Source of the DNA: Levilactobacillus parabrevis ATCC 53295
GTDB taxonomy: Bacteria > Bacillota > Bacilli > Lactobacillales > Lactobacillaceae
Assembly: GCF_001434055.1 (NCBI RefSeq)
Contig: NZ_AZCZ01000001.1
Span: 62,001 to 126,000 of the forward strand
Direction: 5' to 3'
DNA length: 64,000 nt
Positions 1 through 64,000 of this stretch are shown piece by piece (within the stretch, counting starts at the first letter, position 1; the number at the start of each line of letters is the position of its first letter). The position numbers and the translations under genes are program-made. Under the pieces are notes generated by a model that saw nothing but the letters and a program-made list of their open reading frames with translations, had not been told where the DNA came from and did not search any database.

Positions 1-733
1 CCGGCCGCTCATCGATACCACGGACCCGTTGATAGAGAATGTAGCCGAACTTGCCAAAGTCGTGAATCAACGCCAGCTGACTACGTTCGTATAAATCCGC
101 CCCATTTAAGATACCCAGCTCATGCATCTTAGGTACGGTCTTCTTCCCGACCCCCCGAAACCGTTCGATCGGTAATGCCATCAGGAAATCGTGAGCGTCC
201 TCGGGGAGAATCACGCAGACCCCCACCGGCTTTCGAAAGTCGGAGGCTTCCTTCGCCAAAAACTTACTGTAGGAAATTCCGGTCGAACAGGTCAGATGCG
301 TCTGATCAAAAATTTCAGCCTGAATCGCATGAGCCACCTGCACCGCGGAATGTAGGTGGTGCTTGTTTTCGGTCACGTCCAAGTAGGCTTCATCGAAGGC
401 CACCGTTTCAATCTTGTCCGTGTACTCGTGAAAGATGGCGTGAATCTGGTCAGAAATTTCGCGGTAACGGGGAAAGTCTGGCGTCTTGAAAATCGCTTTG
501 GGACACAGTTTCAGCGCCTCGTTGGCGTTCATTGCCGAATGCACGCCGGTCTGCCGAGCAATGTAATTGGCGGTAGTCACGACGCCCCGACCACCCGTCT
601 TACGCGGATCTTGGGCCACAATTAGGGGATGGCCCTTGAATTCCGGATGATCGCGCTCCTCAATGGATGCGTAGAAGGCGTCCATGTCGACGTGAATGAT
701 TTTACGTTGCGTAAATTTAGCTGCCGGTTGCAT
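1..733 (-). CDS. dinB: DNA polymerase IV, 5' portion (C-terminal part lies outside the window)
   Basis: Y-family translesion DNA polymerase used during the SOS response. About 244 codons are visible, read from ATG at 733 behind a GGAGG-type site. The palm motif [10 protein letters not shown] is near residue 15 and the catalytic pair is in FDEAYLDVT near residue 105; a helix-hairpin-helix-like stretch ([15 protein letters not shown]) follows. The little-finger domain is beyond position 1. The gene is separated from yajC by a gap of about 530 bases and has its own promoter with a LexA-like operator inside the spacer, so SOS induction is likely. The identity is clear from the motifs. Confidence 0.95.
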
Positions 734-769
734 CGTGGCCACCTCCCAGTATGGCATAGGCTTTCCTAA

Positions 770-798
770 ATTATAATCGAACACGCGTTTGTCCACAA
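770..798 (-). promoter_or_regulatory. dinB promoter with LexA (SOS) box in the spacer
   Basis: On the minus strand a -35 TTGTGG (793-798) and a perfect -10 TATAAT (770-775) are 17 bases apart. The spacer contains CGAACACGCGTTTG on the plus strand (778-791), one mismatch from the Gram-positive LexA consensus CGAAC-N4-GTTCG. A repressor bound there would cover both promoter elements. Seen directly; the LexA role is inferred from dinB being a classical SOS gene. Confidence 0.7.
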
Positions 799-808
799 CT
801 AAAATTAT

Positions 809-863
809 CGCTGGGTTAGCAACACAGTGTCGCCTGCGGCTGCCACTGGTTGTTAACCCAGCG
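809..863. repeat. Minimal remnant of the dispersed hairpin element (core only)
   Basis: A near-perfect inverted repeat (CGCTGGGTTAGCAAC against GTTGTTAACCCAGCG) encloses GTCGCCTGCGGCTGCC. That enclosed sequence is the 5' boundary sequence of the large dispersed elements seen elsewhere (for example at 19417 and 52285). The three internal hairpins are missing, so this looks like a deletion derivative. Confidence 0.5.
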
Positions 864-1106
864 TGCTCTAATTTTTTCCAATGACATAATTCAGCAATTT
901 CGACTACAAGTTACCACTTAGTAAAGTTATCATCCAAACCGACAAGCCATGCTTCAAGCAGTAGCTAAACCCAAGCATCCGCCATTCACAGCACTTCATA
1001 CCAGTAACCAATTTGGGGCTACCCTAATCATTTCTAATACTTTATAAAAAAGATGCGACTGAATTGGCAAAAATTACATTAGTAATAAGTAAAGGGAGGC
1101 ACTACG

Positions 1107-1175
1107 TTGAGTGACCAAAATAGAATTTTTCTCTATCATCAAACAAAATCATCAATGTGGCCAGAGGCGAAATAG
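1107..1175 (+). CDS. Possible 22-residue peptide or gene remnant
   Basis: A short reading frame starts at TTG 1107, eight bases after a strong AAAGGGAGG ribosome site, and reads MSDQNRIFLYHQTKSSMWPE-AK before a TAG. It is the only plus-strand candidate in the dinB-yajC gap, with a weak promoter-like TTGGCA about 50 bases upstream. The good ribosome site suggests a translated small peptide or the surviving start of a decayed gene. I recognise no family and the call is tentative. Confidence 0.3.
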   Translation: MSDQNRIFLYHQTKSSMWPEAK

Positions 1176-1194
1176 CATCCATGTTTAGCGGAAC

Positions 1195-1223
1195 AAAAAA
1201 GACCGACACAGATTGCGTCAGTC
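1195..1223 (-). terminator. Terminator downstream of yajC
   Basis: The minus strand reads GACTGACGC, loop, GTGTCGGTC, then six T. The stem has two G-U pairs. It follows the yajC stop by about 45 bases and closes the ruvA-ruvB-yajC unit. Confidence 0.75.
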
Positions 1224-1267
1224 TCCTAACTCACCGTCAAACTCGTTGCCAGTGAGTCACTCTAAAC

Positions 1268-1714
1268 TTATTTAGCTGCGTCGTCCTTGTCAGCACTGTC
1301 GTCAGCGGCTGCACTGTCGGCCGTGTCAGCTGAATCATCAGCAGCACTTTCAGCAGGTTTGTCGTCACTAGCTGCTTCACTCGTTGCTGCGGCAACGGGT
1401 GCCGTAACAGCAGCTGGAGCTTGCGCCGTAACCGTTGAGATAGCCCGTAAGTCGAAGACCAAGTAGATGCCATCGCAATCCAAAGTAACGGTCTTGTCAG
1501 CATCGTTAATTTCATCAATGACACCATGCAGGCGACCGATGGTAACAACGTGGTCACCCTTCTTTAATTCACTCATCATATCCTTGTGCTTCTTTTGTTG
1601 CTTTTGTTGTGGCCGCAACATTAAGAAATACATCAAGGCTAAAAAGATCACTAAGATAATGATCGTTGAATACTGGCTAGCGCCGCCAGCTGCAATTACA
1701 AAGTTTCCTAACAC
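1268..1714 (-). CDS. yajC: Sec translocase accessory subunit YajC
   Basis: YajC is the small single-pass partner of SecDF in protein export. The 148-residue product has a transmembrane segment at about residues 15-34, followed by the typical basic turn LRPQQKQQKKHKDMMSELKKGD and the small VVTIGRLHGVIDEI domain. The C-terminal 45 residues are an Ala/Asp/Ser-rich acidic tail, longer than in most YajC proteins (about 85-110 residues). It follows ruvB by about 145 bases. In many Firmicutes queA and tgt lie between ruvB and yajC; neither is present here. Confidence 0.93.
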   Translation of the reverse strand: MLGNFVIAAGGASQYSTIIILVIFLALMYFLMLRPQQKQQKKHKDMMSELKKGDHVVTIGRLHGVIDEINDADKTVTLDCDGIYLVFDLRAISTVTAQAPAAVTAPVAAATSEAASDDKPAESAADDSADTADSAAADDSADKDDAAK

Positions 1715-1860
1715 TTTCGTTCACTCCTTCATATCGTCTCTATTGAACCACTTTACCAGAACCAAGGGATTCCGTCCAATTATTTCTAGAAGTTCTTGGG
1801 ATGTTCGGTATTATAATGACATTTTTAAAAAGTAATTTGTCGTCTTCCCAAATAATTAGT

Positions 1861-2883
1861 CTAGTCGTGATCCTGATTGGGCATCGGTAGTCCCAAATGG
1901 GCGTAACCGGCAGCCGTCACTACTCGTCCCCGCGCCGTACGTTTCAAATAACCGCGCTGAAGCAGGTAAGGTTCGTACATCGCTGCCACCGTTTCCGTCT
2001 CCTCACCAATGTTGGCCGCCAGGGTGTTTAACCCAACTGGCCCACCATCGTAGTAGTCGATCATCGTCGTCAACAGCTTCACATCGGTTGGATCAAGCCC
2101 CGCCGAATCAACCCGTAACAACGTCAACGCGTGGTCGACGATTGCCCGGTCGATAGTGGAGTGATCCGGCGACACTTCGGCGAAGTCCCGAATCCGCTTC
2201 AACAACCGGTTTGCAATCCGAGGCGTCCCCCGCGACCGCAAGGCAACTTCGTGGGCCCCATCGGTCGCAATCGTCGTGTTGAAGATATCGGCGGAACGTT
2301 CCACGATGTCCTGCAGATCACGCGTTTCATAATAGGCCATGTGTTCCACGATGCCGAAACGATCTCGCAACGGTGCCGACAACAAACCGGCCCGGGTGGT
2401 CGCCCCAATCAGCGTGAACGGCGGCAATGGGAAATGCACGGGATGGGCGGTTGGCCCCTGCCCAACGACAATGTCGATGTAGAAATCTTCCATTGCCGAG
2501 TACAACATTTCCTCAACAATCTTTGGCAACCGGTGAATTTCATCGATGAAGAGAATGTCGCCGGGCTGAAGCTCGTTGAGTAACGCCACTAAGTCTCCAG
2601 GCTTCTCGATGGCTGGCCCACTGGTCGTCCGAATGTGGACGGCCATTTCGTTAGCAATTACCATCGCCAACGTCGTCTTCCCCAAGCCAGGTGGTCCGTA
2701 GAGGAGAACGTGATCAAGCGATTCTTCACGCTGTTTTGCCGCCTGAATGTACACGCTCAGCTCATGTTTAATGGGATCTTGGCCAATATATTGAGCCAAC
2801 GTTTGTGGTCGCAGTGATTTTTCAATTGAGTCTTCGCTATCGTCCGCAGGTTCGGGTGATACTAAGCGATCTTCATCAGCCAT
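1861..2883 (-). CDS. ruvB: Holliday junction branch-migration ATPase RuvB
   Basis: RuvB is the hexameric AAA+ motor that, with RuvA, drives branch migration of Holliday junctions. The 340-residue protein has Walker [12 protein letters not shown] near residue 60, Walker [10 protein letters not shown] near 105, sensor GATTRAG near 155 and the C-terminal winged helix ending in [15 protein letters not shown] chose ATG 2883 because AAAGGAGG lies just upstream; a longer frame from TTG would place that ribosome site inside the coding region. It is downstream of ruvA, separated by about 195 bases that contain a repeat remnant. Confidence 0.97.
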
Positions 2884-2925
2884 CGTTCCGCCTCCTTTCG
2901 TTTGTTTCAACTAGTTTTTTCGATT

Positions 2926-2997
2926 GTCGCTTACGGCGGTCAGAAATTCTACCTGCTGTGGGGATCGGTGAAATCCTCGACCTCCTCCAGCTAGGCT
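2926..2997 (+). repeat. Dispersed element remnant with internal deletion (ruvA-ruvB gap)
   Basis: This stretch joins the 5' boundary of the dispersed element (GTCGCTTACGGCGGTCAG...CCTGCTGTGGGGATCG) almost directly to its 3' boundary (CTCGACCTCCTCCAGCTAGGCTA). The three hairpins found in full copies are absent. It lies within the ruvAB transcript, in antisense orientation to it. Confidence 0.6.
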
Positions 2998-3079
2998 ATT
3001 CGTTAACATTTTTTAAAATACGAAAAAGTCATTCTTTCACCATGAATATAACAATTTTTACACAACAATTCAGTCACGC

Positions 3080-3691
3080 TTAGTTCGTCAACAACCGTAG
3101 TCCCTCACTCAGGTAGTCGTTCGTTGACTTGCCAGCAAATTGCTTTAATTTCGGCGTAATCTTCTTGACAGCCGTCTCGCGATAACCTAAAGCGGTCAAG
3201 GCCGCGATGGCGTCGTCCAATTCGGGATTGGTGCCATCGGTCGCGGCAACTTCTGGTGTGAACAAGTCACCATCATCGACGGGTGCCAGATCATCCAGCT
3301 TGTTCTGGAGATCCAAGACGATTTGCCCAGCCGTTTTCTTACCAACACCCGGGAACTTCGTCAAGAAGCTAACGTCGTTGGTCCGAATGGCCTGCATCAA
3401 GCCTTGATGATCCGGATTGGCCAGAATTGCCAGGGCACTCTTCGGTCCAATTCCATTCACGTTGATCAGCTTCAAGAAAAGCTGCTTTTCCGCAAAATCC
3501 TGGAACCCATAGAGCGTCTGAGCACTGTCACTAACCGCTTGATACACGTAAATCGTCACAGCTTGGCCGTCGGTGCTGACTTGGTAGCGGTAGGGATTGG
3601 CCGTGTTGACCAGATACCCCACCCCATTTACATCAATAACCACGTGGTCGGGGTAAACCGCCGCAATGGTGCCATGGAGGTATTCATACAT
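3080..3691 (-). CDS. ruvA: Holliday junction DNA-binding protein RuvA
   Basis: RuvA binds the four-way junction as a tetramer and loads RuvB. The 203-residue product has the N-terminal OB fold (MYEYLHGTIAAV...GVGYLV), paired helix-hairpin-helix motifs (LINVNGIGPKSALAIL and LTKFPGVGKKTAGQIVLDL, about residues 70-125), and a C-terminal three-helix domain (ELDDAIAALTALGYRETAV). ATG 3691 follows AAAGGAG and gives the usual family length. A longer upstream frame has no ribosome site. A LexA-like palindrome sits between promoter and start. Confidence 0.96.
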   Translation of the reverse strand: MYEYLHGTIAAVYPDHVVIDVNGVGYLVNTANPYRYQVSTDGQAVTIYVYQAVSDSAQTLYGFQDFAEKQLFLKLINVNGIGPKSALAILANPDHQGLMQAIRTNDVSFLTKFPGVGKKTAGQIVLDLQNKLDDLAPVDDGDLFTPEVAATDGTNPELDDAIAALTALGYRETAVKKITPKLKQFAGKSTNDYLSEGLRLLTN

Positions 3692-3714
3692 GACCAGTCT
3701 AATCTCCTTTAAGA

Positions 3715-3726
3715 AAACATATGTTT
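3715..3726 (-). promoter_or_regulatory. Putative LexA operator at ruvA
   Basis: A perfect 12-base palindrome AAACATATGTTT lies about 25 bases upstream of the ruvA start, just downstream of an extended -10 (TGGTACAAT on the minus strand). It matches the SOS consensus core AACATATGTT, but its outer bases are A/T instead of G/C. ruvAB is a classical SOS operon, which supports the reading; binding strength is uncertain. Confidence 0.45.
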
Positions 3727-3847
3727 GCTTTTTAAATTGTACCATATTCCCATCAAACCTGCAGTGAATTCCACAAATTTAGTAGGACTGGCGAAAAGAC
3801 GACAAGAGTAGCGAATAACTGAAACATACGCGACGTGAGCGCGCACA

Positions 3848-4036
3848 TCTCCAGCCGTGAGGGCGGTGCAAATAAACTCAGCCGTGGGAATTCCCTTAGT
3901 GGTGCTTTTACCACTTAGGGAATTGGTGCCTTTGAAACTCGGTTCTCAGCGGTTCAAAGCAAGCCCGGAGACCGTTCTTTGGCTCCGGGCGATCCGCCCA
4001 CCGCGCTCCGGTTTATTTGCACCGCCCGGCAAGGCG
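3848..4036 (-). repeat. Full three-hairpin dispersed element, subfamily B, copy 1
   Basis: Between mutL and ruvA. The outer stem is 17 bp and perfect (GGGCGGTGCAAATAAAC 3861-3877 with GTTTATTTGCACCGCCC 4011-4027), followed by an inner GTGGG/CCCAC (3884-3888/3997-4001). Inside are three hairpins: a 15-bp stem 3889-3903/3910-3924, a 7-bp stem 3930-3936/3953-3959 and an 8-bp stem 3963-3970/3983-3990. The copy at 14841 has the same plan with different stem sequences. It fills the only sizeable gap in this part of the repair cluster, and no gene is visible in it. Confidence 0.8.
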
Positions 4037-4069
4037 AAGTTACCCACTATCTAGTCGCAATGTTCACGG

Positions 4070-6121
4070 TTATTCGCCCCAGTCGTCGCCGCTGTGGTGG
4101 GGATCTTGGATACGCTTGAACAGCTTCTCTAAGTCCTGATCCGTAAAGTGCACTAGCACCGGCCGGCCGTGAGGACAATTAAACGGATTCTCTGCCGTCG
4201 CCAACTTTTTCAGCAGAGCCCGTGCCTGTTGATCGTCCAAGTGATGATTGGCCTTGATGGCACGTTTACAACTCATCATGATGGCCGTCTTCTCACGGAA
4301 GGCCGCCACGGAAATCTTACCATCCTTCAAAACCCAATCGATCATTTCCTTAATCGTATCGGTCTCCTGCCCAGCCTTAAACCAGGTCGGATGCTCGTGA
4401 ACAATGAAGCTGTTCGGGCCAAAGGATTCCAAGTGGATACCAACACTACTCAGCGTCTCCACGTGGTTGCTCAGTTCCAGAACATCAGTCGTCGGGTAAT
4501 CCAAAACAATTGGCACCAACAACTTCTGCTCGTCATCGCTAACTTCACCGATGGCTTGGCGGTAGAACTCATAGTTGACCCGTTCCTGAGCGGCGTGTTG
4601 GTCGATCAGATACAAGCCATCATCGGCCTCTGCCAACAGATACGTCCCGTGAACCTGCCCCAGGTAACGCAGTTCGGGAAAACGCTGCTGTGGTTGTGCC
4701 TGGGTTAGTTGCGTGGCTTCTGGGACTGTCTCAATGGGTTGGCTGGCCATTGCTGGTTGCTCGGCCGCCGATTCAGTTGCTTTACTCATCCCCAGTGGCG
4801 CAGCGGGCTGCTCGGTCCGATATTTCTCATCAAATGCCTGCACGGCGGGTAGCTTAAAGTCCCCCCGCGCATGGATCACGACCGGTTCAACCGGAACCTC
4901 TTCCGGCGTCTCCAATGGTTGTGGCCCCCGCTTGATGGGCGCGGCTGATGATGCGTCAGTCCCCGCACTAGGTTGACTCGCCACCGATGTTGGTTGCGTC
5001 ACCGCTGGCCGTGGTTGCGGTGCACTGGAGAACTCATACTTAGTCGAGGCATCATTTAACGCCATCGTCAGTTGATCAGTGGCCGGTTCCGGCGTCTTCT
5101 TTTGCTTTGGTAACTCGCTAAAAACATCCGGAATCAGATTTTCCGTGGAGAGCCGCTTGAACACAGTCTCCTGAATCAGCTGGGTCAGCTCCGGTTCCTG
5201 ACTGATGCGGACTTCCTGCTTGGTTGGATGCACGTTAACGTCAACTAGCAGCGGGTCCATCTTGATATCAAGCACAGCCAGTGGATACCGGCCGACCATC
5301 AGCTTTGACCCATAACCAGCAATCAGCGCTTTACTCAGCTGAAAATTGTGAATGTATCGCCCGTTGAGCAGTAGTGAAATATATTGCCGACTTGCCCGTG
5401 TCAATTCTGGTAGGCTCACGTAGCCGGTCACCTTGAAGTCCGGGTTGGCCCCGTTAATGGCGACCATCTTCCGGGCACTCTGCACGCCATAGATCCCAGC
5501 AATCACCTGCTGCAGGTCGCCCCGCCCGGTCGTCCGCGTCAGTTCACGCCCGTTGTGTACCAGTGAAAAGGCCACATCGGGATAGCTCAGAGCCAGTCGG
5601 TTCACGATATCCGTGATACGCGCCAACTCGGTCGCCGGTGACTTCAGGTATTTCAAGCGTGCCGGGACGTTGCCAAAGAGGTCCTTGACCGTTACCGAGG
5701 TACCCTTTCGCGCGGCTGCAGCGGTGTGCTCCTTGATGACGCCACCCACGTTATGGATCAACGTGCCGACACCCCCAGTTGAAGTCGTCAGGGTCACATC
5801 GGCCACGGAAGCGATACTGGGCAGCGCTTCACCACGGAACCCGAGCGACTTGATGCGAAAGAGGTCCTTGCGATCCGTGATCTTACTGGTAGCGTGCCGC
5901 TTGAAGGCCATTTCGGCGTCTTCGTCAGCGATCCCGTCACCATCATCGACCACGACGATTCGTTTCAAGCCGGCTTCTTCCACCGTGATGTCGATCTGCT
6001 TGCTGTGCGCATCAACGGCATTTTCCACCAATTCTTTGACGACGGATGCGGGCCGTTCAACCACTTCACCCGCTGCGATTTGGTCGGCCAGTACCGACGC
6101 TAACTCATGAATTTTAGGCAT
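4070..6121 (-). CDS. mutL: DNA mismatch repair protein MutL
   Basis: MutL couples mismatch recognition by MutS to strand removal. The 683-residue protein starts with the GHKL ATPase domain ([30 protein letters not shown] near residue 60, GFRGEAL near 95). A long Pro/Ala/Gln-rich linker occupies about residues 340-480 and the C-terminal dimerisation domain follows ([14 protein letters not shown], then [10 protein letters not shown] and the Cys-containing FNCPHGRP). These C-terminal motifs are those of endonuclease-type MutL proteins. It lies 21 bases downstream of mutS. Confidence 0.97.
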
Positions 6122-6142
6122 GTACGACCCTTCCTCTCAGAC

Positions 6143-8854
6143 TTACTTAGATAATTTTTGTTGCCACTTGTAGACCTGACTCATCACGTCCATCGGCGTC
6201 ATCCCCATCAGGTTCAGGTGACTCAGTTGTTCGATAACCTTAGCTTGGGCCGGATTCATTTCCGGTTCATCGCTAAATAGCGACAATTGTTGATCCGTAG
6301 CCGCCGTTGCGGGTGTTCCTTCAGCGGGAGCGACCGGCTCATCTGACGTCGGCGTTGCTTCCGCGGACACCTCAGTCGGTGTGTCGACTGACGGACTAGT
6401 CGTCGCGGACTCAGTTGGTGTGCTAGTCTTTTCCGTCTCTGAGGTTTGCTCACTAGGCACCGCCACGACTGGTTTTTCAGCGGCTTCCTCTTCCAAATCA
6501 GTCAGGATTACTTCTGCCCGTTGCAATAACGGTGTTGGCATCCCCGCCAATTTAGCAACGTGAATCCCGTAGGACTTGTCGGCAGGACCCGGCTGCATTT
6601 GGTGCAAGAAGACCAAGTCCCCGTCACGTTCAACGGCGCCCACGTGGACGTTGCGCAACTGCTTTAAGGAGTCTTCCAGTGCGGTCAGTTCGTGGTAGTG
6701 GGTCGAGAACAGGGTTTTGGCATGCACCTTGTCGTGGACGAATTCAATGATTGCTTGCGCTAAGGCCATTCCATCGTAGGTCGCGGTCCCTCGACCAATT
6801 TCGTCGAATAGAATCAGACTGTTGGCAGTGGCGTGGCTCAACGCACGGTTAGCTTCCTGCATTTCGACCATGAAGGTACTTTGGCCGGAAATCAGGTCAT
6901 CGGCCGCCCCAATGCGCGTGAAGATCTGGTCAAAGACGGGCATCTGCGCGGCTTCAGCCGGCACGAAACACCCCATCTGTGCCATGATCACGGTCAGCGC
7001 CAGTTGACGCATGTAGGTACTCTTCCCGGACATGTTGGGCCCAGTGATCAGGAGAACGTTGGTCTGATCATCCATGGAAACATCGTTTGGCACGTAGGAT
7101 TGTCGGCCCAATACCTTTTCCACGACCGGATGCCGGCCCTGAGTGATTTCCAAATCATGACCCGCGATCAACGTAGGTTTCACAAAGTGGTAGTCTTCAC
7201 TGACCACGGCAAAGCTCTGAAGAACGTCCAGGCTGGCAATAGTCGCTGCCAGCTTCTGTAGCCGCGTAATGGCCTTCTTGACCTGTTCACGCAGGTCAAC
7301 GAACAATTTGTATTCGAGCGCCGTGGACTTCTCCTCGGCTTCCAAAATCAAGTGTTCCTTTTCCTTCAGTTCTGGTGTGGAGAACCGTTCGGCATTGGCT
7401 AGTGTCTGCTTACGTTCGTACCGGTCAGCGGGCAACTTATCGAGGTTGACCTTGGTCACTTCGATGTAGTAGCCAAAGACGTGATTGTACCCGATCTTTA
7501 AGTTATTGATCCCGGTCACTTCACGCTCGTGAGCCTCCATTTCGGCCAGCCACTGCTTACCATTACGCATGGCGTCACGGTACTCATCGAGTTGGTCACT
7601 GTAGCCGTCACGAATCACACCACCGTCCGTCACGGACAACGGCGGCTCGGGCGTGATGGCATCCCGAATGGCCTCGGCCACGTCCTCTACCGGATCGAGC
7701 CCGTTGAGCATGGGTTCAAAGACTTTTTCGCCCAAATCGCCAATCGTATGGGCGATCTGGGGAACCTGTTCGAGCGAGGTCTGTAACTGAATCAGGTCAC
7801 GCCCATTGACGCTCCCAAAGGCAACCCGGCCAGCAAGACGTTCCAAGTCATAGACCTTGACCAATTCGGCTTGCAGGTTACTGCGTTCGAAATAGTGATC
7901 GAGTAAGACGCCGACTTTTTCCTGACGATCTTCGATTTGACCGCGATCAATCAATGGCCGATCCAGCCACTGCTTCAGCAGGCGCCCACCCATGGCCGTC
8001 TTGGTTTCATCAAGCAGCCAGAGTAAGGTCCCCGACTTCTTCTTGGTCCGTAAATTCTGGGTGATTTCTAGGTTTGACTGTGAGGAATGATCCATCTTCA
8101 GAAAGGCCGCCGGTTGGTAAGCCACAGCCCGCTGTAAATGCGCTAGGCTGCGTTTCTGCGTAACCGTCACGTAAGTCACTAAGACACCAATGACCTGCTT
8201 CAAAAGGTCACTGGTCAGGTCCTGTTCCACGTAACTCAGTTCAGAACTGCTCTGGATGTCGTTCTGTGACGAAATCATCAGGCCTAACTGCTTACACCGG
8301 TCCTGCACCGTTTGGCTGACCGTGGTATCAATAACGACTTCCTTTGTCTGTAGACTCATCAGTTCATTGATAACGGTATCGACCGTGTTCAGTTCGGCTG
8401 CCTTCAATTCACCGGTCGACAGGTCGGTATACGCCAGCCCATAGTGCGTGGCATCGATCATGGTGAGTGCCGTTAAGTAGTTGTTACGTTTGGCCCCCGC
8501 TGCACCAGTATCCGTCTGAGTCCCAGGCGTAACCAGTTGAATAACCTCGCGCTTAACCATCCCTTTAGCCAGTTTAGGATCTTCCATCTGCTCACAAATG
8601 GCGACCTTGTAGCCTTGATCGACTAGGATGTCGATGTAGCTCTGCACGGCCTTGTGCGGTACCCCACACATGGGAATAGGATTTTTAGCACTGTGACTCC
8701 GTGTGGTCAGGGTCAACTCAAGCAGTTGAGACCCTTTTACGGCGTCCTCGTTAAACATTTCATAGAAGTCCCCGAGTCGGTAAAACAGGAAGGCATCGGG
8801 ATACTGGTCCTTAATTTTTTGATATTGCTCCATCATGGGCGTCGTTTTCGTCAT
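6143..8854 (-). CDS. mutS: DNA mismatch repair protein MutS
   Basis: MutS recognises mismatches and small loops. The 903-residue protein has the N-terminal mismatch-binding motif [11 protein letters not shown] (about residue 24), connector, lever and clamp domains, and the ATPase with Walker [14 protein letters not shown] near 610, Walker [12 protein letters not shown] and the helix-turn-helix tail. An acidic Ser/Thr/Pro-rich linker of about 65 residues follows the ATPase and ends in QQLSLF, which fits the beta-clamp-binding consensus. Downstream of ymdB by 33 bases and upstream of mutL, so probably co-transcribed. Confidence 0.97.
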
Positions 8855-8887
8855 GGAAATTGGTTCATCCTTTCACTTCACTAAAAC

Positions 8888-9685
8888 TTAGCTTTGGTAC
8901 GGGTGTTGCGGACTGATTAAAATCGGTCGAATCCGTGAGGCGTGACCGGTCTTGTCGTTTAAATCAATGACACAGCCGGATAAGAGTCCCGCACCCTTTT
9001 CTTGAACGGTGTAGCGGGTTGGCCGCTGGTTTTCGAAACGTTCGATCACGCTGTCAGCCTGCATCCCCAGGACGCTATCGGCCGGACCAGTCATGCCGAC
9101 TTCCGTTAAGAAAGCCGTCCCGTGCTTCAACACTTGAGCATCACTAGTCTGAACGTGGGTGTGCGTACCGACCACCGCAGACAATTGTCCGTCATAACGC
9201 ATAGCAAAGGCGCGCTTCTCACTGGTCGTCTCAGCGTGGAAATCGACGAAGACAAAGTCAGTATCCAATTCGGGTAAGAGATGTTTCATCGTCGCAAAGG
9301 GATCATCCATGGGGTTCATGAAGACCCGGCCCTGCATGTTCACCACTGCCAGCACTTGTTGGTTAACCTTAACCTTGGTCCACCCTTGGCCCGGCGTGTT
9401 GTCACCAGGAAAGTTAGCGGGCCGAACCAGGCGATTGGCACCGCCAATAAAATCATAGAGTTCGGCGTTATCCCAAGTATGGTTCCCCATGGTGACCACG
9501 TCGGCCCCGTCCTTTAACAGTTGCTTGTAGATACTTTGACTGATCCCACGCCCAACTGGGGTTGAATTTTCCCCGTTGACGATGGTGACTTGGGGCTTCA
9601 AGTCCCGTTTTAATTGCGGCAGGTACTCGTGAATCATGTCCACACCGATATTTCCAACAACGTCACCAACAAAAAGAATACGCAT
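8888..9685 (-). CDS. ymdB: YmdB-family metallophosphoesterase
   Basis: Belongs to the TIGR00282 family, whose Bacillus member YmdB is a cyclic-nucleotide phosphodiesterase tied to RNA turnover and biofilm decisions. The 265-residue protein starts with the metal-binding GDVVGNIG and has further metallophosphoesterase signatures: NGENS near residue 40, MGNHTWDN near 67, DFHAETTSEK near 150 and VGTHTHVQT near 175. The start has GGGGAACG just upstream. The gene order rny, ymdB, mutS is common in Firmicutes and links it to RNase Y. Confidence 0.93.
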   Translation of the reverse strand: MRILFVGDVVGNIGVDMIHEYLPQLKRDLKPQVTIVNGENSTPVGRGISQSIYKQLLKDGADVVTMGNHTWDNAELYDFIGGANRLVRPANFPGDNTPGQGWTKVKVNQQVLAVVNMQGRVFMNPMDDPFATMKHLLPELDTDFVFVDFHAETTSEKRAFAMRYDGQLSAVVGTHTHVQTSDAQVLKHGTAFLTEVGMTGPADSVLGMQADSVIERFENQRPTRYTVQEKGAGLLSGCVIDLNDKTGHASRIRPILISPQHPYQS

Positions 9686-9771
9686 CTTCGTTCCCCTATC
9701 TGTGACCCCACGTGGGCCCTCATTGACCGGTCTGCCCGATCATTTTTATTATTTAACCAAACATCTAAAAG

Positions 9772-9940
9772 CGCGACTGCGGCGGCCAGAAATTCCACCT
9801 GCTGTGGGGAAGAGTGGTCTTGCACCTCGACTTGAAACCGCAAGAAACACGCGTTTTCAAGCTCATCCCATGGCCTAGGCTGTCAAAAAACGTCAGCCAA
9901 CGCCATCGTCACGGCCGGTTACATTTCTGACCGCTTCCGC
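9772..9940 (+). repeat. Dispersed element, subfamily A, first hairpin degenerate
   Basis: In the rny-ymdB gap. It starts with GCGACTGCGGCGGCCAGAAATTCC and the conserved CCTGCTGTGGGGA. A clear hairpin follows (CTTGAAACCGC...GCGTTTTCAAG, about 9830-9860), then a second one (AGGCTG...CAGCC, about 9876-9898), and the tail is CATCGTCACGGCCGG. The hairpin closest to the 5' end is degenerate. The rest of the 440-base gap shows no gene. Confidence 0.65.
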
Positions 9941-10090
9941 CTTAAAATAGTTATTAACCGTATTTTATCAATCCATAGTTACCGCAATGGTTTGATGACT
10001 ATCGCTCATATTGAATGATCTGGATCTGTTCAACATAACTCTGTCAATTGCATACGGTCTATTTTACCATGGATTAACCGCTAATGACGT

Positions 10091-10121
10091 AAAAAAGCTA
10101 GGACCATAATTGGCCTAGCTT
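10091..10121 (-). terminator. Terminator of rny
   Basis: On the minus strand AAGCTAGGCC, loop, GGTCCTAGCTT is followed by a run of six T. It sits about 10 bases after the rny stop and ends the rny transcript. Confidence 0.85.
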
Positions 10122-10128
10122 CTCTGAC

Positions 10129-11688
10129 TTATTTCGCATATTCAACTGACCGGACTTCCCGAATGACGGAAACTTTGACGTGACCTGGATAATCCAAGTC
10201 GCCCTCAATCTGCTTCTTAATGTCTCGTGCCAAGACAACGGCATCCGTATCGGAAATCTTCTCTGGCCGTACGATGACTCTCACTTCACGTCCCGCTTGG
10301 ATGGCGAAACTGTGGTCGACCCCATCAAAGGCATCGGCAATCGTTTCTAACTTGTCTAAACGGTGAATGTAGCTTTCAAGAGAATCAGAGCGTGCGCCTG
10401 GGCGGGTTGCCGAAATGACATCGGCGGTCCCAACCAGTTCCGCAATCACAGACTGCGAAGCCGTTTCATCCGCTTGAGCGGCGATGGCGTTTACTACGAC
10501 GGGACTCTCACGATATTTCTTCGCGAGATCGACCCCAGTCGTAATGTAAGAGCTGTCGTCTTCATGTTCAGCGGCGCGGCCAATATCATGTAATAATCCT
10601 GCACGTTTTGCTAACGTAACATCCTCACCGAGTTCAGCGGCTAAGACCCCAGTGATCTTGGCAACCTCAATTGAATGGGCTAAAGCGTTCTGCCCATGAG
10701 AAATTCGGAAATTCAAGCGACCGACCAACTTGACCAATTCGGGATGCATTGAGTGAATCCCAAGGTCAAAGGTCGTTTGCTCGCCAAGCTCCCGGACGTG
10801 TTCGTCCAGTTCTTTCTTGGCTTTAGCCACCATTTCCTCAATCCGTGCCGGATGAATCCGACCGTCTTGAATCAACTTCTCTAAGGCAATCTTCGCAACT
10901 TCTCGCCGTAATGGGTCGAAGCCACTTAAGACGACAGCTTCCGGCGTATCATCGATAATCAAATCAATACCGGTCAACGTTTCCAGCGTCCGAATATTCC
11001 GACCTTCACGACCGATGATTCGGCCCTTCATGTCATCATTAGGCAACGTCACCACAGAAATTGTGGTTTCGGTAACCATGTCGGCAGCGCTGCGTTGAAT
11101 CGCTGACACAATCAGGTCCTTGGCGTTGGCCTCGGCCGTCTTGCGAGCTGACTCTTCGCTTTCCTTGATCATTTTTGCGCGTTCGCCTGCCAGAGCCGTC
11201 TTGGCCTCTGAAATAATCAGGTCCCGTGCATCGTCCTGGGATAAGGCGGCAACAGCTTCCACTGCTTCCTGCCGTTTTTCAATCAGTGAGTCTGCTTGTT
11301 GTTGCTTCTTGGCTAAATTCTGTTCTTCACCACTAAGCTTTTTGTCTCGGCGGTTCAACGAATTCTCGCGTTTTTCCAGAGAGTTGTCTTTCCGGTCTAA
11401 CGTTTCTTCTCGTTGAATCAAACGGTCTTCTTGCTTCTGAACTTCGGCACGACGTTCTTTCAGCTCTTGTTCGACTTCCGCGCGATACTTGTGACTGTCC
11501 TCTTTGGCCTCTAAAAGCGCCTCTTTAGTAGCAGTCTCAGCTTGTTTTTTGGCTTCGGCAAGGACACCTTGTGCAGTGAACTTGGCAGCATCTAGCTTAC
11601 GTTCGTAGACAGATTTACGATAATAATACCCGCCCACGACACCAACAACGATAGCGATGATTGCGAGGATTATAATTGGAACACTCAT
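10129..11688 (-). CDS. rny: Ribonuclease Y
   Basis: RNase Y is the membrane-anchored endoribonuclease that starts bulk mRNA decay in Firmicutes. The 519-residue protein has an N-terminal transmembrane helix (about residues 3-22), a long charged coiled coil (about 30-200), a KH domain with [10 protein letters not shown] near 225, and an HD domain with [12 protein letters not shown] near 365. The length is typical. ATG 11688 follows GGAGG at a good distance. It is downstream of recA but separated from it by a terminator. Confidence 0.97.
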
Positions 11689-11876
11689 GATTCCACCTCC
11701 GCATCATCAAAAATGACTAATTTAAAAATCAGACTTTTCAAGATGTTGATATGATAACTGACGCAACTTCAATTTTAATGGTTGCCATCAACGCTGTCAA
11801 CTAAACTCCTCGGAAAGTGCTACCAATTTCGCCATTCATGCGTTGCCGGTGCTCCCCGCTACGCCATCAAGGTATG

Positions 11877-11907
11877 AAAAAGGTTCGGAACCTGAATCCC
11901 GAACCTT
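11877..11907 (-). terminator. Terminator of recA
   Basis: The minus strand reads AAGGTTCGG, a ten-base loop, CCGAACCTTTTT. It lies immediately after the recA stop. Confidence 0.85.
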
Positions 11908-11912
11908 ACGCC

Positions 11913-13046
11913 CTACTTGCCTTGTGGCTTGTTGGGAATCAATTCACTTTGTTGCGTTGCTGGCTTCTTGCCATCCTTCTTGGACTTTGACGCGTCCTTG
12001 GTGGCATCGGCCTTTGTGGCGTCATCCTTCTTGGGAGCTGACGCCTCGTCACCATCGACGTTGACTCCATACGCTGTTCGAACCCGCGTATTAACTTCAG
12101 CCATCATGTCAGGGTGATCAGCCAGATACTTCTTGGCATTTTCACGCCCTTGACCAATCCGGTCTTCACCGTAGGAGTACCAAGACCCACTCTTATCAAC
12201 GATGTCTTTTTCAACCGCCATGTCTAAGAGTTCACCGGTCTGGGAAATCCCTTGACCATACATGATGTCGACTTCAGCCCGCTTGAATGGTGAAGCCACC
12301 TTGTTCTTAACGACTTTGATCCGTGTCCGGTTCCCGATAACATCGGTCCCGTCCTTGATCTGTTCCGCCCGGCGAACTTCCAACCGAACCGTTGCGTAGA
12401 ACTTCAGTGCCCGACCACCAGGCGTGGTTTCAGGGTTACCAAACATAACCCCAACTTTTTCCCGAATTTGGTTAATAAACAGGGCAATCGTCTTTGTTTT
12501 GTTGATTGAACCAGAGAGCTTCCGTAAGGCTTGGGACATCATCCGCGCTTGTAACCCCACGTGGGCGTCTCCCATTTCACCTTCGATTTCAGCTCGAGGA
12601 ACCAATGCGGCCACGGAATCCACGACCACAATGTCAACGGCACCACTAGAAATCAGAGCATCCGCAATTTCTAGCCCTTGTTCACCAGTATCTGGTTGTG
12701 ACAGCAAGAGACTGTCGATGTCGACACCCAATGCCGTTGCGTAGGCTGGATCCAAGGCGTTTTCAGCATCAATATAAGCTGCTGTCCCGCCCCGCTTCTG
12801 AACTTCAGCGACCGCGTGCAAAGCTACCGTGGTCTTCCCTGAAGATTCTGGTCCGTAGATTTCTACGATTCGTCCACGAGGATAGCCACCGACTCCTAAA
12901 GCCACATCAAGGGCTAACGAGCCAGAAGGCACAGTCTCCACCTGCATATTGGTGTTGTCACCTAACCGCATAATGGAGCCCTTACCAAAGTCTTTTTCAA
13001 TTTTCTTCAGCGCTTTGTCCAGCGCCGCTTGTCGTTCGTCAGCCAT
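11913..13046 (-). CDS. recA: Recombinase RecA
   Basis: RecA forms filaments on single-stranded DNA, promotes strand exchange and triggers LexA self-cleavage. The 377-residue protein has Walker [10 protein letters not shown] near residue 66, Walker [11 protein letters not shown], loop L1/L2 regions ([30 protein letters not shown]) and a Lys/Asp-rich tail. ATG 13046 was preferred to the in-frame TTG one codon upstream because it is better spaced from AAGGAGG. Two SOS-type operators lie just upstream. cinA precedes it in the common cinA-recA arrangement. Confidence 0.98.
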
Positions 13047-13082
13047 CAAAATCCTCCTTAGGTGCGTTACATTTCAAGTAAT

Positions 13083-13132
13083 ACTATACCGATATGTTCG
13101 TCAAAAAGCAAGTAAAAAGAGAACAATTGTTC
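13083..13132 (-). promoter_or_regulatory. recA promoter with LexA operators
   Basis: Minus-strand -35 TTGCTT (13106-13111) and -10 TATAGT (13083-13088) have a 17-base spacer. A perfect palindromic SOS box GAACAATTGTTC lies just upstream of the -35 (13121-13132). A half-matching CGAACATATCGG sits within the spacer. This would let LexA control recA independently of read-through from cinA. Confidence 0.7.
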
Positions 13133-13135
13133 CCA

Positions 13136-14386
13136 TTATTTTGGACCCCGTAGAACCCGTCGTAACCAATCCAGCGCTTGCATCACAGCTCGCTCCCGAA
13201 CCTTCGCGCGATTACCGGTCAGATGCACCAGCTTGGCTTGTGGGGCTTGGTTGCGTTGCGCCAACCCTAACCACACCGTCCCGGCGGGCTGACCTTCAAG
13301 AGCATCCGGACCCGCGACGCCGGTAAAACTAAGCGCAAAGTCCGTATTCAACTTCTCACGAGAGCGTTCCGCCATCTCCTGGGCCGTATGTTCACTAACC
13401 ACACCGTCTGTATCGATAACCTGCTGCGGAATGCCTAGCAAGTCACGTTTGGCATCATTGGCGTAAGTTACAAAACCGCCTGGAAAGACGGCCGAGACCC
13501 CGGGGACATCCCCCAAGGTGCTCTGAAACTTACCAGCGGTCAAGCTTTCCGCCGCCGTAATCGTCAGGTGCCAATCAATCAAGGTGTTCACCACGACCTG
13601 TGCCAGACTATTATCATCGCCATAACCGTAAAGGAAGTCCCCCACGCGATTCTGAATCGTCGCCGTCATGTCATCCAATAACTGATTACCAGCCGCCGTA
13701 GACGATGCTGCGGCCGTCAAACGCAACGTGACCTCATTGACCTTAGCGTACGGCGCAATCGTTGGATTAGTCTGTTCGTCGATCAAATCGGCCAATTGCG
13801 TCACCAACTCGGCTTCACCGATACCGAAGAACCGCAGGACGCGTGACACTAAGAATTCTTGGCGCCGATAAGCCTGTTTCAGCCGCGGTAACGCCTCATT
13901 TTCAAACATGGGTTCCAATTCGCTGGGTGGTCCGGGTAGCAGCATCAGGTCTGCCCCATGAGGATCGCGGTAGAAGGACCCTACAGCCATCCCCGTGCTG
14001 TTCTTGAGTAGTGTGCTGCCAGCTAAGTAAAGTGCCTGCAAGCGATTATTAGGGGTCAATTTCTGTCCAGTCGTCGCAAAGTGCCGTTGAATCTTGGCCA
14101 TGGCTGGTGCGTCTTCAACTAACTTAACCCCTAATAGTTGAGCCACCGTCTGTTTCGTCAAATCATCTTTGGTCGGTCCGAGGCCCCCACTGATGACCAC
14201 CAGATCACTACGCGACCGTGCCTGATTGACCACCGTCGTTAGCCGATCGGCGTTGTCCCCAACGAGAGAATGATAATAGACCTCAATCCCGGCATCCGCC
14301 AATCCCTGCGCAATGTAGGCCGAGTTCGTATCCACGACTTGCCCCAGCAAGATTTCTGTCCCGACCGCAATAATTTCCGCTTGCAT
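13136..14386 (-). CDS. cinA: CinA-family protein (NMN deamidase-like, competence/damage inducible)
   Basis: CinA proteins combine an N-terminal molybdopterin-binding-like domain with a C-terminal nicotinamide-nucleotide amidase domain. Both are visible in this 416-residue product: EIIAVGTEILLGQVVDTNS and GGLGPTKDDLTK in the first 80 residues, then ITAAESLTAGKFQSTLG...GGFVTYANDAK and SFTGVAGPD in the C-terminal 150. The family recycles pyridine nucleotides and in some species helps competence. Its stop lies 90 bases upstream of recA, so it probably reads through into it. Confidence 0.94.
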   Translation of the reverse strand: MQAEIIAVGTEILLGQVVDTNSAYIAQGLADAGIEVYYHSLVGDNADRLTTVVNQARSRSDLVVISGGLGPTKDDLTKQTVAQLLGVKLVEDAPAMAKIQRHFATTGQKLTPNNRLQALYLAGSTLLKNSTGMAVGSFYRDPHGADLMLLPGPPSELEPMFENEALPRLKQAYRRQEFLVSRVLRFFGIGEAELVTQLADLIDEQTNPTIAPYAKVNEVTLRLTAAASSTAAGNQLLDDMTATIQNRVGDFLYGYGDDNSLAQVVVNTLIDWHLTITAAESLTAGKFQSTLGDVPGVSAVFPGGFVTYANDAKRDLLGIPQQVIDTDGVVSEHTAQEMAERSREKLNTDFALSFTGVAGPDALEGQPAGTVWLGLAQRNQAPQAKLVHLTGNRAKVRERAVMQALDWLRRVLRGPK

Positions 14387-14840
14387 GTTACCCCTCCTGC
14401 AGGTTACTTAACTTAACTCCGTAAAAAATCCGAAATTACACGTCAAACACCCAAAGTTTTTAAAAAAAGTTTTTCTTTCTCATTTAGTCAAACCCACTTC
14501 AACTAGCCAAACGGCCTATCGGGCAAGACTTTGACCACCAGTCGCGTGATAAAACCGCGTGCCGGGTCTCTCATTTAATTTTTCAATTACAGTTTCAAGC
14601 ATAACACCGGCGGCCAAAAATCACCGTCAATTACATTCAAAATATGGCACTTTTTTGAAAGGCGTTCCAAATTCCATGTAGGAAGAACCACTCTCAAAAT
14701 TGACGTTAAAGCCAAGATAACCCCCGCCAAACAAATCGACGGAGGTTACCAGATTTTAAATACAATGATTAATAGACTGCTTTACATATATCCTCATAAC
14801 CGCACATAGCCAGCACACAGAATAATGACGACATCCATGT
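14387..14840. other. Intergenic region upstream of cinA, no gene seen
   Basis: About 450 bases without a credible reading frame. It contains an inverted repeat near 14720-14752 (AACCCCCG...CGGAGGTT) that could fold, but it lacks a clear T-run on either strand. The structured element at 14841 follows. Confidence 0.4.
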
Positions 14841-15015
14841 CAGCCGTGAAGGCGGCGAAAATAGGCTCAGCTGTGGGAATTATCTTAGCGCATTTCGCTT
14901 AGATAATTGGTGGTCTTGAGACGCAATCTTCAGCGGCTTAAGACCAAGTTCCGAGACCGCTCTATGGCTCGAAACGTCCGCCCACAGCGCCCCGGTCTAT
15001 TTTCACCGCCCGGTA
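14841..15015 (-). repeat. Full three-hairpin dispersed element, subfamily B, copy 2
   Basis: Between pgsA and cinA, with the same plan as the copy at 3848. The outer stem is 14851-14864 with 14997-15010 (one mismatch). The three hairpins are a perfect 13-bp stem 14878-14890/14896-14908, a 9-bp stem 14912-14920/14937-14945 with one G-U, and a 7-bp stem 14949-14955/14969-14975. Arms differ from copy 1 but remain complementary (for example AATTCCCTTAG becomes AATTATCTTAG, with the opposite arm changed to match). Confidence 0.8.
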
Positions 15016-15035
15016 GGCGTAATGAATGGCGCTTT

Positions 15036-15623
15036 TTATTCTGCGGAAGAGTCGGCGAAGACTTGCCGGTTTTGCACGAAGTAGTCAATCCCAGAGTAAA
15101 TCGTGAAGAACAGGCAAATGTAGAAGAAGATCAACGCCATTGGAATGTGAATCGTCGCGAAACCAATGTTGTTCAGCAACAGGAGAATGATCCCAACCAT
15201 CTGTGTAGTGGTCTTGATCTTTCCTGGCCAAGCAGCGGCCAACACGCGGCCACCCGTTTCCACAACGATCAGGCGTAAGCCCGTCACAGCTAATTCCCGG
15301 CAGACAATGATTGCGGCACCCCAAGCAGGAATGGCGCCCATGTCGACCAGCAAGATGAAGGCGGTCATGACAATCATCTTGTCCGCCAAAGGATCGGCGA
15401 ATTTCCCGAAGTTAGTGACCAAGTGCTGCCGCCGGGCAATCTGACCATCCAGGAAGTCGGTGATTGAGGCCACGGCAAAGACGATGGCTCCCCAGACTTG
15501 GGTAACCGGAATCGAGGTTCCGAGCCACACAACATTTCCCCAGTCGAGCGGGAGAACCAGTAACAACAGAAATACGGGAATCAAAATGATCCGCACAATG
15601 GTTAAGCGATTTGGTACGTTCAC
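15036..15623 (-). CDS. pgsA: CDP-diacylglycerol-glycerol-3-phosphate 3-phosphatidyltransferase
   Basis: Makes phosphatidylglycerol phosphate, the committed step to anionic phospholipids, in the membrane. The 195-residue protein carries the CDP-alcohol phosphotransferase signature spread over TDFLDGQIARRQ...GKFADPLADKM (about residues 55-85, D-G-x2-A-R-x8-G-x3-D-x3-D) and four to five hydrophobic helices. I chose GTG 15623 because AAGGAGG lies just upstream; an earlier ATG frame would contain that ribosome site. It follows the RodZ-like gene across a terminator. Confidence 0.95.
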   Translation of the reverse strand: MNVPNRLTIVRIILIPVFLLLLVLPLDWGNVVWLGTSIPVTQVWGAIVFAVASITDFLDGQIARRQHLVTNFGKFADPLADKMIVMTAFILLVDMGAIPAWGAAIIVCRELAVTGLRLIVVETGGRVLAAAWPGKIKTTTQMVGIILLLLNNIGFATIHIPMALIFFYICLFFTIYSGIDYFVQNRQVFADSSAE

Positions 15624-15653
15624 GAACTTTTCCTCCTTAAACATCTCTCACGA

Positions 15654-15690
15654 AAAAAGCGAGGCGGTCGCCACGGACCGACCCGCTTCT
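15654..15690 (-). terminator. Terminator between the RodZ-like gene and pgsA
   Basis: On the minus strand AAGCGGGTCGGTC, loop, GACCGCCTCGCTT is followed by TTTTTT. It sits right after the RodZ-like stop. Since pgsA has no other promoter that I can see, partial read-through is possible. Confidence 0.8.
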
Positions 15691-15693
15691 CCA

Positions 15694-16638
15694 TTACTTG
15701 AATTCCAAAGTAACCGTCTGAACCTGACTCGTCGTTGTTGCGCTCGTGCTGGATCTCGTCGTAGTCGTTGTTGTATCAGAGGTTGAACTGCTAGTAGCTG
15801 AACTGGTTGCGGTAGCTGACGTAAAGTCAAACGTCTTGCCATCAACCTTAACCTTCGTTGCGGGAGCATTCCCAAACTTAAAGGTTACACTCGTTGCAGA
15901 ACTTGGGATGTTCATCGTGTGAGACGTAGCTGAAGACAAGGTACCTTGCCAAGTCGTTGCGCCACCAACACTAACGGCAACCCATGCGCTGCTAGAAGCA
16001 GACAGGGCAACTTTTGGCTTGGATGAAGCGTTCTTCATTTCCCAAGTTGAACCGGAAGTTGTCGTGCTCAGTTGCTTGAAGCTAGGCGTCTTAGCCTTCT
16101 TTGAAGAAGACTTAGACGACGTACTGCTAGACTTCGAACTGCTGCTAGAAGACTTGTTAGAACTGCCGGAGACGCTGACAGAACTACTATCGACGTTATC
16201 CTTCTTGGTGTTGCTCCCATTATGGGAAGCAGCGACCCAGATGCCGACCAACACGACAAGCACGACGATAACGATCCCAATCACTGGAATTGTCCGCCGT
16301 AACTTGACGTAACGGTCATCGACCTTCCGTTGTTGCGAACGGGTCTCCGGATTGTTTTCGTTGACCTTGTCCACGTACTCCTGCGTTTGCGTGCTAGGCA
16401 ACGCACTGTCAAATTGCTTTAAGAGTTCTGCGCCGTCCAAGTCGACCATATCCGCGTATTGCTTGATGAATGCCCGCACGTAAAAGTCGCCGGGAAGTTC
16501 ATCGAAGTTTTGGTCCTCAATCGCAATGAGGTACCGCTTTTGGATTTTAGTCGTCTGTTGCAGGTCATCCAACGTGAAGCCCTTAGCAATCCGGGCGTCG
16601 CGCAGGGTTTTCCCCAATGTTATTTTGTTTTCACTCAT
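15694..16638 (-). CDS. RodZ-like HTH membrane protein (YmfM family)
   Basis: The 314-residue protein has a cytoplasmic helix-turn-helix of the RodZ type (LGKTLRDARIAKGFTLDDLQQTTKIQ, residues 8-35), a transmembrane helix at about 113-133, a Ser-rich extracellular linker (about 145-180) and a C-terminal beta domain resembling DUF4115. RodZ links MreB filaments to the wall-elongation machinery; two MreB genes occur in this window. The start has GGTGGAG upstream. The position next to pgsA and the M16-like peptidases is conserved in Firmicutes. Confidence 0.88.
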   Translation of the reverse strand: MSENKITLGKTLRDARIAKGFTLDDLQQTTKIQKRYLIAIEDQNFDELPGDFYVRAFIKQYADMVDLDGAELLKQFDSALPSTQTQEYVDKVNENNPETRSQQRKVDDRYVKLRRTIPVIGIVIVVLVVLVGIWVAASHNGSNTKKDNVDSSSVSVSGSSNKSSSSSSKSSSTSSKSSSKKAKTPSFKQLSTTTSGSTWEMKNASSKPKVALSASSSAWVAVSVGGATTWQGTLSSATSHTMNIPSSATSVTFKFGNAPATKVKVDGKTFDFTSATATSSATSSSTSDTTTTTTRSSTSATTTSQVQTVTLEFK

Positions 16639-16750
16639 TTTTAATTCTCCACCTGTTCAAAATTTCTCTACTAGCAGTATAGCATAGGCACCCTGTCATT
16701 TTCAGCGACAGGCCCCAGAATTCACGATTTAACTGTTTCTTAAACTCCGG

Positions 16751-18040
16751 TTAGGGTAAAATCGTATAAACCGTTGCCTGGCTCTGGTCCAAGAAGGCCT
16801 TAGCCGCCGTCAATAGCTCGTCAAAGGTCAACTGTTCCAAGATAGCCAGTTCGTCAAAGATGGTGGTACCATCAAAAAGTGGTCCATCATACTGGTTGGC
16901 GATGCCTTCCACGGAGTTAATCGCCCCCACAATCCGGCCAATAGCCTCACGCTTGACCAAATCAAATTGTGGCTTGGCAGCAATGAGTTGTGCGGGCGCA
17001 TTCTTGAGAATGGCCGTCAGTTCACTGGCAAACTGCTCTGGTTGGTCGGTGTCCCCTGCCAACTGGGCAAAGTGCGCCCCCCGCTGAACCTGAAAGTCAT
17101 AACCAAAGCTATCATCGATCACGTTGGCATCGTACAGTCGCAGATAATTATCCCCGGTATCATTAAATAGCAGGTCAAACATCAGTGAAACGGCCACACT
17201 ATAGGTTAAACCAGCCCGACCGGCGGGCACCTCATCGAAGCCACGTAGGCCAATGTTGACCTTGGGCCGCGTCAACGTCAAATGCCGCGTTGTTGCTGGC
17301 ACAATATCCGCTGGCTTTGCCTGTGGCGACGGAATCCGCGTAATCGGTTCGTTAGGCGCAAAGGTCTTCGCGTCCTGGTTAGCCGTGATCCACGCCAATG
17401 TTTCCTCGGGGTCCAACTGACCCACGACGATCAGATTCATGTTGCTCGGGTGATAGAAAGTATTGTAGGCCGCGTATAAGTCATCAGCCGTAATCTTATC
17501 GATAGAGTCGACCGTCCCCGCAATGTCAATGTGCAACGGTTCCTTAGGGTAAAGGTGGCCAATCATGCCAAAGTAACTCTGCCAACCGGGATCGTCATCG
17601 TACATTTGAATTTCCTGGCCAATGATGCCCTTTTCCTTGTTGACCGTGGCCGCCGTAAAGTATGGGTCCTGCACAAAGTCGAGCAGAATCTCCAAGTTTT
17701 CTTTGAGGTGACTGGTCGTGGCAAAGAGGTAGCTGGTCTGCGTGAAGCCGGTAAAGGCGTTCGCACTGGCTCCATACTTGCCGAATAAGTCAAATGCATC
17801 GTGGTCCTTTTTTTCAAAGAGTTTGTGTTCCAAGAAATGGGCAATCCCATCGGGGAAACGGACGGGTTCCGTCTGTCCCCGTGGCACAAACTCATTGTCC
17901 ATAGCCCCGTAATCGGTCGTCATGATGGCAAACGTCTTGTGGAAACCCGCCTTGGGTACCATCAAGACCTTCAGTCCGTTCGTTAAAGTAGTTTGGTAAA
18001 CCGTTTCGCCTAACCGGTCATATGTCTTCTTACTTAGCAC
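16751..18040 (-). CDS. M16 family zinc metallopeptidase, catalytic-type (YfmH-like)
   Basis: Insulinase/pitrilysin-type peptidase. The inverted zinc motif HFLEH is present near residue 75 (GIAHFLEHKLFEKKDHDAF), so this member keeps catalytic residues, and an M16 C-terminal half follows. GTG 18040 is preferred because GGAGG precedes it by eight bases; it overlaps the end of the upstream partner gene by 11 bases, implying coupled translation. In Bacillus such pairs act together, one subunit catalytic and one not; this is inferred here. About 429 residues. Confidence 0.88.
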   Translation of the reverse strand: MLSKKTYDRLGETVYQTTLTNGLKVLMVPKAGFHKTFAIMTTDYGAMDNEFVPRGQTEPVRFPDGIAHFLEHKLFEKKDHDAFDLFGKYGASANAFTGFTQTSYLFATTSHLKENLEILLDFVQDPYFTAATVNKEKGIIGQEIQMYDDDPGWQSYFGMIGHLYPKEPLHIDIAGTVDSIDKITADDLYAAYNTFYHPSNMNLIVVGQLDPEETLAWITANQDAKTFAPNEPITRIPSPQAKPADIVPATTRHLTLTRPKVNIGLRGFDEVPAGRAGLTYSVAVSLMFDLLFNDTGDNYLRLYDANVIDDSFGYDFQVQRGAHFAQLAGDTDQPEQFASELTAILKNAPAQLIAAKPQFDLVKREAIGRIVGAINSVEGIANQYDGPLFDGTTIFDELAILEQLTFDELLTAAKAFLDQSQATVYTILP

Positions 18041-19310
18041 CCTGCACACCTCCATGTAAACAATACGTTGCCTGTAAGGTTACCTGCTGGGCCACCCGCG
18101 TGACATCAGCCACGGTGATGGCGTCCAACTTCTTTTGCCAGTCTGCCAGGGGCTCATGTAAATGCGTCAGTTGTGTGTTCAACAGCCCGGTCAACCGGCG
18201 TTGCGGGCTATCCAGTGCCGCTAAGCGTGCGTTTAAAAGACTAGCTTTCACCTCAGCCAACAGATCTTCGGAAAGATTCCCCTGTTGGACTGCCATGAGC
18301 TGTTCAGCGATAATTGCCTCAACCCGCTGCTGGTTCTCCGCCTGAATCCCGGTCTGCACACTGAGCGTCCCGGTAAACGGATTGTACCCACTGCTGGCGT
18401 AATAGGCCAGACTGGCCTTCTCACGCACGTTAGTGAACAGCAGGGAAAGTGGCGTGCCCCCGAAGGCCGCATTAAAGACAACGGCCGCCATAAAGTCAGC
18501 ATCGTCACGATAAATTGGTAGGTGGTAAGCCAAGTTTAACTTCGCTTGAACCACAGGCGCTTCGTCATCCCCGTTCTGAACGTGATCGCGCAACGACCAG
18601 CGATAGTAAGGCGTTGCGTCCGTAATAGTGCGATCAGCCAACGGCCAATCTGCCATCGCAGCCTGAGCACGGTCTTCATCGACATCGCCGACAACTGCCA
18701 CGTGGACAGCGTCATTGGCCAACATGTCATGATAAGTGCTGAGCACGTCCGTTGCGGAGAGATCGTTCAACACGTGAACATCCCCCAGCGCGCTCATGGC
18801 CTGCGTCGGCTGACCGGTAAACAACAGCTCTTGGAGCCGCCGATTAGCCAAATATTGTTTGTCATCATCTAGTGATTTAATTGCCGTTAATAGATTTTGC
18901 CGTTGTTGGGTAAAGGTCATGGGATCAAAGGTCCCGTTAGGCAGTAGGGGCGCGAACAACACTTCTTTTAACAAAGCCATCCCTTGCTCGAACAGCGGTT
19001 GTTGGTCGTTAAAGTTATCCAAATATTGTTCGTCGACGAGCGAGCATGTTAAGCGAATCACATGCTTCGTTCCTAACTTAATGACGCTGATACCGAAGCT
19101 GGCCCCATAGAGCCGAGAGAGCTCCCGAGCAAGCGCCGTCTGCGTGGGATAAGCCGCCGTACTGGTCTCTAATACCTGAGCCAACAGTGCGCGGGCCGTG
19201 ATGGCCGTGGCTTGAAGCGGCGCCACGAAGTCCACCTTGATCCCAATAGTTTTAAATTGTTTTGTGGGTAACAAGTCCAAGGTTACCCCATCTTTTATGC
19301 GAAAATGCAC
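18030..19310 (-). CDS. M16 family peptidase-like protein, non-catalytic type (YfmF-like)
   Basis: The 426-residue product has the M16 fold (IKDGVTLDLLPTKQFKTIGIKVDFVAPL, then FNAAFGGTPLSLLFTNVREK and an ASSGYNPFTGTLSVQTGI strand). In place of the HxxEH zinc motif it has unrelated residues (ALLAQVLETST), so it is likely the inactive partner of the following gene. GTG start after AGAGGAGG. It overlaps the next gene by 11 bases. Confidence 0.85.
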   Translation of the reverse strand: MHFRIKDGVTLDLLPTKQFKTIGIKVDFVAPLQATAITARALLAQVLETSTAAYPTQTALARELSRLYGASFGISVIKLGTKHVIRLTCSLVDEQYLDNFNDQQPLFEQGMALLKEVLFAPLLPNGTFDPMTFTQQRQNLLTAIKSLDDDKQYLANRRLQELLFTGQPTQAMSALGDVHVLNDLSATDVLSTYHDMLANDAVHVAVVGDVDEDRAQAAMADWPLADRTITDATPYYRWSLRDHVQNGDDEAPVVQAKLNLAYHLPIYRDDADFMAAVVFNAAFGGTPLSLLFTNVREKASLAYYASSGYNPFTGTLSVQTGIQAENQQRVEAIIAEQLMAVQQGNLSEDLLAEVKASLLNARLAALDSPQRRLTGLLNTQLTHLHEPLADWQKKLDAITVADVTRVAQQVTLQATYCLHGGVQGAK

Positions 19311-19405
19311 GCGCTATTGCCTCCTCTAGCAAAATACTAATCGGTGTTTAATTCTAAAGGAACCGCGGCCTAAATACAAGCGACGACTGCAACGAATTCC
19401 TAGGT

Positions 19406-19630
19406 TGGATAAAAGCTGTCGCCTGTGGCTGCCAGAGATTCTGTCGCTGTGGAGACCGCCTGCAGCCAAAGTACGGGTTTCCGGCTCGGTTTGAAACCTC
19501 GTCTAGAATCAGACGAGTTTCCAAACACGTCTCGTGCTGTAAGGCCGGGAAGAAACAATCGCCCGGTCTAACAGCACTGTCACGGCTGACGCCATCTCTG
19601 GCCTCCTCCGGCTAAGCTAGATTTTATCCC
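19406..19630 (+). repeat. Full three-hairpin dispersed element, subfamily A
   Basis: In the gap between the ABC operon and the M16 genes. It begins TGTCGCCTGTGGCTGCCAG, then CGCTGTGGAGACC. The central hairpin pairs CCTCGTCT with AGACGAG and extends to GTTTG/CAAAC; the last hairpin pairs CTGTAAGGCCGGG with CCCGGTCTAACAG. The tail is GGCCTCCTCCGGCTAAGCTAG. Its ends are bracketed by GGATAAAA and TTTTATCC. No gene is visible in the surrounding 540 bases. Confidence 0.8.
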
Positions 19631-19702
19631 CCCAAATAGTCGTGCAAGCATGACCGCTTACTTCTCACGCTACCCATCCCCTTTCAATCGTCAGATCTTA
19701 TC

Positions 19703-19737
19703 AAAAAAAAAGCCCACAGCCAGAACAGCTGTGAGCC
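19703..19737 (-). terminator. Terminator of the amino-acid ABC transporter operon
   Basis: On the minus strand GGGCTCACAGC, loop, GCTGTGGGC is followed by nine T. It is the end of the three-gene transporter transcript, about 115 bases past the last stop. Confidence 0.88.
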
Positions 19738-19852
19738 CAAACATCCATTTACACTAGTATTCAGAATAAGCCGTCCGACTAGTCACGTTAATGCTAAGAA
19801 TGTTGACCTAGCCGAAGGTAGTCAGGGGGTGACTACCGCAGGCGAACACAGC

Positions 19853-20707
19853 CTACTTAGCCTTCAACAGTGGCGTATCGACGTTGCTGCCGAACCACTT
19901 CTGGTTGATTTGTTCCAGCTGTCCGTTGGCAGCCAACTTTTTCAAGCCGGCATTGATCTTTTTACGCATCGTGACATCGCCCTTACGCATCCCCACTGCA
20001 AATTTTTCCTTGGGGAAGCTCCCGACCGTTACTCGGTAATCTTCGGGGTGAGCTTGGTGCTTGATGTAGTAATTGGCATAAGTGCTATCAATCAGTAACC
20101 CCTTGATTCGGCCAACGTTCAGGTCAATGAATGCGTTGGTAAATGAATCGTAGGTAACCGCGTCGTGATTCTTGATGCGATTCTTCAAGAGCTTGGGATA
20201 CGTGTCAATATCGTTAGCGCCAGATGATCCGGTCTGAGCTCCTAGTACCTTACCCGTCATATCCTTATAAGAAGCAATGTGATTCTTCTTGAGCGAAACT
20301 AGCACCTGGTCGTTGTTCAGGTACGTATCGGAGAAGGCGACCTGCTTAGACCGTTGTGGCGTGATGGAAAAGCCATTCCAAATCAGGTCGATCGTTCCGT
20401 TGTGGAGTTCCGTGACGTTCATGTTCCAGTCGATGGATTGGAAGTCTACCTTGATTCCGTACTGTTTGAAGACGGCACGGGCTAAGTCGATATCGTAGCC
20501 GACCAGCTTCCCACTCTTCTGACGGAAACCCATGGGGACGAAGCTATCGTCCAATCCAATGACGACCTTCTTTTTCTTCTGAATGCTCGACCAAGTATCC
20601 TGGGTGTTGGCCCGCTTCGTAACGTTGGTTCCACAACCAGCTAGCGTTGCCGTCAGCCCAATCAGTAGAAAGGCCAGCGCGAAAAATCGGATTTTTTTAA
20701 ATTTCAT
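19853..20707 (-). CDS. Polar amino-acid ABC transporter, substrate-binding lipoprotein
   Basis: Extracellular solute-binding protein of family 3. The 284-residue product starts with a signal peptide ending in the lipobox LAGC (about residues 18-24), so it is lipid-anchored. SBP_bac_3 signatures follow (VIGLDDSFVPMGFRQKSGKLVGYDIDLARAV and IDWNMNVTELHNGTIDLIWNGFSIT). ATG 20707 has GGGAGG upstream; a longer frame overlapping the ATPase gene lacks one. Substrate is not fixed by sequence; the T-box leader ties it to a charged-tRNA signal. Third gene of the operon. Confidence 0.92.
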   Translation of the reverse strand: MKFKKIRFFALAFLLIGLTATLAGCGTNVTKRANTQDTWSSIQKKKKVVIGLDDSFVPMGFRQKSGKLVGYDIDLARAVFKQYGIKVDFQSIDWNMNVTELHNGTIDLIWNGFSITPQRSKQVAFSDTYLNNDQVLVSLKKNHIASYKDMTGKVLGAQTGSSGANDIDTYPKLLKNRIKNHDAVTYDSFTNAFIDLNVGRIKGLLIDSTYANYYIKHQAHPEDYRVTVGSFPKEKFAVGMRKGDVTMRKKINAGLKKLAANGQLEQINQKWFGSNVDTPLLKAK

Positions 20708-20723
20708 TGCGTGGCGCCTCCCT

Positions 20724-21359
20724 CTACTCTTTTGGTTCAACCCGTAACATTTGATCGGCAATCGATTCTGCAAACGGAATATCATGGGTCACGACGATTT
20801 GGGTCATGCCCTCTCGTTTTAACTTCAAAATAATTTCTTCAACTTCGCGACGTAAGTCTGGGTCCAACGCCGACGTTGGTTCGTCGTAACAGAGTAACTT
20901 GGGGTGCATCGCCAGGGCCCGCACAATGGCGACCCGTTGCTTCTGGCCCCCGGAAAGTTCGTAGGGGTACAAGTCAGCCTTGCCACCAAGGTTCAGCCGT
21001 TCCAGTAAGGCCCGGGCTTCCTTTTCAGCGTCCGCAGCGGACTTCTTCAAGACCATCGTTGGTGCCAAGACCACGTTCTGTAAAACAGTGAGGTTGGGGA
21101 ACAACTGGAAGTCCTGGAAGACGACCCCAATAACGGCATCATTGTCCCGGTTCGTTGCGGGATCGAAGGGCTGGCCGTCCAGTAAGAACTGACCGCCGTC
21201 GACCATTTCCAAGCCACTGATACAACGGAGTAGCGTCGTCTTACCAGCCCCGGAAGGCCCGACGATGGTTAAGATTTGGCCATCGTTCACCGTTAAATCG
21301 ACTTGATCCAAGATGGTTTTGCCATCAAATTTTTTGGTAATCCCTTTAAGTTCTAACAT
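20724..21359 (-). CDS. Polar amino-acid ABC transporter, ATP-binding protein
   Basis: The 211-residue ATPase drives uptake through the adjacent permease. It has Walker A GPSGAGKTT near residue 35, Q-loop FQDFQLF, the signature LSGGQKQR near 135, Walker B LLCYDEPTSALD and the H-loop VVTHD. It is slightly shorter than the usual 240-residue GlnQ-type ATPase, as the tail stops soon after the H-loop region. It lies 18 bases after the permease and 16 bases before the binding-protein start. Confidence 0.94.
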   Translation of the reverse strand: MLELKGITKKFDGKTILDQVDLTVNDGQILTIVGPSGAGKTTLLRCISGLEMVDGGQFLLDGQPFDPATNRDNDAVIGVVFQDFQLFPNLTVLQNVVLAPTMVLKKSAADAEKEARALLERLNLGGKADLYPYELSGGQKQRVAIVRALAMHPKLLCYDEPTSALDPDLRREVEEIILKLKREGMTQIVVTHDIPFAESIADQMLRVEPKE

Positions 21360-21377
21360 GATTAAACCACCCTTTCT

Positions 21378-22019
21378 CTAACGCCAGTAACTGTAGTGCT
21401 TTTCCATCCGTTTCAGGACCAACGTGCAAACAGCCGTCAACAGTAAGTAAATTACACCGACCAGCAGCATTGGTACCAACGTGACGTCTCGCGCCATGGC
21501 GACGTTTCCGGCACGTAACAGATCACCTAACCCGATGACGTAAACCAATGAGGAATCCTTGACCAGATTGATGACTTCGTTTCCGATTGACGGTAAAACA
21601 ATCTTGACCACTTGCGGAATCACAATCTTCCGCAACGTTTGCCAGTTGGTCAACCGCAACACCCGAGCACTTTCGTATTGTCCTACGGGGATGGCTTGCA
21701 GGCCGCCCCGGAAAATTTCAGCGAAGTAGGCGGTGTAGTTCAGGATGAAGGCGAAGAGTGCCGCGTCATACCGGTCGAACACGATGCCGGCGATGGGTAA
21801 CCCATAAAAGACGAAAATTAATTGCAATAACAGTGGGGTCCCTCGCATCAACCAAACGTAGATGTTGATCAACCACGTCAACGGCTTGAATCGGGTAATC
21901 ATGCCCAACCCGACTAAGATTCCAAGTGGGACAGAAATAATTAAGGTCCAAAAGAATATGGATAACGTCATTCCGGTACCGGAAATCAGTGATGGTAAAA
22001 TCTGGCTAACATAGTGCAT
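21378..22019 (-). CDS. Polar amino-acid ABC transporter, permease
   Basis: HisM/GlnP-type membrane subunit of 213 residues with about five transmembrane helices. The cytoplasmic EAA-like loop (QYESARVLRLTNWQTLRKIVIPQ, about residues 110-132) would contact the ATPase. GAAGGAGG lies nine bases ahead of ATG 22019. It is the first gene of the operon and directly follows the double T-box leader, which would control all three genes. Confidence 0.93.
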   Translation of the reverse strand: MHYVSQILPSLISGTGMTLSIFFWTLIISVPLGILVGLGMITRFKPLTWLINIYVWLMRGTPLLLQLIFVFYGLPIAGIVFDRYDAALFAFILNYTAYFAEIFRGGLQAIPVGQYESARVLRLTNWQTLRKIVIPQVVKIVLPSIGNEVINLVKDSSLVYVIGLGDLLRAGNVAMARDVTLVPMLLVGVIYLLLTAVCTLVLKRMEKHYSYWR

Positions 22020-22039
22020 AACAATTCTCCTCCTTCTTC

Positions 22040-22425
22040 AACGCAAAAATGCCCTCCTGAGATTTCTCTCAAGAGGGCGTTGATCGCGCGGTGCCACCTC
22101 ATGTACTCGACGGGCTCACGCCACGCCGACTCACGGAGTCCCCCGCAACAGCCATGAAAATAAAAACGCCCTCTTAGACCCAAATTGGGCCTAAGAGGAC
22201 GATCACATCGTGGTTCCACCTCTAGTTTGCTAAGCCATCGCTGACCTAACCTCGGTGAGTTGCAAGCAACTCCAGCTGTAACGGGCTATCCCGGATCATC
22301 CTACTAGATTCAGACGACCAACTCACAGATGTGTTTCGGACGGACAAGGTCACCCATTTTCATCGGCTGGGCTTTCTGTAGGCACTCGCTGGTCTTACTC
22401 TTCTGTTCGACGTTTTTCGTTCATT
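22040..22425 (-). promoter_or_regulatory. T-box leader with two antiterminator/terminator units
   Basis: Read on the minus strand. A stem I region with an AGTA...GAA specifier loop (about 22300-22400) is followed by a first T-box GGTGGAACCACG (about 22209-22220) and terminator (22164-22199). A second T-box GGTGGCACCGCG (about 22087-22099) and terminator (22045-22079) come next, then the permease start. Only about 120 bases separate the two units, too few for a second stem I. By the canonical GAA-NNN-A rule the specifier would read UCU (Ser), but CUA cannot be excluded. The transporter is thus controlled by uncharged tRNA. Confidence 0.85.
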
Positions 22426-22504
22426 ACCGATATACTACTTTTTATTTTCACAAACGTCAAGCCCTATTTTGAAATTCCTTGAAAGTCGAAGGTTTTACGC
22501 TGAT

Positions 22505-22698
22505 GAAAACTGCTTCCTGCGGCTATCAAAGATTCCGCCTGCTGTGGAGATCGCCTACAGCCACAGAACGGGCTTTCGGCTCGGTTTGACGCCTCGCAAA
22601 ACCCACGATGCTAGCAGTAAGCAACGTCAGAATTCAAATCATCCACTGCATTGCGTGGCAGTCATTAACAACATTTTCACAGAACCTATCAGCTAAGC
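22505..22698 (+). repeat. Dispersed element, subfamily A, partial
   Basis: Contains the 5' boundary (CTTCCTGCGGCTATCAAAGATTCCGCCTGCTGTGGAG) and the first hairpin sequence (CTACAGCCACAGAACGGGC, then TTTCGGCTCGG) very like the copies at 19417 and 53690. The middle and distal hairpins are eroded. The end CAGCTAAGCTT resembles the common tail GGCTAAGCTAG. It is directly adjacent, in opposite orientation, to the next element. Confidence 0.6.
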
Positions 22699-22730
22699 TT
22701 GAACCAATATCAGTTTGAAGAACAGTCAAA

Positions 22731-22912
22731 GCCGGAGGAGGCCAAGGATGGAGCCAGCCGTGGGTGTCCTGTTAGGACGGATGGACCTTCCGACCTTACA
22801 GGACTGGACGCTTCGGAGACACGATTTCTGTGGCTTCGAAGCGAGGTTCAAGACCGCTTCACAGGCTTGAACCGGTCCCCACAGCGGTAGAATCCTTGGC
22901 AGCCGTAGGTGA
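22731..22912 (-). repeat. Full three-hairpin dispersed element, subfamily A, inverted
   Basis: Tail-to-tail with the preceding partial copy. Read on the plus strand it has stems GTCCTGT/ACAGGAC (22766-22772/22798-22804), CGCTTCG/CGAAGCG (22809-22815/22837-22843) and GGTTCAAG/CTTGAACC (about 22845-22852/22866-22873). These are bracketed by AGCCGTGGG and CCCCACAGCGG. It lies downstream of minD, after the min operon terminator. Confidence 0.8.
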
Positions 22913-22944
22913 GACCATTCCCGTACAAGCTATAACTGTGAAAC

Positions 22945-22985
22945 CAAAAGGAAGTCCTCAACGACCACCGTCGTCAAAGACTTCC
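22945..22985 (-). terminator. Terminator of the mre-min transcript
   Basis: The minus strand reads GGGAAGTC, an inner imperfect stem, GGACTTCCTTTTGG. It is about 25 bases past the minD stop. The T-run is short, so termination may be partial. Confidence 0.6.
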
Positions 22986-23008
22986 CGTTCATTTCATAAT
23001 TTTAGAGC

Positions 23009-23815
23009 TTACCCGCGGTGGAACCAGCTGCTGACCTTGTGCCAGAAACCGTCTTCCTCTTGTGGTTCAAGCTTCATCAGGGGCACCGTTTGGCCCTCTA
23101 GACGCCGAGCCACGTTACGGTAACCTTGCGATGCTTGGTTTTCCGTCTGCATGACGATGGGTTCACCCTGGTTAGACGTGGAGATAACCGCGTCGTCATC
23201 CACAATGATCCCCAGCAATTCGATTCCCAAGTGATGGGTGATCTCATCGATATCCATCATGGAACCATCTTGCATCATGTTCAACCGAATCCGGTTGATC
23301 AGTAGACGTGGGGCTTCGGTCAATGGATGTTGTTCCAATAACCCAACGACCCGATCGGCATCCCGCACCGCAGAAATTTCCGGCGTGGTAACCACAATGG
23401 CGGCGTCAGCACCGGCGATAGCGTTCATGAAACCTTGTTCGATCCCGGCTGGGCAGTCGATCAGAACGTAATCGTATTCTGGCTTTAACTCGTCCACAAT
23501 TTCCTTAACTTGGTCGGGTTGTAAAGCCGTCTTATCCGTGTTCTGGGCGGCTGGTAACAGGTAAAGCTTGTCATCGAAACGCTTGTCTTTGACTAACGCT
23601 TGGGGCAGCTTTGCCCGCCCTTCGGCAACGTCTACGATATCGTAGATGATTCGGTTATCCAGTCCCAAGACCACATCCAGGTTCCGTAGTCCAATGTCCA
23701 GATCCATCAGGCACACCCGCTTGCCCATTAAGGCTAACGCCGTCCCAATGTTGGCACTGGTCGTGGTTTTACCCACACCACCCTTACCAGAGGTGATCAC
23801 AATTGCTTTTCCCAT
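23009..23815 (-). CDS. minD: Septum-site determining ATPase MinD
   Basis: MinD is the membrane-binding ATPase that recruits MinC and blocks polar division. The 268-residue protein has the deviant Walker A KGGVGKTT near residue 10, the DLDIGLRNLD switch, DCPAGIEQG near 120, and a C-terminal amphipathic tail (HKVSSWFHRG) suited to membrane binding. ATG 23815 follows GGAGG. The minC stop codon is one base ahead, so the two are translationally linked. No minE or divIVA is present in this window. Confidence 0.96.
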   Translation of the reverse strand: MGKAIVITSGKGGVGKTTTSANIGTALALMGKRVCLMDLDIGLRNLDVVLGLDNRIIYDIVDVAEGRAKLPQALVKDKRFDDKLYLLPAAQNTDKTALQPDQVKEIVDELKPEYDYVLIDCPAGIEQGFMNAIAGADAAIVVTTPEISAVRDADRVVGLLEQHPLTEAPRLLINRIRLNMMQDGSMMDIDEITHHLGIELLGIIVDDDAVISTSNQGEPIVMQTENQASQGYRNVARRLEGQTVPLMKLEPQEEDGFWHKVSSWFHRG

Positions 23816-23816
23816 T

Positions 23817-24488
23817 CTAAATTCCTCCAATCCGGTTGTACAATTTCGGGTTGATCTTCTTTAATGCGCTGAGCTTACCATACGACAACACGTGGAGGTC
23901 GTTAACGTAAGCAATGGTTTGGCTAGAATCGGCCACTTGGTCTGGTTCGATAATGTCAAACTGTTCGGCAATTCTGACCTGTTGTGCGGTCGCAAGATTC
24001 CCCATAATCAGTTTGGATTCATCGTCGGGATAGCCCGCCTGCAAGATACCGCTCACGTCCCCCATGCAGAAGATGTTCCCGGTCGTCCGGAGCTTACCAC
24101 CCTCGTGAATGGTCCCCAGAAACAGGACATCCCCTTGCATGGCAACCTCTTGACCGTTACGAATCACCTTACTCAGCAGATGGACGTTTTCCCGTTCACG
24201 CAACTGAATGGCATCGTCAATGGTCATGACGTTGGCCGCAATCTTATGGATTTCAAAACGCGGGTAGTTGCCTACCAGTTGTTCGATCTGTGATTTTTCA
24301 TCGGCGGTTAAGATCCGATCCTCCGTCAAAACATCCAGTGAAACCTTGGGCGTCTCCATGGCGGTTGGATCCACGTTTAAGTTCTCCAATAATGACCGTA
24401 GATCGGCTAGGATTTGGTCCAAGCTCGCCGATTGTTTGAGCACCAAATCATAGCCGTTTTGCGTTCCCCGTAATACGGCAGCTTGCAT
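23817..24488 (-). CDS. minC: Septum-site determining protein MinC
   Basis: MinC inhibits FtsZ polymerisation when bound to MinD. The 223-residue product has an N-terminal FtsZ-binding domain and a C-terminal beta-helical MinD-binding domain (VIRNGQEVAMQGDVLFLGTIHEGGKLRTTGNIFCMGDVSG, about residues 110-150). ATG 24488 is preferred; an upstream in-frame GTG would include the GAAGGGA ribosome site. It follows mreD with a short overlap-free junction. Confidence 0.94.
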   Translation of the reverse strand: MQAAVLRGTQNGYDLVLKQSASLDQILADLRSLLENLNVDPTAMETPKVSLDVLTEDRILTADEKSQIEQLVGNYPRFEIHKIAANVMTIDDAIQLRERENVHLLSKVIRNGQEVAMQGDVLFLGTIHEGGKLRTTGNIFCMGDVSGILQAGYPDDESKLIMGNLATAQQVRIAEQFDIIEPDQVADSSQTIAYVNDLHVLSYGKLSALKKINPKLYNRIGGI

Positions 24489-24506
24489 AGCGTTCGTTCC
24501 CTTCAC

Positions 24507-25028
24507 CTATTTTAACCAATTATACACCCATCGAATGGGGAAATATAAGATGACAAACATGGCCAAATTAAAGGCCAACGTTGGTCCCAAAGTATTCACC
24601 AAGAATGAGCTACCAGACATCGACGTCATGTGGACGGCGCGACTGGCCACGAAGCTCAAAGCCTCGACAATGGTAATATCAATAAAGTAGATCAGCAGTC
24701 CGCTCAAAAAGTTCGGACTGATATAACTCACGAGTTGGCGGGTCAGGTAGACCACTAACGGAAAGACGAAGATGTACACCCCGAAGATTCCCGTGTAATA
24801 GAGGTCGAAGACGGCCCCAATCACAGCAGCCCACTTTACCAGTGGCATCGCCATGTTTTCCTCAAACAACACACCACAAACCAGCCACAGCACCACTAGA
24901 TGGCTCACCATGACCGAGGGCGCATTAAACATTTGGCGACTGAAAACCTGACTGATACTGCCATCAATAAATAATAGCAGAAATAGCCCGATTGGGAAGC
25001 CAAAACGCATTTTAGATAATCGATACAC
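24507..25028 (-). CDS. mreD: Rod shape-determining membrane protein MreD
   Basis: The 173-residue, strongly hydrophobic protein has five to six predicted transmembrane helices and follows mreC by 12 bases, the standard location for MreD. GTG start after GGGGGC. MreD joins MreC and RodA in the wall-elongation complex. Sequence identity is low in this family, so context carries much of the weight. Confidence 0.9.
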   Translation of the reverse strand: MYRLSKMRFGFPIGLFLLLFIDGSISQVFSRQMFNAPSVMVSHLVVLWLVCGVLFEENMAMPLVKWAAVIGAVFDLYYTGIFGVYIFVFPLVVYLTRQLVSYISPNFLSGLLIYFIDITIVEALSFVASRAVHMTSMSGSSFLVNTLGPTLAFNLAMFVILYFPIRWVYNWLK

Positions 25029-25040
25029 GCCTTAGCCCCC

Positions 25041-25892
25041 TTACTGTTTCGTAACCGCAACCGTCACAATGTTCAGGTCGCTCAAATCAGTCGCTGGCGT
25101 AATATACAGCTTCGTTGACAGGCCATAATCGGAACCGACCGACTGGGCTACGGTCCCAACGAATAAGCCCTTCGGCGTCACGCCACCAAGCCCACTCGTA
25201 ACGACCTTGTCACCCTTACTGATCTTAGACTTGGTCGTCAGGTTATCCATCACGATTTGACCCGTGGCAGACTTATAGCCACTGAGAACACCATTGACGG
25301 TCTTGCCAGCCTTCGTCGTGATTGACACGGCGAAACGGTTCGCAGCATCGTTGTTGTCGGTGATCAATTCAACTTTTGAATTGGTCTTATTGACTTCAGC
25401 GACCCGACCAACTAGGCCGGACCCCGACATGACGGGCATGTTCTTGACCACACCGGCTGAAGAACCCTTGTTGATCACCACTTGGTTCTGCCATGATGAT
25501 GGCGTCCGGGTGATGACCGCGGCACTGATCGCCGTGTAATCCGTCAATGAATCGTTTAACTTAATCTGTTGCTTTAATTGCTTGTTTTCCTTAGCTAAGG
25601 TTTGGTCGCGAACCTTGGTCTGGGCGAGCTCACTAACCTGCTTCTTCAACTGCTGGTTTTCCTGATACGTGTTCAATAGTTCCGAGATGGCGCTCACCGA
25701 ACCGTTCAATCCATTCGCTGGCAATGCCACGACCCGGTCGGTTAACCCGACAATGTCGTTTCCGAACTGTTGAATCAGCGGCGGCGTGGACTTCTTGTTA
25801 CGAATAGCTACGGACACCGTCATCAAAGCAAAGCTAACAATCAAGCAGACAATGATAATCACTAGTCGCCGATTGAAAGAAAATTTCTGCAT
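25041..25892 (-). CDS. mreC: Rod shape-determining protein MreC
   Basis: MreC is a bitopic scaffold of the elongasome. The 283-residue protein has one N-terminal transmembrane helix (about residues 9-28), a coiled coil (about 65-105, repeated Gln/Leu/Lys) and the beta-rich extracellular domain with AAVITRTPSSWQNQVVINKG and VVTSGLGGVTPKGLFVGTV. It is separated from mreB by 85 bases that contain a terminator-like hairpin. Confidence 0.95.
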   Translation of the reverse strand: MQKFSFNRRLVIIIVCLIVSFALMTVSVAIRNKKSTPPLIQQFGNDIVGLTDRVVALPANGLNGSVSAISELLNTYQENQQLKKQVSELAQTKVRDQTLAKENKQLKQQIKLNDSLTDYTAISAAVITRTPSSWQNQVVINKGSSAGVVKNMPVMSGSGLVGRVAEVNKTNSKVELITDNNDAANRFAVSITTKAGKTVNGVLSGYKSATGQIVMDNLTTKSKISKGDKVVTSGLGGVTPKGLFVGTVAQSVGSDYGLSTKLYITPATDLSDLNIVTVAVTKQ

Positions 25893-25940
25893 GTTTGACC
25901 TCCATCTTGTTCGCCAGTCGCAGACTCGCCACTGGCGTCA

Positions 25941-25971
25941 CAATAAAGAAGCGGGAAGCTGCCTTCCCGCT
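25941..25971 (-). terminator. Terminator-like hairpin between mreB and mreC
   Basis: The minus strand reads AGCGGGAAG, four-base loop, CTTCCCGCT, then TCTTTATTG. It lies just past the mreB stop, inside the mreBCD unit, so it may reduce expression of mreC and downstream genes relative to mreB. Confidence 0.65.
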
Positions 25972-25976
25972 AGTCC

Positions 25977-26981
25977 CTATTTTTTCTTCATGACATCGAT
26001 ACTCTTTAATGATTCACCGGTACCAGCTGCCACACAATCCAGAGGATCGTTGGCGATAGACACTGGAACTTTGGTTGCATCGGCGATGACTTCTGACAGG
26101 TTCTTCAGTAAGGCACCCCCACCAGTCAACACGATACCGTGATCAATCACATCAGCAGCGATTTCTGGTGAAGTTTCTTCTAAGGTTTCCTTGATCGCGG
26201 TAATCACGTCTTGAACGGGCTCTTGGATAGCCTTGGCCACATCAACAGCGGAAACTTCCACTGCCTTAGGTAGTCCAGATACCAAGTCACGTCCACGAAT
26301 CGTGGCGCCTTCGATCTTATCAGCGTCTTCGACTGAAGCTGAACCAATGTCCATCTTCAACTTTTCAGCAGTTCGTTCACCAATCAACAGGTTGAAGTTT
26401 GACCGCACGTAAGTCGCAATCGCATCATCCAACTTGTCACCAGCTACTCGGATGGAACGACTGGAAACGATACCCCCAAGGGAGATCGTTGCCACGTCGG
26501 TTGTCCCACCACCCATGTCAACAACCATACTACCGGTTGGATCCATGACGGGTAACCCGGCACCAATGGCCGCAGCAAATGGTTCTTCAATGACGTAAGC
26601 GTCACGAGCACCTGCAACACGGGTCGCGTCAATGACCGCCCGCTTTTCAACTTCCGTTACACCGCTTGGCACACAAACCATCACGTATGGCTTACCGCTA
26701 GACTTACCGACCGTCTTTTCGATGAAGTACTTCATCATGGCAACCGTCGTATCGTAATCTGCAATAACCCCGTCTTTCATGGGCCGAATGGCAACGATGC
26801 TAGCCGGCGTACGACCAATCATTGCACGAGCGTCTTCACCAACGGACACAATTTCCCCACTCTTTGTGTTCTTGGCGACAACAGAAGGTTCGCGTAGAAC
26901 GATTCCTTTACCGTCAACATACACAATCGTATTGGCGGTACCAAGATCGATCCCAATATTTTTCGTTCCTAATCCGAACAC
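25977..26981 (-). CDS. mreB: Rod shape-determining protein MreB (first paralogue)
   Basis: Actin-like ATPase that orients wall synthesis. The 334-residue protein carries the phosphate-1 loop [10 protein letters not shown], the phosphate-2 stretch [13 protein letters not shown] and the adenosine motif [13 protein letters not shown] start after AAGGGATG, behind an extended -10 (TGTTATAAT, minus strand, about 27047-27055). Second paralogue at 56150. It heads the mreBCD-minCD run, which couples cell-shape and division-site functions. Confidence 0.96.
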
Positions 26982-27133
26982 TGTGTTTCATCCCTTCATT
27001 GTCAACAAAATATTTATAGTTTTTTGTCTTATTCATTGATAGACGTATTATAACATACCTATCTACGTGAGAACACGTCGTCAATGTCAAGAATACCGAA
27101 CTTTTAACGAGAAAGAAATAGGTAAAACCGATT

Positions 27134-27799
27134 TTAATCAGATTTTAAACCTTCTGACTTATTTGTCTTCTGAATTAGCGGTAAAATCCCGGCCTCACGC
27201 AAACTAAAGTAGGTTCGCAGCCCAATCACAAAGCCATCGAGCACGGGGATTCCCATCAACTGGCCACACTCGGCCAACCGGCGCATGAATTTCAAATCAT
27301 TCGGTGATGGGTCGGCTAGACCACTGGGATGGTTATGCGCCACAACAATGGCGGCCGCTCCAGTCAGAACGGCTAGCCGAAAGATCTCTCGGGGATGGAC
27401 CGGACAACTGTCTAGTGTTCCCACGAACACGGTCTGTCGATCAATCACCTGATGTTTGGCATCCAGTGCTAAGACCTCCAAGCGTTCCTGGGGGGCATAC
27501 CGCAGATCATCCATCAGACTCTCACCGATCTGACTACTCGCCACCACCTCGCCGTAGATCTGTCGCGGTGCCCGTTGCGCCCAGCGACCTAGGTCGATTG
27601 CCGTGAGCAACGCCCGCCGTTCTCGCCGCCCCCGCACGTACCGGTCACATTGCTGTTGACTGGCATAGCGCAGATTGGCCACGCTGTGAAAGTACTGGAA
27701 GAACCGGTCGCACTCATCCGTGGCTGGTAGTCCCAGCCCGCGGAGAACCCGGCTGACCAGCTGCCGTTCATTATTACTGTTAATTCTCTCTCGTCGCAT
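27134..27799 (-). CDS. radC: RadC family JAMM-domain protein
   Basis: The 221-residue protein has an N-terminal helix-hairpin-helix-like region (SRVLRGLGL) and a C-terminal JAB/MPN metalloprotease-like domain with the metal ligands in VVAHNHPSGLADPSPNDL (about residues 150-168). Despite the historical name, a repair function is unproven for the family. It lies between folC and mreB, the usual location in lactobacilli. ATG 27799 follows GGGAGC. Confidence 0.92.
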   Translation of the reverse strand: MRRERINSNNERQLVSRVLRGLGLPATDECDRFFQYFHSVANLRYASQQQCDRYVRGRRERRALLTAIDLGRWAQRAPRQIYGEVVASSQIGESLMDDLRYAPQERLEVLALDAKHQVIDRQTVFVGTLDSCPVHPREIFRLAVLTGAAAIVVAHNHPSGLADPSPNDLKFMRRLAECGQLMGIPVLDGFVIGLRTYFSLREAGILPLIQKTNKSEGLKSD

Positions 27800-27842
27800 C
27801 TTCTCAGCTCCCTTACAGACTAACTCCGTAAAAAAAGCTGAT

Positions 27843-29162
27843 TTATTTTTCTGAATCCGTAAAATATTGCCGTACCTCTGAAATAAAGTAAAGCGACCCG
27901 GTCAACAGAATTAAACTGTCCCCGGAAATGTTATTCAGCGCCGTCTTGAGAGCGCTCGGCCAGTTATCTGCCATCGTCACACGCTTGCTAGCGGCAACGG
28001 CGCCTTCCAGTGCTTGGGGCGTCGCGGCTGCCCGCTTACCCGGCCCCTGAAATTGGGTCACGATAATGTGGACGTTACGCACTTGCAACAGTGTCTTTAC
28101 CATTTGGTCATATTGTTTATCTGCCAATACCGCCAGAATAATCGTAATATCCTGCTGAGCAAAATGCTGCCGCAACAGCTGGGCCATCTCCACCATGGCG
28201 GGCTCGTTGTGGGCCCCATCAATGGCAATCAGGGGTTCATCGTTCAGCCGTTCAAAGCGTCCCGGCCATGCTGTATGCTTCAGACCCTCACGAATGTCGG
28301 CAATCTCGAGTGGCAAATGTCGAGCCTGATGATACGTGATGAAGGCCGTGAGCGCGGTGGTCGCATTGTCAATTTGATACTGTCCCAACAGGTCAATCTC
28401 CAAATGTGGCCAGCGATGGTCTGCCCAAGTGTAGGCGAAGCGTTCGCCCCAACCCGACTCAGGTTGATTTTTCACCGTAAAATCGCGACCTAATGCGCGA
28501 ACGTCGGTTTGATTTTCACTAGCGGTCTGATCCATGACCGCCAGCGCGTCCGGTGTCAAACGTCCACAAACTACCGGTACACCCGGCTTAATGATCCCCG
28601 CCTTCTGCGTAGCAATCTTAGGAATCGTATCCCCTAAGATCTTCATGTGATCCATGCCAATCGTCGTGATGACCGAGACGGCCGGCGTGATAATGTTGGT
28701 CGAATCGTACAGACCACCGAGGCCAACCTCGACCACGACAATGTCTACCGGATAGCTCGCGAAGTAGCAGAACATCAGGGCCGTATCAATCTCAAATTCA
28801 GTCGGCCCTTCTTCGGCGAGCTCCTCGTCCAATCGAGCCACCACTGGTTGAATCCGATTAACCATAGCCACCAGATCCGTGTCACTGATGGGCTGACCAT
28901 CCGTGCTGATGCGTTCATTGAAGCGGGTAATGAACGGTGAGGTAAAGGTCCCCACCGTCTGGCCCTCGGCCATGAACATATCCCGTAAAAAAGCCACCGT
29001 GGACCCCTTACCGTTGGTTCCGGCGACGTGAATCATATTTAACTTTTCCTGTGGGTCACCCAGGATGTGCATGAATTGCCGCATCCGGTCCAGGGTCGGC
29101 TTCTTCTTGAAGCGGTCCCGACCGTGAATGAACTGCAGGGCTTCAGCGTACGTTTTTACCAA
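27843..29162 (-). CDS. folC: Folylpolyglutamate synthase / dihydrofolate synthase
   Basis: Adds glutamate to folates, retaining them in the cell. The 439-residue Mur-ligase-like protein has the ATP loop AGTNGKGSTVAFL near residue 47, the second motif TSPFITRFNERI near 80, and the C-terminal ligase domain IDGAHNEPAM near 300. The start is TTG 29162, with GGGAGG about ten bases upstream. In many lactobacilli folC directly follows valS; here a small accessory cassette lies between them. Confidence 0.94.
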   Translation of the reverse strand: MVKTYAEALQFIHGRDRFKKKPTLDRMRQFMHILGDPQEKLNMIHVAGTNGKGSTVAFLRDMFMAEGQTVGTFTSPFITRFNERISTDGQPISDTDLVAMVNRIQPVVARLDEELAEEGPTEFEIDTALMFCYFASYPVDIVVVEVGLGGLYDSTNIITPAVSVITTIGMDHMKILGDTIPKIATQKAGIIKPGVPVVCGRLTPDALAVMDQTASENQTDVRALGRDFTVKNQPESGWGERFAYTWADHRWPHLEIDLLGQYQIDNATTALTAFITYHQARHLPLEIADIREGLKHTAWPGRFERLNDEPLIAIDGAHNEPAMVEMAQLLRQHFAQQDITIILAVLADKQYDQMVKTLLQVRNVHIIVTQFQGPGKRAAATPQALEGAVAASKRVTMADNWPSALKTALNNISGDSLILLTGSLYFISEVRQYFTDSEK

Positions 29163-29262
29163 AATGAAAACCTCCCGCTTGCGTCACTGTTTCTTAGTGT
29201 AGCAGATTTCCCCAGAGTGTGGAAGCAAGCGCTTAGCCAGCGAGCATTAACGTCATCAGGGA

Positions 29263-29284
29263 AAAAATCCCGGGCCTGGATTTT
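29263..29284 (-). terminator. Weak terminator-like hairpin upstream of folC
   Basis: The minus strand reads AAATCC, seven-base loop, GGATTTTTT. The stem is short. It would end any transcript coming from the cassette side before folC. The rest of 29163-29480 shows no gene. Confidence 0.4.
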
Positions 29285-29482
29285 ATGCCTGATGGGATTA
29301 AGCACAACTGGCTGCCTGCTGAAACACGTTTCGACTATGTTGCCGATAATCGACATCATTGCTGCACATTATCTGCGCCTACGATAACGTCACAAGAAAA
29401 CTAACAATTATCCTCAAATTTCCAACCATTAGTCTAGTCCACTCATACACTTAGATAACCTCACCAAAACGTTAAGAAGGGG

Positions 29483-29539
29483 TAAACATCTTGCAAACAC
29501 TGACACCAATTCCAGCCTTTTTACATTAGTATTAAGTGT
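29483..29539. repeat. 57-bp direct repeat, left copy
   Basis: Identical to 30866-30922 except for one C/T difference, and in the same orientation. It begins TAAACATCTTGCAAACACTG and ends ATTAGTATTAAGTGT. Weaker similarity continues for about 30 bases. The two copies bracket a 1.3-kb AT-rich cassette. Confidence 0.9.
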
Positions 29540-29564
29540 CGACCCATTTTTAACACCATGTACA

Positions 29565-29600
29565 AAAAATCAGCCAAACGATGAGGTTTGACTGATTTTT
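29565..29600 (-). terminator. Bidirectional terminator at the end of the cassette
   Basis: AAAAATCAG...CTGATTTTT forms a long symmetrical stem with TTTGG/TCAAA pairs inside and T-runs on both strands. It would end the cassette transcript on the minus strand. Confidence 0.75.
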
Positions 29601-29674
29601 CAAATATTAAAACTGAGACTGGTTGTCATCAACTATAGAACAAAAAGCAACGTCATTCTCATCGAGCTAGCATA

Positions 29675-29986
29675 TTATTCACCAAAAATAATTGCGAGAA
29701 GAATCAAGACAGCCCCACCCAGCACAACTGCAAATAAACCATAAGCAACGAAGAGACTGCCTATAATCCCCACTTTATGTTGTGCAAGCTTAACTGAGAT
29801 ATAATCGCTCCATGCAAGTATCGAAACACCATACAATCCGAACCCCCAGTCATGTAACTTGGTAAGGCTCAATAGAGCAATACTGGCAACAAGTAAAGAA
29901 AATCCTGTAATTGGCATGACACGATTAACAGCTTTCGGCGTATATGCGTGACTGTAGCGATTGGAAATTCTTCTATACCATCCCAT
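29675..29986 (-). CDS. Small membrane protein of the cassette (possible immunity protein)
   Basis: A 103-residue protein with a basic N-terminus (MGWYRRISNRYSHAY) and three or four hydrophobic helices, the last long and Leu/Val/Ile/Ala-rich. I recognise no family. ATG 29986 follows AGGTGA; the longer frame to 30016 lacks a ribosome site. It is next to a gene for a secreted protein, and the two sit alone in an AT-rich insert. That pairing resembles secreted toxin plus membrane immunity protein, but this is inference only. Confidence 0.7.
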   Translation of the reverse strand: MGWYRRISNRYSHAYTPKAVNRVMPITGFSLLVASIALLSLTKLHDWGFGLYGVSILAWSDYISVKLAQHKVGIIGSLFVAYGLFAVVLGGAVLILLAIIFGE

Positions 29987-30000
29987 ACGATCACCTAATT

Positions 30001-30600
30001 TTATTGATAACTCCAACCTTTATATTTCCAACTGCGAACCTTAAAAATCCGTCCTGCCTTGAACTTGTTTACATTTGCATGAATTGCGGCAGTTACTAAT
30101 TGTTTACTAGCAAAGTTGATGGTGCCCCAAGCAAGTCCTCCAACAGGTCCCAATGGAAATGCAAATAAAGCAAAGATAGCAGAAACTGCTGCACTAGTAG
30201 CAGACTTCTTTACGCGGTTTAACATACTAGCTGATAAATAAACATTAGCATTTCCGCTTCTCTTTCTACCGTAAAACTTCACCTTCGTAACCCCTGAAAT
30301 TCGTTGAAGCCCTAGCATACCTAGATCTATTTGGTCAAATCCCAATCCACTTAAGATATTTCTCATTTGAAAGTCCGTAATGGAGATTGTCGTTGTATCT
30401 GATGAAGCGTCGTATACCGTCGAAGAATTAGTTCTTAACAATTGCATATAGGAAGGCGTATCAGCAATTCTTTCAGGTGTAAGAGAATCAATAGCATTAT
30501 TAGGCACGGTGGTCCCTGTCTGATTTGAAACATCTGCAGCGTGGACAGTAATATCAGATATTGCTGGTATACCGGTTCCAAGCACAGCTAAAATTGTCAA
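30001..30600 (-). CDS. Putative secreted protein, signal peptide split by a frameshift
   Basis: The visible frame gives about 199 residues beginning TILAVLGTGIPAISDITVHA, the hydrophobic core and cleavage region of a signal peptide, without ATG or ribosome site. Just upstream a TTG at 30629 with GAGG eight bases before it reads MNVKKAMLAS and stops. If the six-A run (30615-30620) had seven, the two would join as MNVKKSYVGFLTILAV..., a complete signal peptide. The mature part ends in a hydrophobic Ala/Gly/Phe-rich segment (about 130-175) and a basic Trp-rich tail. No family is recognised. Confidence 0.6.
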   Translation of the reverse strand: MTILAVLGTGIPAISDITVHAADVSNQTGTTVPNNAIDSLTPERIADTPSYMQLLRTNSSTVYDASSDTTTISITDFQMRNILSGLGFDQIDLGMLGLQRISGVTKVKFYGRKRSGNANVYLSASMLNRVKKSATSAAVSAIFALFAFPLGPVGGLAWGTINFASKQLVTAAIHANVNKFKAGRIFKVRSWKYKGWSYQ

Positions 30601-30652
30601 GAAGCCAACATAGCTTTTTTAACATTCAATTTGATTACCTCTATAAATACGG

Positions 30653-30683
30653 ATTATCAAAGCGCTTTGACTAACGTTAACAA
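30653..30683 (-). promoter_or_regulatory. Cassette promoter with cre-like palindrome
   Basis: On the minus strand a -35-like TTGTTA (30678-30683) and -10 GATAAT (30653-30658) flank a perfect 14-base palindrome TCAAAGCGCTTTGA (30657-30670). The palindrome resembles catabolite-response (CcpA) elements with the central CG and could be a repressor operator. The 19-base spacer is longer than ideal. Confidence 0.45.
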
Positions 30684-30865
30684 TATCCATTGTATTCAAT
30701 TGAAGAACAAATTAAAGATTATTAGGAGAAAGCTCAGTACTATAATTGCTGAACTAATTATTTCACGTATATATTTCCCGTAAACATTCATCAACTATAT
30801 CTACAATTTCTATTGAGAAATTTCCAGAATTCATAAAATTAGGTGTGCTCTTCATTGAGAAAGGT

Positions 30866-30922
30866 TAAACATCTTGCAAACACTGACACCAATTCCAGTC
30901 TTTTTACATTAGTATTAAGTGT
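30866..30922. repeat. 57-bp direct repeat, right copy
   Basis: Second copy of the repeat at 29483, lying just beyond the valS terminator. Together they mark the edges of the inserted segment. The remaining sequence between 30684 and 30865 is AT-rich and shows no gene. Confidence 0.9.
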
Positions 30923-30944
30923 GGGCCAAGCTTGTGACACCGCT

Positions 30945-30981
30945 CAAAAAAGTCACCACTCCCCTACAGGAATGATGACTT
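30945..30981 (-). terminator. Terminator of valS
   Basis: The minus strand reads AGTCATCATTCC, loop, GGAGTGGTGACT, then TTTTTT, with G-U pairs in the stem. About 25 bases past the valS stop. Confidence 0.8.
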
Positions 30982-31002
30982 CAGTAAACTCATATGATTG
31001 TC

Positions 31003-33669
31003 TTACAGTTGAGCCTTAATATCAGCCAAACGTTGTTGCGTTGCTTCCAGCTTCTTTTGGTTATCCGTTTGCTTGTCGCGTTCGGCGTTAACCACGTCTT
31101 CTGGGGCGTTAGCAACGAAGCGTTCGTTACCTAACTTCTTGGTCGCGCGTTGCACTTCGGCCGTAAACTTGGCAACTTCCTTGTCCAAACGGGCGGCTTC
31201 ATCGTTCAGGTCGACCAATTCAGCCAACGGTACGGAAACTTCGGCACCAGTGATAACCGACGTCATGGCCAGCTTAGGTGCGGTCAAGTCAGCGCCAATT
31301 GCAAAGTCCTTTGGATGAACGAACCGGTCGATAAAGTCACGGTTATTTTCAAAGACGCTCTGTAACTTGGCATCGCTAGTCTTGATCTGCAGGTCGATTG
31401 GCGTAGACATTGGCGCGTTGGCTTCGGCCCGGATGTTCCGGACAGCCTTGATCAGGTCGATCAGGCTCGTCATGTCGCTTTCAGCTTCGGCATTGGCAAA
31501 TTCGGGGTGATCCACTGGGTAAGCAGCGGTCACTAAGGACTTGCCGTCATGTGGCATGGCTTGCCAGATGGCTTCGGTCACGAATGGCATGATTGGTTGG
31601 AGCAAGCGCAAGGTTTGGTCTAAGACGTAGGCCAACAAGTCTTGCTTAGTTGCCTTGGCAGCTTCATCATCGCCGGTCAAGACTTCCTTACTCATTTCAA
31701 TATACCAGTCACAGAAGTCGTTCCAGATAAAGTTGTACAGGGAACGGCCAGCTTCACCGAATTCGAACTTGTCGAACATTTCGGTGACGTGGTTAACCGT
31801 ATCGTTCAAACGACTCAGAATCCACTTGTCGGTCAGATCCCACTTGTCGGTTGCGGGAACCACTGGCTTAGTGTTTTCACCCAAGTTCATGATCACGAAC
31901 CGGCTGGCGTTCCAGATCTTGTTGATGAAGTTCCAAGCGGAATCCATCTTGTCATAACTGAACCGCACGTCTTGGCCTGCCGTTGAGCCGGTAGACAGGA
32001 ACCAACGCAACGCATCGGCCCCGTACTTGTCGATGACGTCCATTGGATCGATTCCGTTACCCAGGGACTTACTCATCTTACGACCGTCTTCGGCCCGAAT
32101 CAATCCGTGTAAGAGCACGTGTTTGAACGGCCGCTTACCAGTAAATTCAAGACTTTGGAAGATCATCCGGGAAACCCAGAAGAAGATGATGTCGTAACCG
32201 GTAACCAAGGTATCGGTTGGGAAGTAGCGCTTGAAGTCGGCGCTGTCTTCGTTAGGCCAGCCCATCGTGGAGAATGGCCAGAGGGCACTGGAGAACCAAG
32301 TGTCCAACACATCTGGATCTTGTTCCCAGTTTTCGATGTCCTTAGGTGCTTCTTCGTTAACGTAAACTTCGCCGGTCTTCTTGTTGTACCAGGCTGGAAT
32401 CCGGTGACCCCACCAAAGTTGACGAGAAATAACCCAGTCATGGACGTTTTCCATCCACTGCGTAAAGGTATTTTCGAAACGTTCTGGCACGAAATCAACC
32501 GCGTTGTCACCCTCTTGGTTCTTGATGGCTTCTTCGGCGAGTGGCTTCATCTTCACGAACCATTGCGTGGACAGCCGGGCTTCGACTTGAACCCCAGTCC
32601 GTTCAGAATGCCCAACGGAATGGACGATTGGATCAACCTTGATCAATAATCCCTGGTCGTCCAGGTCGGCAACCATGGCCTTACGGGCGTCGAAACGGTC
32701 CATGCCAGCGTACTTACCGGCGCGATCATTCATCGAAGCGTCTTCGTTCATGGTGTTGATCCGTTCGAGGTTGTGGCGGTTCCCAACTAAGAAGTCATTA
32801 GGATCGTGGGCTGGCGTAATCTTCACCATCCCCGTTCCGAAGTTGATGTCGACGTATTGGTCGGCAATGATCGGAATTTCGCGATTGGCCAGTGGCAAGA
32901 TAACCTTCTTGCCAACCAAGTCCTTGTACCGGTCGTCATCGGGGTTAACGGCAACGGCGGTATCCCCCATCATGGTTTCAGGACGCGTCGTGGCGATTTC
33001 GATGTAGTGCTTGCCGTTGAACGTGTCATCTGGATTGGCAAACGGGTATTTCACGTGGTAGAAGGCACCCTTGTCATCCTTGTGAATAACTTCGATGTCA
33101 GAAAGTGCAGTCCGGGCTTGTGGATCCCAGTTGATGATGTACTCGCCCCGGTAGATCAGGCCCTTCTTGTACAGAGCAACGAAGACCTTCTTAACGGCAT
33201 CGGATAAGCCATCATCTAAGGTAAAGCGTTCGCGGGAGTAATCCATGGACAACCCCATCTTGGCCCATTGCTTGTGAATGGTTGCGGCGTATTCGTCCTT
33301 CCATTCCCAAACCTTGTCGATGAACTTCTCACGACCGAGGTCGTAACGGGTAATGCCTTGTTCACGCAGCCGGGCTTCAACCTTAGCCTGCGTGGCAATC
33401 CCCGCGTGGTCCATCCCTGGAAGCCAGAGTGTGTCAAAGCCTTGCATCCGCTTTTGCCGGATGATCATGTCTTGCAAGGTCGTGTCCCAGGCGTGACCTA
33501 AATGCAGTTTCCCGGTAACATTTGGTGGGGGTAAAACGATGGAATAAGGGGTGGCTTTCTTGTCACCACTAGGTTTAAAAACATCTTCGTCTAACCAAGT
33601 TTGGTACCGGCCGGCTTCAATGGCGGTCGGGTCATACTTGGTAGGCATGTCGGTTTGCTTGTCTGCCAT
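31003..33669 (-). CDS. valS: Valyl-tRNA synthetase
   Basis: Class I aminoacyl-tRNA synthetase charging tRNA-Val, with an editing domain that removes threonine. The 888-residue protein has the HIGH-type motif [16 protein letters not shown] near residue 45, the KMSKS motif [14 protein letters not shown] near 525 and a C-terminal coiled coil (about 815-885). ATG 33669 with AAAGGA upstream. A T-box leader precedes it, so expression responds to uncharged tRNA-Val. Confidence 0.97.
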
Positions 33670-33779
33670 ATGAATCAATTCCTTTCTTGTCTCTTACTGG
33701 CTAACTGTCACTCACTTAACGTTTAGCTTCGTCTTTTGCAACACCTACAACGAATCAAGTTAACTGTCGGTGAATACAA

Positions 33780-34046
33780 AAAGACTCCCCATCCTAAAAA
33801 TTAGGACGAAGAGTCTTCGCGGTACCACCTAAATTGGGCGTTTATGCCCCACTTAACTTCTTTGTTAACGGAGAGTGCTCCGGTCTGGGCTTACTGTTGG
33901 TTCAGCCCAGCAGCTCGCAAGCTACTTTCACGTCAGGTGATTCACCGGTTTTCAGCATTCCCGGCTCTCTGAGCAATCCCCTCGACGCTACTGACTTGTT
34001 CAACGCTACTTTTACATAGTCTACGCAATTTTGGCCTAAAGGTCAA
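33780..34046 (-). promoter_or_regulatory. valS T-box leader and promoter
   Basis: The promoter -35 TTGACC (34041-34046) and -10 TAGACT (34018-34023), 17 bases apart, lie over the tpx stop. The leader has an AGTA...GAAA specifier loop with GUA (Val) readable, the T-box AGGTGGTACCGCG (33818-33830) and a strong terminator with TTTTT (33780-33818). Standard architecture, in contrast to the doubled leader at 22040. Confidence 0.9.
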
Positions 34047-34545
34047 CACGTGGTACTAATTTTTCCAAAGCCTCGATGGCTTCCAAGTAATTCGGTTCGT
34101 CGGATTGTTCAGTGACGATTTGTCGGTAAACGATCTTACCCGCATCATCAATAATCCAGATAGACCGAGCCAAGTTGCCCAGGTTAGGAACGTACAGACC
34201 CATTTCGTAACCGAATGATAATTCTTCATCGGATAACAAGTCGACGTTTTCCACACCCTGAGCGGCACACCAGCCGGTCTGTTCAGCAATGGAATTGTTT
34301 GAGATCGTGCAGAACTTAGCTGCTGGATAGTGGTCCGCCTGTTGGGTGAATTTCCGAGTTTGCAATGTGCAAACGGGCGTTTCAAGATCCGGGACAACAC
34401 TGATCAAAGTTACTTTTCCAATCAAATTTGCCGTCTTAACTTTGACATTGTTCTGATCAAACACTTTAAACTTTGGTAACTGATCTCCAACCTCTGGCGG
34501 TGTGCCAGAGAGAGTCATTGTACTGCCGAGCCGTGTTACATCCAC
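34036..34545 (-). CDS. tpx: Thiol peroxidase
   Basis: Tpx-type peroxiredoxin reducing peroxides with thioredoxin. The 169-residue protein has the peroxidatic Cys in SVVPDLETPVCTLQTRKF (about residue 60) and the resolving Cys in TGWCAAQGV (about 94). GTG 34545, preceded by GAAGGGG, gives the family length; an upstream ATG lacks a ribosome site. The stop overlaps the valS promoter region, so the two genes are tightly packed. Confidence 0.94.
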   Translation of the reverse strand: MDVTRLGSTMTLSGTPPEVGDQLPKFKVFDQNNVKVKTANLIGKVTLISVVPDLETPVCTLQTRKFTQQADHYPAAKFCTISNNSIAEQTGWCAAQGVENVDLLSDEELSFGYEMGLYVPNLGNLARSIWIIDDAGKIVYRQIVTEQSDEPNYLEAIEALEKLVPRVDL

Positions 34546-34597
34546 GCAGATCAACCCCTTCAAAATATACATCGGTACTATACCGATTACTGGTTCA

Positions 34598-34627
34598 ATT
34601 ATCCCGCAACATAGGGGGTCCTGACAA
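34598..34627 (-). promoter_or_regulatory. tpx promoter
   Basis: Minus strand -35 TTGTCA (34622-34627) and -10 GATAAT (34598-34603) with an 18-base spacer, about 50 bases before the GTG start. Confidence 0.6.
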
Positions 34628-34797
34628 GCATTTTGCTATAAAATCATGAAAAACTCACGTTTGGTCCCTCGACTCGTTGAAATTTGCTCCGGCAATGCTT
34701 TTAAAAGCAGCACCAAGCTCTAATTGATAGACTTACTCGCATTCTAATTCCGGCATCACCAAGGTTACCTCAAGTAGACCACTAGCAGATTCTCAAC

Positions 34798-34832
34798 TAA
34801 AAAAACGCCCCAAGCGACTGCTCAGAGCGTTA
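34798..34832 (-). terminator. Terminator of thiI
   Basis: The minus strand reads AACGCTCTGAGC...GCTTGGGGCGTT followed by seven T. About 15 bases after the thiI stop. Confidence 0.8.
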
Positions 34833-34846
34833 AGTCTTGTTTCTGA

Positions 34847-36064
34847 TTAAAGTAATTCTGCGAAGACGTCTTCGTTTTGATTCAGGTAATTATCACCAGG
34901 ACGAATTTCGGAGATGACAATGCCATCGAGGGCTTCCTTCATCAAGCCTTCAACGTCGATGTACCCTTCGTACTTCCGGGACTTTTCCAAGTCGGGGTGC
35001 GTCTTGGGTGCTGGTGGCGTGAAGATGGTACAGCAGTCTTCGTATGGCAGGATGGAAAGATCGTAGGTGTCGATATCTTCGGCAACCTTAATGATTTCCG
35101 TCTTGTCCATAGAAAGCAGTGGCCGCAGGATTGGCATGGAGGTCACATCGTTGATGGCCGCCATACTTTCCAATGTCTGTGAAGCCACTTGGCCCAGAGA
35201 CTCTCCGTTGAAGATTCCCTTGGCGTGCCGCTTTTCAGCAATTGCTGCGGTCAACCGCAACATCAAGCGCCGTTGAACGGTCATCAGGTAACCTTCGGGA
35301 ACTTTTTCCTTGATGGTTTCCTGAATCTTAGCAAACGGCACCTGGATGAACTGAATACCACCAGAGTACCCAGCCAACCGTGCCGTCAGTTCCTTGGCCT
35401 TTGCTAAGGCTTGTTCCGACGTGTATGGCGGACTGTAGAAGTGAATCATATCGATCTTCACCCCACGCCGTAAAGCGTAGTAGGAAGCCACTGGAGAGTC
35501 AATCCCCCCAGACAGCATCATGACGGCCTTACCACCGGTACCAACGGGTAACCCGCCGGCCCCTTGAATGGTTTCGCCAGACAGGAAGACCCCGTTCATC
35601 CGTACTTCGACCCGCAGTTCCAGGTCGGGGTGCTTCATTTTAACGGTCAGTTCAGGAATAGCCTCCAGCAACGTACTCCCCATGATTTCGTTCATCTGGT
35701 AAGTGTCGTACTGAAATTCCTTATCTTGCCGCCGGGTGTTGATCTTAAAGGTCATCCCTGGCTTGAAGACTTCCTTGACCATGGCGATGGCCGTTTGCTT
35801 GATTTCGTCGATGTCCTTAGCAACCTTAACCGAAGGCGAGAAGTTTTCGATCCCGAAAACACCCTTCAATCGCTTCATTACGGCATCTGAGTCCGCCCCA
35901 TTTAAGGTGACGTGTAAGCGGTCGTGTTGTGCCTTGACTTCGATACCTTCAAAGGTACCGAGTGCCTTACGCACGTTTTGACCAAGCTGCTTGATGAAGT
36001 CTTTCTTGTTCTTACCCTTCGTCGACAGCTCGCCGTAACGGACCATGATTTCGCTGTATTCCAT
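34847..36064 (-). CDS. thiI: tRNA 4-thiouridine synthetase ThiI
   Basis: Adenylates U8 of tRNA and inserts sulfur from a cysteine desulfurase. The 405-residue protein has a THUMP domain (about residues 60-165) and the PP-loop [13 protein letters not shown] near 183. The C-terminus stops without a rhodanese domain, as in Firmicutes ThiI. The preceding gene encodes a cysteine desulfurase only 20 bases away, its probable dedicated sulfur donor. Confidence 0.95.
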
Positions 36065-36084
36065 TGCGCGACCCCTTTCGTAAA

Positions 36085-37230
36085 TTAATTTAATTTTGCA
36101 AATTGTGTGTAGAGTTGATCAAAAACGCGGTTGAATTCCTCGGCTTCCGCCATGGTATTGTGTTCATCCAAGGAGATCCGGACGGCGCTGGTTGCGATAC
36201 CGTCATCGACCTTCATGGCATGTAACGTACTGGATTCAACGTGCTTCTTAGAGGAGCAAGCGCTGGTCGTTGAGATGTAAATATCATGTTCCTCGAAAGC
36301 GTGAACGATGGTTTCCCCACGAACACCAGCAATCGCAAAGCACAAGATGTGGGGTGCGAAAACGGGTAAGTCTTTAGAGAAGATCGTGACGTTCGGGAAG
36401 CTTTCCACGTGATGCAGAATGGCTAACCGAATGTCGCGCTGACGCTTCACCTTGTCGGCTTCACCATCAAGTAACAGCCGTAGAGCTTTAGCCATTGCGG
36501 CGATAGCAGGCAGGTTTTCAGTACCGGAACGTAGGTTACGTTCCTGACCCCCACCGGCCATCAATGGTGCGATGGTCCGGCCTTGGCGTTTGTACATGAA
36601 ACCAATGCCCCGTGGTGCGTGGAACTTGTGACCTGAGAAGGTTACGAAGTCCACCCGATCATTAAAGATTTTGTCGGCTAAACCCTTACCGATTCCCTGA
36701 ACGGCATCAATATGCCAGTGAATCCGGGGGAAGTCACGTAAGACGTCAGCAATTTCATCGAGCGGCTGAACCGCACCGATTTCATTGTTAACGGCCATCG
36801 TGGACACCAGAATCGTGCTGGGCTTAATCGCAGCGCGCAGGTCGGCTGCGGAGACCCGTCCGTTTTCATCAACGGGCAAATAAGTCACTTCAAAACCGTC
36901 CTGTTTCAATTGTTCCATAGAGTTGTGAACGGCAGGATGTTCCACTTCGGTCGTGATCAAGTGGTTCCCAAATTCACGTTTGACCATGGCCGTCCCCTTG
37001 ATGGCCCAGTTATCCCCCTCGGTACCACCACTGGTGAAGAGAATCTCACTCAGCTTAGCGCCGACCAGGTCGGCAATCTGCTGCCGAGACTGTTCCAACA
37101 GGTTAAATGCCTGTTCACCAAACTTGTGCAAACTCGAGGGATTCCCCCAGTAATTCGCGCTTACCTTTGCATAAGTATCGACCACTTCGGGCGCTGCCTT
37201 GGTGGTCGCACTGTTATCAAAATAAATCAT
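36085..37230 (-). CDS. Cysteine desulfurase (NifS/IscS-like)
   Basis: PLP enzyme that releases sulfur from cysteine as a persulfide. The 381-residue protein has the PLP lysine in [13 protein letters not shown] (about 205) and the catalytic Cys in [12 protein letters not shown] (about 325), on a shorter loop than in SufS. ATG 37230 is preferred because GAGGG precedes it; the open frame runs 40 codons further without support. It is followed immediately by thiI, an arrangement known for NifZ-type enzymes that feed tRNA thiolation. Confidence 0.93.
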
Positions 37231-37356
37231 CCTGAACCCTCTTATCCGTTTTCTATTGGTTCGACTCCGATAGAAATTCTTTCTCATTATAAACACAATC
37301 GTTCTTTCCCACAAGCCCCCTGCTCGCAAAACTAGTGAACACTTGGCCAAACTAAT

Positions 37357-37404
37357 GGTGAAACCCGCCGCCTACAGCTACCTCCGACTAAGCTAGCATT
37401 CACC
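37357..37404 (+). repeat. Minimal remnant of the dispersed element
   Basis: Between GGTGAA and TTCACC inverted ends lies CCGCCGCCTACAGCTACCTCCGACTAAGCTAGC, the two boundary sequences of the element with the hairpins removed. It lies in the ezrA to cysteine-desulfurase gap. Confidence 0.45.
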
Positions 37405-37440
37405 CGCCACGCCTCCCCCATCCTGATCTGCAAGCAAGCA

Positions 37441-37482
37441 AAAAGCCATCATAACGGACTCATTCCGTCACAATGGCTTTCT
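37441..37482 (-). terminator. Terminator of ezrA
   Basis: The minus strand has AAAGCCATTGTGACGGA, five-base loop, TCCGTTATGATGGCTTTTT. Long stable stem just past the ezrA stop. Confidence 0.85.
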
Positions 37483-37496
37483 CAGTATTATTCAGA

Positions 37497-39230
37497 TTAC
37501 TTAGTGTCGTCCGTGTCGCGCTTAGGCTTTTCCTTACCTTTACTTTGGTAATAGGCATCTTCTAAGCGTTTGTAAGACCCGGGTTCCACTTCGTCCAGCA
37601 CGGTGGCAATGGTTTCCAACGCCTTGGCGTACTGATGCTTGTTCTCGAACAAGTCGGCCGCTTCCTTGCTGGCAGTGGCGACGTTCTCGTGACTGGTCTG
37701 GTAACGGTTAGCGTACTGCAACAGCTGTTCCGCCAACTCGGAACTGTCGATCAGATCATCAGTTTTCTCCTGCAACGTGTCCAAATCAGTCTGAATGATC
37801 AGCAATTGCTTGGTGATCCGTTCCATGTCGATCTGGGGTTGATCCATATCCGTTGCTAGTTGGGCCACCTCGTCACGTACAACGAAGAAGTAGTCCAGAT
37901 AAGTTTGAGGAATGCCCGGAAGATTTAAGTTCTCAACTTGCCGCCGCAAACTATGTAAATCAAAATCGAATTGCTGTAAGGTGTCTCTGGCCTGCTTCTC
38001 TTCATCGGCGAGACCGGCAACGCTCTTCAAGATGTCAGCCTGTTGCTGTTCAATCTGTTCCAGGTCCTTTTGTTGCTGTTCTTGGTGAGCCAACACTTGT
38101 GAGTACGTGGCCGTCTTACCGGTCAGGTCTTGCATGTCTCGTTGATAAATGCCGTCGATGCCTCGCAACTGTTCGTTAAGTTCACGCGCAGTTTCGATCT
38201 CTTGATGATCCAACGTGTAGTTTTGACTCAACCGATCGAGCTCAGCCATCAGCGCGTGGCTTTGGTTTTGCGCGTGGGCAATAAACTTTGCGACACCATC
38301 CAGATTAGCTTCAACTGGCGACTTGGCATCAATTTCCGTTTGCATCAGGTCATAAATACTATCGATTTGCGTGGCGATCCGGTCATTGACGACCTTGGCA
38401 TCGTCAGGTCGTAAATCGCCTAACGTATCAAGGTTGGCGCTGATGTGGTCCTCGATGGTACTGATCATCTCGGGAACGTTTTGATCGCCAAAGTGATAAT
38501 TATCAGCACTCAACTGTTGGTAACCACTCCGAAGTTCCTTGACTTGGTCGGGGAAGACGACCGTCAGATCCTTATACAGTGGTGGAATGGCTTTAATCAA
38601 GCCTTCCAACACAGCCGTATCATCGTGTAACTGATTCAACACATCGGCAGCCCGTTGATGGTCGCCTTCTTGCGTTAACCGTGAGAAGGTGTCAAAGTTA
38701 TCTTCTAATTGACTCAACTGTTCCTCTAAGCCATCGATGCTGGGACCAAAGGCAAAGTTTTTGGCCAACAGTGTCTTCCGCAGGCCCTGATACTTCTGTT
38801 CCAATTCCTTCACGGCGGCTCGGTGTTGCTTATCGACTTCTTGGAGGTGGGTCAACTGTTCCTGAACGGACTTAATCAGTTCATCGGTCTGATCGACTAA
38901 AGTCGTAACCTTGGTGAGATTTTGCCGCAACTGAATCAAGTTGACTCCTCGCGAGTCACTTAGGAGTTGGGCCAACTGATCATCGATTCGGGTAAAGCGG
39001 TTCTCGGTGATTTCAGAGAAATCGGACTGCAAGTTTTCGTAGTCCTCTAACGATTGCCCAGTTAGGCTCAATTGCCCCACCAATTGCAGCTCATCCTTTA
39101 ACGGAATGGCTTCCATCGCTTCCTTTTTCGTAGTTAGCGTCGCGACTTGGCGCCGAATCCGTTGCTGGTACACCAACAAGCCAACGTACGCGGCAATCGC
39201 AAGTATGACGATTCCTATTAGTACAATCAT
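37497..39230 (-). CDS. ezrA: Septation ring formation regulator EzrA
   Basis: EzrA is a membrane-anchored spectrin-like regulator of FtsZ and of the division/elongation switch. The 577-residue protein has an N-terminal transmembrane helix (about residues 1-20) and then continuous heptad-rich helices, matching the family's five repeats and length. ATG 39230 follows AAGGATGGGG. It is divergent from the fRMsr gene. Confidence 0.94.
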   Translation of the reverse strand: MIVLIGIVILAIAAYVGLLVYQQRIRRQVATLTTKKEAMEAIPLKDELQLVGQLSLTGQSLEDYENLQSDFSEITENRFTRIDDQLAQLLSDSRGVNLIQLRQNLTKVTTLVDQTDELIKSVQEQLTHLQEVDKQHRAAVKELEQKYQGLRKTLLAKNFAFGPSIDGLEEQLSQLEDNFDTFSRLTQEGDHQRAADVLNQLHDDTAVLEGLIKAIPPLYKDLTVVFPDQVKELRSGYQQLSADNYHFGDQNVPEMISTIEDHISANLDTLGDLRPDDAKVVNDRIATQIDSIYDLMQTEIDAKSPVEANLDGVAKFIAHAQNQSHALMAELDRLSQNYTLDHQEIETARELNEQLRGIDGIYQRDMQDLTGKTATYSQVLAHQEQQQKDLEQIEQQQADILKSVAGLADEEKQARDTLQQFDFDLHSLRRQVENLNLPGIPQTYLDYFFVVRDEVAQLATDMDQPQIDMERITKQLLIIQTDLDTLQEKTDDLIDSSELAEQLLQYANRYQTSHENVATASKEAADLFENKHQYAKALETIATVLDEVEPGSYKRLEDAYYQSKGKEKPKRDTDDTK

Positions 39231-39417
39231 TTTGACCCCATCCTTCATCAACATTTCAACGTTTAAACGAGTTGTAAAATAACTCGGTTCACTTTATAAT
39301 TTAATCTAATCTTGATTATAGCATAAGTGACGCACTGGCTTCACTACGTTTTCATGATTCTCTTAACCTTTCTGGCTATAATCAAACAATTAATGCTAAA
39401 ACAATGGAGGCCTTTTC

Positions 39418-39888
39418 ATGAGTGATCGTATCAATCCTTTAATTACCGAACAACTTGACGCCCTCCTATATGAGGAAACGAATCTCGTGGCGAACCTTGC
39501 CAATGCATCTGCCCTACTCAAGCAAACCCTGACGGATGTTAACTGGGCGGGCTTTTATCTGTATCAGCCTGAAACGGACGATCTGATTCTGGGACCCTTC
39601 CAGGGTAACGTTGCCTGTGTGCACATCGAAAATGGTCACGGAGTCTGCGGTACTGGCTTAGCCACGCAAGAAACCCAACTGGTCGCCGACGTCCACGAAT
39701 TCGCTGGCCACATCGCCTGTGATTCCGCCAGCAACGCCGAAGTCGTGGTGCCCCTCACCTTGAACGACGGTACCAAGCTGGGCGTCATGGATATTGACTC
39801 CCCTAGCAAGGGCCGATTCACTACTGAAGACCAAGAAGTATTGGAAGAATTCGCGCGCGTTTTGCTAAAACACATTGACAAAGCCTAG
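39418..39888 (+). CDS. Free methionine-R-sulfoxide reductase (GAF domain, YtsP-like)
   Basis: Reduces free methionine-R-sulfoxide, an antioxidant function. The 156-residue GAF protein has the three family cysteines in VACVHIENGHGVCGTGLA (about 74-92) and GHIACDSASNAEVVVPL (about 100-116). A -10 TATAAT lies about 35 bases upstream and GGAGG precedes the start. The rpsD promoter begins inside its last codons. Confidence 0.93.
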   Translation: MSDRINPLITEQLDALLYEETNLVANLANASALLKQTLTDVNWAGFYLYQPETDDLILGPFQGNVACVHIENGHGVCGTGLATQETQLVADVHEFAGHIACDSASNAEVVVPLTLNDGTKLGVMDIDSPSKGRFTTEDQEVLEEFARVLLKHIDKA

Positions 39889-39904
39889 TGTTTCTGGTTA
39901 TACT
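39875..39904 (+). promoter_or_regulatory. rpsD promoter
   Basis: -35 TTGACA (perfect, 39875-39880, within the end of the preceding gene) and -10 TATACT (39899-39904) with an 18-base spacer. Gives a leader of about 175 nt before rpsD. Confidence 0.75.
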
Positions 39905-39910
39905 GGTGCT

Positions 39911-40086
39911 TGTGTAAAATAATGCAGCGATAAGTGGTAAGCTCGTCAACAGATTGTTGCCGTTCAATTGGTTCAGGAAGTAACCTGCGGCTGCATACGG
40001 TGAAACCTGCAAAGCAACCTGCACGAATACTAAACTTATATACAGCTTATTTTACTCCAAATAATATTTTATTGGAGGAACTATCT
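39911..40086 (+). ncRNA. rpsD leader, probable S4 autoregulatory RNA
   Basis: The 175-nt untranslated leader contains short complementary segments (for example GCAGCG...CGGCTGC and TGCAAAG...CCTGCA) ahead of GGAGGAACTATCT. In Bacillus, S4 binds such a leader and represses its own synthesis. I infer the same from length and location, without a full fold. Confidence 0.45.
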
Positions 40087-40692
40087 ATGTCTCGTTACAC
40101 TGGCCCAAGCTGGCGTATTTCCCGTCGTTTAGGGGTATCCCTTTCCGGCACTGGTAAAGAATTAAACCGTCGTCCTTACGCACCTGGTGATCATGGTCAA
40201 GGTCGTCGTCAAAAGTTATCTGAATACGGTACGCAATTGCGTGAAAAGCAAAAGCTCCGGTTCACTTACGGCATGACTGAACGTCAATTCTACAACTTGT
40301 TCAAGCGTGCCGGCAAGATCTCTGAAGGTACCCATGGTACTAACTTCATGATCTTACTCGAACGTCGTCTTGACAACATGGTTTACCGTTTAGGTTTGGC
40401 AACGACTCGTCGTCAAGCTCGTCAATTGGTTAACCATGGTCACATCACGGTTGATGGCAAGCGCGTTGACATCCCTTCATACGAAGTCGAAGTTGGCCAA
40501 GTTATCTCCGTTCGTGAAAAGTCTAAGGACATGGCAATCATCAAGGGCGCTGTTGAAGCCGTTGTTGGTCGTCCACAATACGTCCAATTCGACGCTGACA
40601 AGTTGGAAGGTTCCCTTACCCGCTTCCCTCAACGTGAAGAATTAGATGCAGAACTCGACGATTCACTTATCGTTGAATACTACAACCGTTAA
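40087..40692 (+). CDS. rpsD: 30S ribosomal protein S4
   Basis: Primary 16S rRNA-binding protein that nucleates 30S assembly. The 201-residue protein opens [15 protein letters not shown], has the S4 domain [34 protein letters not shown] (about residues 98-131) and ends in a typical EYYNR. It lacks the zinc-finger cysteines, so it is the C-minus type. ATG 40087 follows TTGGAGG. Monocistronic, with its own promoter and terminator. Confidence 0.98.
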
Positions 40693-40717
40693 GATTAACG
40701 TCTTGATTGGTTTGAAG

Positions 40718-40746
40718 AAGTCTCGCCGGTTGGCGGGGCTTTTTTA
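40718..40746 (+). terminator. Terminator of rpsD
   Basis: AGTCTCGCC, four-base loop, GGCGGGGCTTTTTT. A second terminator-like hairpin (ACGCCCT...GGGGCGTTTT) follows near 40827-40855; the remaining bases up to 40950 show no gene. Confidence 0.88.
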
Positions 40747-40950
40747 TTACCAAAACTTTCAACCAACCATTAGCTACAACTGATTTTACGTGAGATTTAT
40801 AGGACAGCGCCAAAAACTATGGAGATACGCCCTTTCCATGGGAGGGGCGTTTTACTTATTCAAAAAATAAAGATCACGGTCAAGCTTATCCATCAATCAC
40901 GTGTAACTGGTTGGTAAGACTCCTCTATCATCCGAATGTATGACACCATA

Positions 40951-41006
40951 AAAATATGCATCGCACCCTTCCAGCTAATTACGACAGCCAAGAGGGCGCG
41001 ATGCAT
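40951..41006 (-). terminator. Terminator of the DUF2335 gene
   Basis: The minus strand has GCATCGCGCCCTC, 20-base loop, GAAGGGTGCGATGC, then ATATTTTTA. Just past the stop codon at 41017. Confidence 0.7.
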
Positions 41007-41016
41007 ACAAACTTAT

Positions 41017-41508
41017 TTAATTATCTTCATCATTTTTATCAGTTGAAATATCATCTTTACCTGACAAAGCATTAACCTGATCGACGAGGCTTCCTAAAAA
41101 TACTAAGAAACCTCCTGCGCCAAATACTGTCCCGATAATTCTGTGATTGTTCATGATCAAGACAAATGACCCAACTAGCAGTAAAATTGTTACAAGAACT
41201 AAACTACCCAATGTAAACCATGCCAGATGCCCCCGGCGTGCCTGCCGTTTTGTTTCCAGCTTGCGACGATGCTGAGACTCTTGCACACCATTCTCAATAA
41301 TCTCTTTTGCTGCCCCTGGATAAAGTTTTTCATATCCTTCAAGGATTGCTGGATGAGGTATCGGACCAGAATACATTTCCATTGTGGCAATGATTTTTTC
41401 CTGATCCTCAGAAGGTAAGTTCTCCAACTTATCAAGAATATCAGTTCTACTACCAACGTTGTTTTTATCGCTTATCTTTGACTGTTTGTCTGGTAAGCTT
41501 TCTGTCAT
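41017..41508 (-). CDS. DUF2335 membrane protein
   Basis: The 163-residue protein has the DUF2335 signature (YSGPIPHPAILEGYEKLYPGAAKEIIENG...HRRKLE, about residues 45-85) followed by two transmembrane helices (about 97-120 and 125-145) and an acidic tail. The family's role is unknown; members often occur in accessory regions. Lower GC than neighbours. It overlaps the upstream small gene by 44 bases. Confidence 0.8.
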   Translation of the reverse strand: MTESLPDKQSKISDKNNVGSRTDILDKLENLPSEDQEKIIATMEMYSGPIPHPAILEGYEKLYPGAAKEIIENGVQESQHRRKLETKRQARRGHLAWFTLGSLVLVTILLLVGSFVLIMNNHRIIGTVFGAGGFLVFLGSLVDQVNALSGKDDISTDKNDEDN

Positions 41509-41713
41509 ACTTGACTACCCCAAATTTCATGTCTTTACCAATCTTTTTCCAATCACTGGCAATTGCTTGCTGAGATGTCTGACTCTTTTGCGCACTTATG
41601 GTACGATTGGTAGATATTGAAAAGCCTTTGGCAATTGATCTTATCACTTTTAACGTGGCCAAGTTCGTTACTTTAGTTAGGGTGGAAACACGAAACGAAT
41701 TGAAATTTTGCAT
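41465..41713 (-). CDS. Small basic hypothetical protein
   Basis: 82 residues, rich in Lys, Ser and Thr, with no transmembrane segment and no recognised family. GGAGGAATCATGT precedes ATG 41713, a good ribosome site. The 44-base overlap with the DUF2335 gene suggests the two are expressed together. It resembles accessory genes in its AT-rich composition. Confidence 0.6.
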   Translation of the reverse strand: MQNFNSFRVSTLTKVTNLATLKVIRSIAKGFSISTNRTISAQKSQTSQQAIASDWKKIGKDMKFGVVKYDRKLTRQTVKDKR

Positions 41714-41906
41714 ACATGATTCCTCCTCACAATTCTAGTTTATTTGATTAAGATGTTATTAGCAAGTTAAGTATTTGATAAACAGCTAAAATATTATTCC
41801 CCATATGAACAGCATTTGCACGTATTTATTCAACAAGAGCATCATTGCGCCCAACCATGCAGACCGGCGTTAAAAGCTGCAGAACCTACATATTGGAGGC
41901 TTCACC

Positions 41907-42107
41907 ATGCCCATTTTGAATCTCGTCATGAGCCTGTCATTGGTCTTAAACATTCTGCTTGGCTTGGCCGTCATTGCCTTGCTAGTCGTCTTCTTCCTGT
42001 GGCTCCGCGACCGTCACAGTAAGACGCCGAAGGTTACGAACAAAACGCTCGCCTACTACGCTGGCCTGCTCGTGATTTTCTTAATAGCGAAATTAGTCAT
42101 GCACTAA
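41907..42107 (+). CDS. Small two-helix membrane protein
   Basis: 66 residues with two hydrophobic helices (about 5-32 and 48-64) separated by a basic loop (RDRHSKTPK). TTGGAGG lies eight bases before ATG. No family is recognised. It is flanked by a shared terminator. Confidence 0.65.
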   Translation: MPILNLVMSLSLVLNILLGLAVIALLVVFFLWLRDRHSKTPKVTNKTLAYYAGLLVIFLIAKLVMH

Positions 42108-42113
42108 TGATGC

Positions 42114-42163
42114 CAAATAAGCTGTGCATCCCCTACTTACTCGGGATGCACAGCTTATTTTCT
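42114..42163. terminator. Bidirectional terminator
   Basis: AATAAGCTGTGCATCCC, ten-base loop, GGGATGCACAGCTTATT forms a 17-bp stem with T/A runs on both sides. It serves the plus-strand 66-residue gene and the minus-strand AI-2E transporter. Confidence 0.85.
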
Positions 42164-42171
42164 ACTCAACT

Positions 42172-43218
42172 TTAAGCGTGATCAGTCGGCGTCGGTAACG
42201 TCTCTGATTTCACCTTCAACTGCACGTCGAACACGTCCAGGAAGAATGCTACCAGTGGCACCCCAACGATCAGTCCCCACGCACCAAAAATCTGTTCACT
42301 CACAATTAACGTAATGAAGGTCACGAAGATTGGCAGGTTGGTGGCGTTAGCCATTAGCCGTGGATGAAGGAAGTACGACTCGAACATGTGAATCACCACG
42401 ACCAGCACCAACACCTCGATCACGCGGATCAGACCACCCGTGACAAAGGCAATGATGACCAATGGAATCATCGAAATTAAGACCCCAGCCACTGGAATCA
42501 AGCCTAGGAAGAAGACCATGATTCCTAGAATTAACAAGCTTGGCATCCCAATCAACCAGAGACCCAACACCATCAAAATGGTATTGATCGTGCAAATAAT
42601 CAATTGCGTTTCGATAACCGTTCCAAAGATGTGGACAAACTTCAAAACTAAATTTCCCATCGGTACAAAGAGCCCCGCAAATCGGCTCTTGGTAAAGGCG
42701 TGCACGAACCGCTGTAATTGTGCCTTAGTCAGATTAAAGATGAAGCTGAAGAAGAACGCTAGAATCACCGTTTCAACGCCAGAACTGAACCGTGACAACT
42801 TCACCATCCCGCTAGACAGCATTGCCTTACCATTGCTAATGACCGTCGCGTTCTGGGTCAGATTCTTGACTAGCTTGGTCAGTGACGACTCCAACTGTGG
42901 ATAGGTCCGAACCAATTCATTCAAGGTATGTGGCAGACCAGAAGCCTCGGACACCAGCGGCGGGATAATCTGGCCAAATGCTGCGACCAGCACACCTAAA
43001 AACAACAGGTAGACCAGCAACGTCGACAGTAAATGATGTAGGTGCAAGTGCCGTTCAATCCCCACAATGGCCGCATTGCCTAAGTAAATGAAAATGATGG
43101 TGAACAACGCTAATGACAGAAAGCCTCGAGCACACCACGCGATGATGATCAGTAAGAGTAGTGCGCCATAGTAGGCTGTCAGTGGACTCTGCCACCATTT
43201 TTTAAGTATATTTATCAC
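42172..43218 (-). CDS. AI-2E family transporter
   Basis: The 348-residue protein has about eight transmembrane helices and the family's C-terminal motif LGLIPVAGVLISMIPLVIIA, then ESYFLHPRLMANATNLP. Family members export AI-2 or act as Na+/H+ antiporters; the substrate cannot be told here. GTG start after GGGGAGG. Monocistronic. Confidence 0.88.
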   Translation of the reverse strand: MINILKKWWQSPLTAYYGALLLLIIIAWCARGFLSLALFTIIFIYLGNAAIVGIERHLHLHHLLSTLLVYLLFLGVLVAAFGQIIPPLVSEASGLPHTLNELVRTYPQLESSLTKLVKNLTQNATVISNGKAMLSSGMVKLSRFSSGVETVILAFFFSFIFNLTKAQLQRFVHAFTKSRFAGLFVPMGNLVLKFVHIFGTVIETQLIICTINTILMVLGLWLIGMPSLLILGIMVFFLGLIPVAGVLISMIPLVIIAFVTGGLIRVIEVLVLVVVIHMFESYFLHPRLMANATNLPIFVTFITLIVSEQIFGAWGLIVGVPLVAFFLDVFDVQLKVKSETLPTPTDHA

Positions 43219-43307
43219 AAAAATCCTCCCCGATTATGCAAGCTAGTTTTAAGACTACCCGTCCCCCGTGGGGATTGCAACCAGTCCCCACTATTCTTCT
43301 ACAACGA

Positions 43308-43907
43308 TTAAAGTCGAATCAGTTGGTCATAGATCGGCAATAAGGCCGTCACATCGTCACGAATCACTTGCGCCTGCGCGGCTGGTGTTAACGTGAAGAA
43401 GGTATCCCCGCGCAGATAATTCCGCCCCACCTGCCATTCGGCATGACGCTGTGTTTGCGTGGCCATCAGTTCCTGATAAGCCTCCCGCGTCAACGGAACG
43501 CCGGCATTCTTATCGGTATGATCGCCACCGCATTCAAATCCAGCCGGCAACTGCAGCACCAGATCTTCCTTCAGACTACTCAGCAACGCCTGCCGCTCCT
43601 TGGCTTCCTGCAACACCGCCAACCAAATAAAGAAACGGTCGTCCCAGAAGCCAATTTCAATGTGTGGCAACATTTTATAGCCCCGCTTAGATGTACTGAA
43701 AGCCACCCAGGTATCGGTCGGCGGATTCTTCGTCCGGCGCCGGTGCTGGGAAATATGGTCATAGATTGGCATACTTAGCTTCGCGAAAACCGGTGCCAAA
43801 TCAGCTACGGTTGCCGTAAACTTGGGATCAATATACGCCTGAATCTTACCTAGTCGTCCCGGCAACGTCTGGTCATCAAACACGTGAAAATCCTGGTCTT
43901 GATACAT
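43308..43907 (-). CDS. DUF1054 (UPF0637, YktB-like) protein
   Basis: The 199-residue protein matches DUF1054: WVAFSTSKRGYKMLPHIEIGFWDDRFFIWLAVL (about residues 68-100). Cytoplasmic, function unknown. GAGGGGG precedes the start. Divergent from the plus-strand DUF1694 gene. Confidence 0.85.
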   Translation of the reverse strand: MYQDQDFHVFDDQTLPGRLGKIQAYIDPKFTATVADLAPVFAKLSMPIYDHISQHRRRTKNPPTDTWVAFSTSKRGYKMLPHIEIGFWDDRFFIWLAVLQEAKERQALLSSLKEDLVLQLPAGFECGGDHTDKNAGVPLTREAYQELMATQTQRHAEWQVGRNYLRGDTFFTLTPAAQAQVIRDDVTALLPIYDQLIRL

Positions 43908-43983
43908 GATGAGTCCCCCTCACTGAAAGTCCCTTTGATTCCATGGTATACTAACAACACTAACTTGAAAAGAGGGATTAGAC

Positions 43984-44436
43984 ATGGCTGAAAAGAGTCA
44001 GATGGACAAACATTTACAGAATTCTACCTTTGGTGCACCGAAAGTCAATCCGGACGAGCAACGCCGCTACCTGGGAACTTTCCGGGAACGGGTGTCGTTG
44101 GCCATGACCATCGCCGAAGTCAACGACCGAAGTAATTTGGACGCCTTCGTCACTGAGATCACGGCTCATCCCGATTATCAAATCATCCTAAACGGTCACA
44201 TTGCGCAGGCTGATCTCGCGCCTTATATGAAATTGGCCGCACAACACAATCTAAAGTTTACGATTCGTAACGATATTTTCTATGGGATGGCTGCCGACGA
44301 CTATGGTTTGATCATCGCCAGTGACCACGCCATCAACGACAACCCCATCACACTGGCAAAAAAGTACCCTGACCAGGCCCACACAGATACCGATACTCAG
44401 AAGAAGTCCCTACTGGATAAACTCCTGGGCAAGTAA
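43984..44436 (+). CDS. DUF1694 (YueI-like) protein
   Basis: The 150-residue protein begins MDKHLQNSTFGAPKVNPDEQ and carries YLGTFRERVSLAMT, both typical of YueI. Function unknown. AAGAGGG precedes ATG. It lies 18 bases ahead of rarA, so probably co-transcribed. Confidence 0.85.
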   Translation: MAEKSQMDKHLQNSTFGAPKVNPDEQRRYLGTFRERVSLAMTIAEVNDRSNLDAFVTEITAHPDYQIILNGHIAQADLAPYMKLAAQHNLKFTIRNDIFYGMAADDYGLIIASDHAINDNPITLAKKYPDQAHTDTDTQKKSLLDKLLGK

Positions 44437-44454
44437 CGAAAGGAGCTTCACTTT

Positions 44455-45729
44455 TTGGCACAACCACTTGCTTACCGCATGCGACCACAGCGTTTAGAAG
44501 ACGTGGTCGGCCAACAGGACTTGGTCGGCCCGGGCAAAATCATTGCCCGGATGGTTGCGGCAAAATTACTCTCATCTATGATTCTCTACGGACCGCCGGG
44601 CACCGGGAAGACCAGCATCGCCAGCGCGATTGCTGGATCGACCAAGTATGCCTTCCGCAAGCTAAACGCGGCGACCGATTCCAAGAAGGATCTCCAAGTC
44701 GTAGCGGCCGAAGCCAAGATGAGTGGCACCGTCATTCTTCTCTTGGATGAAATTCACCGGCTGGACAAGACCAAACAAGACTTCCTGCTCCCCCACTTGG
44801 AGAGCGGCCGAATCATTCTGATCGGTGCGACCACTGAAAATCCCTACATCAACATCAACCCGGCCATTCGGAGTCGAACGCAAATTTTCGAGGTTCATCC
44901 GTTATCCTTAGACGACATCGAAACGGCTCTACGCCGCGCTATTACCGATAAGGAACGCGGCCTGGGTGACCTCCCGTTAGATATTGACGATGACGCCTTT
45001 CACTTCATGGCGGGGGCAACTAACGGCGACTTACGAAGTGCCTTGAATGGCCTGGAACTCGCCGCACAGTCAACACCACCTGGCGATGACGACCACATTC
45101 ACATTACGCTAGAAGTTGCCGAGGCCTGCTTTCAACGCCGGGCGTTGGTTGGCGACAAAAACGGCGATGCCCACTATGATGTGATTTCGGCTTTTCAAAA
45201 ATCAATTCGAGGGAGCGACACCGATGCCGCTCTCCACTACCTGGGGCAATTGGTCGCTGCGGGTGATCTGCCGTCGATCTGCCGCCGGCTCATGGTGATC
45301 GCCTACGAAGACATTGGCATGGCCAACCTACCAGCCGCAGCTCGAACCGTTCAAGCAGTCACGGCGGCTCAACAACTGGGCTTACCCGAGGGGCGGATTC
45401 CCCTCGCCGATGCGGTCATTGAGCTCTGCCTGTCGCCCAAATCCAACTCCGGAATCACTGCCATGGATGCGGCCCTGGAAGACGTGATGAACGGGCACAA
45501 CGGGGCGGTGCCCGACCGATTGAAGGACGCCCATTACGTGGGAGCCAAAAAGTTAGGTCACGGTACTGCCTACCAGTTTCCTCATGACTTCCCGAATGAC
45601 TGGGTCAAGCAGCAATATTTGCCGGATACTCTCCGTGACGCACAGTACTATCACCCTAAGACAAATGGCCGTTTTGAAAGCCAATTGGCCGAACAATACG
45701 AGCGTCTGCGCCGGGCCAATCGAACGTAA
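44455..45729 (+). CDS. rarA: Replication-associated recombination protein RarA (MgsA)
   Basis: AAA+ ATPase acting at stalled forks, related to clamp loaders. The 424-residue protein has Walker A GPPGTGKTS near residue 47, Walker B LLLDEIHRLDK near 100, sensor GATTENPY near 125 and the family's C-terminal tetramerisation domain. TTG start 12 bases after AGGAG. The 6S RNA follows with its own promoter. Confidence 0.95.
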   Translation: MAQPLAYRMRPQRLEDVVGQQDLVGPGKIIARMVAAKLLSSMILYGPPGTGKTSIASAIAGSTKYAFRKLNAATDSKKDLQVVAAEAKMSGTVILLLDEIHRLDKTKQDFLLPHLESGRIILIGATTENPYININPAIRSRTQIFEVHPLSLDDIETALRRAITDKERGLGDLPLDIDDDAFHFMAGATNGDLRSALNGLELAAQSTPPGDDDHIHITLEVAEACFQRRALVGDKNGDAHYDVISAFQKSIRGSDTDAALHYLGQLVAAGDLPSICRRLMVIAYEDIGMANLPAAARTVQAVTAAQQLGLPEGRIPLADAVIELCLSPKSNSGITAMDAALEDVMNGHNGAVPDRLKDAHYVGAKKLGHGTAYQFPHDFPNDWVKQQYLPDTLRDAQYYHPKTNGRFESQLAEQYERLRRANRT

Positions 45730-45733
45730 CGAA

Positions 45734-45762
45734 TTGAATTTTTTATAAAAATATGCTACTAT
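45734..45762 (+). promoter_or_regulatory. Promoter of the 6S RNA gene
   Basis: -35 TTGAAT (45734-45739), 17-base spacer, extended -10 TGCTACTAT with TACTAT at 45757-45762. Begins immediately after the rarA stop. Confidence 0.75.
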
Positions 45763-45768
45763 ACAAGT

Positions 45769-46007
45769 GGTTCTAAGGTGTACGCGTTGTCTCACTACAA
45801 GTTGCCGAACAAGTAATTATAAAACGGGATTGCCTAAGGGCAGAGAAGATGACATGCCTTTTCACTTGGAAGTCAGACGCTCTGCCACGCTCTCCCCCCT
45901 GCATTTGTCATCGCGGGTCAACATGACTAGACAATTAACGGCACCACTTAGATCATCAAAAGCATTCGTGCTTTGAGGGCCATTCCATTGAATGGTCCTT
46001 TTCTTTT
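45769..46007 (+). ncRNA. ssrS: 6S RNA (lacto-usp RNA)
   Basis: The noncoding interval between rarA and a small membrane gene plus usp is exactly the location of the lacto-usp motif, later recognised as 6S RNA in lactic acid bacteria. It has its own promoter, a GGTTCT...AGGGCC closing pair between ends, long imperfect helices, and an intrinsic terminator (GGGCCATTC, loop, GAATGGTCC, T-run, 45977-46007). 6S RNA binds RNA polymerase in stationary phase. Boundaries are estimates. Confidence 0.75.
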
Positions 46008-46144
46008 GGTGTCAGTGTGCTATCCTAAATAGATTGACGGTGACTGGCTCGTGGTCCAGCGCAGGTTCGCCACTCTAACACGGCACCAGTAACGTCCCAT
46101 TAATCAAAAAACTAATTTTTTCAAAAAACTCAAGGAGGCCCCTC

Positions 46145-46432
46145 ATGGTCATCACGATTCTTATGATTTGCTACACCCTACTCTCGTTTGGTATCGGCTA
46201 CTTTGCTTTTAGCCACCGCCAACGGCCCTTCCTGGTCTTTCACCCGGAGGAATTTCCCAACTTAAGTCGCGTCCTCGTTATCTGTGGGTCGATTCTCATG
46301 ATCATCGGTGTGCTGGCAGCCATCGCCACCATCATGAACAATACCATCTTTATTTCACTAACTTTACTAGCTGGGGTCATCGCAATCATGACTTTCCAAC
46401 TGATGCTTTTGCATTGGTTTCCAAAGCGGTAA
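46145..46432 (+). CDS. Small membrane protein upstream of usp
   Basis: 95 residues with three hydrophobic helices (about 3-22, 42-62, 66-90). No family is recognised; it is the hypothetical gene that accompanies usp after the 6S RNA in lactobacilli. AAGGAGG precedes ATG. Confidence 0.75.
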   Translation: MVITILMICYTLLSFGIGYFAFSHRQRPFLVFHPEEFPNLSRVLVICGSILMIIGVLAAIATIMNNTIFISLTLLAGVIAIMTFQLMLLHWFPKR

Positions 46433-46528
46433 CCGTTTCCAAGTTTTCCACCTTTTTTCACCATATTGCTTTTTATTTGGCGTTAAATAACGTATGATAA
46501 GAGTATAAAGTAATGAGAGGTGAACAAT

Positions 46529-47008
46529 ATGTTACAACAATACAAGCACATTTTAGTTCCAGTTGACGGTTCATACGAGGCCGAGTTAGCCTTCAAGAAA
46601 GCGGTCGCTGTTGCTAAGCGTAACGATGCTGATTTACATCTCGTTCACGTTGTTGATACGCGGGCTTTCCAAAATATTTCCAGCTTCGATACCAGCATGG
46701 TTGAACAAGTTACGGAAACAGCGAAGAAGACACTGGATAAATACGTGGTCGATGCCAAAGCCGATGGCTTAGAAAGCATCGACTACGCCATCGAATACGG
46801 TGCACCAAAGACCATTATTGCCCGTGACGTTCCACGAGACAACGACACTGACCTTATCATGATCGGTGCTACCGGGCTAAACGCGGTGGAACGGTTACTC
46901 ATTGGTTCCGTGACCGAATACGTCACTCGGACCGCTGTCTGCGACGTTATCGTGGTTCGGACCGACCAGAACAACCGGCCAGCTAAGAACACGAAGTCTG
47001 AAAGATAA
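46529..47008 (+). CDS. Universal stress protein (UspA family)
   Basis: The 159-residue alpha/beta protein has YKHILVPVDGSYEAELAFKKA at the N-terminus and the ATP-binding motif GATGLNAVERLLIGSVTEYVTRTAVCDVIVVR (G-2x-G-9x-G-S) near the end, so it probably binds nucleotide. ATG 46529 follows GAGGTGAAC; an in-frame GTG upstream is within the ribosome site. Confidence 0.94.
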   Translation: MLQQYKHILVPVDGSYEAELAFKKAVAVAKRNDADLHLVHVVDTRAFQNISSFDTSMVEQVTETAKKTLDKYVVDAKADGLESIDYAIEYGAPKTIIARDVPRDNDTDLIMIGATGLNAVERLLIGSVTEYVTRTAVCDVIVVRTDQNNRPAKNTKSER

Positions 47009-47026
47009 TTACGAACATTCTTAAAA

Positions 47027-47062
47027 CCAAGTACCGTCATCCCTAGGGTGGCGGTACTTTTT
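47027..47062 (+). terminator. Terminator of usp
   Basis: AAGTACCGTCATCCC, short loop, GGGTGGCGGTACTTTTTT. Confidence 0.88.
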
Positions 47063-47084
47063 TCGTCTAAATCATGGGGCCTAC

Positions 47085-47120
47085 CTAAAAAGCCGGCAGG
47101 CACCATGACCTGTCGGCTCT
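47085..47120 (-). terminator. Terminator of the HTH/TPR regulator
   Basis: The minus strand reads AGCCGACAGG, loop, CCTGCCGGCTTTTT, just past the regulator stop. Confidence 0.85.
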
Positions 47121-47123
47121 AAG

Positions 47124-47981
47124 TTATTCAGTTAGCATTGCGCCAATCTGCGGCGTCAATCGTTCTTGTAGGGCCACATTATGCGTGACCAAAGCAAGGG
47201 TGCGAGCAATCACCAAACTGCGCTTCGCAGCGGCGGTCGCCAACAAGGCTTGTTCCGCCTGCCCCTTCAGCTCATACAAGACATCAATTAAGTATAGTGA
47301 AGCCTGGTGCTTAACCGCCCGCAACGCCGCCTCAACGTTTTCAATCACCATTTGTGGCTGATCTAAGTCGAGGTACATCTTGGCAATACGGTAGCGTGCC
47401 CAGATCATCCGTTGGAAGTTTTCTTCGTCATGCCATTCGAAGTCATCCAGATAGTTGCTGGCCGCATTCAGGTAGTAACGCGTCTTATCCAACTCCTGCC
47501 GCGCCATGTAGGCATCTGCCATCCCGACATTACCCACGATTGCGTACAAGTCCCACGGCATCCGATGGGAACGGTGCAGTAATAAATTAAAGTGGAAAAT
47601 AGCTTCGTCCGGTCGTTGCCGGGCCCCCATTTCAATAAACCCACGATAATAATGATAGCGTTCGCGGTCAAATCCATTTTGGACGTTAGTCATATTCATC
47701 TTGGCCAGCATCTCGGCTGCCAGCGAATAATCCTCGCGCCGAACTGCTTGCGAAATACAACTAAACTGTTCGTCCAACCCGCTACCCAGTCCCGATAAAA
47801 CATCATTTAATGAAATGTTCAGTCGCCGGCAGATCTGTAAAATGATCTTAATGCTAGGTAACTTATCTTTCTTTTCCATCAAACTGACGGTCGCTTGGGT
47901 GCAGATTCCTTCGGCCAATTCCTGTTGCGACAAATTCTTCTGTTTCCGGTATTGTTTAACCTTATTCCCTAATAAACGCAT
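47124..47981 (-). CDS. HTH (XRE) regulator with TPR-like C-terminus
   Basis: The 285-residue protein has an N-terminal XRE helix-turn-helix (GNKVKQYRKQKNLSQQELAEGICTQATVSLMEK, residues 5-37). The rest is helical TPR-like repeats (about residues 75-270), the layout of peptide-sensing Rgg/PlcR-type regulators. No small peptide gene is obvious next to it, so a peptide ligand is only a possibility. GGGAGAG precedes ATG. Confidence 0.85.
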   Translation of the reverse strand: MRLLGNKVKQYRKQKNLSQQELAEGICTQATVSLMEKKDKLPSIKIILQICRRLNISLNDVLSGLGSGLDEQFSCISQAVRREDYSLAAEMLAKMNMTNVQNGFDRERYHYYRGFIEMGARQRPDEAIFHFNLLLHRSHRMPWDLYAIVGNVGMADAYMARQELDKTRYYLNAASNYLDDFEWHDEENFQRMIWARYRIAKMYLDLDQPQMVIENVEAALRAVKHQASLYLIDVLYELKGQAEQALLATAAAKRSLVIARTLALVTHNVALQERLTPQIGAMLTE

Positions 47982-48235
47982 CTTATCTCTCCCTACGATT
48001 CGTAACGTTAGGTAGCTGTCAACCGATAAATCCGAACATTACGCAAACGTCATCAACGCCGGTTCCCCGACCATAAATCATAATAGGCGTTAATATTCAT
48101 CCCCTGGTAATGACTGGCCAAACTTGGCCTCTTTATCTTAATTACCATGATAAGTGATTCAGGGGGAATTACAAGCATAATGCTAATTTATTAAGGAACT
48201 TTAATCTGTCTATACCATTTTATCATTTAAAAATA
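47982..48235. other. AT-rich region upstream of the HTH/TPR regulator
   Basis: About 250 bases of low GC with no credible gene. It probably holds the regulator's promoter, but no single strong pair of promoter hexamers stands out. Confidence 0.4.
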
Positions 48236-48279
48236 AAAGAATTAATAAACGGCCACAATCAGTCGTATATTAATTCTTT
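48236..48279 (-). terminator. AT-rich inverted repeat, possible terminator of the GDPD gene
   Basis: Perfect 12-bp stem AAAGAATTAATA/TATTAATTCTTT with a 20-base loop, followed on the minus strand by TATTTTTAAA. It lies 55 bases beyond the glycerophosphodiesterase stop. The stem is AT-only, so it could equally be a regulatory operator. Confidence 0.4.
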
Positions 48280-48332
48280 AATCGTTAATATTATTCGTAC
48301 TTTTAGTAAGCATTTACTTGATTAGCAATTGG

Positions 48333-49952
48333 TTAATAGCTATAAATAAAGTTCTGGAGCACGGCCCACCCCTGACGCTGTGGTGACTGTCGCGTAACTG
48401 CCCGCAATCGCCGCAGCTCATTCGTAATCTGGCCGTCCGCTCCCAACGCCCACATCCGCGTCATCTTTGCTCGCGAATCCGGCGTCCAAATGTAGGCAGG
48501 CACCCCCATCTGATGAGCCGCCAAGATAAATTGTTGGCTAGCTGAGATTTGCTGGAAGGAGTAGAAATCCGCCGGCACCGACTGGGGGGCTATCCAGTTG
48601 AAAGGCAAGATATAGCCAACTTGCAGCCGAGGCACCCGCTGCCGAAGCTGCGCCACTACCCGATAGTCCAGGGAGTGGACAACGTCATGGTCGCGGATCA
48701 GTCGCTGCCCGTACTGCCGAGCAAAGCGGCGAGTCATCCCCGCCGAGTCCCGTGGCGTCGTCTTGAGTTCTACCATCAGTGGCTGATGCAACCGTTCCGC
48801 TGCCCGCAAATAGGCAGGCCATCCGGCCAACGACGTAGATTGCCCATTCTCGTGGACTGTCAGCCGTTCTAGTTGGCGAAGTGTCAACTGGTGTGGTGTG
48901 ACGTTTCGCGCCGCGAGAACCCGCAAATTTTCATCGTGGAGCACGACCCACTGATGGTCCTTCGTCTCGTGGAGATCCATCTCCACATAGGTCGGATGTT
49001 CACTGCTCACGTGCCGCAGGGCCGCAATGGTGTTCTGAACGCCCCAAGCATGGTCGACCCCTCGATGGCTAATCAAGGCTGTAGGCGCAAACTGCGGCTG
49101 CTGGGTCAGTGTCTGTTGAACAATGACCCCGCCCAGCCCCAAACAGGCCACACCGCCGATAATGGACCACCAACGACGATGGCCTCTGCTAGAGTCGATT
49201 ATCGCCGACAAGTTGGGTTGACCACACCAACTCCACACAACCGTAAGCGCCCCTAAGATGCTGGTCACGGCAAACAACAGAAGGACGCCAGCCAACGAGA
49301 CTGTAAGCCCACTAACGGCCACCTGCGTCGAAGCATAGCGACCGGCCTGCGCATTGACCCACACTAGGCCTTCGCTGACTAGCCACCAGCCAAACGTTAA
49401 CAGACCACAGACGAGGAGTCCGCCAGCCATTTGGCCTACTGTTCCCGGTCGCTTCAGTTGCGGTGTCAACCGGCGGAAATGTCGGGGGCCCCACAACAAC
49501 AGATAGCCAACCAGAAGTAGATAGATAACGGCGGCCACCAGTACGACCGGCCGCCGATGAAGCGACACGAAGTTGACCCAGCTCGCCGCTAACGGTAGCC
49601 GAACCAGAATCCGGCTACTCAGCCCCCACGACCCCAGTGGCAGGGCAAGGATGGCCACCCAAAGCTCCACCACTAACCAACGCCACTTATATCGCCAAGC
49701 TAGCCGCCAACTCGTTTGCCAGTCCGGAATCGGTGTCCCGGTGAACAGTCGCGTTAATTGCGTGAACTGACCGGCAATCGCCACCCCTAAGGCTAGCGTG
49801 GCGAAAATTAAGCTCGTCGACCATCCCGGGCGCTGGCCAGACCAGCGAACCAGCGCAAACAATCCGGCGACCAGTTCCCAACCGAGTAACATCCCCGGCG
49901 TCAATATTCCCACGCACCAACTTTTCACCAGACGGCGTCCAAACTCTCGCAA
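48333..49952 (-). CDS. Membrane-anchored glycerophosphodiester phosphodiesterase
   Basis: The 539-residue protein has an N-terminal membrane domain of about eight helices (to residue about 290) and a C-terminal GDPD domain with LISHRGVDHAWGVQNTIAAL and VEMDLHETKDHQWVVLHDENL, containing the catalytic His and metal ligands. It probably hydrolyses glycerophosphodiesters from lipids or teichoic acid outside the membrane. TTG 49952 is preferred, as GGGGAGG lies eight bases upstream and would be inside a longer frame. Confidence 0.9.
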   Translation of the reverse strand: MREFGRRLVKSWCVGILTPGMLLGWELVAGLFALVRWSGQRPGWSTSLIFATLALGVAIAGQFTQLTRLFTGTPIPDWQTSWRLAWRYKWRWLVVELWVAILALPLGSWGLSSRILVRLPLAASWVNFVSLHRRPVVLVAAVIYLLLVGYLLLWGPRHFRRLTPQLKRPGTVGQMAGGLLVCGLLTFGWWLVSEGLVWVNAQAGRYASTQVAVSGLTVSLAGVLLLFAVTSILGALTVVWSWCGQPNLSAIIDSSRGHRRWWSIIGGVACLGLGGVIVQQTLTQQPQFAPTALISHRGVDHAWGVQNTIAALRHVSSEHPTYVEMDLHETKDHQWVVLHDENLRVLAARNVTPHQLTLRQLERLTVHENGQSTSLAGWPAYLRAAERLHQPLMVELKTTPRDSAGMTRRFARQYGQRLIRDHDVVHSLDYRVVAQLRQRVPRLQVGYILPFNWIAPQSVPADFYSFQQISASQQFILAAHQMGVPAYIWTPDSRAKMTRMWALGADGQITNELRRLRAVTRQSPQRQGWAVLQNFIYSY

Positions 49953-49987
49953 AACAACAGCCTCCCCTTTCACCACTCATGAACCAA

Positions 49988-50033
49988 CAAAAAAACCGGT
50001 ACGAAACGTCTCCGCTTCATACCGGTTATCAGT
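49988..50033 (-). terminator. Terminator of ddl
   Basis: The minus strand has AACCGGTA, loop, TACCGGTTTTTTT, just past the ddl stop. Confidence 0.88.
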
Positions 50034-50038
50034 AAAAT

Positions 50039-51181
50039 CTACTTTTTCGGCTTGTAAGTTGATGCTGCCGAGTTGTTATCTAACGGAATGAAATCGTAAG
50101 CCAATTCATCTTGATACTTGAATTCTTCTAAGGCCAGTTCAATCAAGCGGTCAATTAAGTCCGCATAACTAATCCCGGAAGCTTGCCACAACTGTGGGTA
50201 CAAGCTGATGTTGGTGAACCCAGGTAAGGTGTTGACCTCACCAACGTAAGGGACGCCATCCTTGGAAACCAAGTAGTCAATTCGTGCCATACCCTTTAAG
50301 CCCAAGGCTGCATATGCCCGCAGACCCATCGTTGTGATTTCCGTCGTGAGTTCAGCTGGTAATTCAACTGGCACTTCGAAGGTCACACCACTGGCATCAA
50401 CGAACTTGTTGTTGTAGTCGTAGAACACATCGGATTCTGGCACCCGGATTGCACCCAACTTGGATGCTTGCGGATGTTCGTTACCCAAAATGGAAATTTC
50501 GACTTCCTCAGGACCTGCAATCGTTTCTTCTACCATCACTTTGAAGTCATAACGGAAGGCATCAGCGACACCCGCGTTAAATTCTTCTGCGTTTCCGGCT
50601 TTGTGAATACCGACTGAGGAACCTTGGTTGGCAGGCTTGATGAAGACGTTCGTCCCCAACTTCTCGGAAACCGTGGCATAATCGTACTCGTCGCGGTTTT
50701 CAGGCGTGATGACCACGTACTTCGTGTTCCGAATGCCGTGGGTCGTCAGAACTTGCTTCGTCATATCCTTATCAAAGGCCGTCGCTGATGCCAAGACGCC
50801 ACTCCCCACGAAAGGCTTTTTCAGTAAACGGAAAAGCCCTTGGATCGTACCGTCTTCACCCAAATTACCATGAATAATTGGGAAGAAAACATCAATATCC
50901 TTTGCTTGAGATAAATTCCAAATGGGTGCCAATGGGTTCGTAGCGTCTACTTGGGCTTGTTCTTCAGCAGCGACCGTTGCTTCATCTTCACCATCAAAGA
51001 CGCGCCGGGAAGCAGCGTCACTTAAGACGAAACCATCACGCGTCAGTAAGAATAAACTAACGTTGTAACGTGACTTGTCCATCGCGTCATAGATGTTGTG
51101 GGCTGAACGCTTAGAAACGTCATGTTCCGAAGAATTACCACCGAATAATAGACCTACATGTAACTTTGTTTTTGTATCCAT
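50039..51181 (-). CDS. ddl: D-alanine-D-alanine/D-lactate ligase
   Basis: ATP-grasp ligase making the terminal dipeptide or depsipeptide of the wall precursor. The 380-residue protein has GGNSSEHDVSKRSA at the N-terminus, KPANQGSSVGIHKA near 190 and the omega-loop YDYNNKFVDAS near 255. The residue matching E. coli DdlB Tyr216 is Phe (NNKF versus EAKY), the known signature of D-Ala-D-Lac ligases and of intrinsic vancomycin resistance in lactobacilli. ATG 51181 follows AGGATGAG. Confidence 0.95.
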   Translation of the reverse strand: MDTKTKLHVGLLFGGNSSEHDVSKRSAHNIYDAMDKSRYNVSLFLLTRDGFVLSDAASRRVFDGEDEATVAAEEQAQVDATNPLAPIWNLSQAKDIDVFFPIIHGNLGEDGTIQGLFRLLKKPFVGSGVLASATAFDKDMTKQVLTTHGIRNTKYVVITPENRDEYDYATVSEKLGTNVFIKPANQGSSVGIHKAGNAEEFNAGVADAFRYDFKVMVEETIAGPEEVEISILGNEHPQASKLGAIRVPESDVFYDYNNKFVDASGVTFEVPVELPAELTTEITTMGLRAYAALGLKGMARIDYLVSKDGVPYVGEVNTLPGFTNISLYPQLWQASGISYADLIDRLIELALEEFKYQDELAYDFIPLDNNSAASTYKPKK

Positions 51182-51266
51182 TTTGTCACTCATCCTATCG
51201 TATATATTTCGGTTAGCCTACAGTATACCATTTCTCTAAAAAATTGAATATATTTTTCGGTAAATT

Positions 51267-52238
51267 TCAGCCTAAAAAATCGATAGTTGAATTGAGATAT
51301 TTTTTAAGTTTCGGACTAGCATCATTTCTCAGTCGGAGGGCATCGGACAGCCGCTTGCGGTTAAAGAACTGATTCCACCCCGCCAGGTTGTCCGGCCGTC
51401 GACGGCGAGCTACGGCCAGCCGCCACTGCTTCAATGCGTTTATCAGCGTCGTTTCATACAAGGGGTGCCGATTGGTCAACGTCACAAAGTAGGTTGCCAT
51501 TCGGTCGTTTTCCCCATAGATCAGCGGCGTGGTCAACCGCTTCAGACGTTCAATCAAGGTCATCAGGAGGAAGAGCTTGTCGGCTCGCGGTAAAATATCC
51601 GTCTCCGCCAACACCGTCAGCAGGTCAATGATTGCGGCGTACGCGTGAGCCCAGCCCTGTTGATTGATAAATCCCCGGGTGTCGGTCTCCAAACAGATAT
51701 AGGTGGCCACCTGATTGACTAGGTGGCTGTAGTCCAACATCCCCTGGGCATCGTTCTCCGCAACAAAGTGAAGAGCGACCGCCAGCAAGGAAGCCGATCC
51801 TGCCCGACCAAAGATTGCCGCGTTGGTGGGTTCGAGGATGTGGCTAAACAACGCCTCGTCACGACTCAGGAAGTTAACTAAAGTCACCATATCGTTGACA
51901 CCCAACGCATTTTGCTGCAAGGCATCGTACACGGTAAAGTTGATCCCATTGTAACGAATGGCGGGATTAGGGGACGCCAAGTGATGGAGCAGGCGATCCA
52001 AGTCCTTTAAGGAAAGCGCCAATGGCTGATTCTTTTCGAGCCGACCACGCAGCGTATTCAGTAGCTCCTCGATGCCATCCTGGTCATCGGGTAACGTGAC
52101 GGGGGTGCGTCGCCGCCGGTGGATTCCATCCATCAATTGCCCCAGCTGCGGCCCCAGAGACTGAAAAACCGTCCCTTTTTTTAACTCTGCATTCAGGGTC
52201 GCGAGCTGCTGCTGCAACTCCCCTATCTGTTCATCCAT
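51267..52238 (-). CDS. DUF2785 family protein
   Basis: The 323-residue soluble protein resembles DUF2785 through TRGFINQQGWAHAYAAIIDLLTVLAET (about residues 195-220) and its all-helical composition. The first 35 residues form a short coiled coil. Function unknown. GGAGG precedes ATG. It lies between ddl and a dispersed repeat. Confidence 0.75.
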   Translation of the reverse strand: MDEQIGELQQQLATLNAELKKGTVFQSLGPQLGQLMDGIHRRRRTPVTLPDDQDGIEELLNTLRGRLEKNQPLALSLKDLDRLLHHLASPNPAIRYNGINFTVYDALQQNALGVNDMVTLVNFLSRDEALFSHILEPTNAAIFGRAGSASLLAVALHFVAENDAQGMLDYSHLVNQVATYICLETDTRGFINQQGWAHAYAAIIDLLTVLAETDILPRADKLFLLMTLIERLKRLTTPLIYGENDRMATYFVTLTNRHPLYETTLINALKQWRLAVARRRRPDNLAGWNQFFNRKRLSDALRLRNDASPKLKKYLNSTIDFLG

Positions 52239-52284
52239 CTTGTTACCCTCCAGTGATTTTTCTTTTCTGATGCCTTTCCATGTT

Positions 52285-52486
52285 AACTGCCGCCTGCGGC
52301 TGTCAGGGTTCCGCCTGCTGTGGGGACCAGTGTGAGCCTGAGAAACGGTCTCACACCTCGACTTTAAGCTACACCAAGTTCAGGCGTAGCTTAAAGCTCG
52401 TCCCATGCCGTAAACACGGGAAATTCACCCGTGTTAACGCCATCGTCACAGCTGGCTACGCCCTGACCTCCTCCGTCTAAGACTAG
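52285..52486 (+). repeat. Full three-hairpin dispersed element, subfamily A
   Basis: Begins GCCGCCTGCGGCTGTCAGGGTTCC and CCTGCTGTGGGGACC. Hairpins: GTGTGAG/CTCACAC (52330-52336/52350-52356), CTTTAAGCTAC/GTAGCTTAAAG (52362-52372/52386-52396) and AACACGGG/CCCGTGTT (52413-52420/52428-52435). The tail is CACAGCTGGCTACGCCCTGACCTCCTCCG. It is the clearest copy. No gene lies in the surrounding 400 bases. Confidence 0.85.
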
Positions 52487-52640
52487 CGGTACTCTTATAA
52501 AACTCGCTGCCCGTAAAAATCACTGACGTGTTCGGTCCAGTAACCTCTGCCGAAGCTGTCTAAATATTTTCTAAATCAATTAGCCTCTTAAGTAGACTAA
52601 GCCAATTTTATCCGCTGACATATCATTTAGCGACAAGTCA

Positions 52641-53492
52641 TTATGACTCTATTTTACCAGTATTAATGACCGGTTGGGATCCCCGTTCATTGATGATTGA
52701 CACCATCATGTTGTTAATCAGTTGTAATTTTTGGTTGTCGCTGAGTTCCAGGTCGGTTTCGTTGGCCAACCGACTGATGGCGCCTTCGGTAATGGACACG
52801 GCACCTTCCACGATGATCTTCCGTGCTGACAAAATAGCCTGTGATTGTTGCCGCTGTAACATTGCGGACGCAATTTCGGTGGCATAGGCCAAATGGGTCA
52901 ATCGGGTTTCAATAATCTTGACCCCGGCCACGTTCAGCCGCTCCTGCAGTTCTTCCGTCAAATGGTTAGAAACCTCGGTCGGGTTGCTCCGTAACGTCAG
53001 GGCCTCGCCGTCGCCAAAATTATCATAGGCATATTCAGACGCTACGTGACGAATGGCCGATTCACTTTGAATCTCCACGAATTGCTCGTAGTCTTCTACG
53101 GAGAACAGGGCCTTACTGGTATCGACAACTTTGAAGACGATCACCGCCGCAATTTCAACCGGGTTCCCTTGAAGATCATTGACCTTCAGAATGGCACTGT
53201 TAAAGTTTCGAACCCGCAGTGAGACCGTGGACTTATTGGTCAGTGGCACCGTCAAATACAGGCCAGCTTCCCGAATCGTCCCGATGTAACGACCAAAGAA
53301 CGTCAAAACCTTAGATTGATTAGGACTAATAATGGTCAGACTGCTAGCAGCCAAGACGGCCAAAACTAAAATAATAATCGCCAGGGGAACCATAATGTTT
53401 TCAAAAATCATCCAACCCCCACCGATGAACAAAGCCAGAACAATCAACAAGCCCAAGTAGCCGTTGATATGAAACACATTCTTTTCTGCCAT
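52641..53492 (-). CDS. SPFH/band-7 domain membrane protein
   Basis: The 283-residue protein has two hydrophobic segments (about residues 12-50) and then an SPFH domain (NQSKVLTFFGRYIGTIREAGLYLTVPLTNK ... EDYEQFVEIQSESAIRHVASEYAYD), resembling stomatin/QmcA-type scaffolds of membrane microdomains. ATG 53492 follows GGAGTG. Partner and role are not shown by context. Confidence 0.9.
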   Translation of the reverse strand: MAEKNVFHINGYLGLLIVLALFIGGGWMIFENIMVPLAIIILVLAVLAASSLTIISPNQSKVLTFFGRYIGTIREAGLYLTVPLTNKSTVSLRVRNFNSAILKVNDLQGNPVEIAAVIVFKVVDTSKALFSVEDYEQFVEIQSESAIRHVASEYAYDNFGDGEALTLRSNPTEVSNHLTEELQERLNVAGVKIIETRLTHLAYATEIASAMLQRQQSQAILSARKIIVEGAVSITEGAISRLANETDLELSDNQKLQLINNMMVSIINERGSQPVINTGKIES

Positions 53493-53689
53493 GTTACTCA
53501 CTCCATTTCTATAATAGCTACTTCCATTATACCCGACTCGCAGACAAAGGCATAAGGAACCGGTTTCAGGGAGGCTTGGTGAGATTAAACACGACCGGTT
53601 TGATCCATCAGAGAATGGTCGTCATGAAAATCGGCTAGCCACGCCAGTTGAACCATTTTTACCGGCCTAGGCAAAGTCATCATTGTTGC

Positions 53690-53890
53690 CCAGCCGCAGG
53701 AGGTCAGGGGTGGCGGTTGCTGTGACGACGGTGTTAGCCCGGACGCTTGTTTCTCCCCGGACTTACAGCGTGGGACGTGTTGGGAAACTCGCATGAACTT
53801 TGCGAGGTTCCCAACCGAGCCGGAAGCCCGCCCTTCGGCTGCAGGCGGTCCCCATAGCAACCAGAACCCCTGGCAGCCGAAGGCGAACGC
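53690..53890 (-). repeat. Full three-hairpin dispersed element, subfamily A, inverted
   Basis: Read on the minus strand it runs CGCCTTCGGCTGCCAGG, then ATGGGGACC and CTGCAGCCGAAGGGCGGGC. A long hairpin follows (GTTGGGAA-CCTCGCA/TGCGAG-TTTCCCAAC), then AGTCCGG/CCGGGCT, and the tail CTGACCTCCTGCGGC. It lies between the SPFH and GcvH-like genes and fills most of that 470-base gap. Confidence 0.8.
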
Positions 53891-53965
53891 TACACTCTGC
53901 CTTTCCACAGGGACGCAAAAACCGGTTCAACTCCGCGTGGAGCCGAACCGGTTCGATCACTCTAA

Positions 53966-54268
53966 TTAAGCTTCTTGGACGTCCACAAACCAAGCAGCGT
54001 CAGTATCACTGCCGTTTAAGGCATCGAAGTCGTTCGCTAACGCTGGGTTAACGGCGGCAACTTTACCAGAAACTGGGCTTTGGATGTCGGATACAGCCTT
54101 GTCAGCTTCCACGCTCAACAGGTTTTCACCCTTCTTGACCGTGTCGCCAACTGCAGGTAACTTGGCGAATTTGATAGTACCTAACTCGTCTTGTCCTTCA
54201 GTGGTCAATCCAATTCGGGTGCCATCAGCAACTGATTTTGTCCAAAAATACTTTACCATTTCAGCCAT
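53966..54268 (-). CDS. Glycine-cleavage H-like lipoyl protein
   Basis: The 100-residue protein has the GcvH fold with the lipoylation site in SVEADKAVSDIQSPVSG (Lys near residue 57) and an H-protein N-terminus (YFWTKSVADGTRIGLTTEGQDELGTI). It is shorter than GcvH (about 125) and no gcvP or gcvT is nearby. It may act as a lipoate carrier for another enzyme. AAGGAG precedes ATG. Confidence 0.88.
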   Translation of the reverse strand: MAEMVKYFWTKSVADGTRIGLTTEGQDELGTIKFAKLPAVGDTVKKGENLLSVEADKAVSDIQSPVSGKVAAVNPALANDFDALNGSDTDAAWFVDVQEA

Positions 54269-54285
54269 ATTATCTGATCTCCTTT

Positions 54286-55491
54286 TTATTTAAATGCGTC
54301 ATTACGACTAAACATGTAACTCTTATAATGATACCGCATCGACATGATTAAACCAATCCCGATGAGGTTCCCAATCAGAGCTGACCCCCCTTGACTAACA
54401 AACGGCAATGGAATACCGGTCAGTGGCAAGAGCCCAATGCTCATCCCAATGTTTTCGAACACGTGGAAGAGAATCATCATGATAACCCCAGTGGAAATGT
54501 AGGCGTAGAAGACGTTCTTGGTATCGAACGTTACCCGGATCATTTGATAGATCAACAAGAAGTACAGGAAGATCAAGACACAGCCCCCGATGAACCCAAA
54601 GTTTTCACCAATTACGGAGAAAATCATATCGGATTCCCGGACAGGGACGTAAACATGAGAAACGTTGAACCCGGTCCCAAAGATGCCACCGGACCCCACC
54701 GCCTTCATACTTTGCCACAACTGATACCCACTATTCGAGGTATCCTGTGAGGGATGCAGCCAGGTATCGACCCGGGAGAACTGATAGGCTTGAAAGCCAA
54801 CCTTTTCCAGAATTTTTCGTCCAGCATCGGTCGTAACCAACGCCAACGCGGTTCCCCCGACACCCCCGACAATCGCAAACGCGGGGGCAATGATCTTCCA
54901 GGTAATTCCGGAGACCAGTATCACCCCACCTACGATAGCGAAGAATACCAGCATGGTCCCGAAGTCATTTTGTAATTTCAACAGTATAGCCACTGGTAAG
55001 GTCCAGAGAATCAACTTACCAATCAACACCCAGTCCGTCCGCACCGTGTGAAACGGATTCTGGCTATTGTGTTCCGTTACGACCCGCGCCAACATCAGGA
55101 TAAAGGCGGGCTTCATGACTTCGGACGGCTGGAAGGTCAATGACCCGATGGCAAACCAACTCCGCGCACCGGTATTCAGATAGTACGCCCGACTATAGAA
55201 GATCAACACGGCCGCCAGCAGGAAGATTCCCAGCCCATACAGCACCGGTGCCACCTTCCACAGCTGTTCGGAGTCGAATTGCATGATGATAATGATGGCA
55301 ACCGTCCCAATAACGTACCAGACTAACTGTGAGACCACAGCGGATGTAATGCTCGTGGCACTACTATCGTGGGTCGCCGCTACATAGATGGATGCTAACC
55401 CAATCAGGGCCAACATCAGGACACAGAAGATGATTCCCCAGTCGATTCGGGAATCGGTCTCGGTCCGTTGTTCTGTCGCATTCTTTGCCAC
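54286..55491 (-). CDS. rodA: Rod-shape peptidoglycan polymerase RodA (SEDS family)
   Basis: SEDS glycosyltransferase of the elongasome. The 401-residue protein has ten transmembrane helices, the motif GARSWFAIGSLTFQPSEVMKPAF near residue 110 with the conserved ending QPSEVMK, and PLTGIPLPFVSQGGSAL near 360. I prefer RodA over FtsW because mreB2, RodZ-like and mre genes dominate the context. GTG start after AAGGAG. Confidence 0.9.
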   Translation of the reverse strand: MAKNATEQRTETDSRIDWGIIFCVLMLALIGLASIYVAATHDSSATSITSAVVSQLVWYVIGTVAIIIIMQFDSEQLWKVAPVLYGLGIFLLAAVLIFYSRAYYLNTGARSWFAIGSLTFQPSEVMKPAFILMLARVVTEHNSQNPFHTVRTDWVLIGKLILWTLPVAILLKLQNDFGTMLVFFAIVGGVILVSGITWKIIAPAFAIVGGVGGTALALVTTDAGRKILEKVGFQAYQFSRVDTWLHPSQDTSNSGYQLWQSMKAVGSGGIFGTGFNVSHVYVPVRESDMIFSVIGENFGFIGGCVLIFLYFLLIYQMIRVTFDTKNVFYAYISTGVIMMILFHVFENIGMSIGLLPLTGIPLPFVSQGGSALIGNLIGIGLIMSMRYHYKSYMFSRNDAFK

Positions 55492-55532
55492 AATGATTGC
55501 TCCTTATTTCAAACTAAGATACTCCTAAGTAT

Positions 55533-55573
55533 AAAGGCCGCAGTGAACTTTAACGATTCACTGCGGCCAACTT
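55533..55573 (-). terminator. Terminator downstream of the DUF2969 gene
   Basis: The minus strand has GGCCGCAGTGAA, nine-base loop, TTCACTGCGGCCTTTAT. The T-run is short, so it may only attenuate transcription into rodA. Confidence 0.65.
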
Positions 55574-55585
55574 TACTAAAAATTA

Positions 55586-55810
55586 TTAACCGCGATGCAG
55601 GTGATAGTCCCGCAAGAGCAGTTCGACACCTTCGTCGACCGTCTTAGCGCGATAGACGTCACCGTCATTGAGCTGCGCTTCGAAACGGTCGCCGTCAGGC
55701 TTAACCGTCCCAATTGTCTCGTCGCCGATCTTTAAGATAGACATCGTTGCGCCTTCTGGTAATTTTTGTTCATCAACTGTGACTTGCACTGCTTTTTCTC
55801 GTTTACTCAT
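55586..55810 (-). CDS. DUF2969 family protein
   Basis: 74 residues, matching DUF2969 of lactobacilli and relatives: KLPEGATMSILKIGDETIGTV and RAKTVDEGVELLLRDYHLHRG. Cytoplasmic, function unknown. It sits between yidD and rodA, its common location. Confidence 0.85.
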   Translation of the reverse strand: MSKREKAVQVTVDEQKLPEGATMSILKIGDETIGTVKPDGDRFEAQLNDGDVYRAKTVDEGVELLLRDYHLHRG

Positions 55811-55822
55811 GCCAACTCTCCT

Positions 55823-56116
55823 TTATTTAGTGGGGGAATTTTTATCAAGGCCCATTTCCTTGCGGTAAGCCTGCTCAGCCGCGAAGTTCCGGCGTAAAGT
55901 GAAATGATCCGGTACGGGATCAACGCCACCGCGGACGAAGGGATGACAACGCAGGATGCGTGACAGCCCCATCAGGCCCCCTTTAACTGCACCATGCTTG
56001 GCTAATGCCTGTAGCATGTAATTCGAACACGTCGGATAATACCGACAGGTCGGTGGAAACAGCGGTGAAATGAACCGTTGATAACCACGAACCAGCTTCG
56101 TCAGTAACCATTTCAT
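55823..56116 (-). CDS. yidD: Membrane protein insertion efficiency factor YidD
   Basis: The 97-residue protein has the family's Cys-rich core [19 protein letters not shown] and [15 protein letters not shown]. YidD assists YidC-dependent membrane insertion. ATG 56116 follows AAGGGAG; the longer frame contains that site. Confidence 0.92.
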
Positions 56117-56149
56117 CGCGATGCTCCCTTCTGTGTTAACCACAGACTG

Positions 56150-57154
56150 TTAGTTGTTTTCCTTAGCGGTCTTGGTGTCCATGTGCTCCAGAAGCACACC
56201 AGCACCCTTGGCCACGTTATCCAGTGGATCTTCGGAGATGATGACCGGAACCGTCAGCTTTTCAGAGAAGAGCTTGTCGATACCATCGAGCAAGGCACCC
56301 CCACCAGTCAACATGATGCCACGATCGATAATATCCGCAGCCAATTCTGGTGGTGTCGTTTCCAACACGGCCATGGCAGCTGACACAATCTGGTCAACGG
56401 AATCGTGGATGGCCAATTCAACTTCAGCGGCGGTAATCGTCGTTTCAGTAGGCATCCCACTAACGGAATCCCGGCCACGAACGTCCATCGTCTTTTCTTC
56501 ATTACCGGGTTCTGGGTAGGCCGTCCCAATCTTAATCTTGATGGTTTCAGCGGTCCGTTCCCCGATAATCAGGTTGTGGTGATGCTTCAGGTAGTTCACG
56601 ATCTCAGTGTTCATCCGGTCACCAGCGACCCGAATCGAACGACTAGCCACGATGTCACCCAGGGAAAGGATCGCGATGTCACTCGTGCCCCCACCCATGT
56701 CGATGACCATGTTACCACTTGGCTTGAAGATATCCATTCCGGCACCCAATGCAGCCACCTTTGGTTCGTATTCCAGATAGACTTTGGCGCCACCAGACTT
56801 TTCAGCAGCCTGAATGATGGCCTTCCGTTCGATCTCGGTAATGTTCGTTGGGGCACAGATCATGATGTTAGGCTTGGATAGGAAGCCCTTTACGCTTAAT
56901 TTATTGATGAAATAGGAGAGCATGGCTTCAGTGATATCGAAATCAGAAATGACCCCATCCTTCAAGGGACGAATAGCCCGAATGTTACCGGGGGTCCGGC
57001 CAACCATTCGATAAGCTTCGGAGCCCACCGCTAATACCTTGTCAGTCTTCGTATCGATTGCAACGACTGATGGTTCATTTAATACGATACCTTTGCCGAC
57101 CACGTAGATTAAAACGTTCGCAGTCCCCAAATCAATTCCAATGTCTTTCGCCAT
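56150..57154 (-). CDS. MreB/Mbl-like rod shape protein (second paralogue)
   Basis: The 334-residue actin-like protein has [27 protein letters not shown] and [11 protein letters not shown]. It is a clear paralogue of the MreB at 25977 and, with murA and rodA next to it, probably corresponds to Mbl. GGAGGACGC precedes ATG. Confidence 0.92.
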   Translation of the reverse strand: MAKDIGIDLGTANVLIYVVGKGIVLNEPSVVAIDTKTDKVLAVGSEAYRMVGRTPGNIRAIRPLKDGVISDFDITEAMLSYFINKLSVKGFLSKPNIMICAPTNITEIERKAIIQAAEKSGGAKVYLEYEPKVAALGAGMDIFKPSGNMVIDMGGGTSDIAILSLGDIVASRSIRVAGDRMNTEIVNYLKHHHNLIIGERTAETIKIKIGTAYPEPGNEEKTMDVRGRDSVSGMPTETTITAAEVELAIHDSVDQIVSAAMAVLETTPPELAADIIDRGIMLTGGGALLDGIDKLFSEKLTVPVIISEDPLDNVAKGAGVLLEHMDTKTAKENN

Positions 57155-57357
57155 ACTTATGCGTCCTCCTGATTTTTAATGCCAATTTTCAACATTTCAT
57201 TATACCATAATCTCCAACAACTCTAAATGCTTTCTCGCGCTCAAGCGGGAACTAAACGAATTGTTAACGATTCGTCCCCCAACCGCTGCGCCTGAATTAT
57301 CGCAAAATTCTTCTAGGTCAAACAGGTGCTGACGCGTGCCAGCACCCTTTTGATAAT

Positions 57358-57385
57358 AAAAAGGCGGCCACAAGTGCCACCCTAA
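57358..57385 (-). terminator. Terminator of murA
   Basis: The minus strand has GGTGGC, loop, GCCGCC, TTTTT, a short stem with one G-U. Eight to ten bases after the murA stop. Confidence 0.7.
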
Positions 57386-57392
57386 ATAAGTT

Positions 57393-58700
57393 CTAATTTT
57401 TGACGTGCGTGTTCTTTAAGACCACCGTATCGTCTTCTGGGAAGTCGACCCGTTTGACCTGTGCACCCAGGGCCGTCAACTTCTTGTGGAAGTCGTAGTA
57501 ACCGCGGTCAAGGTACTTCAAGTTCGTCACTTGCGTGTATCCGTCAGCAACCAAGCCAGCCAGAACTAACGCTGCGGCTGCCCGTAAATCAGTAGCTGCG
57601 ACTTCAGCCCCGTTAAAGTCGGTTGGCCCGTGCATCACGACCGTCCGCCCGTTGATTTGGAACTGGGCATTCATCCGGCGTAATTCTTCCAGATGCATGA
57701 ACCGGTTTTCAAAGACAGTTTCGGTCATCGTGCTAGTCCCCTCAGCAGCCAACTGTAAAATGGTCATCTGTGGCTGCATATCAGTTGGGAAACCAGGGTA
57801 TGGCAAGGTCTTAACGTCCGTCGGCATTAACTTTTCTGGGCCAACGACCCGGATACCAGCGGCTTCTTCCGTCACTTGTACACCCATTTCTTGTAATTTG
57901 GAAATTAAGGGCTTGTTATGTTCAACAATACCGTCCTTGATCAGCACATTACCCTGAGTCAATGCAGCAGCAACCATGAAAGTCCCTGCTTCGATTCGGT
58001 CCTGAACCACGTTGTGTTCCGTCCCGTGCATCTTCTCAACACCATCGATCCGCAACGTTTCCGTCCCGGCACCGCGAACATGAGCCCCCATCTTGTTCAA
58101 GACGTTAGCTAAGTCCACAATTTCTGGTTCACGGGCAACATTATCAATCACGGTCGTCCCCTGCGCAAGGCAGGCAGCCATCATGATATTTTGCGTTGCG
58201 CCGACGCTAGGAAAATCTAAGTAAATGTGCGTTCCCTTTAATTGATCAGCGAAAGCTTCAATGTAGCCATCGTGCTGCTCAATCCGGGCACCCAATGCTT
58301 CAAGCCCCTTCAAATGTAAATCAATCGGACGCGTTCCAATGGCACAACCACCGGGTAATGCCACCCGGGCATGACCTAACCGCGCCAGAAGTGGCCCCAT
58401 CACAACGATGGATGCCCGCATCTTGGAAACGTATTCAAATGGTGCTTCACTTGACACTTGGTGGGTCGCATCGATAGTAACTTCCCGCCGCTCTTCGTTA
58501 AAATCAACGCGCAGGTTCAGGAAACGAAGGACCTTATTCATCGTATAAACATCAGATAAAACTGGAACATTTGCTAAGTGGGTGAGTCCATCTTGACCAA
58601 GGATCGAGGCTGCCAGGATTGGCAGAACCGCATTCTTTGCGCCTTCGATATTTACCTCACCAGTTAAGCGGTTCCCACCATGAACAATAATTTTTTCCAT
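57393..58700 (-). CDS. murA: UDP-N-acetylglucosamine 1-carboxyvinyltransferase
   Basis: First committed step of peptidoglycan synthesis. The 435-residue protein has [24 protein letters not shown] at the start and the active-site Cys in [16 protein letters not shown] (about 117). The Cys, not Asp, implies fosfomycin sensitivity at this residue. GGAGG precedes ATG. It follows the DUF1146 gene. Confidence 0.96.
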
Positions 58701-58730
58701 GGGATACCTCCAAAGAATTTTCGGGCTTGC

Positions 58731-58958
58731 CTATAGTAAATAGCCCAGATTACGAACATTATTGATGAAGTCCAGAAAGAACGAGCTGCAGCCGTACCCT
58801 ATCGCTACCGACAACATCACGATAACGACCCGTGCCTGACGGGGGTACACCGACATTAGTCGTTCAATGTGTAACGCCGAGATTGCCCAAAACGCGAGGG
58901 CAATGAACGTCAAATGACTAACAATCGTTAGAATCGCTTGCAACCCTAGAAGTTTCAT
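58731..58958 (-). CDS. DUF1146 membrane protein (YwzB-like)
   Basis: 75 residues with two hydrophobic helices and the family ending IGYGCSSFFLDFINNVRNL. It lies between murA and the ATP synthase operon, its standard position in Firmicutes. Function unknown. AAAGGA precedes ATG. Confidence 0.85.
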   Translation of the reverse strand: MKLLGLQAILTIVSHLTFIALAFWAISALHIERLMSVYPRQARVVIVMLSVAIGYGCSSFFLDFINNVRNLGYLL

Positions 58959-59305
58959 TAACTCAATCCTTTCTAAACATTCTCACCAACTATAGCATAA
59001 TTTTTCGTGCTTGTCCTTGAAATTCCGGCAAAATCAGCGTTTGTAATATTACATTTACTTTTATTAATAGCTGTGACTGAACAAACTATAAGTAATTTCA
59101 GTGAATGACGTTTCCAGGGGGCCTTTCATTTGAAATCATAGAGTAAACGGCTTCGATTGCTAACCATTGACTTCAAATAGCTGGATTGGGCATCGGTAAA
59201 TTCCGAACTTTAATTTTTTCATCACCTAGACCAATCCACAATTATCTGGTCCCGACACTTGTTTACGGCCACACATCACCAAGGACCAATTTGAATTTTA
59301 AGCAA
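58959..59305. other. Intergenic region between DUF1146 and the ATP synthase operon
   Basis: About 350 bases with no credible reading frame and no repeat element; it probably holds the promoter of the DUF1146-murA unit, but I see no convincing pair of hexamers. Confidence 0.4.
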
Positions 59306-59344
59306 ACAAAAAGACAATTCCCGTTAGTGAGAATTGCCTTTTTT
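59306..59344 (-). terminator. Terminator of the ATP synthase operon
   Basis: The minus strand has GGCAATTC, loop, GGGAATTGTCTTTTT; the plus strand also ends in a T-run, so it may work in both directions. Confidence 0.85.
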
Positions 59345-59361
59345 GACTTGCATTAGTGTGC

Positions 59362-59781
59362 TTAATGGTTGGCGACGTTAATTCGGTTGATGGCCCGCCG
59401 CAAAGCGACCTCAGCCCGTGCCAAAGTGTCATCGTCATGAGCTTCTTGCGCCTTTTTAATGGCAGCTTGCGCCCGATCACGAGCACTTTCGGCCCGACCG
59501 ACGTCAATATCGTCTTGACGTTCCGCACTGTCAGCAACAATGGTGGCAACATTATCGGAGAATTCTAGGAAACCACCGTTAACGGCAATTTCATCCTCTT
59601 CACCATCATGTTTAACCCGTACTTCGTCAACTTCCAGAGAAGAAATGACGGGCACGTGATTGGGCATGATCCCGAGTTGACCCAACTTAGTCTTGATGAC
59701 CAAGAGCTCACCATCGTTTTCATAGACCCGGCCATCTGGGGTTACGATACTAACGGATAATACTGATTGATTATCAGCCAA
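59362..59781 (-). CDS. atpC: F1 ATP synthase subunit epsilon
   Basis: The 139-residue subunit of the central stalk has the beta sandwich (VLSVSIVTPDGRVYENDGELLVIKTKLGQLGIMPNHVPVISSL) and a two-helix C-terminus that can inhibit ATPase. TTG start after AGGGAGGG. Last gene of the operon. Confidence 0.94.
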   Translation of the reverse strand: MADNQSVLSVSIVTPDGRVYENDGELLVIKTKLGQLGIMPNHVPVISSLEVDEVRVKHDGEEDEIAVNGGFLEFSDNVATIVADSAERQDDIDVGRAESARDRAQAAIKKAQEAHDDDTLARAEVALRRAINRINVANH

Positions 59782-59794
59782 TTAGAATCCCTCC

Positions 59795-61216
<1,422 letters not shown>

Positions 61217-61232
61217 TTAATTCCTCCCGTCA

Positions 61233-62132
61233 TTAATTATTTAAGGCTTCCTGACCACCAGTAATTTCGGTGATTTCAGTGGTGATTGCTGCTTGTCGTG
61301 CACGATTATAGTGCAGTTGCAACGTTCCAATCAAATCATCGGCATTATCAGTGGCTGATTGCATCGCATTTGAACTTGATGCATGTTCGGAAGTCTTCGC
61401 GTCCAAGATTGCACCGTAAACTAAACTTTCTGCGTATTGTGGCAGAACGACCTGCAACACTTCTTCTTCAGAAGGTTCGGTATCGTATTCAGCAGTTAAA
61501 GGTGCAGCTTGCGTATCGTTTGCCGCATCAGTCGACAAGGTTTCCTTGTCAACTGGTAACATTTTTTCAGCCCGAAAACGGGATGAAATCCGGTTTACAA
61601 AGTGGTTGTAGCACACAAAGAGTTGATCAAACACCTCATTGTCAAACATCGTGGTTACGGTCTTAACGATTTCCCGAACTTCGTTAAATTCAGGCACATC
61701 GCTGACCCCACGGTATTCGTAAGCCACGTTGATGCCACGGTTCCGGTAGAAGTCGGCACCTGTTCCCCCAACGGCTAACACCATGTAGTCGTCAGGATTA
61801 GGCGTCCGTTCTTTAATGAACGTATTGGCTTCCCGGAGCACGCTACTATTATAGCTACCCACCATTCCACGATCGGAGGTGATCACTAAATATGCGGTTT
61901 TCTTTACTGGACGGTTCGACTGTAGGCTACTTGAGGAATTATCTAACAGATGAGACTGTGAAAGATGCATAACGACAGCCTTAACCTTCGAAACATAGTC
62001 TTGGTAGCCGACTGCGTGTTTCTGAATCTTATTTAACTTCGCGGTCGAAACCATGTGCATCGCCGCCGTAATCTGACGGGTTGCTTTCGTGGATGTAATT
62101 CGACGTTGGACGTCATGAATTGATTCAGCCAT
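61233..62132 (-). CDS. atpG: F1 ATP synthase subunit gamma
   Basis: The rotor subunit of about 299 residues. The N-terminal helix ([33 protein letters not shown]) and the C-terminal helix ([45 protein letters not shown]) match the family. Confidence 0.97.
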
Positions 62133-62162
62133 TATTTCTCACCATCCTTCCTTCAAGTAATC

Positions 62163-63719
<1,557 letters not shown>

Positions 63720-63734
63720 TTATTACCGAATTCG

Positions 63735-64000
63735 TTATGCAAGCAGTTGCTGCCGTAAACGATTGATTTTTGTTCGTAAACTACCATCAAGAACCGTGTC
63801 AGCAGCCTTAACGATGACCCCAGCGATCACAGAAGGATCGACCTGACTACTCAAGATAACCTTATCGGCCCCTACACGTTCTGCGTAGGTTTTCTCGATC
63901 TTCGTCTTTTGATCATCAGTTAAAGGTACTGCCGTTGTGACTTCAGCGTAAACCGTGTGGTTAGCCTCATCATACATGGCCTGGAATTGATCGACGATGT
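63735..64000 (-). CDS. atpH: F1 ATP synthase subunit delta, C-terminal part
   Basis: Partial; the start lies beyond position 64000. The visible 87 codons read [36 protein letters not shown] and then [33 protein letters not shown], the typical delta ending. Peripheral-stalk subunit preceding atpA. Confidence 0.95.

Follow-up and report, generated by a model that had tools for sequence, protein, structure and literature searches.

The window analysed here, a stretch of 64,000 nucleotides from Levilactobacillus parabrevis, carries on its minus strand, at 22419-22045, a T-box leader in which one Stem I is combined with two complete T-box/antiterminator/terminator units, and downstream of this leader lies an amino-acid ABC transporter operon (Table 1). 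The Rfam T-box model RF00230 matches the locus once, over model positions 1-219, and reports no second Stem I between the units of the leader; the 58 nt that separate the end of the first U-tract (about 22157) from T-box 2 (22098), and which contain the second Stem III, are too short to hold one. These two observations also rule out a fully tandem T-box. The initial annotation had proposed two T-box sequences, each with its own terminator, and room for only one Stem I, and this description is borne out by the single covariance-model match, by the short gap upstream of the second unit and by the terminator-like sites that lie 3' of both T-boxes. The first of these sites (22201-22167) has 16 pairs followed by TTTTTATTTT, with a U-tract extending to about 22157, and the second (22078-22051) has 12 pairs followed by ATTTTTGCGT and then ATTTTT; two such sites compare with a mean of 0.6 (sd 0.8) in shuffled sequences. 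In both units the antiterminator and the terminator are mutually exclusive as predicted structures. Of the three matches to the T-box pattern GGTGGNACCNCG across the 64 kb, two are these T-boxes and the other falls within a complete T-box at 34012-33799. The name F-box in the table is taken from PMC7583486, as used in the text covered of that paper.

Table 1. Features of the leader and the downstream operon, in window coordinates
Feature	Positions	Strand	Basis or remark
Promoter-like site TTGACG-17-TAGTAT	22432..22460	-	9/12 consensus matches; basis is consensus match only
Complete T-box RF00230 (Stem I, II, IIA/B, III, antiterminator 1)	22192..22419	-	Rfam 95.1 bits, gathering cut-off 93
Predicted specifier triplet CAC (His) within GAAA-CAC-A-UCUG	22331..22333	-	Rfam alignment and homologous leaders
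F-box region CCCGUUA (Stem IIA/B)	22279..22285	-	
S5, shared strand GGAGUUGCUUGCAAC	22259..22273	-	Predicted alternative pairing with C1 or C2
C1 with the purine anchor of unit 1 (GCAACUCACCGAGG)	22250..22263	-	
Stem III of unit 1	22229..22251	-	
T-box 1 GGTGGAACCACG / GGUGGAACCACG (bulge UGGA)	22209..22220	-	
Terminator 1 including U-tract	22157..22201	-	-28.1 kcal/mol
C2 GUUGCGGGGGACUCC, predicted long-range partner of S5	22135..22149	-	
Stem III of unit 2	22107..22129	-	
T-box 2 GGTGGCACCGCG / GGUGGCACCGCG (bulge UGGC)	22087..22098	-	
Terminator 2 including U-tract	22045..22078	-	-23.3 kcal/mol
Ribosome-binding-like sequence AAGGAGGAG	22027..22035	-	
Polar amino-acid ABC permease	21378..22019	-	HEQRo_perm_3TM above cut-off
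ABC ATPase	20724..21359	-	Best match GlnQ, below its equivalog cut-off
Substrate-binding protein, same operon	19853..20785	-	

Between the promoter-like site of the leader and a gene that resembles MinD by eye, the window has about 540 bases (22470-23008) with G+C-rich stretches and without a convincing gene or an Rfam match at the gathering score.

Levilactobacillus fuyuanensis, L. tujiorum and L. hammesii have permeases that share 98-99% identity with the one in this operon. The substrate of the transporter is not named by NCBIfam, all equivalog models among the matches listed being below their cut-offs. The PDB entry 4ohn is a close match, for which the match result gives no ligand; the structure reportedly holds histidine. 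A T-box(His) is reported before hisYZ*X in 77 Lactobacillales cases in the text covered of PMC9413887, and from the operon content together with the T-box specifier we infer that the operon in the window is the hisYZ*X of that report.

The specifier is predicted to be CAC, for histidine, because the placement rule given in the available part of PMC7778990 counts back 5' from the end of the specifier bulge and puts it at positions 2-4, and because the Rfam alignment sets the 3' side of the specifier loop, GAAA-CAC-A-UCUG, against GAAA-GUA-G-CUUG in the valS T-box of the same window. The latter (33799-34012, minus strand), an ordinary T-box with a GUA specifier for valine, served as the control for the rule, and the ORF at 33678-31003 resembles by eye a valyl-tRNA synthetase. 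The initial annotation had preferred UCU, for serine, with CUA as an adjacent frame; its interpretation holds for the one Stem I and the two units, but both of its specifier readings fail, since UCU (22329-22327) is paired with AGA in the lower helix of Stem I as aligned by Rfam and the canonical place is occupied by CAC rather than CUA. All 81 homologous leaders compared (that of the window plus those of the best 80 of 489 relatives) carry CAC, a result that is conditioned on histidine in that the search pattern allowed CAC or CAT, while the positions on either side of it vary (T 37, A 21, C 19 and G 4 on the 5' side; A 78 and G 3 on the 3' side). Among 30 further loci of the same family the pattern gives CAC in 12, and 3 others have GAAACACAUCUG by eye; in a second family, CAC occurs in 28 of 28 loci in a search that again allowed CAC or CAT. 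A specifier of CAC matches the tRNA of the downstream pathway, provided that the operon is identified correctly.

The tRNA-His of the genome has, from its sequence, the anticodon GTG and a G at position -1 opposite C73, and C73 is matched by the fourth base of neither bulge, UGGA or UGGC. This is the one observation that speaks for a specifier other than histidine, whether the serine UCU or the overlapping ACA and AAC frames, and such a reading is extremely improbable, given the pairing of UCU in Stem I, the constancy of CAC amid varying neighbours in both families (under searches for CAC or CAT), and the statement, in the part of PMC7778990 covered, that TBDB does not use the discriminator base as a criterion for His T-boxes. 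Since tRNA-His carries a G at -1 opposite C73, the unmatched fourth bulge base is no objection to histidine.

The two-unit arrangement extends well beyond the window. Two units are present in 79 of the 81 homologous leaders, and in these 79 the T-box starts are 100-131 nt apart, so that there is no room for another Stem I; the sole exceptions, from Secundilactobacillus oryzae (L134) and S. malefermentans (L141), have one unit and a strong linker hairpin of their own. Levilactobacillus brevis ATCC 14869 (L107) is among the strains with a two-unit leader. A strict pattern for the pair of T-boxes matches in 153 of 397 sampled genomes of the family (18 of 40 genera), in 59 of 395 genomes of the order and in 7 of 299 genomes of the class, the window's own genome included, and these counts are lower bounds for such leaders because some second T-boxes deviate from the pattern. 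The reversed pattern, used as a control, had no match in the family or order genome rows looked at, and one match in a single row (G942) of the class. The family survey and the 79 of 81 leaders rule out the second unit as a chance occurrence. Of 30 family loci from the strict-pattern survey, 28 have the permease downstream, one (L051) ends too soon and one (L045) has another gene; in the second family to show the arrangement, the permease is downstream in all 28 loci, which had been picked by the pair itself.

In a number of leaders the 3' half of T-box 2 drifts, with ACA, AAC or ATC in place of ACC and with UGG retained (L091-L099, L104, L108, L119, L138, L152, L153, L161, L164 and L165). Leaders with one Stem I and two units also occur independently: four loci in one other Bacilli family (L205-L208, at about locus position 1501) carry such leaders before an ORF that resembles chorismate mutase by eye, with GAAG-UUC-A (Phe, by eye) at the specifier place; a further locus (L209, about 1501, minus strand) has a leader of similar two-unit form before an ORF that by eye is DAHP-synthase-like, again with GAAG-UUC-A by eye; and L045 (about 1501) has two similar T-box units, with no clear Stem I or specifier, before what appears by eye to be an APC-type amino-acid permease.

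In all 79 two-unit leaders each unit is able to form A1 and A2, the antiterminator helices flanking the bulge, as well as a terminator before a U-run, with similar mean energies in units 1 and 2 (-7.8 and -7.0 kcal/mol for the antiterminators, -23.6 and -22.3 kcal/mol for the terminators). Stem III, which shows many two-sided changes in both units in the RNAalifold analysis of 25 leaders, has at least 5 pairs in unit 2 in 120 of 129 leaders and in unit 1 in 113 of 129. GGUGG is present in unit 2 in 79 of 79 leaders, although the search pattern asked for it, and the two leaders that did not match have no second unit at all. In both units the GAGG and CCUC strands are interchangeable. According to the part of PMC7583486 covered, Stem III and the antiterminator together form the discriminator, which is necessary and sufficient for the sensing of aminoacylation. 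Because unit 2 has both elements as one unit, it counts, by this definition and as a predicted structure, as a second discriminator with no decoding part of its own.

The main feature of the leader, which is absent from the initial annotation, is a conserved helix that links the two units and is mutually exclusive with a local hairpin. Between the F-box and Stem III-1 there is a linker hairpin, the 5' strand of which, S5 (15 nt), lies between the F-box and unit 1, and the 3' strand of which, C1, lies just before Stem III-1. Unit 2 begins, just before Stem III-2, with a strand, C2, that resembles C1 and so duplicates the 3' strand of the linker hairpin; no S5 belonging to unit 2 was seen in the leaders compared. 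In the window the S5:C1 hairpin has a predicted energy of -6.6 kcal/mol, while S5 can pair with C2 at 14 of 15 positions, G-U pairs included, at -21.2 kcal/mol for the duplex with the loop cost excluded. The two helices cannot coexist, and they become available at different times: C1 is made before terminator 1, and C2, which is located 3' of terminator 1, is transcribed only once that terminator has been passed.

The S5:C2 pairing was evaluated in 136 leaders, 127 of them distinct; an anchor-based parse kept 129 of the 136, with 105 distinct leaders in the register count. In a fixed register of nine positions, 811 of 945 cells in these 105 leaders are paired, compared with 36-50% when the register is slid by 1-3 positions. 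In an anchor-free test, in which the swapped partners were drawn from leaders with a different S5, the leader's own S5:C2 pairing is better than 95% of the swaps for 125 of the 127 distinct leaders (the failures being L181 and L182), with mean energies of -15.7 for own and -6.0 for swapped partners, and the control strand of unit 1 passes the same threshold in 9 of 127. The own pairing also beats 95% of shuffles in 123 of 127 leaders and fails in 4. When the swap test is based on anchors, 11 of 112 distinct parsed leaders fail, most of which by eye have the anchor at the wrong GAG; of the seven leaders dropped by the anchor-based parse, six outperform 95% of shuffles, L182 being the exception. 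The register count, and the tree and random-column counts given below, still include the mis-anchored leaders.

On a permease tree with 128 tips, 45 compensatory double changes fall at the S5:C2 register, as against 8, 4, 1 and 0 at slides of -1, +1, -2 and +2, while the same S5 columns show 6 double changes against C1, and 40 draws of random unit 2 columns average 3.85 and reach at most 11. Of the 45 changes, 36 are at positions d3-d9, mostly past the part that pairs with C1, so that the match between S5 and C2 is more than a leftover of the duplication. Pair-breaking one-sided changes show no depletion at the true register, with 126 as against 113-136 at the slides, a count that is probably inflated by mis-set anchors. 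In a set of 25 leaders hand-picked for diversity, with the helices named by hand, S5:C2 is 79.7% paired versus 35.5-56.6% when slid, and its covariation score of 0.491 compares with 0.225 in shuffles, none of 500 of which is as high; S5:C1 is 80.0% paired, with a score of 0.462 that is likewise not reached in 500 shuffles. The number of pairs with a two-sided change is not above the shuffles in these 25 leaders, either for S5:C2 (6 versus 5.1, with 160 of 500 as high) or for S5:C1 (149 of 500 as high).

When the sequence from the F-box to T-box 1 is folded, S5:C1 is present in 127 of 128 leaders; when the segment is extended to 60 nt past T-box 2, S5:C2 appears with at least 6 pairs in 89 of 129 minimum-energy folds, the window included, has fewer than 6 pairs in the other 40, and S5:C1 persists with at least 4 pairs in 27 of 129. 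In the window's fold of this extended segment the helix encloses unit 1, and the fold of its full leader shows S5:C2 by eye. RNAalifold applied to the 25 leaders supports both Stem IIIs and chooses neither S5:C1 nor S5:C2; applied to the units separately it finds no S5:C2, the input being unable to hold an inter-unit helix. Among the independent two-unit leaders such a helix is at best weak, the fractions of shuffles being 0.003-0.04 for L205-L208, 0.44 for L209 and 0.57 for L045. For the leaders of the present family, the comparative counts show S5 to be a single strand with two predicted alternative partners, one available before terminator 1 and the other after it.

The explanation that we judge to be the best, and rather probable, takes the leader for a T-box riboswitch that acts on transcription, reads tRNA-His and governs an ABC transporter of the histidine type, with one decoding module (Stem I with CAC, Stem II and Stem IIA/B) serving two discriminator/terminator units through a hand-over of S5 from C1 to C2. 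Uncharged tRNA-His held on Stems I and II would first stabilize antiterminator 1, with S5:C1 positioning unit 1. Once the polymerase had moved beyond terminator 1, C2 would emerge and take S5 from C1, enclosing unit 1 in a loop, and the second Stem III and antiterminator would then occupy the place of unit 1 relative to Stems I and II and the bound tRNA. The 3' end of the tRNA would move to unit 2, or be retested there, before the polymerase passed terminator 2. If unit 2 does take the place of unit 1, read-through would require two successive verdicts of "uncharged", and the same tRNA would presumably be tested twice. What the conserved S5:C2 complementarity shows, at the level of predicted pairing, is that unit 2 is coupled to the decoding part, and not that the tRNA moves. 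The fuller description of the leader as a relay riboswitch, in which one tRNA-reading module is joined in turn to two aminoacylation sensors by an exchange of S5 that takes place only once terminator 1 has been passed, and the same tRNA is checked twice, is tentative, its chances being slightly below even. Against the hand-over count the RNAalifold result, the folds in which S5:C2 is short or S5:C1 persists, the one-sided changes, the number of two-sided changes in the 25 leaders and the independent two-unit leaders; furthermore, two of the 81 leaders manage with one unit, and the completed tRNA-bound structure is credited with extraordinary stability in the text covered of PMC7583486, which would slow the hand-over. 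A sharper response from two serial terminators, as the initial annotation suggested, is plausible.

S5:C2 could instead be purely structural insulation, closing unit 1 as a domain of its own against mispairing, with the terminators acting in series and no tRNA handed over. The interchangeable GAGG and CCUC strands of the two units would make such mispairing a hazard, and unit 1 is indeed enclosed by S5:C2 in the fold of the window; yet for simple insulation alone there would be no need to break up the S5:C1 hairpin, itself a covarying helix, and the strand used, directly 3' of the decoding part, is the same one that places unit 1. We regard insulation as unlikely. It is distinctly less likely that two tRNAs are at work simultaneously, with the first staying on Stem I and antiterminator 1 while a second, uncharged tRNA binds antiterminator 2 by its 3' end alone. 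Unit 2 has kept its T-box bulge, its antiterminator can form, and if the first complex were stable the unit would be left to another tRNA, but having no decoding part it would then answer to any uncharged tRNA, and the S5 tether would be unneeded although the complementarity of S5 and C2 is kept. Very doubtful, finally, is the view that the leader is the remnant of a full tandem T-box that lost its second Stem I, leaving unit 2 as merely a second leaky terminator: fully tandem T-boxes are reported in Bacillota in the text covered of PMC12452182 and some leaders show drift in the 3' half of T-box 2 (from ACC to ACA, ATC or AAC), but unit 2 has a covarying Stem III and a possible antiterminator, keeps the pattern-required GGUGG wherever it exists, starts with the copy of the linker-hairpin strand, and recurs in two families.

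The leader shares with the T-boxes described by RF00230 a Stem I with a specifier, an F-box region, Stem III, a T-box bulge, an antiterminator/terminator and an amino-acid transporter downstream, and it differs from them in having one decoding part for two discriminator/terminator units and a further linker strand, S5, that can take either of two partners. The arrangement as such has precedents. Vitreschak et al. (2008) reportedly defined a structural class of T-boxes with duplicated terminator-antiterminator elements. This is the same arrangement as here, and as that of the partially tandem T-boxes, which in the part of PMC7583486 covered are a known kind with a mode of action listed as unknown; on the strength of both, one Stem I with two units counts as already known, and the earlier classes may well include members of the present family of leaders. 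The text covered of PMC7583486 offers no mechanism for partially tandem T-boxes, whereas the leaders here have the predicted exchange of S5:C1 for S5:C2. What appears to be new is the complementarity of C2, a strand of unit 2, to the S5 of the linker hairpin of unit 1. The S5 exchange helix was not found in literature searches, to whose scope Vitreschak et al. 2008 is external, and is absent from the text covered of PMC9413887, PMC2494555, PMC7583486, PMC12452182, PMC7778990 and PMC2965389.

Fully tandem T-boxes, such as those of thrS and trp in the text covered of PMC12452182, resemble the leader in having two serial terminators that answer to uncharged tRNA, but there each unit has its own Stem I sensor. 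With the His T-boxes of hisYZ*X in the part of PMC9413887 covered, the leader shares its position as a T-box(His) ahead of an operon for a histidine ABC transporter in Lactobacillales; that text mentions tandem riboswitches in five Enterococcus species and treats most such regions as carrying a single T-box, whereas 79 of 81 leaders here have a second unit without a Stem I. A model that requires Stem I would presumably count two-unit leaders as single, which suggests that searches with whole T-box models do so and miss unit 2.

The leader is reassigned to histidine instead of serine, and the S5 linker helix, in tying unit 2 to the single decoding part, would provide a handle that can be mutated on the action of partially tandem T-boxes. 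If the hand-over of the tRNA is real, one ligand would be checked serially by one nascent RNA, and the relay would amount to proofreading by RNA during transcription.
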